This document shows positions 1 to 36,320 of a DNA stretch of 36,320 nucleotides, in pieces. The notes beneath the pieces were generated by a model, which saw only the letters and a list, made by a program, of their open reading frames with translations, ran no database searches and was not told the origin of the DNA. The DNA comes from a virus. How positions within the stretch are numbered: the first letter of the stretch is position 1; each line of letters starts with the position of its first letter. A program made the translations under genes and the position numbers. Location of the stretch: the IMG/VR virus record IMGVR_UViG_3300044960_000922, positions 1-36,320 of that record. The stretch is one strand, 5' to 3'.

Positions 1-560
1 GCGGCGTCAACCTCGCCTTCGGTCGTGGCGGCGTCCACAGCCGCCTTGCGCGCCCAGGATTTGGCGTAGGCCGCTTGAGTCTGTGCCGCGATGGCACCTG
101 CAATAGCGAGCAGCTGGGATACGTCATTGATCGGCATGTCATTGTTGTCGGCGTCGCGCCATACAGCAGGGAGCGGACCTCCAGCATTAGCGATCGCGAG
201 GGCGCTTGCGAGCAGCTCTTGGCTGCGCTTATCAGCTTGCCATTTGCGAGCGAGAGCTTCGACGTCTTGAACCGATTCGGCGTCGCGTTCTGCTTCGATC
301 TGGCGCTTTTTGGCAGCCTTGCGATCGGCTAGAACGGCGTCAGGATGAGGGTCGAGGTCAAGCTGGCCTAGATATACTGCGTCTGAACCCGCGCAAGCCG
401 GGGCTTCCATCGGCTGGCCGACCGCCTGCACCGAGAAAAAGATGCCATCTGCGCGGTATTCGACCGGCACGCGCCAGACGTGGACTTTTGACGGAGCAGC
501 GAGGTGCGGCAGCGGATAAGTTGCCGCGTCGACGTGGAGAGTGTGGTTTTCAATATACAT
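1..560 (-). CDS. DUF4376 tail-fibre accessory protein, 3' end outside window
   Basis: The minus-strand frame from ATG 558-560 stays open to the window edge (186 codons seen). The N-terminal ~75 residues look like a phage fibre-associated domain. The later part carries the DUF4376 signature: LPAVWRDADNNDMP, then a helix with AAYAKSW and ARKAAVDAA. Such proteins usually sit beside tail-fibre genes, possibly as assembly factors; the function is not established. The ATG follows GGAGG by 7 nt and overlaps the RT stop codon (550-552), so the gene is translationally coupled to the RT and ends the fibre/DGR operon. Truncation is due to the window edge only. Confidence 0.85.
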   Translation of the reverse strand, partial: MYIENHTLHVDAATYPLPHLAAPSKVHVWRVPVEYRADGIFFSVQAVGQPMEAPACAGSDAVYLGQLDLDPHPDAVLADRKAAKKRQIEAERDAESVQDVEALARKWQADKRSQELLASALAIANAGGPLPAVWRDADNNDMPINDVSQLLAIAGAIAAQTQAAYAKSWARKAAVDAATTEGEVDA

Positions 561-1824
561 GGCAAGTCCTCCGAAGGATGGTTTCTGAAAGCAGCGCAGC
601 GAGCGTTCGCGCTGCGTTGGCGTGTGAGAAATAGGCGATGCAGCTGGCGATTATCTGCCTTGCGGAATCGAGGCTTGAGCGCCCTGCGGCGTAGTCCTGG
701 GCGAGCTGGCGCAGGCGATGCCGCCAGCGTTTGGTGTTGCGTTTACGCGGCAGGATGTGCGTCGGCCAGATGCGGTAGCCGCAGAAGTCGAGGCCGCGCT
801 GCCACGGCTCGTAACGGCTTTTGGGGTTGAGGCGCAGCTTCAGGTCGGCGCAGGCGTCGGCGATCAGTTCAAGCGTTTGGCGCGCGTGTCGTTTGTCGCG
901 GCAGATAGCCACCATGTCGTCCATGTAGCGCAGGTAGTGCGGCTCGCCGGCGTCGTCTTTGAGGATGTGATCGACACGATCTAGGACGATGTTGGCGACG
1001 AGCTGGCTGGTCAGCGCGCCGACTGGCAGGCCAACACCACCATCGAATCCGTAGCCGCGCATGATCTGCCGCCACAGCCAGAGCACGTCTTGATCGTGGA
1101 TGACGCGACCGATGGCGACCAGCGCCACATCGTGGTCGATGCTGGCGAAATAGCTTTTGACGTCGGCGTGGACGACGTAGATGCCTTCACCCCAATTGCG
1201 CTTGGCGCGGCGCAGGAAAGACTGCGCGCGGGCAACAGCGGCGTGTGTGCCTTTGCCTTTGCGGCAGGCGTAAGAGTCGAAAATGAAGCGCCGTTCAAAC
1301 ATCGGCTCGACGACGCGCACCAGCGCATGATGCACGATGCGGTCGGCAAAGGGCGGCGCGGTGATGTCGCGACGTTTCGGATCTTTGACAGTGAAGATGC
1401 GCGGCTCGCCGGGCTGCCATGTGCGCCACTTGAGGTGCTCGTGGATGTTGATGAGATGCTCTTCCCAGCGGGCGGCAAAGTCGAGTGCCTCTGGCGTGTA
1501 GCGCTTGCCGCGACGGGCTTCGTCGTAGGCGGCAAGCAGGTTTTCAAAAGAGATGATGCGTGAGTAGATGCCGCCGCCAGCCACTTGCGCCGCTGGTGGC
1601 TGTTGATCTTCGAGCCGGTTCAGGCTCTGGACGCAGGCGCCGAATGATGGGCACTGGACAGATTCCCGTGGGAAGCCTGCCTTCTGGCCGCTACCATTCG
1701 CGAGGCGGGCACCGATGTTGCTGTTCGCGTTCGACGGGTCGTTGTTCACGTTCAGGTAGAAGAGGCCGGCGTTCGCGCCGTTGCCCCAGTTGCCGCCGTA
1801 ACACGCCTGCGCCCGGTTGCTCAT
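550..1824 (-). CDS. DGR reverse transcriptase (with template repeat in frame at its N-terminus)
   Basis: 424 codons from ATG 1824. The protein is a retroelement-type reverse transcriptase: SFENLLAAYDEARRGKR at residues 92-108, catalytic Asp in VVHADVKSYFASID (217-230), the DGR-typical LPVGALTSQ at 266-274, YMDDM at 300-304, and a thumb region with CGYRIWP at 348-354. It would copy TR RNA with errors at adenines to give cDNA that replaces the VR. The start was chosen because GAAGGAG lies 7 nt upstream and ATGA overlaps the avd stop. This start puts the TR (codons 9-43) in the reading frame, giving about 90 residues before the RT core. An in-frame GTG near residue 81 is an alternative but has no visible ribosome-binding site. 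The RT identity is firm; the exact start is less so. Confidence 0.93.
   Translation of the reverse strand: MSNRAQACYGGNWGNGANAGLFYLNVNNDPSNANSNIGARLANGSGQKAGFPRESVQCPSFGACVQSLNRLEDQQPPAAQVAGGGIYSRIISFENLLAAYDEARRGKRYTPEALDFAARWEEHLINIHEHLKWRTWQPGEPRIFTVKDPKRRDITAPPFADRIVHHALVRVVEPMFERRFIFDSYACRKGKGTHAAVARAQSFLRRAKRNWGEGIYVVHADVKSYFASIDHDVALVAIGRVIHDQDVLWLWRQIMRGYGFDGGVGLPVGALTSQLVANIVLDRVDHILKDDAGEPHYLRYMDDMVAICRDKRHARQTLELIADACADLKLRLNPKSRYEPWQRGLDFCGYRIWPTHILPRKRNTKRWRHRLRQLAQDYAAGRSSLDSARQIIASCIAYFSHANAARTLAALLSETILRRTCHVY
1697..1799 (-). repeat. DGR template repeat (TR)
   Basis: This 103-bp segment matches 2257-2359 at all but 11 positions. Every mismatch is an A on the minus strand here. 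It carries nine AAC codons, the codon type DGRs use because A-directed changes there give many residues but no stop codon. Identity stops sharply at both ends. The last 21 bases on the VR 3' side (1697-1717) are identical in both copies, as expected for the initiation-of-mutagenic-homing end. It lies between avd and the RT core and is in frame with the RT. Confidence 0.95.
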
Positions 1825-2243
1825 GCGCGCGCTCCTTCGTGCTTGATCCACGCGCCGACCATGCGGCCAATTTCGTCCACGTGGCGCGACCAGACTTCGA
1901 GACGGTGCGCGTTGATGTACCGCAGCCGCCACGCTTTGCGCACGAGGTGGCGCAACAGCTCGACCTCGACGTCAAGGTCAAACAAAGCAGCGGCTTTTTG
2001 CCGTCGCTTCCACGCGACAGCGCAGTGGCGACGTAGGCGCAGGAGGGTAGCGCGCACCTCTGCGGCGAGGACATGCCGCTCGATTTTCGGCCATTGGTGC
2101 ATCACTTGATGGCTGTAGGCGTCTAGCTCCTCAATTTTTTCGATAAGCGCCTGATAGGGCGCGTAGCGCGCCGCTTGCTCTTGTCTGGTCAGAGGCACGC
2201 GCGCCTCGGGCGCGCGGCCAAAATCATAACCCGTAATATCCAT
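1821..2243 (-). CDS. avd: DGR accessory variability determinant (Avd-like)
   Basis: A 140-residue, strongly basic, mainly helical protein between the target gene and the reverse transcriptase, the usual place and size for Avd. Avd proteins are four-helix-bundle oligomers that bind the RT and the TR RNA and are needed for mutagenic homing. Visible features are long amphipathic helices rich in Arg/Lys, for example ATLLRLRRHCAVAWKRRQKA and VELLRHLVRKAWRLRY. The start ATG (2243) lies 6 nt after the tail-fibre stop, with AAGGTG about 9 nt upstream. The stop overlaps the next start as ATGA. Identity rests mostly on context, size and composition. Confidence 0.85.
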   Translation of the reverse strand: MDITGYDFGRAPEARVPLTRQEQAARYAPYQALIEKIEELDAYSHQVMHQWPKIERHVLAAEVRATLLRLRRHCAVAWKRRQKAAALFDLDVEVELLRHLVRKAWRLRYINAHRLEVWSRHVDEIGRMVGAWIKHEGARA

Positions 2244-2249
2244 AACCCA

Positions 2250-4841
2250 TTACACCTTCGCGAGGCGGGCACCGATGCTGCTGTTCGCGTGCGACGGGGC
2301 GTCGCCCACGTACAGGTAGAAGAGGCCGGCGTCCGCGCCGTCGCCCCAGCGGCCGCCGTGATAGGCGATTCGATCATCGGTGTTTGTATTACTCCAGAAA
2401 TAGTCTCCAGTGCTGCCATTCGATTGCGTACCGTCAACAGTCGCTGGCACAATGACACCAGCCGCAAGTAGCGTGGTGTTGAACGTGACCGGATAGCCGG
2501 AAGACGCAGGCGCAGACTGACTGGTGTTGATATAGCCTGCGGAGAAATCGCTAGTCGTGGTATTACCCGGCACGTTGTACTGCCAGCGCCACCACGTGCC
2601 TCCGTTACGCTTGAGGCCGTCCACCATCTGCCAGACGTTACCCCACAGCCCGACAATGCCACGCCACGTCGCTTGCGCCACATCGCTGGCATCAACATTC
2701 GCCGCGCTTGACGCCGACACGCGCCCCTGACCGATGAGTGACTGCATGTCCAGCCCGCCCATTTCGATTGATGCCAGCATCTGGATTGCGGCAAGGTCGT
2801 AGTAACTCCAGAGGCGAAAACCGGAGACGCCGCCGGTGTTGCGGGCGTAGGCTCGGCTGCGGGCCGTCGGGAAGTCCATGCTGACGTATGGCGACACACC
2901 GGCAACCGACTGCATTTTCGTGCCGTCTGTGCTCGCCTGATACTTCCCAACCCAGATTTGATTGAGTTCTGCGCCGCCAGCGCCAATGAATGCCGGATGA
3001 ACGCTGAAACCAGGCACAGGCTGATCAGAGATCATCCAGTAGGCTTTGCCGGCGTATGTACCGCTTGGTACCGTTCCCGCCTTGAAGTAAAACCTAGGGA
3101 TGCGCACCATCGCCTGACCGTCTATCGTTTGGTCGACGATCCCCGCGTAGGTTGGGTTGTTGTTGAACCACGCCGCGTTCGGCGAGACGGGGTTGAAATT
3201 CTCATCGACGCGCTGGTATTGCCCTGCACCGCCGCCAGTGGCGACTTGCACCAGGCCGATGATCGAGGCAAATTGCTGCTTGGTCGTGAACGTCACATCC
3301 GCCGACCATTCAGACCAGCCGAGCGAGCTTCCCTTGTGCCGCACACGGACAGCGTATTGCGTCTGCCCCGCTTGCAGCACCCCCGCCGGGACGACGTAGG
3401 AGGTTTTTGCAGTGGTCGTTTCGCCGGAATCATGGAGCGGGCTTGCCCAAGAGCCGGATGCCAGCCGGATTTGCCACTGGCTGGACAGGTGCGTATCCGC
3501 TCCGCCAGTGACGGCAAAAGCGCTCGACGTAATGGTCGGTTGCGCCGGGATGTCGGTCTGGCCGTTGGTCGGGCTGGTGATGCTGGGGGTGTTGACGTAG
3601 GCAAACGATGCCTTGGTCGTGAAGGACGACGCCGCCGACCAGGCGGACGTGAGGCCGGCAGAGTCTTTGACCTGTGCGCGCACGTAATAGGTCGTGCCGG
3701 TCGAGAGGATGCCGGCCGGCAAGGTGTAGGACTGCGCGTTGACCCAGCCGGAATCGTGCGCGACGGTGGCAAAGGTATTGCTCGTCGAGACTTGGAAGTG
3801 CGCCTGCGCGAAGGCGTTGCCAGCTGGCGACGAGAATCCGGCGATGGCCAGCGTGGGAGTCTCGCCGATGTCGGTCGCGCCGTTGGTCGGGTTGGAGATC
3901 GTGGGCGCATCCGGCGCAAGGCCTGGGTTCATCAGGCCGGTCAGGCCGGTGACGGTGCCGAGCGCGACGATGTGGAGAATGTCACACGCTTCGTCTTCGA
4001 CGACGATGCGTAAAAAGCCGTCGCCTTTCATCGGCACAGTGTATTCGTAGTCAGCAAACCCATCCGGGATGGGCGTATCCGGTGCGCCGACGCGCTTGTA
4101 GATCCACGGCCGCTCTGTCCAGTTGGTGGTGTAGGCGTCGCGGAAATAGAGCCGGACATTGGCCGAGTTGTGGCTGCGGCGGATCACCACTGCGCGGGTG
4201 TCGTTGTCTTCGCCGAGGTTGATGGTCTTGGAGATCCAGCGCGCGCCGGGCTGCGCACTGACGCCGCCACCCGTGCGCTGGGCGAAGGTCTGGCCGACGA
4301 TTTTTGCGGCAGAGCTCCAGTTGCGCAGCAGGTTGCTCGTCAGCCGCAGGCGCGTGGCCGAGAGCACCGCCGCGATGCGGATCATGGCGATCTCGCTACC
4401 TTCGACGAGGATGTAGTCCTGCCCAACCCGGAAGCCTGTGGTATCGGCCACGTCGATCGAGTCGTCGCCCATGACGCCGTTGATGACCGCCACTTCGCCG
4501 ATGTTGCGGAGGCGGTAGCCGTCAGCAAAGAGCTCGAAGGCGATCTTGCGGTTGCGGTAGAGCCAGTCGAGCGAGACGGCCTGCTGCACGCTGGCCGGGC
4601 TGGCGAGCCCTTGCAGCGTGTCGCCCATCAGCCCAAGACTGGTCATGATGTCGGAGATGGCCGCGCCGAGACTCGCTCGACCGGCGCGGGCGGCGGCTAT
4701 TTCGGATTCGGTGGCCGTCACCCTGCCGTCGAGGTTGGCGAAGTTTTCGTCGATTTCGACGTAGCGGGTGTTCCAAAGGCTTGGGACCGCTTCAGGTTCG
4801 TTGTTAGGGATTGGGGTGATTTGCGGATGAGGGATGGTCAT
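2250..4841 (-). CDS. Tail fibre / receptor-binding protein, DGR target with C-type-lectin-like end
   Basis: An 863-residue protein. Residues 1-300 form a phage-attachment and beta-rich region. Two fibronectin-III-like repeats follow (about 312-410 and 418-522; note the parallel PTNGATDI and PTNGQTDI, and SAWSAASSFTTK and SEWSADVTFTTK). The C-terminal ~340 residues resemble the FGE-sulfatase/C-type-lectin fold of DGR targets (GLWGNVWQMVDG at 731-742). The variable repeat covers residues 828-862, ending one residue before the stop. Compared with the TR-encoded version, eight of nine Asn and one Asp are changed (to R, D, D, Y, G, D, A, H, S). Inferred role: adhesin at the tail tip whose lectin-fold surface is diversified to change receptor specificity. 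It is followed by avd after 6 nt. Confidence 0.92.
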   Translation of the reverse strand: MTIPHPQITPIPNNEPEAVPSLWNTRYVEIDENFANLDGRVTATESEIAAARAGRASLGAAISDIMTSLGLMGDTLQGLASPASVQQAVSLDWLYRNRKIAFELFADGYRLRNIGEVAVINGVMGDDSIDVADTTGFRVGQDYILVEGSEIAMIRIAAVLSATRLRLTSNLLRNWSSAAKIVGQTFAQRTGGGVSAQPGARWISKTINLGEDNDTRAVVIRRSHNSANVRLYFRDAYTTNWTERPWIYKRVGAPDTPIPDGFADYEYTVPMKGDGFLRIVVEDEACDILHIVALGTVTGLTGLMNPGLAPDAPTISNPTNGATDIGETPTLAIAGFSSPAGNAFAQAHFQVSTSNTFATVAHDSGWVNAQSYTLPAGILSTGTTYYVRAQVKDSAGLTSAWSAASSFTTKASFAYVNTPSITSPTNGQTDIPAQPTITSSAFAVTGGADTHLSSQWQIRLASGSWASPLHDSGETTTAKTSYVVPAGVLQAGQTQYAVRVRHKGSSLGWSEWSADVTFTTKQQFASIIGLVQVATGGGAGQYQRVDENFNPVSPNAAWFNNNPTYAGIVDQTIDGQAMVRIPRFYFKAGTVPSGTYAGKAYWMISDQPVPGFSVHPAFIGAGGAELNQIWVGKYQASTDGTKMQSVAGVSPYVSMDFPTARSRAYARNTGGVSGFRLWSYYDLAAIQMLASIEMGGLDMQSLIGQGRVSASSAANVDASDVAQATWRGIVGLWGNVWQMVDGLKRNGGTWWRWQYNVPGNTTTSDFSAGYINTSQSAPASSGYPVTFNTTLLAAGVIVPATVDGTQSNGSTGDYFWSNTNTDDRIAYHGGRWGDGADAGLFYLYVGDAPSHANSSIGARLAKV
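2257..2359 (-). repeat. DGR variable repeat (VR)
   Basis: The VR lies at the extreme 3' end of the tail-fibre gene. Against the TR it has 11 substitutions in 103 bp, all at TR adenines: 7 A to G, 3 A to C, 1 A to T on the coding strand. None fall in the final 21 bp. A 5-bp inverted repeat (gtaat/attac, 2233-2237 and 2249-2253) begins 3 bp beyond the VR end, where the Bordetella phage DGR has a hairpin. The stem is short, so that match is only suggestive. Confidence 0.95.
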
Positions 4842-4854
4842 GGCGAACTCCTGT

Positions 4855-5235
4855 TCAGAATCTCAAGGTGAGGGTGATTTCGATGCGCTCGTCGGCTTCT
4901 TTGACCTTCGGCGCAAAGGTCTTCATGGCGATCATGTTGCCGGCTGCATCGACCAGCGCGGCTTCGGAGACGGTCACGCCGACCAGCTCAGATTCGGCAA
5001 TGACGCCTTTGGCTTCGACATACGTCGGCTGCGGGCGACTGACGGAAGCGACGGGCTTGCGCAGACGCTCATGGAACAGGGCGTTGCGCGCGGCATCGAC
5101 CGGTTTTGCCGTTCCGTCGGCGTTGTGGCCGCCGTCGCCAAAGGCCATGAAGGCCACGGCTGGCGCGGGCGCTTCACCTGCCATGTGCGCGGCAAGCCGC
5201 GCGCGGAAAGCGTCGAGAGTGATGGCGTCAGACAT
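4855..5235 (-). CDS. Phage tail-collar/fibre-type protein
   Basis: 126 residues. The N-terminus (LDAFRARLAAHMAGEA), the central AFMAFGDGGHNADGTAKPVDA and the C-terminal beta-rich tail ending in ERIEITLTLRF resemble small tail or fibre-collar proteins that follow gpI in P2-like tails. The gene overlaps the gpI stop by 8 nt and lies 13 nt ahead of the long fibre. It could connect fibre to baseplate or be an N-terminal half of a split fibre. No catalytic motif is visible. Confidence 0.6.
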   Translation of the reverse strand: MSDAITLDAFRARLAAHMAGEAPAPAVAFMAFGDGGHNADGTAKPVDAARNALFHERLRKPVASVSRPQPTYVEAKGVIAESELVGVTVSEAALVDAAGNMIAMKTFAPKVKEADERIEITLTLRF

Positions 5236-6268
5236 GGGTCGTCCTCATCTCAAAAAGCGGGGTCATGGGGCCGCCGAGACGCCAGCGGCCGGATACCGGC
5301 AGGCTGTTTGTCGCGGCAGAAAAGCGGGCGTGCGTCAATCGCCGTCCGTCGAGCGCAAAACGTCCGATGCGCGGCGCACCGCCGAGATGCCAGCGGCCAT
5401 CGAGGCGGCGCGTGCGCACGGCAGGTAGCCGCTGCGCCGACCAGACGCGGGATGCGCACGCCTTGCTGATGGCCGCATGAGATGCCGCGCGGCGAGAGCG
5501 AATTCGCTCGGTGGGCGTCAGCGATGCGCCAAGCTGGAAGCCAAATGGCCGACCATCTAGCGCAGCTTGCCTGCCAAGACGCCAGGCGCGGTTCGGACAG
5601 CCATGCAGCGTCACCCCAGGCCAGCCGTAGGGGTGGCAGACGCGCTTGTCGAGCAGTAGCCGGTAAACCGAGGCAAGCGGCTGGAGGTAGTCCTGCGCCA
5701 GCCAGTAGAACAGCACCGGATGGCGCGCAACAGGGGCCCATTCGCGGATCGCCGCGCGCACCTCGTCCATGTCGTAGCCGCGTGCCAGATCGAGGTTGAT
5801 GCGCACAAGAAACGTCGCCCAGTGCTCGATGTAGGGAAGCCCAGACAGGATGTCGACCGGCTTGAGCGCATGCCCATTGCCATCGAGCCGCCACGAACCG
5901 TCCAGGAGCAGCGGATTGTGCGCGATGTAGGCGGCGCGCACGTCGCGGCGCTCGATCAGATCGGCCTCCACGCCGATCATCGAAAGCGCCCGCTTCACCG
6001 CCCAGGGCGTGCCTTTCTTGCGATGCAGCTTGATCGATTCGCGGATCAGCCGGCGACGCTCGGCGTCGGTCTGTGCAAACTGCCAGCCCTCGAGCGGCAT
6101 GATGTGGAATTGCCGCCCAAGCTCCGGCAGCCATTCCGACGGTACTGTGTCGATGAGGTAGGTCAAGAGCCAGTCGAGCGGCAGCTGCTCGATGCGGGCG
6201 GTGGCCTCGGCGAGCGGGCCGAAGCGGGGATCGAGCGCGAGCACGTCCGGGGCGAGACGGTCAGCCAT
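5228..6268 (-). CDS. I: Baseplate/tail protein I (P2 gpI-like) with long C-terminal extension
   Basis: 346 residues. The first ~215 match the P2 gpI pattern: LPLDWLLTYLIDTVPSEWLPELG, a GWQFAQTDAERRRLIRESI helix and GTPWAVKRALSMIG. gpI forms part of the baseplate wedge and fibre-attachment region. The remaining ~130 residues are Arg/Gly/Trp-rich with loosely repeated units (RLDGRWHLGGA, FALDGRRL, VSGRWRLGG), which P2 gpI (about 176 residues) lacks. The extension may be a structural arm for fibre attachment. Overlaps of 8 nt on both sides fit a tightly coupled baseplate operon. Confidence 0.88.
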   Translation of the reverse strand: MADRLAPDVLALDPRFGPLAEATARIEQLPLDWLLTYLIDTVPSEWLPELGRQFHIMPLEGWQFAQTDAERRRLIRESIKLHRKKGTPWAVKRALSMIGVEADLIERRDVRAAYIAHNPLLLDGSWRLDGNGHALKPVDILSGLPYIEHWATFLVRINLDLARGYDMDEVRAAIREWAPVARHPVLFYWLAQDYLQPLASVYRLLLDKRVCHPYGWPGVTLHGCPNRAWRLGRQAALDGRPFGFQLGASLTPTERIRSRRAASHAAISKACASRVWSAQRLPAVRTRRLDGRWHLGGAPRIGRFALDGRRLTHARFSAATNSLPVSGRWRLGGPMTPLFEMRTTHV

Positions 6269-7070
6269 CGCTCACTCCTGCCACGGTGACGGATACCGAT
6301 GTGGCGTGCGCCCAGCCGGTGGGCGGCACGGGCATGTCCGCATTCGGGGCGACAAGATTCACGCTTGCCACCCCTTCCACATGCAGCGCGGCGATGAGCG
6401 CCGAGCGTGCGACGTCGCGCCCGAGGCGGCTTTTGATTTCGGCGAGTTTGGTCTCAAGCGACGCTTCAGCGGCGGCGCGCACGGTCTCGGCATCAAAGGG
6501 CAGCAGCACCGTGAGGCGCGCGTCGACCGTGAATGGGTGGTCTTGCGGGGGAGCCACCTCCACCGTATCGCACAGGGGCCGCACGTCCTCGGCGCTGCAC
6601 TGGGCGAGCACCAGGGCGAGGATCTCTTGTGACGGCAGCCCCGTGTCGGTGAGGGGATAGAGGCGCACGACACCCGGCTCGGGGCTTTCCACCGCCACAT
6701 CGACGATGGAAGCGTGGGCGCTCATTGCGTGGTGGCGGTAGGCCAGACGCGGGCCGGCAACAGAAAAGGATTCCGGCGCCTCCATGATCCGCGCGCGCAG
6801 CCGCTCGTCGTCCTCACCCGGAAGCCGCGCCACGCCGACGAGTTCGCCCAGGTAGTCGAGCATGGGCGCGCGGGCGAAGCGCACGAGGTTTTGCCGCGCC
6901 GTGTCGTTGATCGCGGCGCGCAGGAGCGTTTCGCGGTAGGCGATGAGGTCGATCAGCAGCGACTCGATCTGCGCCGGGTAGAGCGTCTTGCCGGTCGCGG
7001 ACTCATACGCGGCGACGATCTCGGCGCGGATCGCAGCGGCGTCGTCTGGGATGACCTTGAGCTCACTCAT
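6261..7070 (-). CDS. J: Baseplate assembly protein J
   Basis: 269 residues, typical of the P2/Mu gpJ-like wedge protein. Features include the N-terminal helix with YPAQIESLLIDLIAYRE, RAPMLDYLGELVGVARLPGEDDERLR, and a C-terminal part with VARSALIAALHVEGVASVNLVAP. It would form the baseplate periphery with W and I. It overlaps the W stop as ATGA (7067-7070). No unusual feature is seen. Confidence 0.93.
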   Translation of the reverse strand: MSELKVIPDDAAAIRAEIVAAYESATGKTLYPAQIESLLIDLIAYRETLLRAAINDTARQNLVRFARAPMLDYLGELVGVARLPGEDDERLRARIMEAPESFSVAGPRLAYRHHAMSAHASIVDVAVESPEPGVVRLYPLTDTGLPSQEILALVLAQCSAEDVRPLCDTVEVAPPQDHPFTVDARLTVLLPFDAETVRAAAEASLETKLAEIKSRLGRDVARSALIAALHVEGVASVNLVAPNADMPVPPTGWAHATSVSVTVAGVSDG

Positions 7071-7414
7071 CGCGGGCGCACCTCAGCGCTGACCTCAACG
7101 CCATTGGCCAGCTTGAAAAAGACGGTGATCTTGATGGCGGCGTCACCGTCAAGCGCGACGATCACGCGCGTCACCGTCACGCGCGGCTCCCAGCGGCGAA
7201 TCGCTTCGACCGTCTCGCGCACCACGTGCGGGCGGGCGCGGTCGATCGGGTAGTCGAGATACATCCACACCCGCGAGCCGAAGTCGGGCCGCAGCGGGTC
7301 CGACCCTTGCGGTGTCTTGAGGATGATGGCGATCGCCTGGCGGATGTCGTCCACGTCCTCGACGTAGCCGTCACCGCCCAGGGCCGGTTGCCAGTGATGC
7401 GTGGCCGGAATCAT
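7067..7414 (-). CDS. W: Baseplate wedge protein W (gp25-like)
   Basis: 115 residues of the gp25/gpW family: VEDVDDIRQAIAIILKTPQGSDPLRPDFGSR in the N-terminal half, then WEPRVTVTRV and a beta-rich end. The protein joins the wedge to sheath and tube. The ATG at 7414 has no Shine-Dalgarno sequence. Instead a -10-like CATCAT ends 6 bp upstream and the TAACTCCAGTTA box lies 20 bp further, so the first gene of this operon may be translated from a leaderless mRNA. It heads the W-J-I-fibre-avd-RT transcript. Confidence 0.92.
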   Translation of the reverse strand: MIPATHHWQPALGGDGYVEDVDDIRQAIAIILKTPQGSDPLRPDFGSRVWMYLDYPIDRARPHVVRETVEAIRRWEPRVTVTRVIVALDGDAAIKITVFFKLANGVEVSAEVRPR

Positions 7415-7420
7415 GCGCGC

Positions 7421-7463
7421 ATGATGTGTGATGGATGGCGATGGCGTAACTAACTGGAGTTAT
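7421..7463 (-). promoter_or_regulatory. Predicted Mor/C-type late promoter of the baseplate-fibre-DGR operon
   Basis: The minus strand carries ATAACTCCAGTTAGTTA (7463-7447), identical over 17 bp to the site at 18776-18760. Exactly 20 bp later comes CATCAT (7426-7421), then 6 bp to the gpW ATG. The inverted repeat TAACT-CC-AGTTA is centred about 42.5 bp before the ATG. With transcription starting at the ATG, that is a class-II activator position. No -35 hexamer is seen, as expected for activator-dependent Mu-type late promoters. Confidence 0.75.
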
Positions 7464-8077
7464 CAGTGTGAGTGGTGATTGGAGTTGCCGCCCGCGTCCA
7501 TGATGCTGCCGGAGGCAGAGATGCTGCCTTCGACCGCGACATTGCCGCTGATGGTCGCCGCCGCCCCGTCGCCGCCAGAGACGGCGATGCCGTTGCCGAC
7601 GGTGAGTTTGCCGGTGACGGTCACCTGCGGGCTGTCGATCGTCACCGACTGCGCCGTCACGTGCACCGAGGGCGCTGTGATGCTCACCGGTCCATCGGCC
7701 ACCACCTCCACCGGCCCGCGCACGGACAGCAGCATCCTGTGCGCCGCCCGGTCGTACTCGACCACGGTACCGTCGGCAAAGCGAGCGGCTGTGATGTCGG
7801 GGCCGCCACCTGGGGCCGGGTCGCGCGCGGAGAAGATCGCGCCGAGCACGAGGCCGTCTTCGCCGTTTTGGTCAAGGAGCACCGCCACATGGTCGCCTAC
7901 GTCGGGGAGGTGCTCGACGCGGTCACGGCGGGTGCGCAAGCAGAGCACCGGCAGCCAGTAGGTCTCGAGGTCGTCGAGGTCTGGGAGCTTCACCCGCACG
8001 CGGTGCGTCGTCGCATCCAAAGCCGACACGAAACCGAACTTGAGGGTGGCGAGCGCTTCGCGGATGGTCTCTTTCAC
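7463..8077 (-). CDS. V: Baseplate spike protein V
   Basis: 204 residues in the P2 gpV/Mu gp45-like spike family: an N-terminal OB-type domain (RVRVKLPDLDDLETYWLPVL, HVAVLLDQNGEDGLVLGAIFS) and a C-terminal beta-helix of short repeats (VEVVADGPVSITAPSVHVTA, ISGNVAVEGSISASG). It ends in SNHHSH, a His-rich tip of the type that holds a metal ion in gpV-like spikes. It overlaps the D stop by 4 nt. Its stop codon touches the predicted promoter for the next operon. Confidence 0.93.
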   Translation of the reverse strand: MKETIREALATLKFGFVSALDATTHRVRVKLPDLDDLETYWLPVLCLRTRRDRVEHLPDVGDHVAVLLDQNGEDGLVLGAIFSARDPAPGGGPDITAARFADGTVVEYDRAAHRMLLSVRGPVEVVADGPVSITAPSVHVTAQSVTIDSPQVTVTGKLTVGNGIAVSGGDGAAATISGNVAVEGSISASGSIMDAGGNSNHHSH

Positions 8078-9090
8078 TGCTTCTCCTTGATGCGCTTGAG
8101 GCTGAGGCTGGTGGCGTAGCCGCTCGAGCGGCCGATCTCATGGCGCGCCTCGGTGATCAGGTAGCGCCCGTCGATGCGGGCAAGCCCGGCGATATCGACA
8201 GTGGCCCCGGCCACCAGCAGCGGGTCGCCCGGCAGTTGCACCTCGAGACTCGTTTTGTCGATCTCATGGCGGGCCTGCTCGGCGGAGGCCAATGCTTTAG
8301 CCTGCTCAGGGGTCTTGGCGCGCACGTGGCGTTTTTTGGTGTCGGCGGCGGCCTTCGTCTCCACCGGCACCACTTCGCCGTTTTTGACGCCATAGACGAC
8401 GAGCTCTCCAGTGCCCTGGTCGTGATGGCGAAGCTCGGTTCGGCTTGGCACCTCTGTGATGCGGTCGCGGTAGGTGTAGCGGGTCATGTCCCCCGGCGTC
8501 AAGGTGCGCACAGGGGCGGCGTCTTCGCCCAGCTTCATTACGGCCAGCGTCTTGTTGTTGTCGGTGAGTTTCACCGCATAGCCGTACTCGCGGCAGATGC
8601 GCACGAGGAACTCCCAGTCGGTCTCCTGGTATTGCGTGGCGCGGTCGATGTGGATGTCGGCAATCTTGCCCTTGCGTTTCGCGCCGATGCGCTTGGCGAC
8701 CTCATCGACGATCTTGGCCAGCGTGGTGAGTTCGTACTTCTTGCCGATGCGCGTGCGCACGGCGCGCGAGACGCCCGTGGCCAGTGCCCGGATGCGGATG
8801 GTGAGCGGCGGGCTTTCGATCTCGATCTCGTCCGCGTCGAAGCGGCCCGCCGAGACGAGAGGCTTGCCCGCGTAGCCGTAGTCGAGCGCGAGTTCCATCC
8901 CTTTGTCGGGATACCAGTCTGCAAGCCAGCGGCTATTGATCGCGTCGCTCTCGGCCAGTTCCACGTCCACGCTGTCGGCTTCGCCCGTCAGGCGGTCGGT
9001 GTAGGTGACGCGCATGAGGTAGGGCGAAAGATCGGCGGTGATGTCGCGCCCGTTGTAGGTGAGCTTGACGGCCGGGGTCAGCGCTTCCAT
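8074..9090 (-). CDS. D: Tail protein D (baseplate hub, late-control D family)
   Basis: 338 residues with the gpD/gp27-like hub pattern: an N-terminal domain (VKLTYNGRDITADLSPYL, ADSVDVELAESD), a central VSRAVRTRIGKKYELTTLAKIVDEVAKRIG, the hub motif QETDWEFLVRICREYGYAV (about 154-172), and a C-terminal barrel. It forms the ring between tube and spike. It overlaps X and V by a few bases. In P2 the D gene was first named for late control, but its product is structural. Confidence 0.93.
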   Translation of the reverse strand: MEALTPAVKLTYNGRDITADLSPYLMRVTYTDRLTGEADSVDVELAESDAINSRWLADWYPDKGMELALDYGYAGKPLVSAGRFDADEIEIESPPLTIRIRALATGVSRAVRTRIGKKYELTTLAKIVDEVAKRIGAKRKGKIADIHIDRATQYQETDWEFLVRICREYGYAVKLTDNNKTLAVMKLGEDAAPVRTLTPGDMTRYTYRDRITEVPSRTELRHHDQGTGELVVYGVKNGEVVPVETKAAADTKKRHVRAKTPEQAKALASAEQARHEIDKTSLEVQLPGDPLLVAGATVDIAGLARIDGRYLITEARHEIGRSSGYATSLSLKRIKEKQ

Positions 9091-9287
9091 GGCGGCAATG
9101 CGTCACTGCTGGCGGCGCGCTCGATGAGCGGCACGGCGATTTTGAGTCCTGCTGGCAGAAGCCCGGTGCGCGGCGCGTGCGGGTTGGCGGCAACGAGCGC
9201 CGCCATTTGCGTGACATCCCGGTAGTAGCGCCAGGCGATCAGGTCCCAGCGGTCGGCGTCCTGGGTGGTGTGGATGATGGCCTTCAT
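9078..9287 (-). CDS. X: Tail protein X (LysM-like)
   Basis: 69 residues in the GpX family, with a LysM-like fold: QDADRWDLIAWRYYRDVTQMAALVAANPHA, then LPAGLKIAVP. It is thought to help position tail components near the peptidoglycan. The ATG at 9287 overlaps the U-like stop as ATGA and was preferred to a GTG two codons earlier. The 3' end overlaps D by 13 nt. Confidence 0.9.
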   Translation of the reverse strand: MKAIIHTTQDADRWDLIAWRYYRDVTQMAALVAANPHAPRTGLLPAGLKIAVPLIERAASSDALPPWKR

Positions 9288-10216
9288 ACCCACACCTCAT
9301 CCATGACCGGCAGGCGCGCTGCCGCATGCGCGGCGAGCGACGAGAGATTGCCCCGCACGTCCTCGAGCGCGCGCGCCCCGGCATGGACGCTCCACAGCGC
9401 CGAGGAGAGCCCCCCGATGCCGGATCCGAGCGCCGCTGCGGCGCTGTCGAACTGTGCGCGGGCCGAGAGCAGGCCGCCGGCCACGGCGCTGGCCTGCGAC
9501 ACCACCGACGACACAGCGCCCGCCATCTGCGCTATCCCGGAAAAATCGCCGATCGGCAGTGACGGCCCGAAGCCCTCCAGCCGCCCGGTAAGACCGGGCA
9601 AGGCGAGCAGCGCCGCATCGGGCGACGACTGCGCCAGCCGCGCGAAGCTCGCCAGGTCGGCAGCAAGCTCAACGCCACGCGCCACCGCCGAAATGCCTTC
9701 AGAGACGATGGCGGCCAGCCCGCCTGGCGAATCCGGCGCGGCCTGCGTCATCAAATCGAAGCCGTCCGCGCCCGTGACGCCGATGGGGATGCGGTAGCCA
9801 TCGGTGATGACGCCTGGCGGATTCGGCTCGGCCGGATCGCCCACGTATTCGCGCAGGGTCATGGACAGCTCGAAGGCGATGGCGCTGCCGTAACCATCGG
9901 TCTGCGTGGTCGTGACCTCCGCCTCGGTGATGACAAACACGCCACGGTATTCGCCAGTTCCCAGCACGAAGGCGAGCGGCTCGCGGTTGTCCATGCGCTC
10001 CTTGATGCGGCGCACCTCGTCCGCCGGATTGCACCACGCGGCGTGCAGCCGGGCGTCGATCCGCACCTCATCCGGGGCGTGGCCGGTGTATTGCAGGAGG
10101 CTCTTTCTGCCGATCAGCCCTTGCTCGGCGTACTGCGCGCCGTAGCGCACCGAGAGGCCATCGAGCCAGGTGATGATCTCGAGTTCCGTCTCGCCCAGCA
10201 CTGCGTAGAGGCTCAT
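9284..10216 (-). CDS. U: Tail protein U (P2 gpU-like) with extended C-terminus
   Basis: 310 residues. The first ~150 follow the gpU pattern: FEIITWLDG-like start, QRYTGHAPDEVRID-like segment (here LLQYTGHAPDEVRID), REPLAFVLGTGEYRGVFVITE and SAIAFELSMTLREYV. P2 gpU is about 160 residues. Here the C-terminal half is an Ala-rich helical extension (ASFARLAQ, AVSSVVSQASAVAGG), as in several Mu/P2 mosaics. It starts with ATGA overlap on the tape measure and is translationally coupled to X. Confidence 0.87.
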   Translation of the reverse strand: MSLYAVLGETELEIITWLDGLSVRYGAQYAEQGLIGRKSLLQYTGHAPDEVRIDARLHAAWCNPADEVRRIKERMDNREPLAFVLGTGEYRGVFVITEAEVTTTQTDGYGSAIAFELSMTLREYVGDPAEPNPPGVITDGYRIPIGVTGADGFDLMTQAAPDSPGGLAAIVSEGISAVARGVELAADLASFARLAQSSPDAALLALPGLTGRLEGFGPSLPIGDFSGIAQMAGAVSSVVSQASAVAGGLLSARAQFDSAAAALGSGIGGLSSALWSVHAGARALEDVRGNLSSLAAHAAARLPVMDEVWV

Positions 10217-12687
10217 GGCGCGATCCTCCGGCGTTCGTGCTCATAGCGGCGCATCAGCCGCTCGAATTCGGCAAAGCTCATCTGCACCGCCTGTTGCACC
10301 TGCGCGCGGGCAGCCTCGGGGCTCGCCGCGCCGGAGACGGTGATCTGCGGGGAGAATGTGATGTGCATGGCGGCGGCGTTTTGTGCGGCGCGGTTTGTCG
10401 CCTGCAATGTGGGCACGGCGGGTGTTGGTGCCTGCGGCAAGCGCGGCAGCGCCAGCGCCGGCTGGAAGGCAGCGGTGGCCGCAAGCGCCAGCCCTGCCGT
10501 GGCTTTGCCTACAGCGCCAGCCATGCCCGCGATGCCCTGCGCTGCGCCCTGGCCGATCATCTCGCCGAAGCCAGCAAACACGCGCGAGGGCGACTTGATG
10601 CCCAGCCAGCCCTTGAAGGTGTTTTTTGCCGCCTCGCCCATGCCCTTGACGGCATCGCCCAGCGCGCCCAGCTTGGCCTTGATTCCGTCGATGAGGCCAG
10701 AGACGATCTCGCGGCCCATCTGGAGCATCTTGCCGGGGAGCGCCTTGAGCCACTCCCATGCGGCGGCAAAGCCCTCTTTCACCCGCTCCCAGACGCGCGC
10801 GAGCAGCGGGCCGATTTTCTCCCAGTTGCGCCACACCAGATAGGCGGCACCAGCGATCGCGGTGAGGACCAGCCCGACGGGATTCAACAGCATCGCCCGG
10901 CCAAGCCAAATAACGGCGCGGCCCACGGCCATGAGCGCCGTGCTCGCCACCCCCTTGAACCAGAGAAGACCCGCGCCCAGCTTGGCAATCAGCCCGCCAC
11001 TCAGCCCGGCGGCGGCGCCCAGCGCGCGCAAGGGCGTAGCGCCGGCCAGCAGCGCCGCGCGCCCGATCAGCACGCGGGCGGTGAGCGCCTGCCACGCGAC
11101 GCGCAGCGAGGCAATGGGCGAGAGCAGGAAAAAGTTCACCACCCACCCGAGCGACAGCGCGGCCACTTTGAAGGCGACCAGTCCCAAGGCTGCGCCCACT
11201 AGCCCTTTCATCAGCGCCGGGTGCTCTTTGGCAAACGCGGCAAACGCACTCACCGCTGGCTGCGCCGCGCGCACGATGTCAAGAAGCGGCGGCAGCAGCG
11301 CATCGCCCGCCGTGATCGCGAGCTCTTGCAGCTCGATCCGGAAGCGCTTGAACTGCTCGAGCGGCGACTGCATGCGCTTTTCGAAATCTTCGTCGAGCGC
11401 GCTTTTGCCCGACGCGCCCTTGCCGGTGGCGGTCTCTTCGCGGATTTTCTTGAGGTCGTCGCGGTTCTGGATTTCGGCGAGCAGATACGCCACCGCCTGC
11501 ATATCCTGGAACATCTGGCCGATACCGGCCCGCTGGCCAAGCGCCTCGATCATGGTGCGGCGGCGCTCCATCTCGGCGGCGCGCTCCGCGGGGTCTTTGA
11601 TCGCTGCGAGCTCTTTGCTGAGCGCTTTCAGCTCTTTCGTCACCTCTGGCGACTGCGCTGCGAGCTTGTCCATGATCAGACCGACCGCGCCTTCGATCGG
11701 ATCCATCCCCTGCCGCGCCATTCTGAGCATGGAGCCTTGCAGGTCCATGCCGAGCTTTTCAAAGTCTTTCTTGGTGTCCGGGCTGGTGAGCTTGGCCAGA
11801 AAGTTCCTGAAGTTGTTGGCGGCCTCATCCGTGCTGCCCGCCGTGCGCATGGCGATTTGCAGCCGTGACGCCATGTTCACCACCGCCTCGTTGCCGGTGA
11901 TGCCGATGGCCTTCATGTAGCCACCGAGCTGCGGGAACCAGCGGGCCATGTCGCGCACTTCAAAGGAGCCGAGCTTGCCCGCCTTCGCGGCCTGGGCAAA
12001 GGCGAGTTCCATGTCTTGCGCTTTGACGCCCAAGAGGTCGAAGCTCACCATCATCTTGGCGGCGTCGTCGAGGCTCGCGCGGGTGGCGGTGGTGAACTTG
12101 CCCAAAAGCTGCGCCTGCTCGGCGGCCTTTTTGGCCTCCATGCCGTTGGCGATCAGCATTCCGACGCCTTTGGCGATATCCGTAGCGGTCTGGTTGGTGG
12201 TGCGCGCCACCTCGCGCAAGGATGCGCCGAGTTGCGCCTCTTCCTCGCGCGTGAGTTCGCCGACGATCGCGATGTCTTTGACCACATCGCCAAAGCCCGA
12301 CGCCTCGCGCACGGCGGCAAGCACGGGCGCGCCGGTGGCGGCTGCGGTGGCGTAGGTCCCCATGATCTCGCCGCCCATGCGCGCGCGGGCGTCGGCCAGG
12401 TCGCTCTTGTACTGCATGGCGCGGGAGAGCGCCTCGTGCTTCTGCCGGATGGCGTCGATGGTACGACCAAGCCGCTCATAGTCGCGGTTGAGCGCGGCGA
12501 TCGTTTGCGGCGCGAGCGTCCCCATGTGGCGGCGAATGGCCTCGCCCAGGCGATCTTGCTCTGATTGGACGCGACGCGCTACATCGCCCAGCCCCTTGAG
12601 CGCGCCCTGCGCCTGGCCGATGGCGGCGCCCACGACGCCAGCGCCCAGGACGCCCAACTTGATGCCAAGGAAGAATTCTTGTGCCAT
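10213..12687 (-). CDS. Tail tape measure protein
   Basis: 824 residues. The N-terminus is helical coiled coil. Next comes a TP901-type tape-measure core (SGFGDVVKDIAIVGELTREEE, LREVARTTNQTATDIAKGV, RWFPQLGGYMKAIGITGNEAV), then membrane-active hydrophobic stretches (LVGAALGLVAFKVAALSLGW; VGLVLTAIAGAAYLVW) and the conserved FKGWLGIKSPSRVFAGFGEMIG near residue 700. Its length sets tail length, and the hydrophobic parts may line the channel at DNA entry. One copy of the dispersed 13-bp motif lies in this gene. Confidence 0.95.
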   Translation of the reverse strand: MAQEFFLGIKLGVLGAGVVGAAIGQAQGALKGLGDVARRVQSEQDRLGEAIRRHMGTLAPQTIAALNRDYERLGRTIDAIRQKHEALSRAMQYKSDLADARARMGGEIMGTYATAAATGAPVLAAVREASGFGDVVKDIAIVGELTREEEAQLGASLREVARTTNQTATDIAKGVGMLIANGMEAKKAAEQAQLLGKFTTATRASLDDAAKMMVSFDLLGVKAQDMELAFAQAAKAGKLGSFEVRDMARWFPQLGGYMKAIGITGNEAVVNMASRLQIAMRTAGSTDEAANNFRNFLAKLTSPDTKKDFEKLGMDLQGSMLRMARQGMDPIEGAVGLIMDKLAAQSPEVTKELKALSKELAAIKDPAERAAEMERRRTMIEALGQRAGIGQMFQDMQAVAYLLAEIQNRDDLKKIREETATGKGASGKSALDEDFEKRMQSPLEQFKRFRIELQELAITAGDALLPPLLDIVRAAQPAVSAFAAFAKEHPALMKGLVGAALGLVAFKVAALSLGWVVNFFLLSPIASLRVAWQALTARVLIGRAALLAGATPLRALGAAAGLSGGLIAKLGAGLLWFKGVASTALMAVGRAVIWLGRAMLLNPVGLVLTAIAGAAYLVWRNWEKIGPLLARVWERVKEGFAAAWEWLKALPGKMLQMGREIVSGLIDGIKAKLGALGDAVKGMGEAAKNTFKGWLGIKSPSRVFAGFGEMIGQGAAQGIAGMAGAVGKATAGLALAATAAFQPALALPRLPQAPTPAVPTLQATNRAAQNAAAMHITFSPQITVSGAASPEAARAQVQQAVQMSFAEFERLMRRYEHERRRIAP
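10396..10408 (+). repeat. 13-bp dispersed motif, copy 1 (tape measure)
   Basis: TGTCGCCTGCAAT. Together with copies at 25171 and 29978 it shares a longer pattern, TTGTCGCCTGCAATG then nGnnCACGGCG. Confidence 0.6.
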
Positions 12688-12697
12688 ACTGCCTCAG

Positions 12698-12853
12698 ATG
12701 GACGCCGCTATTGTCATCGTGACCCTGCTCATCGCCGCTGCTGTTGCTGTCGGCGCCCCGCTCTGGGCCGCACCCTTGATCGGCGCGGCGGTCGTTTTAG
12801 TGGCCCCGCTGCTTGGCGTGGCGGTGGAGATCATTCGCCGCCTGCGTCCTTGA
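12698..12853 (+). CDS. Small plus-strand membrane ORF (uncertain)
   Basis: A 51-codon ORF fills the gap between tape measure and E'. It encodes two hydrophobic segments (AAIVIVTLLIAAAVAVGAPL and PLIGAAVVLVAPLLGVAVEI) and a basic end IRRLRP, like a small inner-membrane protein. A CATACT hexamer preceded by TG ends 7 bp before its ATG, and no Shine-Dalgarno is present. The opposite strand is also open here (46 codons from ATG 12834), but its product is Ala/Thr-rich and low-complexity. Either frame could be a shadow. Confidence 0.35.
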   Translation: MDAAIVIVTLLIAAAVAVGAPLWAAPLIGAAVVLVAPLLGVAVEIIRRLRP

Positions 12854-12968
12854 TCTGGCGGCGCGCCTCGTCACACCATCTGCGCAGCTCGTCGACCTCG
12901 AGCGCGTCGATCTCCGAGGGCTGAAAGCGAAACCACCGCGCCAGCAGCGCGGCAGCCCGCCACAGGTC
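12831..12968 (-). CDS. Tail assembly chaperone E' part (GpE family), probably made by frameshift
   Basis: About 45 codons that lack a good start: LWRAAALLARWFRFQPSEID followed by ALEVDELRRWCDEARRQI, the signature of the P2 GpE-type short protein. The frame is offset by +1 (equivalent to -2) from the upstream E gene and is open across the E stop codon (TGA followed by C). As in lambda, P2 and Mu, a programmed frameshift would join E to this segment and give the longer chaperone G/GT-style product. The slip site is not evident. Confidence 0.7.
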   Translation of the reverse strand, partial: DLWRAAALLARWFRFQPSEIDALEVDELRRWCDEARRQIKDAGGE

Positions 12969-13218
12969 AGCCGCCGGTATCCAGCATGGCGCGAAAGGAC
13001 TCGGAGATCGCGCGGTAATCGGCGAGATCGAGCTCTTCGATGTCCTCGGGCGTAAGCCCCGCCAGCGCTGCGACGAGTGCCAGTTCCTGCTCCTCGGGCT
13101 TGTCGGAGACGCGCTGCGCGGCTTTCAGGTCGCGCACCTTTGGGCGGCGCAGCGTCACCTTGGTGAGCATCTGGCCGGTGGCGAGCTTGACCGGGTGTTG
13201 GAGGGTGATCTCCGTCAT
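12967..13218 (-). CDS. E: Tail assembly chaperone E
   Basis: 83 residues: ITLQHPVKLATGQMLTKVTLRRPKVRDL, then EQELALVAALAGLTPEDIEELDLADY, the usual layout of P2 gpE-like chaperones that coat the tape measure before tube polymerisation. It starts 3 nt after the tube gene stop and lies directly before the tape measure, as expected. The overlapping downstream E' frame suggests a frameshifted second product. Confidence 0.88.
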   Translation of the reverse strand: MTEITLQHPVKLATGQMLTKVTLRRPKVRDLKAAQRVSDKPEEQELALVAALAGLTPEDIEELDLADYRAISESFRAMLDTGG

Positions 13219-13221
13219 CGC

Positions 13222-13743
13222 TTAGCCCCCGATGTTGGCGCTGTACTGCGCCAGCAGATCGGCGCCGCCCGCCTTGTAGATGTTCTCCAGCACGTCGATT
13301 TCGGCGACATCCTGGCCGTCCACCGTGAGCTTCATGTAGTAGGCGGTGAAGTCGGTCTCCAGCTCGACGTTTTCGTGCTGCTTGAAGTTGCCGCCCGGCA
13401 GGCTCTTGAACACCACCGAGAGCAGGGCGACGATGGGTGCTTCGCGCGAGATAGACCCGCCCAGGATGATGGGCATGGAGCCGCGCACCTGGATTTGCAC
13501 CGCCTTGAACGGGTTGGCGACTTTCTTGAGCACGTCGGCGTAGTAGCTCGCCCACTTGATCTTGCCTTCGAGCTTCTCGAAGCCGGCGAAGGCTTCGATG
13601 GTGCCGACCATGCCGAGCGCCTTGTGCTCGACCATCTTCGCCTTGATCTGCGGCAGCTGCACCTCCTCGGCGCGACCCAAGAGGCTCTGCCCGTCCAGAT
13701 AGACGTTGGCGTTGGTGATGCGGTGGATTTCGATCTTTGCCAT
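13222..13743 (-). CDS. FII: Major tail tube protein FII
   Basis: 173 residues of the P2 FII family: RITNANVYLDGQSLLGRAEEV, GKIKWASYYADVLKKVANPF, and the C-terminal TAYYMKLTVDGQDVAEIDVL. Hexamers of this protein stack into the inner tail tube. AAGGAG lies 6 nt before the ATG. It follows the sheath gene after 12 nt. Confidence 0.95.
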   Translation of the reverse strand: MAKIEIHRITNANVYLDGQSLLGRAEEVQLPQIKAKMVEHKALGMVGTIEAFAGFEKLEGKIKWASYYADVLKKVANPFKAVQIQVRGSMPIILGGSISREAPIVALLSVVFKSLPGGNFKQHENVELETDFTAYYMKLTVDGQDVAEIDVLENIYKAGGADLLAQYSANIGG

Positions 13744-13755
13744 GACCTACTCCTT

Positions 13756-14997
13756 TTATTGCTGGCCGCCCAGGCGGGACAAGAGGTTGATGTCGATGAA
13801 GCTCTCGAAGCTGATCCGCTCGGCAGGCGCGGGCGGCATGAAGGTGATGTCGAAGGTGAGGTGCCCGGAGGCCAGCTCTGTCGGAGGGTTCTTCGCCGGG
13901 TCGTAGGTGCATGCCCCGTCGATCAGCGCCCCGCGCCCGATCAGCGTGCGGATGAAGGCGTTGACGCTGCCCTTGATGTCGTCGATGAGCGCGTCGTTGA
14001 TGGGCCGGTCGATGAATTGCAGCATCGCGTACTCCACCGACTCGTGCAGCACGTCGGCCACGCGGCGCACGTTGATGAAGTTCTTCGGGTGCGAGACGCT
14101 CGGCCAGGCGGCGCTGCGGTTGCCCCAGGCGCGGTAGCCGGTGCCAAAGCTGTTGAACACGGTGACGATGCCGTTTTCGTTGAGGAGGTTCGCCTCGCTC
14201 TGCGGGTCATTGACCCGCGCGGTGATCGGGCGCTCCACACCGGTGATGCCCTTGAACTCCTGGTTCGACGGGCTCCACCAGTAGCCGCGCTCTGTATCTG
14301 TGGCGCACATCAGGCCAGCCAGGCGCGGGCTCATGGGCTCCAGCCGTTCGGCGTCGGTGCGCGGGTCATAGACCTTGAGGTGCGGGTAGCAGAGAATCGC
14401 GCGCTCCGAGCTGGTGTTGAAGTTGATGCTGCCCGAAGGCCCGCGTCCTTCCACCGCCTGCTGCACGGTCAGCCCCGATGGTGCATCGATGATCGCCATC
14501 GCACGCAGCTTCGCCGCCATCGCGATCAGCTCAGCGGTCACCGAGGTGAGCGTCGCGTATCCCGGAGCGATCAGGAGCTTGGCGTTGAAGCCGAAGAGGT
14601 TGTAGGTGTCCTCCAGCGCCTTCATCCCCGTGCGGTTGCCAGCGGCATCGACCGTGCCGATGATGTGCGAGGCGTTGATCTGCGTCTTGCCGGGTTCGTT
14701 GGTGACCGTGTGCACCGCCGGATCGAAGACGTTGACCACGATCACCGTGCCCGCGCCGTGGTCGAAGATGGCGTCCAGCGCCTGCGGGATGGTGTGACCG
14801 GCGCTCGCGGCATCCGTGATGCTGCCGAAGGCGGCAGCGTCCTTTTCCGACAAAACGATGGTAGGCGTGTTGATCGGGCCGGTGGGCGCGGTGCCGATGA
14901 GCCCCACCACGGCGGTCTTCACCGTGCGGATGGGGCGCGGGCCTTTGTCGATCTCGATGGTCTCGACGCCGTGCAGGAAGTTGGCGGGCATGGTCAT
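13756..14997 (-). CDS. FI: Contractile tail sheath protein FI
   Basis: 413 residues in the P2 FI / phage sheath family: VKTAVVGLIGTAPTGP in the N-terminal domain, AIIDAPSGLTVQQAVEGRG in the middle, and GTGYRAWGNRSAAWPSVSHP, INVRRVADVLHESVEYAM and the C-terminal assembly arm LTFDITFMPPAPAERISFES. It shows the tail is contractile. The ATG at 14997 forms an ATGA overlap with the preceding stop; a second ATG two codons on is equally possible. Confidence 0.95.
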   Translation of the reverse strand: MTMPANFLHGVETIEIDKGPRPIRTVKTAVVGLIGTAPTGPINTPTIVLSEKDAAAFGSITDAASAGHTIPQALDAIFDHGAGTVIVVNVFDPAVHTVTNEPGKTQINASHIIGTVDAAGNRTGMKALEDTYNLFGFNAKLLIAPGYATLTSVTAELIAMAAKLRAMAIIDAPSGLTVQQAVEGRGPSGSINFNTSSERAILCYPHLKVYDPRTDAERLEPMSPRLAGLMCATDTERGYWWSPSNQEFKGITGVERPITARVNDPQSEANLLNENGIVTVFNSFGTGYRAWGNRSAAWPSVSHPKNFINVRRVADVLHESVEYAMLQFIDRPINDALIDDIKGSVNAFIRTLIGRGALIDGACTYDPAKNPPTELASGHLTFDITFMPPAPAERISFESFIDINLLSRLGGQQ

Positions 14998-15269
14998 CCT
15001 CCGATGTGTTTCAGGGTTTCAGAAAGGGCGCGCTTTTCGTCGGCCAGGCGCTTCAGCTCGTCGCGCAGCTCGCCAGCCGCCTCGGCGATCAGGCGCACGC
15101 GATCGATCATGAGCCCGGCATTGAGTGCAGCGAACTGCGGCGCGGTGACAGACGCTTCGGCCATCGCCGCCTCGCGGATGGCGGCGGCGGCCTTGAGAAT
15201 CTCCGGCGTGATGACCGCGATGCGCTGCTCGATCTCGTAGAGCCGCGCCTTGATCTCGGTCGCGTTCAT
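14994..15269 (-). CDS. Small coiled-coil phage protein
   Basis: 91 residues, almost fully helical with heptad character (TEIKARLYEIEQRIAVITPE; GELRDELKRLADEKRALSET). It lies between the gp38-like gene and the sheath with ATGA overlaps on both sides, so it is part of the neck/tail operon. No named family was recognised. A structural or assembly role is inferred only from its position. Confidence 0.8.
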   Translation of the reverse strand: MNATEIKARLYEIEQRIAVITPEILKAAAAIREAAMAEASVTAPQFAALNAGLMIDRVRLIAEAAGELRDELKRLADEKRALSETLKHIGG

Positions 15270-15457
15270 GCCTGGTCTCCGGCCTTTTTCGCCTTGGGCG
15301 CGGGCGCAGCTTCAGGAGTCAAGCGCTTCAGCGCCACCAGCGTCTGCACCACGGGGTTGTCATCAGGCAGATCGACGGTCTGGCCGTCGATCAGGATCAC
15401 GTCGCGCCCGTCTGGCAGCGTCATGGACGTCAGCGGTCCGGTATAGCGGTATTGCAT
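15266..15457 (-). CDS. DUF2635 / Mu gp38-like protein
   Basis: 63 residues: YRYTGPLTSMTLPDGRDVIL, then DDNPVVQTLVALKRLTP and a basic Ala/Pro/Lys-rich tail. The small beta-rich N-terminal part and the place just before the sheath match Mu gp38-like DUF2635 proteins, whose role is unknown. It begins 1 nt after the gp37-like stop. Confidence 0.8.
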   Translation of the reverse strand: MQYRYTGPLTSMTLPDGRDVILIDGQTVDLPDDNPVVQTLVALKRLTPEAAPAPKAKKAGDQA

Positions 15458-15458
15458 G

Positions 15459-15911
15459 TCAGCTCTCCACGAAATGCACTTCGGTCAAAAGCGGCCCGCC
15501 CTCGTAGTCGAGGTCGGCCACCATCGGAATTCCACAGGCCCAGCGGGTGACGAGCATCCAGGTGTCGGCCTCTGCGTCAGCGAGCCGCGCGGTCAGAAGG
15601 CGCAATGGCGTCGCCCCCGGCGCGGGTTTGAACGACAGAAGCGCCCGGCGCGTCACTTCGAACAGATCCCACACCCCGGCACCGTCGCGCAGCGACCGGG
15701 CAAAGAGCGCCACTTCTAGCGTGAGCGTTGCCCCTTGCACGGAAGCGCCCACATCCCCCACCGGCTCGGCGGCGATGTCGCTGGCGGCCACCACCGCCGC
15801 GCCCTTGGCGTGGGAGAAGCGGTAGCCTCGCGCGGGGAGCGCATCGACCGGCAAGGGTGCCAGCGCCGCCTTGAGACGATCCACCACGGCGCGCTCGACG
15901 GCGAGGATCAT
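15459..15911 (-). CDS. Tail terminator-type protein (Mu gp37-like, DUF1834)
   Basis: 150 residues. Recognisable elements are VERAVVDRLKAAL, a beta-rich core (ATLTLEVALFARSLRDGAGV, WDLFEVTRRALLSF) and a C-terminal YEGGPLLTEV. This is the DUF1834 pattern of Mu gp37, placed between gp36 and the sheath, where a tail-terminator or head-tail connector is expected. Its start shares one base with the gp36-like stop. Confidence 0.85.
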   Translation of the reverse strand: MILAVERAVVDRLKAALAPLPVDALPARGYRFSHAKGAAVVAASDIAAEPVGDVGASVQGATLTLEVALFARSLRDGAGVWDLFEVTRRALLSFKPAPGATPLRLLTARLADAEADTWMLVTRWACGIPMVADLDYEGGPLLTEVHFVES

Positions 15912-16348
15912 CAGAAGCTCCCCATCTGGTCAGGCCCGAAGATGGGCGCGGGGCCGCTTTTGGCGGCAGCGCGCGCAAGCTGCGGCTGGGCGGCCGGCGG
16001 CAGCGCGGCGGGCAGGCCAAGGCTCACCGCACCGCGACTGATGGCCTCGAGCAGCCGCCGGGCGTCTTCATAGCGGCGGCGTGCATCCTCGATGTCGCCG
16101 GTGCGGCGCAGCGACAGCAGCCGGTAGATGGCGATGTCGCCTGCAATGCGCGCAAGGATGGCTGGCACGGTCGGCAGCGGCAGCTGGTAGCGGGCGGCCA
16201 GATAGCCGTCGATCTCGGCGTCGGCGTCCGAGAGCGCCTGGGCGATCATCGGGTCGTCCGCCAGACCATCGCCGTCGCGGTCGGTGAGATCGACCAGCCG
16301 ATCCTGCCCGTAGCGCACCGCGAGTTCCGCTGCCGTGAGGTAGCCCAT
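15911..16348 (-). CDS. Head-tail connector protein (Mu gp36-like, DUF1320)
   Basis: 145 residues: MGYLTAAELAVRYGQDRLVDLTD, a DADAEIDGYLAARYQLPLP helix and IAGDIAIYRLL, all typical of DUF1320/gp36, a connector next to the portal. AGGAG lies 6 nt upstream. The C-terminus (LPAALPPAAQPQLARAAAKS) is a Pro/Ala tail. One copy of the dispersed 13-bp motif occurs here, in a reading frame different from the other copies. Confidence 0.9.
   Translation of the reverse strand: MGYLTAAELAVRYGQDRLVDLTDRDGDGLADDPMIAQALSDADAEIDGYLAARYQLPLPTVPAILARIAGDIAIYRLLSLRRTGDIEDARRRYEDARRLLEAISRGAVSLGLPAALPPAAQPQLARAAAKSGPAPIFGPDQMGSF
16135..16147 (+). repeat. 13-bp dispersed motif, copy 2 (gp36)
   Basis: TGTCGCCTGCAAT, here in another reading frame (Ile-Ala-Gly-Asp), which argues against a purely protein-level cause. 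Confidence 0.6.
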
Positions 16349-16351
16349 GCC

Positions 16352-16570
16352 TTACTCCTGCGGCGCTTCCGTGACGATCAGCACCGGGTCGGTGCGCAGC
16401 AGCTCGGCCTGCTCCGGCGTCACTTCGACCACCTGCGGCTCGCGGGTGAAGGGGCCGAGCCCGGCACGGTAGCGGGTCAGCTCGCCGTGGGCGGCCACGG
16501 TGCGCACCGAAAGGCGCACGGTGGTGGCGCCGGAGCGCGCGGCGGCGGTGTTGGCCTTTGCCCTGGACAT
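16352..16570 (-). CDS. Small Mu gp35-like protein
   Basis: 72 residues from ATG 16570, chosen because GGAGG lies just upstream. The N-terminus is basic and Ala-rich (SRAKANTAAARSG), followed by VTPEQAELLRTDPVLIV, a segment resembling small proteins that follow the major head gene in Mu relatives. Its function is unknown; a minor head or head-stabilising role is possible from position. Confidence 0.75.
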   Translation of the reverse strand: MSRAKANTAAARSGATTVRLSVRTVAAHGELTRYRAGLGPFTREPQVVEVTPEQAELLRTDPVLIVTEAPQE

Positions 16571-16581
16571 GCCCCCTCCGC

Positions 16582-17487
16582 TTACGCCAGCCACGGCGAG
16601 ACGATGACCTCGACCGCCTTGTAGTTGGGGTTGCTCTCGCCGTTATTGATGGTCTGCGCCTCGATGAGCGTGAGCGCCGCGGCGCGTAAGGTCGGCGGCA
16701 CCAGCAAGTGCGTGGGCTTGACCCCCATCGGGCGGCCGCCGTCGGCGGCAATGCCCATCATCGCGGCCATGGCGGCGTTGAAGTTGGCGGCATCGAGCGT
16801 GGCCTTGGACTTGTAGGCCAGCTGCCAGAAGCCGAAGCCCGCATTGCAGCGGTAGCGGATGCCGTAGCGGTATTCATCGCGCATGAAGACGCTCTCATCC
16901 TGCGCCTGCGTCATCGAGATGAGCTCCGGCGCGGTGCGCTCCTGGAAGATCAAGGGCTTCAAGGCGCGCGAGCAGTCGAGCAGATACCAGGCCGGCTCGG
17001 TGCCCGCTTGCAGGTTGGAGACCGTCGTTGCCGTGCCGGTGCCGTCCACGTTGGGATAGACCGGATGGTCGGTGTCGAAGAAGTTCTGCCCGTCGTAGCA
17101 GAGCGTCGATTCACCGGCGGCAAGCAGCGAAAAGACCAGCTCATCCGGATGCGCAGCAGCGGCGCGGCCCATCTCGGCAAAGAGCGGCGTATAGACGCCG
17201 ACGTTGTCATCCTCGATGTCGGTGCGCTTGACGGCCACCGTGCTCTCATAGAGCTTGTTGGTGACCTGGTAGGCTTGCGCGGCCATATCCTTGGCCACGC
17301 GGTCGCCGACCCATTCGCGCAGCTTGGGGAACTGGTTCAACCAGCCGTAGGTGTTGCTGGTGTGGCTCGACGGCACCTTGGTGGCGACGTTCTGCCAGTC
17401 GGTCGGGGTCGAGGTGAGCGCATCCTGGAAGGCTTTCGAAAAGCCGGTGCGCAGGCTGGTCAGTAATGCGGGGGTGATGATGGCCAT
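16582..17487 (-). CDS. T: Major head subunit T
   Basis: 301 residues of the Mu gpT family: MAIITPALLTSLRTGFSKAF, TDWQNVATKVPSSHTSNTYGW, FPKLREWVGDR, FDTDHPVYPN, and the C-terminal GVKPTHLLVPPTLRAAALTL ahead of NPNYKAVEVIVSPWL. It forms the capsid lattice. AAGGAG precedes the ATG by 9 nt. It sits directly after the protease/scaffold and one small gene, as in Mu. Confidence 0.96.
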   Translation of the reverse strand: MAIITPALLTSLRTGFSKAFQDALTSTPTDWQNVATKVPSSHTSNTYGWLNQFPKLREWVGDRVAKDMAAQAYQVTNKLYESTVAVKRTDIEDDNVGVYTPLFAEMGRAAAAHPDELVFSLLAAGESTLCYDGQNFFDTDHPVYPNVDGTGTATTVSNLQAGTEPAWYLLDCSRALKPLIFQERTAPELISMTQAQDESVFMRDEYRYGIRYRCNAGFGFWQLAYKSKATLDAANFNAAMAAMMGIAADGGRPMGVKPTHLLVPPTLRAAALTLIEAQTINNGESNPNYKAVEVIVSPWLA

Positions 17488-17493
17488 CTTGAA

Positions 17494-17739
17494 TTACTCC
17501 TTGTCTTGGGTGGTTTCGTGAACGATGCAGCCGTGGCCGGAGATGCGCACCTGGTATTTGCGCGCGGCCACATGCCCGATCTCTTCGAGCACGGAGAGGG
17601 CGAACTCGGCGTCGGCGCCAAACTCGCGCACGAGCTCGATCCGGTTCACCCAGCCGTCGCCGCGACCGCTCGCGCAGTCCTGGCGGCGCACCTCGTAGAG
17701 ACGCGCGAGGATCCTGGCGCGCAGCTCAGCCGGCGTCAC
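17494..17739 (-). CDS. Small protein between protease and head gene (Mu gp33 position)
   Basis: 81 residues from GTG 17739, with AAGGA ahead of it and a 14-nt overlap with the protease gene. The sequence reads as a small winged-helix-like domain: PAELRARILARLYEVRRQDC, VNRIELVREFGADAEFALSVL and a short beta strand ending in GHGCIVHET. No family was recognised. By position it corresponds to Mu gp33. Confidence 0.7.
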   Translation of the reverse strand: MTPAELRARILARLYEVRRQDCASGRGDGWVNRIELVREFGADAEFALSVLEEIGHVAARKYQVRISGHGCIVHETTQDKE

Positions 17740-18199
17740 GGCAAAGTTCCTTCTTGTGCGCGGCGAAGTCCGCTTCGCTGATGCCCAGCAGCTGGCAGGC
17801 GATGCGGTCTTCTTCTGTGAGCGTGTCCGCATTCGAGGCGACACTGTGCGCGGCAGTCTGCGTGCCGGCAGACACCACCACGGGAGCGGCGGCGACGAAA
17901 GCGGCGAAGCCTTCCGGGTCGCGCTTCGCGTAGTCGAGCGCCCACTCCTTCATTGCGGGCGCGAGCTTGCCAGCGCTCATGGCGGCGGTGACGGCGGCCT
18001 CGGCCTTTTCGGCGGCGATCTCGGCTTGCAGCGCGGCGAGCTGGTCGGCCACGGCCTTGTGCTGGCTCATCGGCACCCACTGGGTGGGGTCAGGCGCGCG
18101 GGTGGCGGCTTCCTTGAGACGTGCAGCGTGCGCGGCCAGCGTGGCCACATCGGCCTCGCCTTGCACGCCCAGCGCCTCGGCGATCGGGGTCAAGTCCAT
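17726..18199 (-). CDS. Z: Scaffold Z, nested in-frame product of the protease gene
   Basis: An internal in-frame ATG at 18199 (MDLTPIAEALGVQG) is preceded by AAAGGAG with 8 nt spacing, a far better ribosome-binding site than that of the full-length gene. It would give a 157-residue protein identical to the scaffold half of I. Mu makes its scaffold Z in the same way from within I, so the sequence supports the same arrangement here. Confidence 0.82.
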   Translation of the reverse strand: MDLTPIAEALGVQGEADVATLAAHAARLKEAATRAPDPTQWVPMSQHKAVADQLAALQAEIAAEKAEAAVTAAMSAGKLAPAMKEWALDYAKRDPEGFAAFVAAAPVVVSAGTQTAAHSVASNADTLTEEDRIACQLLGISEADFAAHKKELCRDAG

Positions 18200-18727
18200 A
18201 TCGGCATCTCCTTTCGTGTGAGCGACGGGGGTCAGAAAAAGATTCGGGTAGTGGGTAAGCCCTGCGCCTTCGAGCGAGAGCACCCGGCCCTGCTTGTCGT
18301 GGCGGAACACGGGCGACAGGTAGCGGTATTCGCGATTGACGATCAGGTCGGCGGCGCGCGGCGTCCACTCGACGCGTCCCCACAGCGCGCCATCGCGCGC
18401 CTGAAGCTCCTTGATCCAGCCGGCCACCGGCACCGGGCCGGATTTCTCCTCGGCATCCAGCGTCTGGTGGTCGTAGTCCACCGGCAGATCGACGGCGGCC
18501 TGTGCGAATGCGGCGAGCACTGCGTCGATGTCCAGCCGGTACGGCCCGCGCCCATCCCGCCCGGAAAAATCCCCCGCCGGAATGAGTTCGACCCATTCCG
18601 GCGGGGACAAGGCCGCCTCATGGGCGGCATGAGGAGGGAGGTGCAAGGAAACGACGTGGGCCGCGCGCTGGCCGGGATCGGCAGCGGCGGCATGGGCGGC
18701 AACTGGGAGCGAATGACGGCGTGTCAT
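17726..18727 (-). CDS. I (Mu gp32-like): Head maturation protease I
   Basis: 333 residues. The N-terminal protease part contains VELIPAGDFSGRDGRGPYRL, LPVDYDHQTLDAEE, VEWTPRAADLIVNREYRYLS and VFRHDKQGRV, the Mu I-protein pattern. The C-terminal part is the scaffold (Ala/Glu-rich helix AALQAEIAAEKAEAAVTAAM). The protease is expected to trim scaffold and head protein. Its ATG at 18727 has no Shine-Dalgarno but lies 6 bp after a -10-like GATCAT in a predicted late promoter, so it may be leaderless. Confidence 0.93.
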   Translation of the reverse strand: MTRRHSLPVAAHAAAADPGQRAAHVVSLHLPPHAAHEAALSPPEWVELIPAGDFSGRDGRGPYRLDIDAVLAAFAQAAVDLPVDYDHQTLDAEEKSGPVPVAGWIKELQARDGALWGRVEWTPRAADLIVNREYRYLSPVFRHDKQGRVLSLEGAGLTHYPNLFLTPVAHTKGDADMDLTPIAEALGVQGEADVATLAAHAARLKEAATRAPDPTQWVPMSQHKAVADQLAALQAEIAAEKAEAAVTAAMSAGKLAPAMKEWALDYAKRDPEGFAAFVAAAPVVVSAGTQTAAHSVASNADTLTEEDRIACQLLGISEADFAAHKKELCRDAG

Positions 18728-18733
18728 GCCGCC

Positions 18734-18776
18734 ATGATCGGGGCAATGGCGGCCTGACTTAACTAACTGGAGTTAT
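18734..18776 (-). promoter_or_regulatory. Predicted Mor/C-type late promoter of the head operon
   Basis: The minus strand has ATAACTCCAGTTAGTTA (18776-18760), 20 bp of spacer, GATCAT (18739-18734), then GGCGGC and the protease ATG. It is the same layout as at 7463 and 30746. It separates gpG from the I-Z-T operon, the place of Mu promoter PI. Confidence 0.78.
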
Positions 18777-19048
18777 CGAATGAGGGGGTGCCGGGGTAGC
18801 GGCGGATGGGTTTCGCGCGAACCGAAAAATCGCCGGTCGCGGGTCGGCTTCATTATCCCCTTGTTATCGGGGAGATAATACCCCGCCCAATCGATTTTTT
18901 CGGTCTGGGTGGTATATGGGTAGCCACCCGCCAAAAAAATCGCTCTACGGGCCTAAAAATGGCCTTGCTGAGCGTTTCCGCATAACGGCGCGGGTTGGCG
19001 GGCGATTCCGGCGCGGCGGGCGGGGTTTTTATCCCCGCCGCCGACACG
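18777..19048. other. Hairpin-rich intergenic region between gpG and the protease promoter
   Basis: No convincing gene. The stretch holds nested inverted repeats: an outer CCGAAAAATCG (18822-18832) with CGATTTTTTCGG (18892-18903), and an inner ATTATC...GATAAT pair (18852-18879) that also contains CCC/GGGG. It also holds GGGTGG/CCACCC (near 18905-18930) and a GC-rich hairpin GGCGGGG/CCCCGCC (about 19014-19040) just after the gpG stop. Likely it ends or pauses upstream transcription before the head promoter. No run of U follows the hairpins on the minus strand, so a classical terminator is not shown. Confidence 0.55.
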
Positions 19049-19531
19049 TCATCCGTCCGCCAGATGGGCGCGGATGGCCTCCAGGATCAGCGAGCGGGCG
19101 GCGGCGTCGATCTCGCCCGATTCGCTCACCGGGAAGTAGCGCCGCGCCGGGATGTCGCCCCAGGGGATTTTGGCGCCGCGCCGGGTCTGGCCGAAGGCGC
19201 CCTTCTTCGCCCCGAATTGCAGCACGGCGGACTGCACGGCGCTCGCGCCGATGAGCACCTGGTCGCTGCTCGCCTCGTGGTATAAGCGGCTATTGACGAA
19301 GTCGCCGTGGTTGATGAGCGGGCGCGCGCCACGCTTACGCGCCAGCGTCACTGGACTGTTGGGGGCAAAGGGATTGCCCGTCCAGTCGCGCCCGGAGAAG
19401 ATGTGTTCGCGGGTCTTTTCGATGAGCGCCTGGCCGATGAAGTCCATCGCCGGCTGCATGTGGCTCACCCGCGCTTGCAGGCGTGCGAGCGCCGCGCGCA
19501 CTTCACGGTCGTCGATTTCGATCTTGATCAT
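19049..19531 (-). CDS. G: Virion morphogenesis protein G (Mu gpG-like)
   Basis: 160 residues: MIKIEIDDREVRAALARLQA, MDFIGQALIEKTREHIFSGRDWTGNPFAP, then INHGDFVNSRLYHEASSDQVLIG and WGDIPARRYFPVSE, the typical gpG pattern. In Mu, gpG is a tail-completion/head-joining protein encoded next to F. Here the antirepressor module and two secreted-protein genes separate G from F. The ATG at 19531 overlaps the nuclease stop as ATGA. Confidence 0.9.
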   Translation of the reverse strand: MIKIEIDDREVRAALARLQARVSHMQPAMDFIGQALIEKTREHIFSGRDWTGNPFAPNSPVTLARKRGARPLINHGDFVNSRLYHEASSDQVLIGASAVQSAVLQFGAKKGAFGQTRRGAKIPWGDIPARRYFPVSESGEIDAAARSLILEAIRAHLADG

Positions 19532-20178
19532 TTGCACAAGGACTCACAAGGCGCGCCGTCGCCGTTGCGGTCAAGACTCCTTAGCCCGCATACCGTCAGA
19601 AAAAACTTCGCCTCCTCGCACGACACCATCTGCGAGCAGGTGCGCTTCGAGCCGCAAGTGAATAACCCGCCTTGATGTGTGACGTGCGCGCCGCCATTTC
19701 CCCCAGCCGAGCGTCTCCACTCTTCCGGCTTGACCGGATGGGCGTCTGCCCACAAGCCGATACGGCGTGATCGCGCCTTGTCTTGCGCCTCGAAATAGGC
19801 CGGATCGGTGGCGTAGCGCTCATACACCCACGCCATGCCGGACTCGACCATCGCAAGATTCACGTCCTTTCCGGACGCGATCACAGTCCCCACGGTGCGC
19901 CCGTAGCGGTCGATGTCGCGCTGGATGATGGTCACCTCTTTCCCGAACACCATGCCGGATAGCGCCTGTTTTGCGCGCTCGCCGAATGGCTGCGCCTTCT
20001 CTGGGGCATCGATCTGCGCGAGCCTCACCTTGACCTGGCGCTTTTCACGTGTCAGACAGGTGAGCGTGTCGCCATCGGTCACACCGACAACCCGGCACTC
20101 GAACGAAGACTGCGCCACAGCCTGCGCCACCGGCGCAAGCACGACAAAGACGGCGGCAACGATGGCTGCGGCGCGCAT
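19528..20178 (-). CDS. Secreted SNase-type nuclease with Excalibur domain
   Basis: 216 residues. The first 22 are a signal peptide ending AQAVAQS. A staphylococcal-nuclease-like domain follows: CRVVGVTDGDTLTCL, VKVRLAQIDAPE and ERAKQALSGMVFGKEV, then DRYGRTVG and MVESGMAWVYERYA. The C-terminal Cys-rich part includes FTCGSKRTCSQM and the Excalibur-type DRNGDGAPCESLC, a likely Ca-binding loop. It should act in the periplasm or outside. It lies in the late cluster but has no virion role in Mu or P2, so it looks like cargo. An effect on incoming foreign DNA or host DNA uptake is possible but unproven. Confidence 0.88.
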   Translation of the reverse strand: MRAAAIVAAVFVVLAPVAQAVAQSSFECRVVGVTDGDTLTCLTREKRQVKVRLAQIDAPEKAQPFGERAKQALSGMVFGKEVTIIQRDIDRYGRTVGTVIASGKDVNLAMVESGMAWVYERYATDPAYFEAQDKARSRRIGLWADAHPVKPEEWRRSAGGNGGAHVTHQGGLFTCGSKRTCSQMVSCEEAKFFLTVCGLRSLDRNGDGAPCESLCK

Positions 20179-20181
20179 AGC

Positions 20182-20427
20182 TTATTTCCTGTCCTTCTCC
20201 TTCGGAGCCTTGCCCCTCACACCCTTCTTCCCGCTTCCGCCAGAGGGGTCGCCGTAGCCGCCGCAAATCTTCTTGGAGCGGCTAATCGAGCCGTCATTGC
20301 AGACAAACTTCCCGTTCTCGCAGTGCGATATGCCGCCCTTGCTGCCTGAGCAGGGCGTATTACCCGCCATGACCGCAGGCGAAGCCAGAACACCAATCGT
20401 TGCTGCCAAAAGAACAACGCTCCTCAT
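20182..20427 (-). CDS. Small secreted Cys-rich protein
   Basis: 81 residues from ATG 20427, with AGGAGG 6 nt upstream. A signal peptide ([21 protein letters not shown]) is followed by a short Cys-rich domain ([29 protein letters not shown]) and a Gly/Lys-rich basic tail. Similar short proteins occur near SNase genes in mobile elements, but no function is known to me. It precedes the nuclease by 3 nt and is surely co-expressed with it. Confidence 0.82.
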
Positions 20428-20442
20428 TTTTTCTCCTCCTGG

Positions 20443-20470
20443 TTGTGATTGAAAAGCCATATGCTACACT
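20443..20470 (+). promoter_or_regulatory. Promoter of the C4-like RNA / antirepressor module
   Basis: TTGTGA (20443-20448), 16 bp, TACACT (20465-20470) with TG one base before the -10, an extended -10 arrangement. Start is expected near 20477, right where the structured RNA begins. It faces away from the secreted-protein gene on the minus strand. Confidence 0.65.
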
Positions 20471-20476
20471 AACACC

Positions 20477-20568
20477 GTCCGCGATGGCCGTCGCGGATCG
20501 GGATTGGCGTCCCGAATACGAAGGCGGACGTGAAGCCGCCGATCGCAAAGCGAGGAGCGGCTTTTTTT
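20477..20568 (+). ncRNA. C4-type antisense RNA
   Basis: About 92 nt with three compact hairpins: TCCGCGA/TCGCGGA (20478-20497), CGGGA/TCCCG with loop TTGGCG (20499-20514), and a two-tier terminator stem. Two stretches, TTGGCGT (20504-20510) and ACGAAGGC (20518-20525), are perfect complements, in the right order, of ACGCCAA (20646-20652) and GCCTTCGT (20632-20639) in the leader downstream. This is the arrangement of the P1/P7 c4 antisense RNA, which controls icd and ant from the same transcript. The match to the C4 family is by layout and complementarity; no covariance search was done. Confidence 0.75.
20533..20568 (+). terminator. Rho-independent terminator at end of C4-like RNA
   Basis: AAGCCGC (20533-20539) pairs with GCGGCTT (20557-20563). 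Inside, TCGC-AAA-GCGA forms a second stem. Seven T residues follow (20562-20568). It should end a small RNA while allowing some read-through into the leader and antirepressor. Confidence 0.8.
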
Positions 20569-20569
20569 C

Positions 20570-20917
20570 ATGTCCGCGCATGGTGTTTGCCCTATGGGCG
20601 GCCCGTGCGGGGAGCCGCAAGGCTCGCCGGTGCCTTCGTTCCGGTACGCCAACCCGTACGGTGCCCGCCCGCCCTGTTGGCGTGGGGCGGCGGGTAGTCA
20701 TAACCTGCAACGAAGGAGCAAATCATGCATACACTCACCACCGCCGAGTTCCTCGGCACCCCTGTGTCCATCCTCGACCATGCCGGACGGCGCTGGCTCA
20801 CCGCCCGCGACGTGGGGCGCTGCCTGGGCTACGAAGACCCGTCGCGCAAGGTCATCCACCTCTACCAGCGGCACGCCGACGAGTTCGGGCCGGACGACAC
20901 AGGTGTGCTCAATTTGA
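20570..20917 (+). CDS. Icd-like leader ORF upstream of and overlapping the antirepressor
   Basis: 115 codons in a frame different from the antirepressor. The first ~45 residues (MSAHGVCPMGGPCGEPQGSP, then SFRYANPYGARPPCWRGA) resemble short Icd/Ash-like peptides encoded ahead of antirepressors in P1/P4-type immunity regions. The rest, beyond 20725, overlaps ant and is low-complexity Ser/Pro/Arg. AGGAG lies inside the terminator stem about 13 nt before the ATG. In P1, icd and ant are translationally linked and c4 RNA acts on the icd start. Treat as a possible coding leader. Confidence 0.4.
   Translation: MSAHGVCPMGGPCGEPQGSPVPSFRYANPYGARPPCWRGAAGSHNLQRRSKSCIHSPPPSSSAPLCPSSTMPDGAGSPPATWGAAWATKTRRARSSTSTSGTPTSSGRTTQVCSI
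20633..20716 (+). promoter_or_regulatory. Leader RNA hairpin that can hide the antirepressor ribosome-binding site
   Basis: CCTTCGTT (20633-20640) is the exact complement of AACGAAGG (20709-20716), which contains the antirepressor Shine-Dalgarno AAGGAG start. ACGCCAAC (20646-20653) is the complement of GTTGGCGT further in. The two 8-bp helices nest, making a long hairpin. The C4-like RNA carries copies of the 3' arm sequences, so it would compete for the 5' arm. Confidence 0.65.
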
Positions 20918-21420
20918 GCACACCCGGCGGCACGCAAAACACCCGCATTTTCTCCCACACCGGCTGCATCCTGCTCGCCATGTTCGCCAACACGGCGCGG
21001 GCCAAGGACTTTCGCGCCTGGGCGAAGCGCGTGCTGGCCGGGGACAGCCTGCCCGCGCCCGCCGAGGCGGTGAATGCCTGGGGGCGGCGGGTCAAGGTCA
21101 ACCGCACCATCGAGCGGCAGGCGATGGAGCTCTACGTGGCCGGGCTGGAAACCGGCAGCATCGCCCGGCACCTGGGCATCAGCAAGTCGGCGGTGAAGAA
21201 GATGCTCTCGGGGCAGTACCGCTTCTCTCCCGCCTCGGGGCCGGATGAGACCACGCCCGCGCTGATCGCGGCGGTGGCTGCCGAGCGGGCGCGGCGGGAG
21301 CAAGACCGCATCGTCGATGAATACGTGGCCAGCGCCGTGAACCAGCGCTTGCAGCAGGCGCTCGAATCGGTGGGGCGGCAGATGCTGGCCGCGCTGCAAA
21401 GCGTGACGGTGGAGGGCTGA
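20725..21420 (+). CDS. Phage antirepressor (Bro-N type) with C-terminal HTH
   Basis: 231 residues. A Bro-N domain spans about 8-105 (ILDHAGRRWLTARDVGRCLG, SRKVIHLYQRHADEF, RIFSHTGCILLAMFA, KDFRAWAKRVLAG). A helix-turn-helix follows at about 132-165 (ERQAMELYVAGLETGSIARH, LGISKSAVKKML), then a charged coiled coil. AAGGAG precedes the ATG by about 8 nt. Such proteins relieve repression of prophages or satellite elements. It reads against the late operon, between F and G, with its own promoter. It looks like an acquired immunity/anti-immunity cassette. Confidence 0.87.
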   Translation: MHTLTTAEFLGTPVSILDHAGRRWLTARDVGRCLGYEDPSRKVIHLYQRHADEFGPDDTGVLNLSTPGGTQNTRIFSHTGCILLAMFANTARAKDFRAWAKRVLAGDSLPAPAEAVNAWGRRVKVNRTIERQAMELYVAGLETGSIARHLGISKSAVKKMLSGQYRFSPASGPDETTPALIAAVAAERARREQDRIVDEYVASAVNQRLQQALESVGRQMLAALQSVTVEG

Positions 21421-21423
21421 GCC

Positions 21424-21630
21424 ATGAGCGGCTACATCATCACGGAGGATGCCGAAGCCGCCCTGTGGCGGGCGGACCTCGCCTTGCAGGCCATGAGTCA
21501 TGCCTTTTCCGCCGCCGACGGCGCGGCCTGCGAAATCCCCGGCGATCAGCTCGCCGCGCTGCTGGAGCTGGTTCGCGAGCAGGTGGCCGAGGCGCGGGCC
21601 TGCGCGCGGTTTGATGCGCGGGCGGGGTAG
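21424..21630 (+). CDS. Small protein co-encoded with the antirepressor
   Basis: 68 residues, acidic and helical (SGYIITEDAEAALWRADLAL, then DQLAALLELVREQVAEA). GGAGG lies 8-9 nt before the ATG, and the gene starts 3 nt after the antirepressor stop, so the two form one operon. No family was recognised. Confidence 0.75.
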   Translation: MSGYIITEDAEAALWRADLALQAMSHAFSAADGAACEIPGDQLAALLELVREQVAEARACARFDARAG

Positions 21631-21763
21631 GCTATACTGGTAGTGCGCAGTTCGCATCGTAGGGTCGTGCTCATAACACGAATCGTCAGGGACGTTGCCG
21701 CGGGGGAGCTGCATCTTTCCGATTCGTCGCGTCCATCGAGGCGCCGTCTCATACACGGAACGG
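21611..21763 (+). promoter_or_regulatory. Promoter-like element and possible short RNA after the antirepressor operon
   Basis: TTGATG (21611-21616), 16 bp and TATACT (21633-21638) form a fair sigma-70 promoter within the end of the small gene. The next ~125 bp contain no gene and hold a TCGTG/CACGA hairpin (loop CTCATAA, around 21665-21685), running up to the gpF stop on the other strand. A transcript from here would be antisense to the 3' end of gpF. Weak evidence. Confidence 0.35.
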
Positions 21764-24031
21764 TTACGGCCGTTGAGCGCGGGGGGCGCGGCGAATCACC
21801 CGCATCGACTTGAGCGCCACCATGCGGCGCTTGTTCAGGATGCCGAAGGCGGCAACCTGCCGCTCGCCATCGAAGGCGCGCTCAAGCAGCAAGGTCTTTC
21901 CGCCATCTTCCACCCAAATCCTGTCAGGGGCCAGGATGATGGCAGGCAGTCGCGCATAATCCCCTGCCGTCACGGCGCGTTGCCCGCGCGGCTGCTCCAC
22001 GGCATCGTCGCCGTGCTCGGCGCGAACATGCAGCGGCGCGTATTTGTCAATCACCCAGTCGAACAACTCCCGCTTGAGTGCCTCGACGCCGGTCATCTCG
22101 GCGATGCGGGCGGACTCATCCATGGTGAGCAGCCCCATGGTACGGTATGGGTCTACCGGGCGGCCAGCCAGCGCGGCCTGGGCGTAGCGGCGCACGGCCT
22201 CGCCGGTCTCGGGCTGGGCACGCACGGCCCGCGCCAGCGCGTCGCGCATCTCGGCAGGCACGCCGCCCATGTAGGCTTTGGCCAGCTCATACGGCCAGGC
22301 GACGGTTTTCCCGGCAAAGGTGGCGGCCAGATCGGCCATCACCGGATCGAACCTGGAAAGCGCCCCGGCAATGGCCTTGATCGCTTCGGCCTTTCGCCCA
22401 GGCATATACCCCCACCCCTTGTCGATCCCAACCGGCTCTTTGGTCTTTGGGTCGATGGCGTCCCACCCGGCTGGAGGGGTGTTGTAGCCGGGGTCGCCGC
22501 CCAGGAGCTTCGCGCCTTCCCCTCCATTCGCGCCGACAACGCGGCAGCGGCAGTTACTTACAACAATACCACCCGCTAGAATAAGACCTGTGGATGTCGT
22601 GAAGTCGTAAACATGACCAGACCAATCGAATTTTCTGATCTCGATCACATGGTCGAGCAATACCTTTCCGGGGTTAGCGTCAAGCAACTGGCGCAGGAGC
22701 GCGGCTGCTGCCGTCAGGCCGTCGCTCGTGCACTGGCTCAGGCCGGGGTCGATCTGCGCGGGCGAAGCGATGCGAACCGGGTCGTCTGGCGGCGTGTCAA
22801 GCAAAGCGACGGCTGGCGCGAGCGCTACCTTGTCAAGGCGTGGGCCGCTGCCGATGCGCGCAACGCCGATGCCGAACGCATCGCCGTCAGCCTGTACCGC
22901 AGCGGATTGACCAGCGCCAGGCAGATCGCGCTGCGGCTTGGCATGTCCAAGCCAGCCGTTCAGGAGATGCTGCGACGCCGCGGGCTTGGCGAGGATCGAC
23001 GCATCCTCAGAATCGCGCATGGCCGTATGGGTGGCTTCAACCGGCAGTCCCAATGCGCCATCGAGCCGGATTTTGCCGAAGCCTTCACCGCGCGCGGACT
23101 CGACTATGTGCACCAGATGGCGATCGGCACCCGCAATGTGGATTTCGCCTTCCATACCGAGCGCGTCGCCGTGGAAATCGTGCGTCGCCACTGGAATGAC
23201 GCGAAATCCCTGCGCCGCGAGCGTCTCGAACAAATCTTCGGCGCAGGTTGGCGCATGTTCATCGTGTACGATCCAACTCAGCGGGGTATTGATGTCGGGC
23301 GATGCACAGAGCAGCTCGTCGCCCTGTTGGAGCGACTGCGCCGCGACCCATCCACGCCCGGTCAGTATTGGATGATTGGGGGTGACGGCGACCCTGTTCC
23401 CGCTGGCCGCGTGAATCTCCACGATTTCGCCCGCATACCAGACGCGCTGACCGAGTAGGGCATCGCAGCGCACTGGCGTGCTACCAGGGAAGCAATTCCA
23501 GCCATTCGGCGGGTAGTGGCTCTGCCAGAAGGGGTGGTCGGCGGGCAGCGTGAGGCCATTCCACGCCAGATGCTGCGGGCGCGGGTGGGCGACGCTATCC
23601 GAGTGCTTGTAGACCCAGTAACGGTAGCCAGCTTCCTTGAGCTGGGCGAGCCTCCCGGCGGCGTAGCTCGTGGCCAGATTGGTCTGGTATATCACCCTTG
23701 TCCGCCACGCCACCCCCTTGCCGCCCTTGTCGTCCGGCGTCTTGCGGTCGTCTCCCGTCCAGCCCGCCCAGCCGTGGCGGCGGACGATCTCCAGAAACCG
23801 CCCGCGAAACGCCTCCAGCGTCTCGCCCTCGGCAATCGCCTTGTCCACAGCGGCGGCAAGGTCGGCAAGCAGGTCGGCCTTGGCGGCGCCGGCTACCATG
23901 AAGGCGCGGTCGTGGGCGCTCTTCTTGATGTCGTCCCACTTTTTCGTGGGCACGAGATTGCCGAGCTTCCCCCGGAAAAACGCCACCTGCTCATCGAACG
24001 GGCGGCGAAAGACGACGGCGGGGTCAGGCAT
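21764..24031 (-). CDS. F: Head morphogenesis protein F (Mu gp30-like), interrupted by an intein
   Basis: 755 codons. The N-extein (1-179) has PFDEQVAFFRGKLGNLVPTK, TRVIYQTNLATSYAAGRLAQ and HYPPNGWN. The intein is residues 180-493. The C-extein (494-755) resumes with CRCRVVG, joining to PPNGWN-CRCRV, the conserved Mu-F junction, and continues with the later domain (VDPYRTMGLLTMDESARIAE; TAGDYARLPAIILAPDRIW). The spliced protein would have 441 residues. gpF is a minor head protein needed in capsid assembly. Its weak AGGG ribosome-binding site lies about 8 nt before the ATG. Confidence 0.93.
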   Translation of the reverse strand: MPDPAVVFRRPFDEQVAFFRGKLGNLVPTKKWDDIKKSAHDRAFMVAGAAKADLLADLAAAVDKAIAEGETLEAFRGRFLEIVRRHGWAGWTGDDRKTPDDKGGKGVAWRTRVIYQTNLATSYAAGRLAQLKEAGYRYWVYKHSDSVAHPRPQHLAWNGLTLPADHPFWQSHYPPNGWNCFPGSTPVRCDALLGQRVWYAGEIVEIHAASGNRVAVTPNHPILTGRGWVAAQSLQQGDELLCASPDINTPLSWIVHDEHAPTCAEDLFETLAAQGFRVIPVATHDFHGDALGMEGEIHIAGADRHLVHIVESARGEGFGKIRLDGALGLPVEATHTAMRDSEDASILAKPAASQHLLNGWLGHAKPQRDLPGAGQSAAVQADGDAFGIGVARIGSGPRLDKVALAPAVALLDTPPDDPVRIASPAQIDPGLSQCTSDGLTAAAALLRQLLDANPGKVLLDHVIEIRKFDWSGHVYDFTTSTGLILAGGIVVSNCRCRVVGANGGEGAKLLGGDPGYNTPPAGWDAIDPKTKEPVGIDKGWGYMPGRKAEAIKAIAGALSRFDPVMADLAATFAGKTVAWPYELAKAYMGGVPAEMRDALARAVRAQPETGEAVRRYAQAALAGRPVDPYRTMGLLTMDESARIAEMTGVEALKRELFDWVIDKYAPLHVRAEHGDDAVEQPRGQRAVTAGDYARLPAIILAPDRIWVEDGGKTLLLERAFDGERQVAAFGILNKRRMVALKSMRVIRRAPRAQRP
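22553..23494 (-). other. Intein coding segment in gpF (314 codons)
   Basis: The N-terminal splicing block begins at Cys1 (CFPGSTPVRCD), followed by block B with the TxxH motif (AVTPNHPILTGRGWVAA). The C-terminal blocks are GHVYDFTTSTGLILAGGIVV and the terminal SN, followed by Cys+1. The penultimate residue is Ser rather than the usual His. The middle ~210 residues contain no LAGLIDADG or HNH motif in this frame and look like filler; the DNA here encodes a different ORF on the plus strand. The insertion point is the most conserved tract of F, as usual for inteins. Confidence 0.93.
22613..23458 (+). CDS. Putative homing endonuclease encoded antisense inside the intein
   Basis: 281 residues. 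The N-terminal half has two HTH-like units (QYLSGVSVKQLAQERGCCRQ at 17-36; YRSGLTSARQIALRLGMSKP at 95-114). The C-terminal half resembles Vsr-like/PD-(D/E)XK homing nucleases: E151, NVDFAF with D177, RVAVEIV with E188, then HW (193-194) and RRERLEQIFGAGWRMFIVYD. The whole ORF lies within the intein on the other strand. TAGAAT at 22577-22582 could be its -10; its ribosome-binding site is weak. It would supply homing for an intein that has no in-frame nuclease. The assignment is by motif reading. Confidence 0.75.
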   Translation: MTRPIEFSDLDHMVEQYLSGVSVKQLAQERGCCRQAVARALAQAGVDLRGRSDANRVVWRRVKQSDGWRERYLVKAWAAADARNADAERIAVSLYRSGLTSARQIALRLGMSKPAVQEMLRRRGLGEDRRILRIAHGRMGGFNRQSQCAIEPDFAEAFTARGLDYVHQMAIGTRNVDFAFHTERVAVEIVRRHWNDAKSLRRERLEQIFGAGWRMFIVYDPTQRGIDVGRCTEQLVALLERLRRDPSTPGQYWMIGGDGDPVPAGRVNLHDFARIPDALTE

Positions 24032-24123
24032 GGCCGCACCCTATTTGGCGGGGATTCGCGCCGCGTGCAGAATGCACAGACCATCCCCCGATGGCTGTTC
24101 GTTCAATCACACGGAGAACCACC

Positions 24124-24510
24124 ATGAAGCACGACACACACGACCTCACCGAATCGCTCTTCGTCTTTGCGCAGGCCGCGCTTTCCAGTTTGCCCCAGGA
24201 TGCGCCACCCGACTTTGAGGCGGCGCGCACCATGCTCAGGCAGCACCGCACACTCCAGGCACAGACACTCGCCACATGGCCACCGGCGACGCGGGCCGGC
24301 GTGGCGGCACTCATCAAAGCCATGATTATGGTCATGGAGCTTGACCGGGCAACTGGCGGGATGGCGCACCGTGCATCAGGCCACCTTCTTGACGGCACGA
24401 CGCCAACGCGACTCGGCGAGCCACTTGTCGCCGAAATTCTGGCAATGGCAGACGAGCTTGAATCGCTCTATCGAGAAGCGCGGCAATGTCGGCAAGCAGG
24501 CACTGGCTAG
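24124..24510 (+). CDS. Plus-strand protein of unknown function between F and portal
   Basis: 128 residues from ATG 24124, with ACGGAG 8 nt upstream. Mostly helical: LTESLFVFAQAALSSLP, FEAARTMLRQHRTLQAQTLA, TRAGVAALIKAMIMVMELDR and LVAEILAMADELESLYREAR. The amino-acid make-up is that of a real soluble protein. It lies against the late operon and converges on a minus-strand ORF (24332-24550), so one of the two may be spurious. No family was recognised. Confidence 0.5.
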   Translation: MKHDTHDLTESLFVFAQAALSSLPQDAPPDFEAARTMLRQHRTLQAQTLATWPPATRAGVAALIKAMIMVMELDRATGGMAHRASGHLLDGTTPTRLGEPLVAEILAMADELESLYREARQCRQAGTG

Positions 24511-24550
24511 CCCGGTTTGCCCGCTCGAAAGCGGCATCGATGCTTTGCAT
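24332..24550 (-). CDS. Small minus-strand ORF in the packaging operon
   Basis: 72 codons from ATG 24550, with GAGGAG 6 nt upstream. The first ~50 residues look natural (SIDAAFERANRASQCLLADI; LLDRAIQARLPLPEFRRQVA); the rest is less so. It continues the order of the late operon but overlaps the plus-strand ORF at 24124-24510. Function unknown. Confidence 0.45.
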   Translation of the reverse strand: MQSIDAAFERANRASQCLLADIAALLDRAIQARLPLPEFRRQVARRVALASCRQEGGLMHGAPSRQLPGQAP

Positions 24551-24560
24551 TCGTATCTCC

Positions 24561-24698
24561 TCAATCCTTGCTGTCGCAGCGAATGACATACCTCCGTTCG
24601 CGCAGCCATTGGGCAAGCAGGGTTGCACCATCGGGCGCGGACAACCTCATGCGGCGCAGCCGGCGCATGGCGAGTCGGGTTTTCAGCCAGGACCAAAT
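24561..24698 (-). CDS. Small basic ORF, possible ATT start
   Basis: An open frame between the zinc-finger gene and the 72-codon ORF. From ATT 24698, which has GAGGAG 8 nt upstream, it reads 45 residues (IWSWLKTRLAMRRLRRMRLS, then APDGATLLAQWLRERRYVIR and CDSKD). The first ATG is at 24668 (35 residues) and has no clear ribosome-binding site. The phrase GATLLAQWLRERRYVI looks natural. If real, it uses a rare start codon. Confidence 0.4.
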   Translation of the reverse strand: MWSWLKTRLAMRRLRRMRLSAPDGATLLAQWLRERRYVIRCDSKD

Positions 24699-24710
24699 GG
24701 CGAAGTCTCC

Positions 24711-24905
24711 TCAAGGTTTGCGCCTGGCATGGTCGCGCTCCCAGTCGTCGCGGCACTCGACCGAGCACCAGCGCCTGGGCTTTTTGATGCGCTCGCCGCA
24801 CCACAGGCACTGGCCGGTGGGCGCGGGGCCGGAGTCGCGGCGTAGGCGCAAGAGGCGCGCCATTTCCGCCTCCAGACGATCGGTTGCGATGTCAGCTTCG
24901 TCCAT
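24711..24905 (-). CDS. Small zinc-ribbon protein
   Basis: 64 residues from ATG 24905, overlapping the portal stop by 14 nt. The N-terminal helix EADIATDRLEAEMARLLRLR is followed by a four-Cys zinc knuckle, CLWCGERIKKPRRWCSVECR, and a basic end. The Cys spacing recalls small DUF2116/TraR-like zinc proteins in phage head operons. Nucleic-acid or protein binding is plausible; no function is known. Confidence 0.75.
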   Translation of the reverse strand: MDEADIATDRLEAEMARLLRLRRDSGPAPTGQCLWCGERIKKPRRWCSVECRDDWERDHARRKP

Positions 24906-26448
24906 CTCCGCCCTCGCTCTCCACATGCGCCAGATACCGCCCGGCAAGCTCCGCAGCGGCAAAGCCAAGCTCCATCACGCGCGCCAGATCCTCGGTGGGC
25001 AAGTCGCCATAGGCGGCGAGCAGCGCATCGCGCAACTCTGGCAACGACTGGGCCTGCTCGACGATCTGGCGCACACGCTCCATGATCTGCGCCCAGGCGG
25101 GTTCAGCCTCGACCTCCATCCGGTCGGCCTGTAGCCCAGGCACGTCGATGGCGTCCTCTTCGGTGTTGCTTGTCGCCTGCAATGCGTGCACGGCGCGCGA
25201 CTGCGCCGCCGGCGTCGTCTCGGCAGCAGGCTGCTGCGCAGCGCCGCCGATCACCGCTTCGCCATCTTTCGGCTCGGGGATGGCAAACCGCTCGCGCACC
25301 CAGGCTTGCGGGATGACGACGCCAGATGCGGCGAGCTTTTGCACCTGATCGGCGAGCGCCGCCATGTCCTCCGGTTCCTCGACAACGAAGGCAAAGCGCG
25401 GAAGCGGCGCAGCGTCGCCCAGGTTCAGGCGCACCAGCGGCGCGACGAGGTCGCGGCGGATGGTCTCGGCCAGCGACCTGGCGTCGGCGCGCATGATGTC
25501 GGCGCGCACTTCCTGATGGACTTTCGCCTGCGCGAGCGACGAGCCGTCGTCGGTGGTCATGGTCTGCCCCAGCACCGCCTTGCTCACCTGCCGGTCGAGG
25601 TAGTCGATGAGCTTGTGGTAGAGGTCGGCGCTGGCCGACTTGCTGCCGGACTCCACCAGCTCCAGCATCATCTCCTGCGGGATCACCGCCGCAGCGTCGC
25701 TACCCAGCTGGAACGCCGCCTGCTTGAGCACCGCGATGTCCTCGGGTGCCGCGCCCTGGTGGTATTTGCCCACGCGGATGGGCTGGCCGAAGAGCTCGCA
25801 GAAGCGCGCCCAGTCGCGCAGCGCGTAGCTCTTGAAGACCCACGCCCACAGCGCCGAACGCGCCAGCCCCCCTTGCAGCGGGATGCCGCTCATCAAGGGC
25901 GGCTTGTGGAAGATGAACTTGTAGGGCGGCAAAGGCTGGCCATCCACGCTGCCGTCGTAGAGGTGCAAGAGGCTGCCTGTGTCGCGGTCGAAGGTGAACC
26001 AGTGCGCCTCGCGCGGGATGATCTCGGCAGGCCGCCAGAGGCTACCCGTCTCCCAGACGATCTCGGCGACCGCGTAGCCCTTCGCCACCGCGTCCATGAG
26101 GTGCGCGGCCAGACTGAAAACATCGAGGTCGGTGAGCACTTCCGTGACCAGCTCGGCGGCGCGCTTCGCCTCCCGGCTGTCATCCGCCGGCTGCACGTCC
26201 CACGGCAGGCCCGCCACCGCGAGCGTCCGGGTTTGCAGCACCGCGCGGTAGTGGAGGTCTTTTTCCTTGATGTCGTCGGCGGCGAGCATGAACTCCCGCG
26301 CATAGCCCATGGCCGCGTTGCGCAGAATCTCGGCCACCATGGCCGGCGTCATGCTGGCCAGCGGCCGCCACTGCCACACCTGGCGCAAGCCCACCTGCGC
26401 GGGTCGCGCGAGCTCGGCGGTCAAGTCGGTTTTTTTCGCGGTCACCAT
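24892..26448 (-). CDS. Portal protein (Mu gp29-like, DUF935)
   Basis: 518 residues. Visible elements are QVWQWRPLASMTPAMVAEIL, YRAVLQTRTLAVAGLPWDVQ, DAVAKGYAVAEIVWE, ALWAWVFKSYALRDWARFCE and LGQTMTTDDGSSLAQAKVH, the DUF935 pattern. Dodecamers form the DNA entry channel of the head. The ATG at 26448 was chosen because AGGAG lies 8 nt upstream; it overlaps the terminase stop by 7 nt. The C-terminal ~90 residues include one copy of the dispersed 13-bp motif. Confidence 0.94.
   Translation of the reverse strand: MVTAKKTDLTAELARPAQVGLRQVWQWRPLASMTPAMVAEILRNAAMGYAREFMLAADDIKEKDLHYRAVLQTRTLAVAGLPWDVQPADDSREAKRAAELVTEVLTDLDVFSLAAHLMDAVAKGYAVAEIVWETGSLWRPAEIIPREAHWFTFDRDTGSLLHLYDGSVDGQPLPPYKFIFHKPPLMSGIPLQGGLARSALWAWVFKSYALRDWARFCELFGQPIRVGKYHQGAAPEDIAVLKQAAFQLGSDAAAVIPQEMMLELVESGSKSASADLYHKLIDYLDRQVSKAVLGQTMTTDDGSSLAQAKVHQEVRADIMRADARSLAETIRRDLVAPLVRLNLGDAAPLPRFAFVVEEPEDMAALADQVQKLAASGVVIPQAWVRERFAIPEPKDGEAVIGGAAQQPAAETTPAAQSRAVHALQATSNTEEDAIDVPGLQADRMEVEAEPAWAQIMERVRQIVEQAQSLPELRDALLAAYGDLPTEDLARVMELGFAAAELAGRYLAHVESEGGDGRS
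25171..25183 (+). repeat. 13-bp dispersed motif, copy 3 (portal)
   Basis: TGTCGCCTGCAAT with the extended GCGTGCACGGCG flank. Confidence 0.6.
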
Positions 26449-27791
26449 CCTGCCCACTCCTGGGCGCGTCCGCGCCCGTCAAGATCGAGATCGTCAAACG
26501 CCCGGCCAAAACTCCGCCGCGCCACCGACTCATACCCGTAAGCGGGGCGCGCCTCCGACGCCGACGCGCACGCGAGCGCCAGCGCCCAGAAGCGGTCGGC
26601 GTGGCTGCCGCCGTCCCGGTCGGCCAAAAGACGCGGCACGCCGCCCACGCCCGGCTCCATGCGCACGGCCCGGAGGTCGTCGATCAGCGCCTGCCGTCGC
26701 GCAGGCTCGATCTGCAGCAGCAGCCGCCGCGCCTGTAGCCGGTCTTTGAGCGCCACGGCGAGGTCGAGCTTACGTGCCGGCGTGAAGATCACCCCTTCGA
26801 TCCGGTAGCTCCCATGTCGTCGCCGCGCCTCCTCCACCGGCATCTCGCCCATCCCGGTCTGGTCGATAAGCGCCCGCACGACGCGGTATTGGCGCATCAC
26901 GCGGTCGAGCTCTGCGAGCTGCGCGGCAAAGCTCTGCCCGCGCATCTCGATGAGCTCGCGCAGCACCAGCGCGTCGCCCGCTTCCTCGAGCACAGCGATC
27001 ACCGAGAGGTCCCCACGCGCGGCGATGTCCATGCCCACGTGGCAGGGCGCGCCCGCATAAGCGCCGGGGATTGTCGCCTCCAATGCCGACAGAATCTCAT
27101 CGTAGGTGAGCCACTCGCGCCCGGCGCGGTCGAGGAATACGCACTCGAACTCCTGCGCCCAGGTGTCGGGGTCACCGGCGGCGCGGCGCAGTTCCTCGAT
27201 GTCGCGCGGAAGCCCATCGGACACGGCGTCATAGATCGTCACCACGTGCCGGGAAAAGAGCCCGCCCAAGCCCGTGGTCATGATCTCGTGGAACATGTCG
27301 CCCACGCCGTTGGGGGTGGAAATCACCCTGAGTTTCAGCCCCGGTTTCGACACCACCGGCACCAGCGCCCGCCACAGCGCCCGGTTGTCCTTGTGGTGGG
27401 CAAATTCGTCGAGGATGAGGTTGTCGCTCATGCCGCGCGCAGTCTCTGGCTTGGCGGCGATCGCCCGCACGTAGGAGCCGCCGGGGAGCTTGACCATGTG
27501 CGCCATCTCGTCGGCCTCAAAGGGCACATCGAGCGCCTCGAACATGGCACCAATGGCTTTCAGATGCAGCGCCGCGCCGTTTCTGATCGCGTCGATCGCC
27601 CGGTCGCGCGAGATCGAGAGGATCGTCCAGCGCGCAACCCGCCCAGCGGCCCCGGCCTCCAGACAATCGAGCACCGCCTCCAGCGTGGTGGTGAAGGTCT
27701 TGCCCGTCTGCCGGCTCCACATCGCCACTTTCCAGCGGGAGGTGTCGGTGAGATACCGGCGCTGGTAGGGGTAGATGATGGGGGAGGTCAT
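26442..27791 (-). CDS. Terminase large subunit (Mu gp28-like)
   Basis: 449 residues. Near the N-terminus, RWKVAMWSRQTGKTFTT is a Walker-A-like ATPase motif, and NLILDEFAHHKDNRALWRAL holds the Walker-B/DE. LRVISTPNGVGDMF is the coupling motif. The C-terminal nuclease has GMDIAARGDLSVIAV, VRALIDQTGMGEMPVEEARR and ADRFWALALACAS. It pumps and cuts DNA during headful packaging. It overlaps the methylase stop as ATGA. A near-copy of the 13-bp motif lies in it. Confidence 0.95.
   Translation of the reverse strand: MTSPIIYPYQRRYLTDTSRWKVAMWSRQTGKTFTTTLEAVLDCLEAGAAGRVARWTILSISRDRAIDAIRNGAALHLKAIGAMFEALDVPFEADEMAHMVKLPGGSYVRAIAAKPETARGMSDNLILDEFAHHKDNRALWRALVPVVSKPGLKLRVISTPNGVGDMFHEIMTTGLGGLFSRHVVTIYDAVSDGLPRDIEELRRAAGDPDTWAQEFECVFLDRAGREWLTYDEILSALEATIPGAYAGAPCHVGMDIAARGDLSVIAVLEEAGDALVLRELIEMRGQSFAAQLAELDRVMRQYRVVRALIDQTGMGEMPVEEARRRHGSYRIEGVIFTPARKLDLAVALKDRLQARRLLLQIEPARRQALIDDLRAVRMEPGVGGVPRLLADRDGGSHADRFWALALACASASEARPAYGYESVARRSFGRAFDDLDLDGRGRAQEWAGW
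27072..27084 (+). repeat. 13-bp dispersed motif, near copy (terminase)
   Basis: TGTCGCCTCCAAT, one mismatch from the consensus. Confidence 0.4.
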
Positions 27792-28549
27792 GGTGTGATG
27801 ATCAGCTCCACATACTCACGCCGCGCGTCCTGCTTGATGGTGCGGATACGCCGCACCTCCTCGATCTGGCAGTTAGCGTACAGCTCGCGGATCAGCGGGT
27901 GGTCGCCGTAGGTCAGAAGCCAGCGACCATTGAGGCTTTTCAGGCGCTCGGACAACTCCCGGTGCATCGCTTCGTCGAACCGGTGGTCGTATGTTTCCTG
28001 ATCGCCGTCGGCATAAGGCGGGTCGCAAAAAAACACCGTCTCGCGCCCGTCGTAGAGGTCGAACACGCGCTGCCACGGCAGGTTTTCGATGACGACGCCA
28101 GAAAGCCGCCGCGCCACAGTGCGCATCTGCTCAATCAGCGTTGCGACGGGTTTTATGCCACTCGTTTTGCTAACAAGAAATCCTTTCCACGCTCTACCTT
28201 GAAACCCTGCGTGGCGCACCATGATCCAGCGCGCGGCGCGCTGGATGTCGGTCTCGCCCGGCGCTTCGTGGAGATAGCGCAGCCGCTCTTCTCTGTGTAT
28301 GAGCATCCACGAGAGTTCGTCGGCCAGCGCGTCCGGGTGGTACTTGACCACGCGCATGACGTTGGCCAGTCCCCCGTCGATGTCGTTCCACACCTCGGCC
28401 TTGCTTTTGGGCTTCGCGAGCAGCACTGCGCCCATGCCGCCAAATGGCTCGACATAACAGGTGTGCTCGGGCAGCCGCTCGATGATGCGCCGCGCGAGCC
28501 ACCGCTTGCCGCCGGGGTATTTGAGAAACGGCACCACACGCCTACCCAT
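27788..28549 (-). CDS. DNA adenine-N6 methyltransferase (Dam, D12 class)
   Basis: 253 residues. FLKYPGGKRWLARRIIERLP (SAM-binding start), CYVEPFGGMGAVLL (FxGxG motif), a ND-containing WNDIDGGLANVMRV segment, and the catalytic DPPY in VFFCDPPYADGDQETY. This is the D12/Dam group, whose members often methylate GATC. AAGGAGG lies 6 nt before the ATG. It is placed between gp27 and the terminase, so late expression would modify DNA about to be packaged, possibly against host restriction. The target site is inferred, not shown. Confidence 0.93.
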   Translation of the reverse strand: MGRRVVPFLKYPGGKRWLARRIIERLPEHTCYVEPFGGMGAVLLAKPKSKAEVWNDIDGGLANVMRVVKYHPDALADELSWMLIHREERLRYLHEAPGETDIQRAARWIMVRHAGFQGRAWKGFLVSKTSGIKPVATLIEQMRTVARRLSGVVIENLPWQRVFDLYDGRETVFFCDPPYADGDQETYDHRFDEAMHRELSERLKSLNGRWLLTYGDHPLIRELYANCQIEEVRRIRTIKQDARREYVELIITP

Positions 28550-29069
28550 ACAGCGCCTCCTTCACCCGCTTGAGCGTCTCGGCATCGAGCCGCTTGCCTT
28601 CCTTGCCCTGCTGCGCTTCCAGCGCCTCGATCTTGCTGCGCACTTCGTCTTGCCAGCGCTTTTGGCCGATGCTGGCGCGGCTGGCTTCGGCGATGGCGCG
28701 GGCGGCTTGGCTCAAGACCTTCACCTGCTCGGCAGGGTCGGCCTCTTCGGCGGCTTCGGTCACCCGGCTCATGGCATCGAAGAGCGCCGACTGCACCATG
28801 CGCAGCACGGCCGCAGAATGCTCGTCTGCCTCATCGGGCGCGCTCTGCGCGATCAGTCGCGCCGCCTCGGTGCTGGCCTTGATGCGCATCATCACGGCCT
28901 GCACGCGCTGGTCGTAGCGGTGGATGGCCGAGGGGCTGATGTCGAAGCCCTTTTCCTTGAGCCAGGCGGCCAGCGCCGCATAGCCGCCGTGGGACTGGTC
29001 GGCGAGCAGCCGCTCCAGCTCGGCGCGGATCGCCTCGGGCAGTTGATAGACCTTGCTGCGGCGGGCCAT
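28542..29069 (-). CDS. Mu gp27-like protein (DUF3486, small-terminase-like)
   Basis: 175 residues: MARRSKVYQLPEAIRAELER, SHGGYAALAAWLKEKGFDIS, SAIHRYDQRVQAVM, then a long helix. This is the DUF3486 family, an HTH plus coiled coil found just before the large terminase in Mu relatives and considered the DNA-recognition partner. Its ATG lies 2 bp after the gp26-like stop. Overlap with the methylase gene is 8 nt. Confidence 0.9.
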   Translation of the reverse strand: MARRSKVYQLPEAIRAELERLLADQSHGGYAALAAWLKEKGFDISPSAIHRYDQRVQAVMMRIKASTEAARLIAQSAPDEADEHSAAVLRMVQSALFDAMSRVTEAAEEADPAEQVKVLSQAARAIAEASRASIGQKRWQDEVRSKIEALEAQQGKEGKRLDAETLKRVKEALYG

Positions 29070-29071
29070 CG

Positions 29072-29398
29072 TCACCACCTCGGCGGGCGGGCGAGCCCAG
29101 CCGGGGCGTCGGCCCGGTATTCGTAGACGTCCTCCCCGTGCGCGGTGAGCTTGGCTGCCCAGAGAGGCGAAGCGTCGCGGATGATCGCCACAAGCCCGTG
29201 GCTTTCAAGCCACCCGAGCTCCTTGCGCACCATATCGGCGGTGGCGTAGATGGGGATTTCGTGCGCGCAGGAGAGCAGCACATGTTCGGTGGTGCCATAG
29301 GGCCTCGCGTGCCACAGCGCGGTGAGCATGAGCCAGCGCAGCGTCTCGCGCTCTGCGCGCGCGATGTCGATGGCGGCGTCGATTCGGCGGTCGGTCAT
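29072..29398 (-). CDS. Mu gp26-like protein
   Basis: 108 residues with a winged-helix look: RETLRWLMLTALWHARPYGT, ADMVRKELGWLESHGLVAII, then SPLWAAKLTAHGEDVYEYRA. This matches the short proteins between gp25 and gp27 in Mu-like phages, of unknown role. ATGA overlap with gp25. Confidence 0.8.
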   Translation of the reverse strand: MTDRRIDAAIDIARAERETLRWLMLTALWHARPYGTTEHVLLSCAHEIPIYATADMVRKELGWLESHGLVAIIRDASPLWAAKLTAHGEDVYEYRADAPAGLARPPRW

Positions 29399-29670
29399 TG
29401 TTGTTTTCTCCCGGCAAGAAGCTCGTAGAGGCGGTCGAGCTTGGTGTTGATCGCGGTGTATTCGCGGATCGCGTCCTCCCGCCGCTGGTAGTGCAGCGGC
29501 AGCTCCGCCATCAGCCGCTCGAAGCGGTTTTCCAGATCATCGATGCGGCGCAGGCGGCTCTCGATGTCGTCGAGCAGCCTGGCGGCAAACCACTTCAGCA
29601 GCGCGAACACCCCGCCTACGATCACGCCGCCTACCGAGAGCAGCACCGGCAGGCTCACGCCTGCGCTCAT
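29395..29670 (-). CDS. Mu gp25-like membrane protein (DUF2730 type)
   Basis: 91 residues. One N-terminal membrane span (LPVLLSVGGVIVGGVFALLK) is followed by an amphipathic coiled coil (ARLLDDIESRLRRIDDLENR; NTKLDRLYELLAG). This fits the DUF2730-like protein next to the lysis genes in Mu relatives. The ATG at 29670 was preferred, with AAGGTG upstream; an ATG five codons earlier is possible. Confidence 0.75.
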   Translation of the reverse strand: MSAGVSLPVLLSVGGVIVGGVFALLKWFAARLLDDIESRLRRIDDLENRFERLMAELPLHYQRREDAIREYTAINTKLDRLYELLAGRKQQ

Positions 29671-29674
29671 CACG

Positions 29675-30214
29675 TCACCTTCCATAGGTCACCTCGTCCC
29701 ACCGACGGATTGCGTCGATGCGGGCGCGGCACTCGTCGTAGGCGCGGATGGCATCGGCAATCCAGGCGCCGACGGTGGCCTCGGAGGATCCGCCGGAATC
29801 GGCAGAAGGGCTGGCATCGGCTCGATCAGGCCCGGCGGCACGCGCGGGCAGGTCGTCACTCGCGATGGCGGCGTTGAGCAGGCTGCGAGCATGGCCAGAC
29901 AGGCCGCAGCGGTCAGCAGTCGGCAAGGCATAAAGGCTCTCCTTCAAGCGTTTTTCTGTGGCGGCAAGGCGTGTCTTTGTCGCCTGCAATGCGGACACGG
30001 CGGCGCGCTCGGCGTCCTGCGCGGTAGCGAGCCGCCGGGCGGTCTCCTCGGCGGCGGCGCGGGCGTCGCGCTCACGCTGCGCCTGACATTCGTGCGCCCG
30101 CGCCTCTGCGCGGGCGATGGCGGCATCATCCAGACGCCCCTTGATCGCCCAGCCGCCTGCGAATCCGGCGGCGGCCACGGCGGTGGCGATGGCGATGGCG
30201 GGCAGCGGGATCAT
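29675..30214 (-). CDS. Rz: i-spanin (Rz-like)
   Basis: 179 residues. An N-terminal transmembrane segment (IPLPAIAIATAVAAAGFAGG) precedes a long charged coiled coil rich in Ala, Arg and Glu (ARAEARAHECQAQRERDARA; TKTRLAATEKRLKESLYALP). This is the layout of inner-membrane spanins, which bridge to Rz1 and fuse the membranes at lysis. ATGA overlap with the endolysin; GGGAGG is the ribosome-binding site. One copy of the 13-bp motif lies here. Confidence 0.88.
   Translation of the reverse strand: MIPLPAIAIATAVAAAGFAGGWAIKGRLDDAAIARAEARAHECQAQRERDARAAAEETARRLATAQDAERAAVSALQATKTRLAATEKRLKESLYALPTADRCGLSGHARSLLNAAIASDDLPARAAGPDRADASPSADSGGSSEATVGAWIADAIRAYDECRARIDAIRRWDEVTYGR
29689..29931 (-). CDS. 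Rz1: o-spanin lipoprotein (Rz1-like) nested in Rz
   Basis: 80 codons in another frame, wholly inside Rz. The signal peptide MPCRLLTAAACLAMLAAC has a lipobox (LAAC, Cys18), and the mature part is Pro-rich (PRVPPGLIEPMPALLPIPAD), the hallmark of Rz1. AAGGAG lies 7 nt before the ATG. The complete nested arrangement equals that of lambda Rz/Rz1. Confidence 0.9.
   Translation of the reverse strand: MPCRLLTAAACLAMLAACSTPPSRVTTCPRVPPGLIEPMPALLPIPADPPRPPSAPGLPMPSAPTTSAAPASTQSVGGTR
29978..29990 (+). repeat. 13-bp dispersed motif, copy 4 (Rz)
   Basis: TGTCGCCTGCAAT with the extended GCGGACACGGCG flank. Confidence 0.6.
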
Positions 30215-30696
30215 GGCTGAACCTCCCCAATGCACTGCCTGTATTCGGCCTGCCGGCGACGGGTCAGCCCCGGCAGCACGCGCCCGCCGGCGCGATCCCA
30301 CTTGAGGATTTCGGCGCACGCTCCGGCATAGTCGGGCGGATCCTGCTTGAGCTTTCGCACCAGCGTCGACCGGCAAAAGGCAGCGCTTCCGATGTTGTAT
30401 GCAAGCGACTGAAACGCAGCCGCTTCATGCGGCGCAAGAGGCACCTCGGCGATGCAGGCGGCGGCTTCGCGCCAGATACGGTCGGCGTCGCGCGCCAGCA
30501 TGAGCACGGCACGCTCGGGCGTCACCGTGTCGCCAGCCTTGACCGGCCGGCCATCCGGGTGGCGGGTGGAACCGAAGCCCACGGTCTGCACGCCCACGCC
30601 ATCGTCGTAAGCGCGCGAGCGATAGCCCTCGTAGGTGGCAATGGAAGCCGCCGTGGTGGCGGCTACGACGATGAGGATGGCTGGCGCGCGCTTCAT
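30211..30696 (-). CDS. Endolysin, T4-type lysozyme with signal-anchor N-terminus
   Basis: 161 residues. Residues 4-20 (APAILIVVAATTAASIA) form a weakly hydrophobic signal-anchor (SAR) segment. The catalytic triad E23-x8-D32-x5-T38 is present in TYEGYRSRAYDDGVGVQTVG. Later come AAAFQSLAYNIGSAAFCRST and WDRAGGRVLPGLTRRRQAEY, the glycoside hydrolase 24 pattern. It cleaves peptidoglycan after membrane release. The ATG has no Shine-Dalgarno and starts 7 bp after a -10-like GACAAT. No separate holin was recognised next to it, which fits a SAR (pinholin-type) system. Confidence 0.92.
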   Translation of the reverse strand: MKRAPAILIVVAATTAASIATYEGYRSRAYDDGVGVQTVGFGSTRHPDGRPVKAGDTVTPERAVLMLARDADRIWREAAACIAEVPLAPHEAAAFQSLAYNIGSAAFCRSTLVRKLKQDPPDYAGACAEILKWDRAGGRVLPGLTRRRQAEYRQCIGEVQP

Positions 30697-30703
30697 GCCG
30701 CCG

Positions 30704-30746
30704 ATTGTCGCGTCGGCCTGCCTGGCGCGGAACTAACTGACGTTAT
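30704..30746 (-). promoter_or_regulatory. Predicted Mor/C-type late promoter of the lysis-packaging operon
   Basis: ATAACGTCAGTTAGTTC on the minus strand (30746-30730) differs from the other two boxes at 3 of 17 positions. The same 20-bp gap leads to GACAAT (30709-30704), and the endolysin ATG follows after 7 bp. The box overlaps the stop codon of the Mor-like gene. It matches the place of Mu Plys. Confidence 0.7.
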
Positions 30747-31087
30747 AAGAACAGACTGGACTGGCGCGCGCGGCGATCCTCTTCGCGCAGGCGCTTGATG
30801 AGGCGGTAGATGTGGATGGTGGTTATGCCGTATTTGCGCGCCAGCTCCAGGTGGTTGTGGCCGGTGAACTCGCGCCAGATGGCCTCATCTCTCTCGTGGC
30901 GCTCGATGGAGTCGATGGTTGGGATATAGACGCCAGCCCCGCCCACGGCCTCGGCGATGCGGCGCATGATGAGATAGCCCGCATGATCTGCCCGCTCTGT
31001 CTCCATGCCGAAATCCTCTTTGAGCACGGCGGCCGCATGGTCGGCGATCTCGACCAGGAGCGGCGTGGCTTTCTCACGCCAGCTCAT
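30743..31087 (-). CDS. Mor-family transcription activator
   Basis: 114 residues of the Mor/C family: the dimerisation part ERADHAGYLIMRRIAEAVGG, the GGAGVYIPTIDSIERHERDE beta-strand region and the C-terminal HTH TGHNHLELARKYGITTIHIY followed by RLIKRLREEDR. In Mu, Mor and C activate middle and late promoters by binding inverted repeats just upstream of the -10. It is the last gene before the first of three predicted cognate promoters. Only one such protein is seen here, so it may do the work of both Mor and C. Confidence 0.93.
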   Translation of the reverse strand: MSWREKATPLLVEIADHAAAVLKEDFGMETERADHAGYLIMRRIAEAVGGAGVYIPTIDSIERHERDEAIWREFTGHNHLELARKYGITTIHIYRLIKRLREEDRRARQSSLFL

Positions 31088-31295
31088 TGGCGGTCTCCAT
31101 GCGGTAGAACCATAGGTCGCCATGGCGGCGGCAGCGGATGTCGTAGCCGTTCGCGCGCAGCTCGGCAATGCATGAATTGACGGCGCAGACGGATGCGCCG
31201 ATGACGATATCCAGCGTCGTGTATTCCCGCCCGTCGGAAAGCAGCCTGGACACCCGTTGCAGGCGCTGCGAGTTTTCGATGCGTGCAGCTTTCAT
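31074..31295 (-). CDS. Small winged-helix-like protein
   Basis: 73 residues with AGGAGG 5 nt upstream. ENSQRLQRVSRLLSDGREYT, TLDIVIGASVCAVNSCIAEL and RANGYDIRCRRHGDLWFYRM read as a short winged helix of the kind found in phage regulatory proteins. It overlaps the Mor-like gene by 14 nt. A DNA-binding role is inferred from the fold pattern only. Confidence 0.75.
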   Translation of the reverse strand: MKAARIENSQRLQRVSRLLSDGREYTTLDIVIGASVCAVNSCIAELRANGYDIRCRRHGDLWFYRMETANELA

Positions 31296-31323
31296 GGTTC
31301 CTCCTGTCCAGAGATGTGCGGCG

Positions 31324-31752
31324 TCAAGCCGCCGCCCTCCTGTTGCGCTGGCGCTTCCAGCGCGAAAGACCAGTAATGACGCCGGAGGCATCGCGCCGGG
31401 TAAGCCATTCCGCCCGATCCACCTGCGCCGTGCGCTTGAGAAAGGCCAGCAGCCTGGCATCCTCCAGCCCGTCCATCCAGCCCATGTCCCAGGAGAGCCG
31501 CTCGATGGTGGCGAGCTGCCAGCGCGTGACCATGCCCGGCGCCTGGGCGCACTCCGGCGTGCTGGCGCGCACGTCAGAGCCGCGCCCGCCCCAGTGGTCG
31601 ATGAGCTTCACCAGCTCGGCCACGGTCATGTCGGCGCAGCTGGCCTTGCCGGTGACGGCGAGCTGCACCGCCCTACGGTCGTCCGCATCCACGCACCCGG
31701 CCTGTTTTGCGGCCAGGTGCGCCTGAGCGATGAGTTTTTTGCGCCTCTCCAT
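31324..31752 (-). CDS. gemA: GemA-like regulatory protein (Mu gp16, DUF1018)
   Basis: 142 residues: KKLIAQAHLAAKQAGCVDAD, DRRAVQLAVTGKASCADMTV, AELVKLIDHWGG, and the C-terminal WQLATIERLSWDMGWMDGLE and TAQVDRAEWLTRRDASGVIT, the GemA/gp16 pattern. In Mu, GemA affects host gene expression and replication. The ATG directly abuts an inverted repeat with four GATC sites, and no Shine-Dalgarno is visible. Confidence 0.87.
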   Translation of the reverse strand: MERRKKLIAQAHLAAKQAGCVDADDRRAVQLAVTGKASCADMTVAELVKLIDHWGGRGSDVRASTPECAQAPGMVTRWQLATIERLSWDMGWMDGLEDARLLAFLKRTAQVDRAEWLTRRDASGVITGLSRWKRQRNRRAAA

Positions 31753-31779
31753 ATCTGATCACTGATCCCTGATCAGATC
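31753..31779. promoter_or_regulatory. Inverted repeat with four GATC sites before gemA
   Basis: ATCTGATCA (31753-31761) and TGATCAGAT (31770-31778) are perfect 9-bp arms around an 8-bp spacer that also has GATC. A fourth GATC overlaps the right arm (31776-31779). It lies between the HTH gene stop and the gemA ATG. It could be an operator, a methylation-sensitive site or an RNA hairpin at the start codon. Confidence 0.6.
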
Positions 31780-32051
31780 GCCCACGGCGGCGCAGCGGCC
31801 GCCTTCGCCCGGCAAGAGTCGCAGAGGCGGTAGTCCTCGCGCGTGCGGAAGGCCTTGCCGCAGCACATGCAACGCCGCTCGACGAGCGCTTTGCGCGGCA
31901 TTCCCGGGATATACGTATTGCGCGGATTGAACACGCGCGACACCACGGGTATGCTCACCCCCATGGCTGAGGCGATGGCCTTGTAGGTCATGCCGGCGCG
32001 GCGCATCCGCTCAACCCTTCTCACGTCCGCCGCTGAAAGCGCAGGCTTCAT
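31773..32051 (-). CDS. HTH and zinc-ribbon protein
   Basis: 92 residues. N-terminal resolvase-type helix-turn-helix (VRRVERMRRAGMTYKAIASA, then MGVSIPVVSRVFNP) and a C-terminal four-Cys zinc site (CMCCGKAFRTREDYRLCDSC). A DNA-binding regulator of the early region is likely. The ATGA overlap with the next gene shows co-translation. No close named family was recognised. Confidence 0.8.
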   Translation of the reverse strand: MKPALSAADVRRVERMRRAGMTYKAIASAMGVSIPVVSRVFNPRNTYIPGMPRKALVERRCMCCGKAFRTREDYRLCDSCRAKAAAAPPWAI

Positions 32052-32293
32052 GGTTCGCCCCGGTCGAACTGATCGAAAAACCGCCGCAGATCGGCCAGGT
32101 CGTCACGATCCAGGCTGATCGCCGTATCGTCCTTGACGATGACCAGACGCCCGCTCGAGAACCAGCCATAGAGGGCCGGCTTCTCGCGCCTGAGGAAGGC
32201 CGGCGGCTCGCCGCCTTGGAGCGCGGGCGTCCCTCCCGCATTTGCCGTCCCGCCAGGTCTGACTTTGAGCCATTCGAGATCAGGCGTATTCAT
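32048..32293 (-). CDS. Hypothetical early protein
   Basis: 81 residues, start ATG 32293, with ATGA overlaps at both ends. MNTPDLEWLKVRPGG, then EPPAFLRREKPALYGWFSSG, LVIVKDDTAISLDRDDLADL and RRFFDQFDRGEP. No family was recognised. Position between two early genes in a tight operon supports it being real. Confidence 0.75.
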   Translation of the reverse strand: MNTPDLEWLKVRPGGTANAGGTPALQGGEPPAFLRREKPALYGWFSSGRLVIVKDDTAISLDRDDLADLRRFFDQFDRGEP

Positions 32294-32745
32294 TTCTCTG
32301 CCCTCCAGGTGACAGACGTGCCCTTGCTGACAGTCAGACAGGCGCCGATCGCCGGTTGCAACGGCTCGTCGCCGTCGCAGGCCATCTCGACCAGGCGCTG
32401 CTCCGGTTTGTAATCGACCACGGTCTTGACCAGATCGCCGAAGCGCCCGCCAAGGATGGCCTTGAGCCGCTCGGCATCCTTGATCTTCACCCCCTCGCGC
32501 TCGGCGATGCTCGCCCGGCACACGCCCGGCACGATGAGGCTAACGCCCGCGCCATGCGCCTTGATGAGGCTGGCGTTGATTTCGGCCAGCGCCTTTTCGA
32601 GGTTGCCGATCTGCATCTTGATGTCCCAGCCCTGCGACAGCAGACGCACATCCTCTGCCGACAGCGCGACGATCTCGCCGTCATTGCCGATCTTCTCCCC
32701 GCGCGGCATCTCGATGACCGCGACCTTATTACTGCTTTTTGCCAT
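32290..32745 (-). CDS. Hypothetical early phage protein
   Basis: 151 residues with AAGGAG 7 nt before the ATG. LSAEDVRLLSQGWDIKMQIG and NLEKALAEINASLIKAHG form helices, followed by GVCRASIAEREGVKIKDAER and FGDLVKTVVDYKPEQRLVEM. The gene lies where Mu relatives carry Gam or other host-interaction genes, but the sequence does not look like Gam. Function unknown. Confidence 0.8.
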   Translation of the reverse strand: MAKSSNKVAVIEMPRGEKIGNDGEIVALSAEDVRLLSQGWDIKMQIGNLEKALAEINASLIKAHGAGVSLIVPGVCRASIAEREGVKIKDAERLKAILGGRFGDLVKTVVDYKPEQRLVEMACDGDEPLQPAIGACLTVSKGTSVTWRAEK

Positions 32746-32789
32746 GTCGTTTCTCCTTGATCCCGCCCGGCCAGGCGGTAAACGCTCCA

Positions 32790-33026
32790 TTAATTCGACA
32801 CTTCCGCCACCCGGCAGCCAGAGCAGTCCTCACGCGGGCAGGCAGAGCACCAGGCCGCCGCATCCGCCCGACTCGCGGCCCTCTCCAGCACCGCTATAAG
32901 CAGCCGGTAGCGCTCGGGCAGCTCGCCTTCCGGGTAGTTGCCACCCCTGATGCGCCCCACGGCGGCATCCGACACGCCCAGAATCCGCGCCGCTTCGGCG
33001 CGGGAGACCAGCACGACCTTGCTCAT
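32790..33026 (-). CDS. HTH DNA-binding protein with Cys cluster
   Basis: 78 residues from ATG 33026. The helix-turn-helix VLVSRAEAARILGVSDAAVG, then RIRGGNYPEGELPERYRLLI, is of the Cro/antirepressor-leader type. The C-terminal CSACPREDCSGC looks like a metal site. ATGA overlap with the preceding gene. It may regulate the early operon. Confidence 0.8.
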   Translation of the reverse strand: MSKVVLVSRAEAARILGVSDAAVGRIRGGNYPEGELPERYRLLIAVLERAASRADAAAWCSACPREDCSGCRVAEVSN

Positions 33027-33286
33027 GCTTTTTCGCCAGTCGCCTTCTCGATGGCCTCGTGCGCGGCCTGCATCGCTGCCGCCCACTGCCGCACGTCGTC
33101 ACCCGCCTCAGTTTCATTCACCTCAACCAGGCGCTTGAGTGCAGCCAGAAGATCAGGGGCGGCGGCGATCAGCCGCGCATTTGCCTCCGGATCGCCAACC
33201 CCAGGCCCGTCATCCACGATGGCAATGCGTGCGCGGCAAAGGCCGCTGGCCTTTTCGATGTATTCACCGTTGACAAACCAGCTCAC
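33023..33286 (-). CDS. Hypothetical early protein with NARLIAAAPDLL motif
   Basis: 87 residues from GTG 33286, which has GGAGG 7 nt upstream and lies 2 bp beyond the MuB stop. WFVNGEYIEKASGLCRARIA is followed by DPEANARLIAAAPDLLAALK, a motif common in small phage early proteins, and a helical C-terminus. Function unknown. Confidence 0.8.
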   Translation of the reverse strand: MSWFVNGEYIEKASGLCRARIAIVDDGPGVGDPEANARLIAAAPDLLAALKRLVEVNETEAGDDVRQWAAAMQAAHEAIEKATGEKA

Positions 33287-33288
33287 GA

Positions 33289-34014
33289 TCAGCCCTCCAC
33301 CGCATAACGGTTCGCCATCCACTTGACGGCCAGTTCCAGAATCGACGGCGTGAGCGTCTGGATGCCGTTGGCCGCCATCAGCCGCTGGCATTCGCCCGCC
33401 AGCTCCACCGCCTCGCGGAAGTTGCCCTTGCGGCAGCCCATCCAGAAGGCTGTGACGAGTTCCTTGTCCGGCACGTCGCCGAAGGTCGGGCGGATCACAT
33501 GCGCATACACTTCAGCGCGATCCAGATGCCGTGTGGAAACCCGCTTGGCGCCGATGCGGCTCCCCAGTTGCAAGAGCAGCGGGCGCGTCCTCGCCTCGGT
33601 GAACTTGCGGGAATAGAGCTCCGTGCCGATCAGGATCACCGCCACCGCGCACTCGTCGGCGAGAAACCGCAGCGCTTCCAGCGCTCGCCAGTTGAGCTTG
33701 TTCGCCTCATCGACCACCAGGAGCACGCGCTCGGCGTCCTCGCCACGCGCCAGCAGCTTGTCCACGCTGCCCGCGCCCTCGATGCCAAGCCGCTCGGCCA
33801 CCAGCCGCAGCATCTGGTGCCGCGTGATGCCATCCCAGGCCGCCACGCGGATGGCCGCGTGCCTGTCGGCCACGGCGCGGCCGGCCATGGTCTTTCCCGT
33901 CCCTGCCGGGCCGGTGATCTCGCCGATGGGGTTTTCGCTGGCCAGCACGAGATCGGCCAGCTCCAGCGCCTCGCGCACCACCTTGGTTTCCCTGTACTCC
34001 CGTTTTTGTGCCAT
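33289..34014 (-). CDS. B: MuB-like AAA+ ATPase (transposition target protein B)
   Basis: 241 residues from ATG 34014, chosen for AAGGAG 5 nt upstream; a TTG 19 codons earlier overlaps the A stop. Walker A GPAGTGKT (35-42), Walker B VLLVVDEAN (97-105), then ALRFLADECAVAVILIGTEL, the sensor region and a helical C-terminal domain. MuB-type proteins bind target DNA with ATP, stimulate MuA and give target immunity. It directly follows the transposase. Confidence 0.93.
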   Translation of the reverse strand: MAQKREYRETKVVREALELADLVLASENPIGEITGPAGTGKTMAGRAVADRHAAIRVAAWDGITRHQMLRLVAERLGIEGAGSVDKLLARGEDAERVLLVVDEANKLNWRALEALRFLADECAVAVILIGTELYSRKFTEARTRPLLLQLGSRIGAKRVSTRHLDRAEVYAHVIRPTFGDVPDKELVTAFWMGCRKGNFREAVELAGECQRLMAANGIQTLTPSILELAVKWMANRYAVEG

Positions 34015-34067
34015 GATTGCTCCTTGCTCCTGTTGTAAAAATGCCCTACCCCCAAAGGGATTGAGAC

Positions 34068-36320
34068 TCAAAATCCCATCGCCCGCGCGGCCTTCGTGTC
34101 CTCGTCCTCGTCAGCCCAGCGGGTGAGCTGCTCGGCGCTCTTCCTGGCTTCGGCGCGGCGGTTCAATTCCTCGATGGCGCGTTCCTGCGCGGCCAGATAG
34201 CCGCGCTGAAGCTCAGCCATCTCAGGCGTCAGATCGACGTATTGCGCCGCGCCACCGGCCTTGTCCAATGTCGCCTGCAATCCGAGCAACTTGGCGTGCG
34301 TGCCGGTGAGCTTGGCCGCATCCATCACGCCGCCAGCCTGCTCGATCTTTTCACCGGTGAGCACGCGGAAGGCTTGCCGCCTGCGCCCGGCTTCCTTCGC
34401 GCCCGCCGGGTCGGTGATGCGATACACCTGCTCCTCGGCCGCCACGCCCAGCACGCGCCCTTTGTCGATGATGTAGACGCAATCGACCGGCGCATCGATC
34501 ACCCGCGGGTGCGCCACGGTGACGCGCCCATCGATATGCATGAGGAAATCCGCAAAATAGGTCTTCCCGCCAACGCTCACCGTGCCGCGCGTGACCTTGC
34601 GTTCGTAGCGGTCGGCGAAGGCCAGCGCCAGCACGAAGCGGTCGATCTTCCAGGGCCGCCAGCCGGACTGCATGAAGTGCTCCAGACGGTCTTTCGGGCT
34701 CATGCCGCCCATGTGCTCGGCGCGCGGTTGAGGCGTGACGTGGTAGTCTGCGAGCAGCCTGTTCAGCCACTCCTGCACCTCCTCAAAGCGCGACGGCTTG
34801 ACCCCTTTACCCATCGTCACGACCTTCTTGGTCATCCGGTTGCCGCCCACGTAGCCGAACCACCACGCGAGCCAGTCGGCCAGATTCCCGAATTGCCCCT
34901 CGACGCGCTTTCCGCGCGGATGGAATGGAATGGAGCGGATCACCTGCCGCTGCGGTGCGGCGGTGGCGGCCTCATCCGCCGTGAACTGATGGCCGGTGAG
35001 ATCGGCCAGATGTTTCAAGGCGATGAGCATCTCGTCCCAGCGGTATTCGCTGCCGTTGTCGAGATAAAGCTGACGCGGCATGCCGAATGGGGCGGCCTCG
35101 CACATCCTGGCAAAGCTGGCGGCCACGTCGTCGCGGCGAATGCCCTGGCCCTTGTCTAGCAGGATCAGGTCGCACCACAGCCAGTTGCTCGCCACATCAT
35201 GCCAGGAGACCATCCGTGCGTAAGCCACGCTTCCATCATCGCGCAGCACCGGGATGTCCAGCGGCGTGATGTCGCCGCACACCAGATCGCCCGGCTTGAG
35301 TCCAGCCGCCGTGCGCTTGACCGGCGCGATGTGCCCGTCATATACCGCCTTGCCGTCGCGCAGCGCCTTGCCTGCCACGCGGAAGTGCTTGCCTTCTTCC
35401 TCCAGCCACTTGCGCGGAGCCTTCACCGAGAGCAGCCCGGTCACCAGATGCGACGGCACGCCCGCATCGAGCAGCTGCCGGGCGATGGCGGCGGTGGCCA
35501 TGCGCCAGCACTGGCTGGCCGATGGCGCACCGCCAACCCAGGCCGAACGTGCCGCCTGCCGGGTCATGTCGGCCAGTTGCGGCACATCCTGCCCCGGCAC
35601 CGCCTCGACGATCGTCTGTGCCCAGGCCATCCACGCGCCGGAAATCAGCGTGCGCGCCTGACCCCGGTCGCGCCGCTCGCCCATGCGCGCCAGCGCCATG
35701 AGGCCCCCTTCCCGCGCCTTGTGGGCGAGCTTGTAGACATGCTGGAACGAGCACTTGAGGTCGCGCGCGATGCTCTCGGCCACCGCCCGGCGGTTTCTGG
35801 CGCGCTCGGGCAGCGCCAGCAAGGGCTGCAAGGCCGCCATGAGGATGCGCGCCCGCTGCACCCGTTCGATCACGTCCTCGCGCGGGCTGCTGCCCGCCAG
35901 ATGCCCCACCAGCACGTGGTCTGGCAGGTCGTCGACGGCCACCACATCGCCCCCACGGGCGACCCCACCCGCGCCGGTGGCCGCCGGCGCTGGAATGGCC
36001 TGCGTAGGAGCATCCGCAGGCTGGATGAGGTCGCCGGTGGGGGCGGCTGGCAATTCCGACATGGGGTTTCCTCCATACAACCGTTCCGCATCGCGCCGCG
36101 CGAGCAAGAGCTCAACCGCGCGCCGCACGTCGATCGTCTTCCCCCGCCGCACGAAGGCCGTCGGCAGGTCCTCCACCCGCCAGCACTTCGCGCCACCCAG
36201 CCCCGCCCGGTCATGGTGCGGCGGCCAGGCGGGGGAGGTGGCCCACTTCTCAGCGACAGTCCTGTATTCGACGCCCACCGCCTCGGCGATAGTGGCGAGG
36301 TCAACCAGCCGCCCGTTCAT
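34068..36320 (-). CDS. A: MuA-like transposase (DDE)
   Basis: 750 residues, ATG at the very edge of the window. The N-terminal MuA-type end-binding domain (VDLATIAEAVGVEYRTVAEK) is followed by a Mu-type helical region and the integrase core: D350 in CGDITPLD, D421 in YLDNGSEYRW and E474 in GKRVEGQFGNL. A basic beta-barrel and a C-terminal helical tail for MuB contact follow. It cuts and joins phage ends during replicative transposition. The end of the N-terminus could lie beyond the window if an earlier start is used, but length and start fit MuA. One copy of the 13-bp motif is in its 3' part. Confidence 0.95.
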   Translation of the reverse strand: MNGRLVDLATIAEAVGVEYRTVAEKWATSPAWPPHHDRAGLGGAKCWRVEDLPTAFVRRGKTIDVRRAVELLLARRDAERLYGGNPMSELPAAPTGDLIQPADAPTQAIPAPAATGAGGVARGGDVVAVDDLPDHVLVGHLAGSSPREDVIERVQRARILMAALQPLLALPERARNRRAVAESIARDLKCSFQHVYKLAHKAREGGLMALARMGERRDRGQARTLISGAWMAWAQTIVEAVPGQDVPQLADMTRQAARSAWVGGAPSASQCWRMATAAIARQLLDAGVPSHLVTGLLSVKAPRKWLEEEGKHFRVAGKALRDGKAVYDGHIAPVKRTAAGLKPGDLVCGDITPLDIPVLRDDGSVAYARMVSWHDVASNWLWCDLILLDKGQGIRRDDVAASFARMCEAAPFGMPRQLYLDNGSEYRWDEMLIALKHLADLTGHQFTADEAATAAPQRQVIRSIPFHPRGKRVEGQFGNLADWLAWWFGYVGGNRMTKKVVTMGKGVKPSRFEEVQEWLNRLLADYHVTPQPRAEHMGGMSPKDRLEHFMQSGWRPWKIDRFVLALAFADRYERKVTRGTVSVGGKTYFADFLMHIDGRVTVAHPRVIDAPVDCVYIIDKGRVLGVAAEEQVYRITDPAGAKEAGRRRQAFRVLTGEKIEQAGGVMDAAKLTGTHAKLLGLQATLDKAGGAAQYVDLTPEMAELQRGYLAAQERAIEELNRRAEARKSAEQLTRWADEDEDTKAARAMGF
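34269..34281 (+). repeat. 13-bp dispersed motif, copy 5 (MuA gene)
   Basis: TGTCGCCTGCAAT, without the longer flank. Confidence 0.6.

Follow-up and report, generated by a model that had tools for sequence, protein, structure and literature searches.

We found a putative antirepressor switch in a stretch of viral DNA of 36,320 nucleotides (IMG/VR record IMGVR_UViG_3300044960_000922), which we call the window. We consider it probable, as the best explanation for this region, that a Mu-like phage carries a complete antirepressor switch of C4 type as an accessory cassette, similar in kind to immI of phage P1 and isrK of the Salmonella prophage Gifsy-1. Three RNAs, namely a short upstream RNA, the antisense RNA C4 and the leader of the antirepressor gene (ant), appear to share two words that change together, as supported by sequence. 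The words are named as in P1: a is the first target, corresponding to the C4 junction (a′), and b is the second target, corresponding to the C4 loop (b′). The features are listed here; L002, L003 and L223 are related modules.

20462-20470, plus strand: extended -10 promoter-like element, TGC TACACT, with presumed activity; TGCTA.A.T is common to the window, L002, L003 and L223
20474-20569, plus strand: IsrK-like or a1b1 RNA with hairpins, a free b1 stretch and a terminator (covariance-model matches; predicted transcript ends)
20504-20510, plus strand: a1, TTGGCGT, within hairpin 2 of the upstream RNA; exact complement of C4 20646-20652
20518-20525, plus strand: b1, ACGAAGGC; exact complement of C4 20632-20639, covarying in L002, L003 and L223
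20533-20568, plus strand: predicted intrinsic terminator, a hairpin and seven T (fold; the T run also occurs in viral loci)
20590-20676, plus strand: C4 antisense RNA (Rfam RF01695 match above the cut-off)
20633-20639, plus strand: C4 b′ word, CCTTCGT, in the P3 hairpin loop (complementarity; a loop in the Rfam alignment)
20646-20652, plus strand: C4 a′ word, ACGCCAA, in the junction (complementarity; unpaired in the Rfam alignment)
20677-20683, plus strand: a2, TTGGCGT, predicted first C4 target in the ant leader (complementarity to a′)
20709-20716, plus strand: b2, AACGAAGG, predicted second C4 target, overlapping the Shine-Dalgarno sequence GAAGGAG (complementarity; covarying in L002, L003 and L223)
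20725-21420, plus strand: ant, putative antirepressor of 231 amino acids with a Bro-N N-terminus and a helix-turn-helix-like C-terminus (Pfam, PHROG)
21424-21630, plus strand: 68-amino-acid ORF directly 3′ of ant, kept in the L002 contig and L003

Assignment of the RNAs and genes

C4 is the sole Rfam family above its cut-off in the window. The model (RF01695) matches positions 20590-20676 on the plus strand with 57.5 bits, compared with a gathering score of 45, and the match covers model positions 1-87 of 87. The fold of this stretch has a z-score of -3.34, and 0 of 200 shuffles fold equally well. Two of its unpaired words complement two words in the antirepressor leader (a′ with a2, and b′ with b2), as is characteristic of C4 RNAs. 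An earlier note on this DNA had suggested a covariance search for C4; the search did find this RNA, but in the region that the note had taken for the leader.

The RNA of roughly 92 nucleotides that the earlier note regarded as C4 lies further upstream (20477-20570). It folds into hairpins as claimed, with a strong hairpin and then seven T at its end (z -2.04; equalled or bettered by 9 of 200 shuffles), but its identity is different. Whereas C4 is found elsewhere, this RNA is matched by two other models below their thresholds. The isrK model (RF01394) gives 32.3 bits, less than its gathering score of 50, so we class the RNA as IsrK-like and not as a family member. The c4-a1b1 model (RF03163), which Rfam describes as the a1 and b1 targets of C4, gives 28.6 bits, less than its gathering score of 46.7. 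These sub-threshold scores count against the main reading. Given that RF01695 lies on the supposed leader and c4-a1b1 on the supposed C4, the segment pairs in the earlier note are a1 and b1 with C4, and not C4 with the mRNA. The complementarity was correctly recognized: exact complements of TTGGCGT (20504) and ACGAAGGC (20518) stand, in the right order, at 20646 and 20632. These “leader segments”, though, are the C4 junction and loop themselves, and the second pair of targets (a2, 20677-20683; b2, 20709-20716) was absent from the note.

We built models from 35 C4 RNAs and 32 upstream RNAs hand-picked from 66 candidates, after five loci judged to be chance and one second copy had been set aside; the picks favoured loci with good partners. 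In the alignment, the 32 upstream RNAs form two hairpins, of which the second contains an invariant TTGGC, and they have a variable b1 and a T-tract; 10 of the 11 predicted pairs exhibit changes on both sides. A model called R3 was made from 29 hand-picked upstream RNAs without the window, L002 or L003, and P1 and Gifsy-1 are not among its rows. It scores Gifsy-1 IsrK at 63.1 bits, a Bordetella phage at 59.7, P1 at 58.1 and the window at 47.4 (E 1e-8). Thus, one lineage-free model joins the window, P1 and Gifsy-1 in a wider a1b1/IsrK-type class, which counts for the main reading. R3 also finds L003 and L002. It detects L223 weakly (21.9 bits, E 0.007), and the upstream RNA of this module lacks a T run like that of the other modules (gcggctttgtcg), a point against the main reading. 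For these two reasons the L223 terminator is doubtful. Among the matches listed, 61 of 72 viral loci (one per loop type) have a T run in the interval from a1 to C4.

The earlier note also proposed a promoter. A consensus sigma-70 scan of the window listed none here, including the element at 20462-20470, but the extended -10 sequence TGCTA.A.T is present in all four related modules (window, L002, L003 and L223), consistent with the presence of a promoter.

The Bro-N antirepressor in the earlier note is well matched. The protein encoded at 20725-21420 on the plus strand, with its start codon at 20725, is a putative antirepressor: Bro-N (PF02498) scores 41.8 bits against a cut-off of 25.6, and nine of the ten PHROG families matched are named anti-repressor. 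The 68-amino-acid ORF at 21424-21630 matched no Pfam or PHROG family; it is 92% identical over amino acids 1-50 in the L002 contig and 69% identical in L003.

The Icd-like leader ORF that the earlier note placed before ant is unsupported, and so is an orf45-like one. Although open frames cover the leader in the window, they are set at varying offsets from ant among relatives; L002 and L223 have stops, and the frames in the window matched no Pfam or NCBIfam family. Therefore, the window has no counterpart, by conservation or family match, of the icd gene that lies between b2 and ant in P1 immI.

Two words shared by three RNAs

Words a and b each occur three times in the window and in the right order, with b2 sitting on the Shine-Dalgarno sequence of ant. 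By itself, the pairing evidence inside the window is moderate. TTGGCGT is common there, with nine plus-strand occurrences. In dinucleotide shuffles of the upstream RNA, two colinear words (7 + 8 nucleotides) complementary to C4 arise in 72 of 2000 cases. For the ant leader, 43 of 2000 shuffles give 7 + 7 words. The two-word match in the earlier note could on these figures reflect chance pairing among G+C-rich hairpins. It is covariation in relatives, and not the match in the window alone, that makes the pairing secure.

The window, L002, L003 and L223 modules have a mean column identity of 82%. In L002, whose ant is 89-90% identical, word a is kept and word b is changed in all three RNAs (GCAAAGG / CCTTTGC / AGCAAAGG). 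The same is true of L003, whose ant is 82-85% identical (AACAAGG / CCTTGTTT / AAACAAGG). L223, which was located via its major head protein, changes both words: word a is TTTGACAG / CTGTCAA / GTGACAG, and word b is AACGTAGG / CCTACGTT / AACGTAGG. Such compensating changes in three RNAs at once refute chance pairing, and the shuffle controls on viral and genomic codes given below also stand against it, leaving it a vanishingly small probability.

A pattern scan of viral contigs returned at least 120 stretches. Because the junction (GCCAACCC) was part of the pattern, word a is invariant in this set. Among the matches listed there are 127 C4 cores, of which 120 have full flanks, 92 are distinct and 72 have distinct loops. 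For these 72 loop types among the matches listed, a complement of at least 7 nucleotides occurs upstream in 48, downstream in 50 and on both sides in 38. When loops were dealt randomly 500 times, the corresponding means were 3.64, 3.34 and 1.14, and the maxima were 12, 9 and 6. The remaining 34 of the 72 loop types among the matches listed are without one or both 7-nucleotide partners. Some of these are chance matches to the pattern, and the missing partners count against the main reading. As a side observation, one viral contig (L125) has a pair of C4 cores whose loops differ.

Word a was tested on a genomic set obtained by Rfam searches of whole genomes, in which the junction is unfixed. C4 matches were found in 5 of 10, 14 of 119, 28 of 200 and 17 of 99 genomes. 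The set consists of 131 hits, including the window and L223, that reduce to 119 distinct codes; it is not independent, since four genomes account for at least 46 of the hits. The loop word is matched at 7 or more nucleotides in 86 codes upstream and 86 downstream (shuffle maxima 14 and 13), and the junction word in 104 upstream and 87 downstream (shuffle maxima 19 and 16). Among the 82 codes whose junction is other than GCCAAC, 81 have an upstream partner of at least 6 nucleotides, and 64 have a downstream partner as well.

One genome (G232, L391-L410) has at least 20 complete C4 modules (20 candidates scored). The 20 fetched modules have 20 different word pairs, and single words recur in other pairs. 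Matches of at least 7 nucleotides to the loop and at least 6 to the junction connect each C4 with its own leader in 20 of 20 cases, compared with 3 of the 380 other pairings. A module's own target matches better than every other in 19 of the 20 rows and in 18 of the 20 columns, and its own upstream element does so in 16 of 20 rows. Each module precedes a gene for a small paralogous protein. The two of these proteins that were tried had no Pfam match, so these proteins are at most candidate antirepressors.

We also observed at least 10 C4-like RNAs in each of two genomes (G430 and G403, L431-L450) from the same family as the Thermomonas genome mentioned below. Of those checked, most have a match in their upstream element but lack one in the 70 bases downstream, and their targets may therefore lie elsewhere.

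Proposed mechanism and known systems

In the mechanism that we favour, a single promoter would produce a transcript that mostly stops near 20568, giving a short IsrK-like RNA with a1 and b1. Read-through transcripts would provide the C4 RNA and the ant mRNA, with C4 presumably processed as in P1. The C4 junction and loop would pair with a2 and b2 in the ant leader, in agreement with the covariation, and this pairing would shut off ant translation, b2 being the Shine-Dalgarno sequence. Most likely, the short upstream RNA with the same two words would titrate C4 as a decoy and thus free ant. Different phages have different b words and, less commonly, different a words, and the three RNAs of a module change in concert; the words thus probably form an address by which immunity groups are kept apart, like those of P1 and P7. 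Under this scheme, the role of Ant might be to inactivate a phage repressor, either the phage's own or that of another prophage; the co-resident prophage suggested in the earlier note is one possible target. The phage's own repressor is absent from the record because the record stops at the transposase gene.

P1 C4 is processed by RNase P and represses ant, and a difference in specificity between P1 and P7 is in print (PMC5320573). Antirepressors that act on the repressors of other prophages are known in Salmonella (PMC3121763). In Gifsy-1, short IsrK supplied in trans raised an anrP translation fusion 139-fold and transcription 8-fold (PMC4825925, Table 1B), and the rise in translation supports decoy action.

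The P1 annotation (NC_005856) has the same order as the window, namely promoter, a1, b1, C4, a2, b2 and antirepressor. P1 C4 scores 48.5 bits with the C4 model, and a hairpin followed by a T run precedes it, as in the window. By contrast, P1 has icd between b2 and ant1, while in the window b2 is on ant's own Shine-Dalgarno sequence. The P1 words (a, TTGACAG; b, GTTAGTG) are unlike those of the window, and P1 is not Mu-like. Control of an antirepressor by C4 as in P1 immI, proposed in the earlier note for a Mu-like phage, is the right class of system with the parts wrongly assigned.

In Gifsy-1, the isrK - orf45/STnc1160 - anrP region has an IsrK-like RNA, C4 and an antirepressor in the same order as the window, and the C4 model matches directly after IsrK (55.9 bits). 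Word a is identical letter for letter to that of the window (TTGGCGT / ACGCCAA), but word b differs. We numbered the Gifsy-1 transcript with AUGs at 107 and 119, and the named bases agree at every position checked (18, 28, 31, 107, 114, 119-121, 159, 162, 173 and 175). C4 then corresponds to nucleotides 103-189. The word TTGGCGT (26-32) includes G28 and G31, and the word ACGCCAA (158-164) includes C159 and C162. Hershko-Shalev et al. reported compensatory mutant pairs G28/C162 and G31/C159 (PMC4825925). Given that these mutants fall within the two words, they test the same a-word pairing as the first segment of the earlier note.

The Gifsy-1 data are explained in PMC4825925 by alternative folds and translation of orf45, which is coupled to anrP there; such an ORF is unsupported in the window. 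A corresponding explanation for the window is mainly a cis switch, in which the isrK part of the long transcript folds onto C4/orf45 and blocks translation, the short IsrK competes, and a separate C4 is unneeded. The compensatory mutants are consistent with this, and a long window transcript (20474-20740) does fold in this way in silico, at -140.2 kcal/mol. We nevertheless consider it improbable: it leaves the match of a2 and b2 to C4 and the covariation unexplained, and there is no conserved leader ORF here to couple with ant. One Gifsy-1 result, that extra STnc1160 strengthened the growth arrest caused by IsrK (PMC4825925), is not predicted by simple titration of C4, and it counts against the main reading. 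Citron, bacteriophage P1 and C4 antisense go unmentioned in the text of PMC4825925.

Satellite P4 resembles the window in that a processed antisense RNA (CI RNA) lies between two target copies, seqA and seqC (PMC4825925). P4 acts through premature termination of replication genes, unlike the switch proposed here, and the P4 Rfam family has no match in the window. A P4-like attenuator is nonetheless conceivable: C4 bound to a1 and b1 would favour the terminator at 20533-20568 and limit read-through into the operon of C4 itself, and the upstream RNA would be mainly a by-product. The layout equals P4 seqA - CI - seqC, a parallel that PMC4825925 draws for IsrK, and b1 sits just 5′ of the terminator stem. 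On the other hand, activation of Gifsy-1 anrP translation by short IsrK in trans (PMC4825925) is unexpected of a by-product, and the terminator stem is predicted to be stable without C4. We therefore regard attenuation as possible, but rather unlikely, and prefer the decoy mechanism.

Other systems share parts of the arrangement. Bordetella avium phages vB_BaM-IFTN4 to 6 have 73% DNA identity to the window over query positions 160-297. In IFTN4 and IFTN6, C4 is above the Rfam cut-off with an antirepressor downstream, as in the window, and IFTN4 has an IsrK-like match. The antirepressor of these phages is annotated as Rha family, and the module lies beside RecT and exodeoxyribonuclease VIII, whereas that of the window is among head genes. 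The group 1 C4-like sRNAs of Acinetobacter baumannii have the C4 fold, a variable target-binding loop and many copies per genome (PMC5320573). They were assigned bacterial targets (PMC5320573), while the C4 of the window is within a complete phage module. In Xylella, neighbouring C4 and isrK matches have been listed (PMC12189769).

The Mu-like carrier and implications

The record has transposases A and B at its right end (phrog_310, E 8.1e-48; phrog_296, E 1.1e-32) and, on the minus strand, genes of Mu type for head, tail and packaging, the head genes being represented by the major head protein (phrog_371, E 1.2e-137) and Phage_Mu_F (Pfam, 37.5 bits). Transposases A and B together with head genes classify the phage as Mu-like. 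Profile matches of the surrounding genes thus bear out the earlier note on the Mu-like late-gene setting and on the plus-strand order of the cassette.

Using the major head protein, we collected 160 loci of relatives (80 in genomes and 80 in viral contigs). The C4 model matches only two of them, one being the L002 contig. The L003 module occupies the same site as that of the window, flanked by the F-like gene and gp31 and opposing the direction of the late genes. The L223 module lies between gp31 and the protease gene, along the late genes. The F-like gene and gp31 are about 60 bases apart in L242 and about 105 in L139, with no insert. Given this rarity (2 of 160) and the two different sites, the module is best read as a likely accessory insertion among head genes. 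Three of 50 C4-bearing contigs (50 of at least 120) weakly match the Mu transposase family, the best at E 5.3e-11 over part of the profile; these contigs are fragments, and C4 modules in Mu-like phages look uncommon.

The major head protein has relatives of 83-87% identity in a Porticoccaceae MAG, Pseudomonas thermotolerans, Thermomonas and Tepidicella. This only suggests a proteobacterial and perhaps moderately thermophilic host. For the Bro-N protein, 105 stretches in genome contigs fit a pattern and none encodes a relative, so ant does not name the host.

The window has further elements of its own. A diversity-generating retroelement comprises a reverse transcriptase at 550-1932 on the minus strand (phrog_1423), a template repeat (TR) at 1697-1799 and a variable copy (VR) at 2257-2359. 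The two copies, of 103 bases, are 89.3% identical, with all 11 mismatches at template adenines, and VR is the 3′ end of the tail gene at 2250-4841. The F-like head protein (21764-24031, minus strand) has an intein-like insert at about amino acids 181-493, for which Pfam Intein_splicing is below its cut-off. The F-like proteins of L134, L137, L217, L234, L237 and L242 align to amino acid 180 and resume at about 494 with no gap, while that of L223 aligns straight through the insert region. The C-terminus of the F-like protein has a PBECR3 nuclease-like domain. Between gp31 and the cassette, at 19528-20178 on the minus strand, is a gene for a staphylococcal-nuclease-like protein with an Excalibur domain.

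Switches of this type are already known; the locus mainly offers a clean, well-conserved instance of one in an unusual carrier. What is fresh is the reading of IsrK as the a1b1 element and of the words as a two-part code. We found no statement of either in the literature covered, namely search listings and selected passages of mostly open-access papers. These points link work on P1 C4 and on Salmonella IsrK, which we did not find connected in the part of the literature examined. We lean, by a narrow measure, towards a joint reading of the data. In this reading, two-word addresses would be held in three RNAs (decoy, antisense and target), and re-using words in varied combinations would allow numerous modules to exist side by side with little cross-talk (at least 20 in G232). 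A terminated IsrK-type decoy would be general to P1-type immunity and not restricted to Salmonella, and cassettes would move as accessory insertions into phages that ordinarily lack them, here adding a second, independent immunity group. With the window, L002, L003 and L223, a single phage lineage offers four natural codes for comparison in reporters. If the two-word code is true, immunity groups of the C4 type would be readable from sequence.

Follow-up and report, generated by a model that had tools for sequence, protein, structure and literature searches.

Does an intein in a phage head gene carry its mobility enzyme on the strand opposite to its splicing domain? To our knowledge, known inteins hold the homing endonuclease in frame, as part of the same polypeptide. 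We addressed this question in a 36,320-base virus record of a Mu-like phage (66% GC), called the window here, in which the gene of the gpF/MuF minor head protein is interrupted by an intein and a long open reading frame (ORF) lies antisense to that intein (Table 1). The reading that we favor, at a probability of roughly 0.85, is that of a mobile intein whose homing endonuclease would be read from the strand antisense to the splicing domain, in the complementary frame and with its codons in register. The product of the interrupted gene (755 aa) matched Pfam Phage_Mu_F (4.3e-9) and PBECR3 (4.2e-8), and its match to phrog_220 (minor head protein) had an E-value of 4e-74.

Table 1. Features of the intein-interrupted gpF gene, its predicted antisense nuclease gene and the portal gene, in window coordinates (a slash marks a splice junction).
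Feature	Position	Strand	Basis or remark
Portal_Mu gene	24892-26457	-	Pfam
gpF/MuF minor head protein gene, intein-interrupted, C-terminal PBECR3	21764-24031	-	Pfam and phrog
Intein, 314 aa (residues 180-493 of the gpF product), junction GWN/C...SN/CRC	22553-23494	-	Splicing blocks, predicted fold
Intein block B, TPNH	23372-23383	-	Motif
DFHGD motif of the sense frame, complementary base for base to antisense VAVEI	23165-23179	-	Appears constrained in both frames
Intein linker, residues 125-260	22715-23122	-	Predicted disordered, pLDDT 22-34 over most
Intein blocks F and G (HVYDF...VVSN); His codon 22613-22615 = antisense ATG	22553-22615	-	
Leader of antisense gene, tcgtgaagtcgtaaac before ATG	22596-22612	+	Ribosome-binding site weak
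Putative antisense nuclease gene, 281 aa, N-terminal HTH units and C-terminal Vsr-like nuclease	22613-23458	+	Codon-aligned with intein frame
First HTH, residues 12-56	22646-22780	+	Pfam HTH_58 6.6e-7; pLDDT 84-87 over residues 11-50
Second HTH-like unit, residues 88-124	22874-22984	+	Several weak HTH family matches; model pLDDT <50
Vsr-like nuclease domain, residues 146-247	23048-23353	+	Profile matches 3hrl, 3r3p, 1cw0; VIA Z ~10
E151, predicted active-site helix glutamate	23063-23065	+	33/37 members
D177, predicted catalytic aspartate in NxD	23141-23143	+	37/37 members
E188, predicted catalytic glutamate in VAVE	23174-23176	+	37/37 members

In the sense frame, the insert carries the splicing blocks Cys1, TPNH, HVYDF and SN/C with a Cys as the +1 nucleophile, and Pfam Intein_splicing matched the gpF product with E-values of 2e-7 to 2.3e-6, while a Pfam search found no endonuclease family in the intein's own frame. 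The AlphaFold (AF2) model of the intein was confident in its N- and C-terminal parts, the top Foldseek matches of this model were inteins, as expected of a Hint fold, and the 136-residue linker between the two parts faces the helix-turn-helix (HTH) part and the first part of the nuclease domain of the antisense gene. The penultimate residue is a Ser where a His is usual, a point against the favored reading. An alternative is that the sense insert is an unspliced in-frame passenger tolerated by gpF, so that only the antisense nuclease would matter. There is a precedent in the ShiLan insertion of phage methylases, which hides an out-of-frame HNH and has no splicing blocks in the excerpted text of its description (PMC11855218), and a disordered linker would suit such a passenger. 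We nevertheless regard this alternative as very improbable, because Cys1 and the terminal Asn were invariant among 15 aligned inteins, TxNH and HVY.L were present in nearly all loci, a +1 Cys followed every junction that was found, and both the predicted fold and the Pfam match are those of an intein. From these features we infer that the intein would splice itself out and that gpF would stay functional.

The opposite strand carries an ORF of 281 codons that begins with ATG and spans 846 of the 942 intein bases. Codon for codon, it is the exact complement of the intein frame (antisense positions 1/2/3 are sense positions 3/2/1), and only the sense codons TTA, CTA and TCA produce a stop in it. 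The initial annotation had described both the intein, with its blocks and its lack of an in-frame endonuclease, and the opposite ORF; the coordinates of both proved exact, and its term "splicing linker" for the sense strand was apt for a segment that is predicted to be disordered and seems to evolve as a passenger. At 66% GC, an open antisense frame taken alone lacks significance, and the case therefore rests on homologs. It could be a chance open frame in GC-rich DNA, any conservation of which would be an echo of the sense intein through the exact codon complement. Long antisense ORFs are indeed numerous elsewhere in the window, the second codon positions are common to the two complementary frames, and outside the intein none of the 40 Leu/Ser codons of gpF is one that would stop the antisense frame.

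Homologs were found by tblastn with the antisense ORF in 82 phage records (20-31% identity among the matches listed) and with a second family member in 121 records. Wherever the strand could be checked, the listed matches lay opposite head or minor capsid genes, the exception being an Acinetobacter group. About 45 loci with an antisense protein opposite a muF intein were examined (47 assembled), from phages of Gordonia, Mycobacterium, Rhodococcus, Pseudomonas, Salmonella, E. coli, Cronobacter, Klebsiella, Edwardsiella, Vibrio, Idiomarina and Aggregatibacter, from a Helicobacter prophage, and from plasmid records of a Chloroflexota bacterium and a Streptomyces. The hosts of the antisense/intein pair thus spread over Gammaproteobacteria, Actinobacteria, Chloroflexota and Helicobacter. 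Both frames were free of stops in all 47 assembled loci. Among 23 representatives, antisense-stop Leu/Ser codons numbered 0/1101 in the overlap versus 139/1150 in the rest of the same genes, where the zero holds by construction because the overlap is defined via its open frame. The unexpected part is the length of the open stretch in phages of 42-53% GC, in which other antisense frames had up to 31 stops; this speaks against a frame left open by chance.

As to selection on the two frames, the most variable site in the overlap was sense codon position 1, i.e., the antisense wobble position. Between the window and its nearest relative (L001), the differences at sense positions 1/2/3 numbered 36/8/11 in the overlap versus 58/48/132 in the rest of the gene (Fisher p 1.2e-8), and 43 sense residues differed but only 17 antisense residues. 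Seven further pairs showed a matching reversed pattern, and for the eight pairs pooled the ratio of position 1 to position 3 was 468:291 in the overlap versus 500:1150 in the rest (p 1e-47). When dN/dS was counted by overlap class, the window pair had an antisense value of 0.18 (0.08-0.36); the remaining pairs for which it could be estimated ranged from 0.04 to 0.29, and one pair had no doubly nonsynonymous change. Antisense dN/dS was well below 1 also opposite the free sense linker. For the sense frame, the window pair gave 1.03 (0.39-3.06) and the other pairs that yielded a value 0.16-0.60, figures that may be biased because antisense positions 1 and 2 can differ in constraint. These substitution patterns indicate that the antisense frame is under purifying selection, and across homologous inteins it is conserved, being the better conserved of the two frames in the overlap. 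The initial annotation had asked for a codon-substitution analysis of both frames and had staked its reading on conservation of the plus-strand frame in homologous inteins; in the analysis, substitutions followed the antisense codons, with the codon-position pattern of the rest of the gene reversed.

The two halves of the overlap differed in this respect. Antisense wobble sites had changed in 88/300 cases opposite the sense linker versus 35/399 opposite the N-terminal splicing half, suggesting that the linker is a passenger and that both frames appear constrained in the N-terminal splicing half, which lies opposite the catalytic half of the nuclease. The motif DFHGD falls in this region and is, across members, the complement of antisense VAVE(V/I). 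Most of the sense changes seen within it (H to Y, F to L, G to S) leave the antisense residue as it is, but the middle codon almost always encodes His or Tyr in sense, which suggests that both frames matter there.

The nature of the antisense protein was examined by profile and structure searches. Besides the HTH matches, Pfam gave a weak match to the Vsr-like family REase_MTES_1575 (E 0.009, residues 154-217). A phmmer search of the PDB with the single protein gave no match, but an 11-member family profile matched 3hrl (3.4e-7), I-Bth0305I (3r3p, 2.4e-5) and Vsr (1cw0, 0.006) with its C-terminal half and HTH structures with its N-terminal part, a result hard to reconcile with a chance frame. 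The AlphaFold model had pLDDT values mostly of 82-92 for residues 150-260 and low confidence for residues 65-147; Foldseek ranked Vsr and I-Bth0305I at the top with modest E-values, and VIA-align gave Z scores of 9.6-10.2 to 3hrl, Vsr and I-Bth0305I. The HTH units and Vsr-like core proposed in the initial annotation are thus supported, and where it had allowed that structure prediction might give no nuclease fold, the predicted fold came nearest to Vsr and I-Bth0305I, in agreement with the profile. I-Bth0305I is a Vsr-like homing endonuclease of the EDxHD type, encoded in a group I intron. It resembles the window protein in its predicted catalytic fold (Z 9.7, 93/97 residues aligned), in joining a modular DNA-binding part to a Vsr-like nuclease and in its phage homing context, whereas the window protein has its HTH units before the nuclease and its gene lies antisense within an intein. 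The His that gives the family part of its name is not shared by all antisense members, since it occurs at the EDxHD-aligned column in 14/37, in a gappy part of the alignment. On profile and model, we call the antisense protein a predicted Vsr/EDxHD-like nuclease, for which we do not claim strict EDxHD membership. PADLOC gave nothing convincing.

Members of the nuclease family also exist outside the overlap, as judged from the Acinetobacter phages IME285, BUCT629 and P1068, where the homolog is an ordinary gene that is convergent with, and just downstream of, an intein-less muF gene. The strand opposite to this free-standing homolog is full of stops, and it overlaps no other gene. A non-overlapping homolog beside an intein-less muF rules out a coding echo; together with the reversal of codon positions it leads us to reject a chance ORF or sense echo, which we regard as extremely improbable. 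The free-standing relative suggests how the composite element may have originated. The nuclease cassette was missing in most of the 82 matching Acinetobacter phages. Between IME285 and NJ02 the distal flank was identical, and the adjoining end of muF was about 56% identical compared with 93-100% farther away, as expected for a converted tract, although replacement by ordinary recombination is possible too. Between IME285 and P1068 the nuclease gene was identical and the whole 2.1-kb stretch was 98% identical. A co-conversion tract was also considered around the intein of phage Snoke, where 60-nt windows suggested one; the candidate was dropped, as the longer profile of Snoke versus fEg-Eco19 was mosaic throughout.

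Uninterrupted, intein-free homologs of the window gpF were found in Thiobacimonas and Rhodobacter phages (58% identity), and the Snoke gene has one of 98% identity. In the Atlantibacter family, the full element was present in only 1/295 genomes; three weaker matches covered part of the nuclease model only, and the one inspected was another REase-like protein. A genome scan with the window antisense protein as the query found no relative. By presence and absence, the insert is sporadic among relatives and lacking at the same site in some. These data bear on the possibility of a genuine antisense protein that derives from a nuclease but has lost homing, serving as a repressor or persisting as a remnant only because the intein DNA is constrained. 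Its strong HTH units would fit a repressor, and the catalytic half is constrained by the sense frame. We consider this unlikely, since the predicted catalytic D and E are invariant in 37/37 members while the number of HTH units varies, since antisense dN/dS stays low even opposite the free linker, and since the insert is sporadic. The antisense nuclease thus probably spreads the intein as its mobility enzyme, a role that the presence/absence pattern and the converted Acinetobacter flank fit.

Under the favored reading of a mobile intein with an antisense homing endonuclease, the intein would excise itself and gpF would work, while an antisense transcript would allow the nuclease to be made. 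The nuclease would recognize and cut intein-less muF DNA at the codons of the conserved CRC motif, and repair from the occupied copy would spread the segment in full. Opposite the free linker, predicted to be disordered, lies the HTH half of the nuclease gene; the catalytic half faces the N-terminal splicing half. As for expression, the antisense start lies opposite the block F His in 23/26 members (ATG 19, GTG 3, TTG 1). The block F Leu is CTC in 18/21 cases, whereas CTC makes up 30% of the Leu codons of the same genes overall (p 2e-7 in a binomial test that ignores relatedness), placing GAG or GGAGG about 12 bases upstream of the antisense start. The ribosome-binding site is strong (GGAGG or GAGG) in many homologs and weak in the window, and a scan of the window gave no match to a sigma-70-like promoter for the antisense gene. 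In L028 (2327) and L030, block F has Gln instead of His, so the antisense start becomes TTG and is kept.

It is likely that these loci form an ancient, widely distributed class of phage inteins in which each codon of the homing endonuclease is the exact complement of one in the splicing protein; block F would double as the nuclease start codon and, in many members, as its ribosome-binding site, DFHGD would mirror the active-site strand VAVEV, and the class may stem from the capture, by an intein, of a free-standing homing endonuclease gene that lay downstream of muF and convergent with it. Classical inteins (PI-SceI; LAGLIDADG) likewise join a splicing domain and a mobility enzyme in one insert of an essential gene, but here the endonuclease would be a separate protein read from the other strand, and disorder is predicted for the sense linker. 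The IME285 homolog resembles a free-standing homing endonuclease beside its target, convergent with an intein-less muF of divergent flanking sequence, and differs from the window nuclease, which lies inside the intein on the other strand.

In the literature searched, which did not include a 2025 preprint by Gosselin and others on actinobacteriophage inteins, we found no antisense endonuclease in an intein. That preprint ("Actinobacteriophage Inteins: ... Non-Canonical Architecture") may describe Gordonia members, which would pre-empt part of the present account. Overlapping frames are frequent in actinobacteriophages according to the excerpts of PMC11855218, which cite the preprint. The same excerpts describe the ShiLan domain and the Pacc40 insertion as hiding an out-of-frame HNH in phage methylases, a "third frame" (PMC11855218). 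The likeness lies in a stop-free in-frame insertion that conceals an endonuclease in another frame; the excerpts speak of an HNH, of no splicing domain and of no opposite strand, whereas the window has intein blocks and an antisense frame (PMC11855218). Inteins have been annotated in capsid morphogenesis genes of the phages Snoke, LSPA1, UPWr_S and vB-Eco-KMB36; they are the same element, and the excerpted texts make no mention of an antisense nuclease (PMC6776784, PMC8425127, PMC11162368). The locus would thus yield two conserved proteins, a splicing domain and a probable mobility enzyme, from opposite strands of one DNA in phages whose hosts belong to several bacterial phyla. It offers a natural system in which to study coding on both strands and the expression of a selfish gene against the direction of late transcription. 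Some inteins thought to lack a homing endonuclease may have one on the opposite strand, and annotation pipelines overlook this putative nuclease family in more than 100 sequenced phages.

Several minor observations were made. The PBECR3 (Barnase/EndoU-like nuclease) domain at the gpF end (21791-22111, minus strand, E 4e-8) resembles the tails of MuF polymorphic toxins; it had no match in the near relative L001, whose locus stops at the contig end. Downstream of gpF and on the opposite strand lies a gene that resembles a Bro-N antirepressor and ends in an HTH (20725-21420, plus strand, Pfam Bro-N 1.8e-10). In Salmonella phage PK1 (L037), two annotated hypothetical proteins (2444-3253 and 2730-3176) equal or overlap the antisense nuclease frame and face the head morphogenesis gene, and a small number of further Salmonella phage records have similar entries. 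The antisense proteins of L012 and L028 have extra HTH modules that match a longer sense linker, suggesting that gain of a module lengthens the intein. Finally, L008, L033, L036, L042 and L043 have related inteins with antisense nucleases at the junctions HN/CTI, HN/CIF, SN/CGW, KN/CRA and SN/CGH of minor head genes, and the family therefore seems to have switched its target site.
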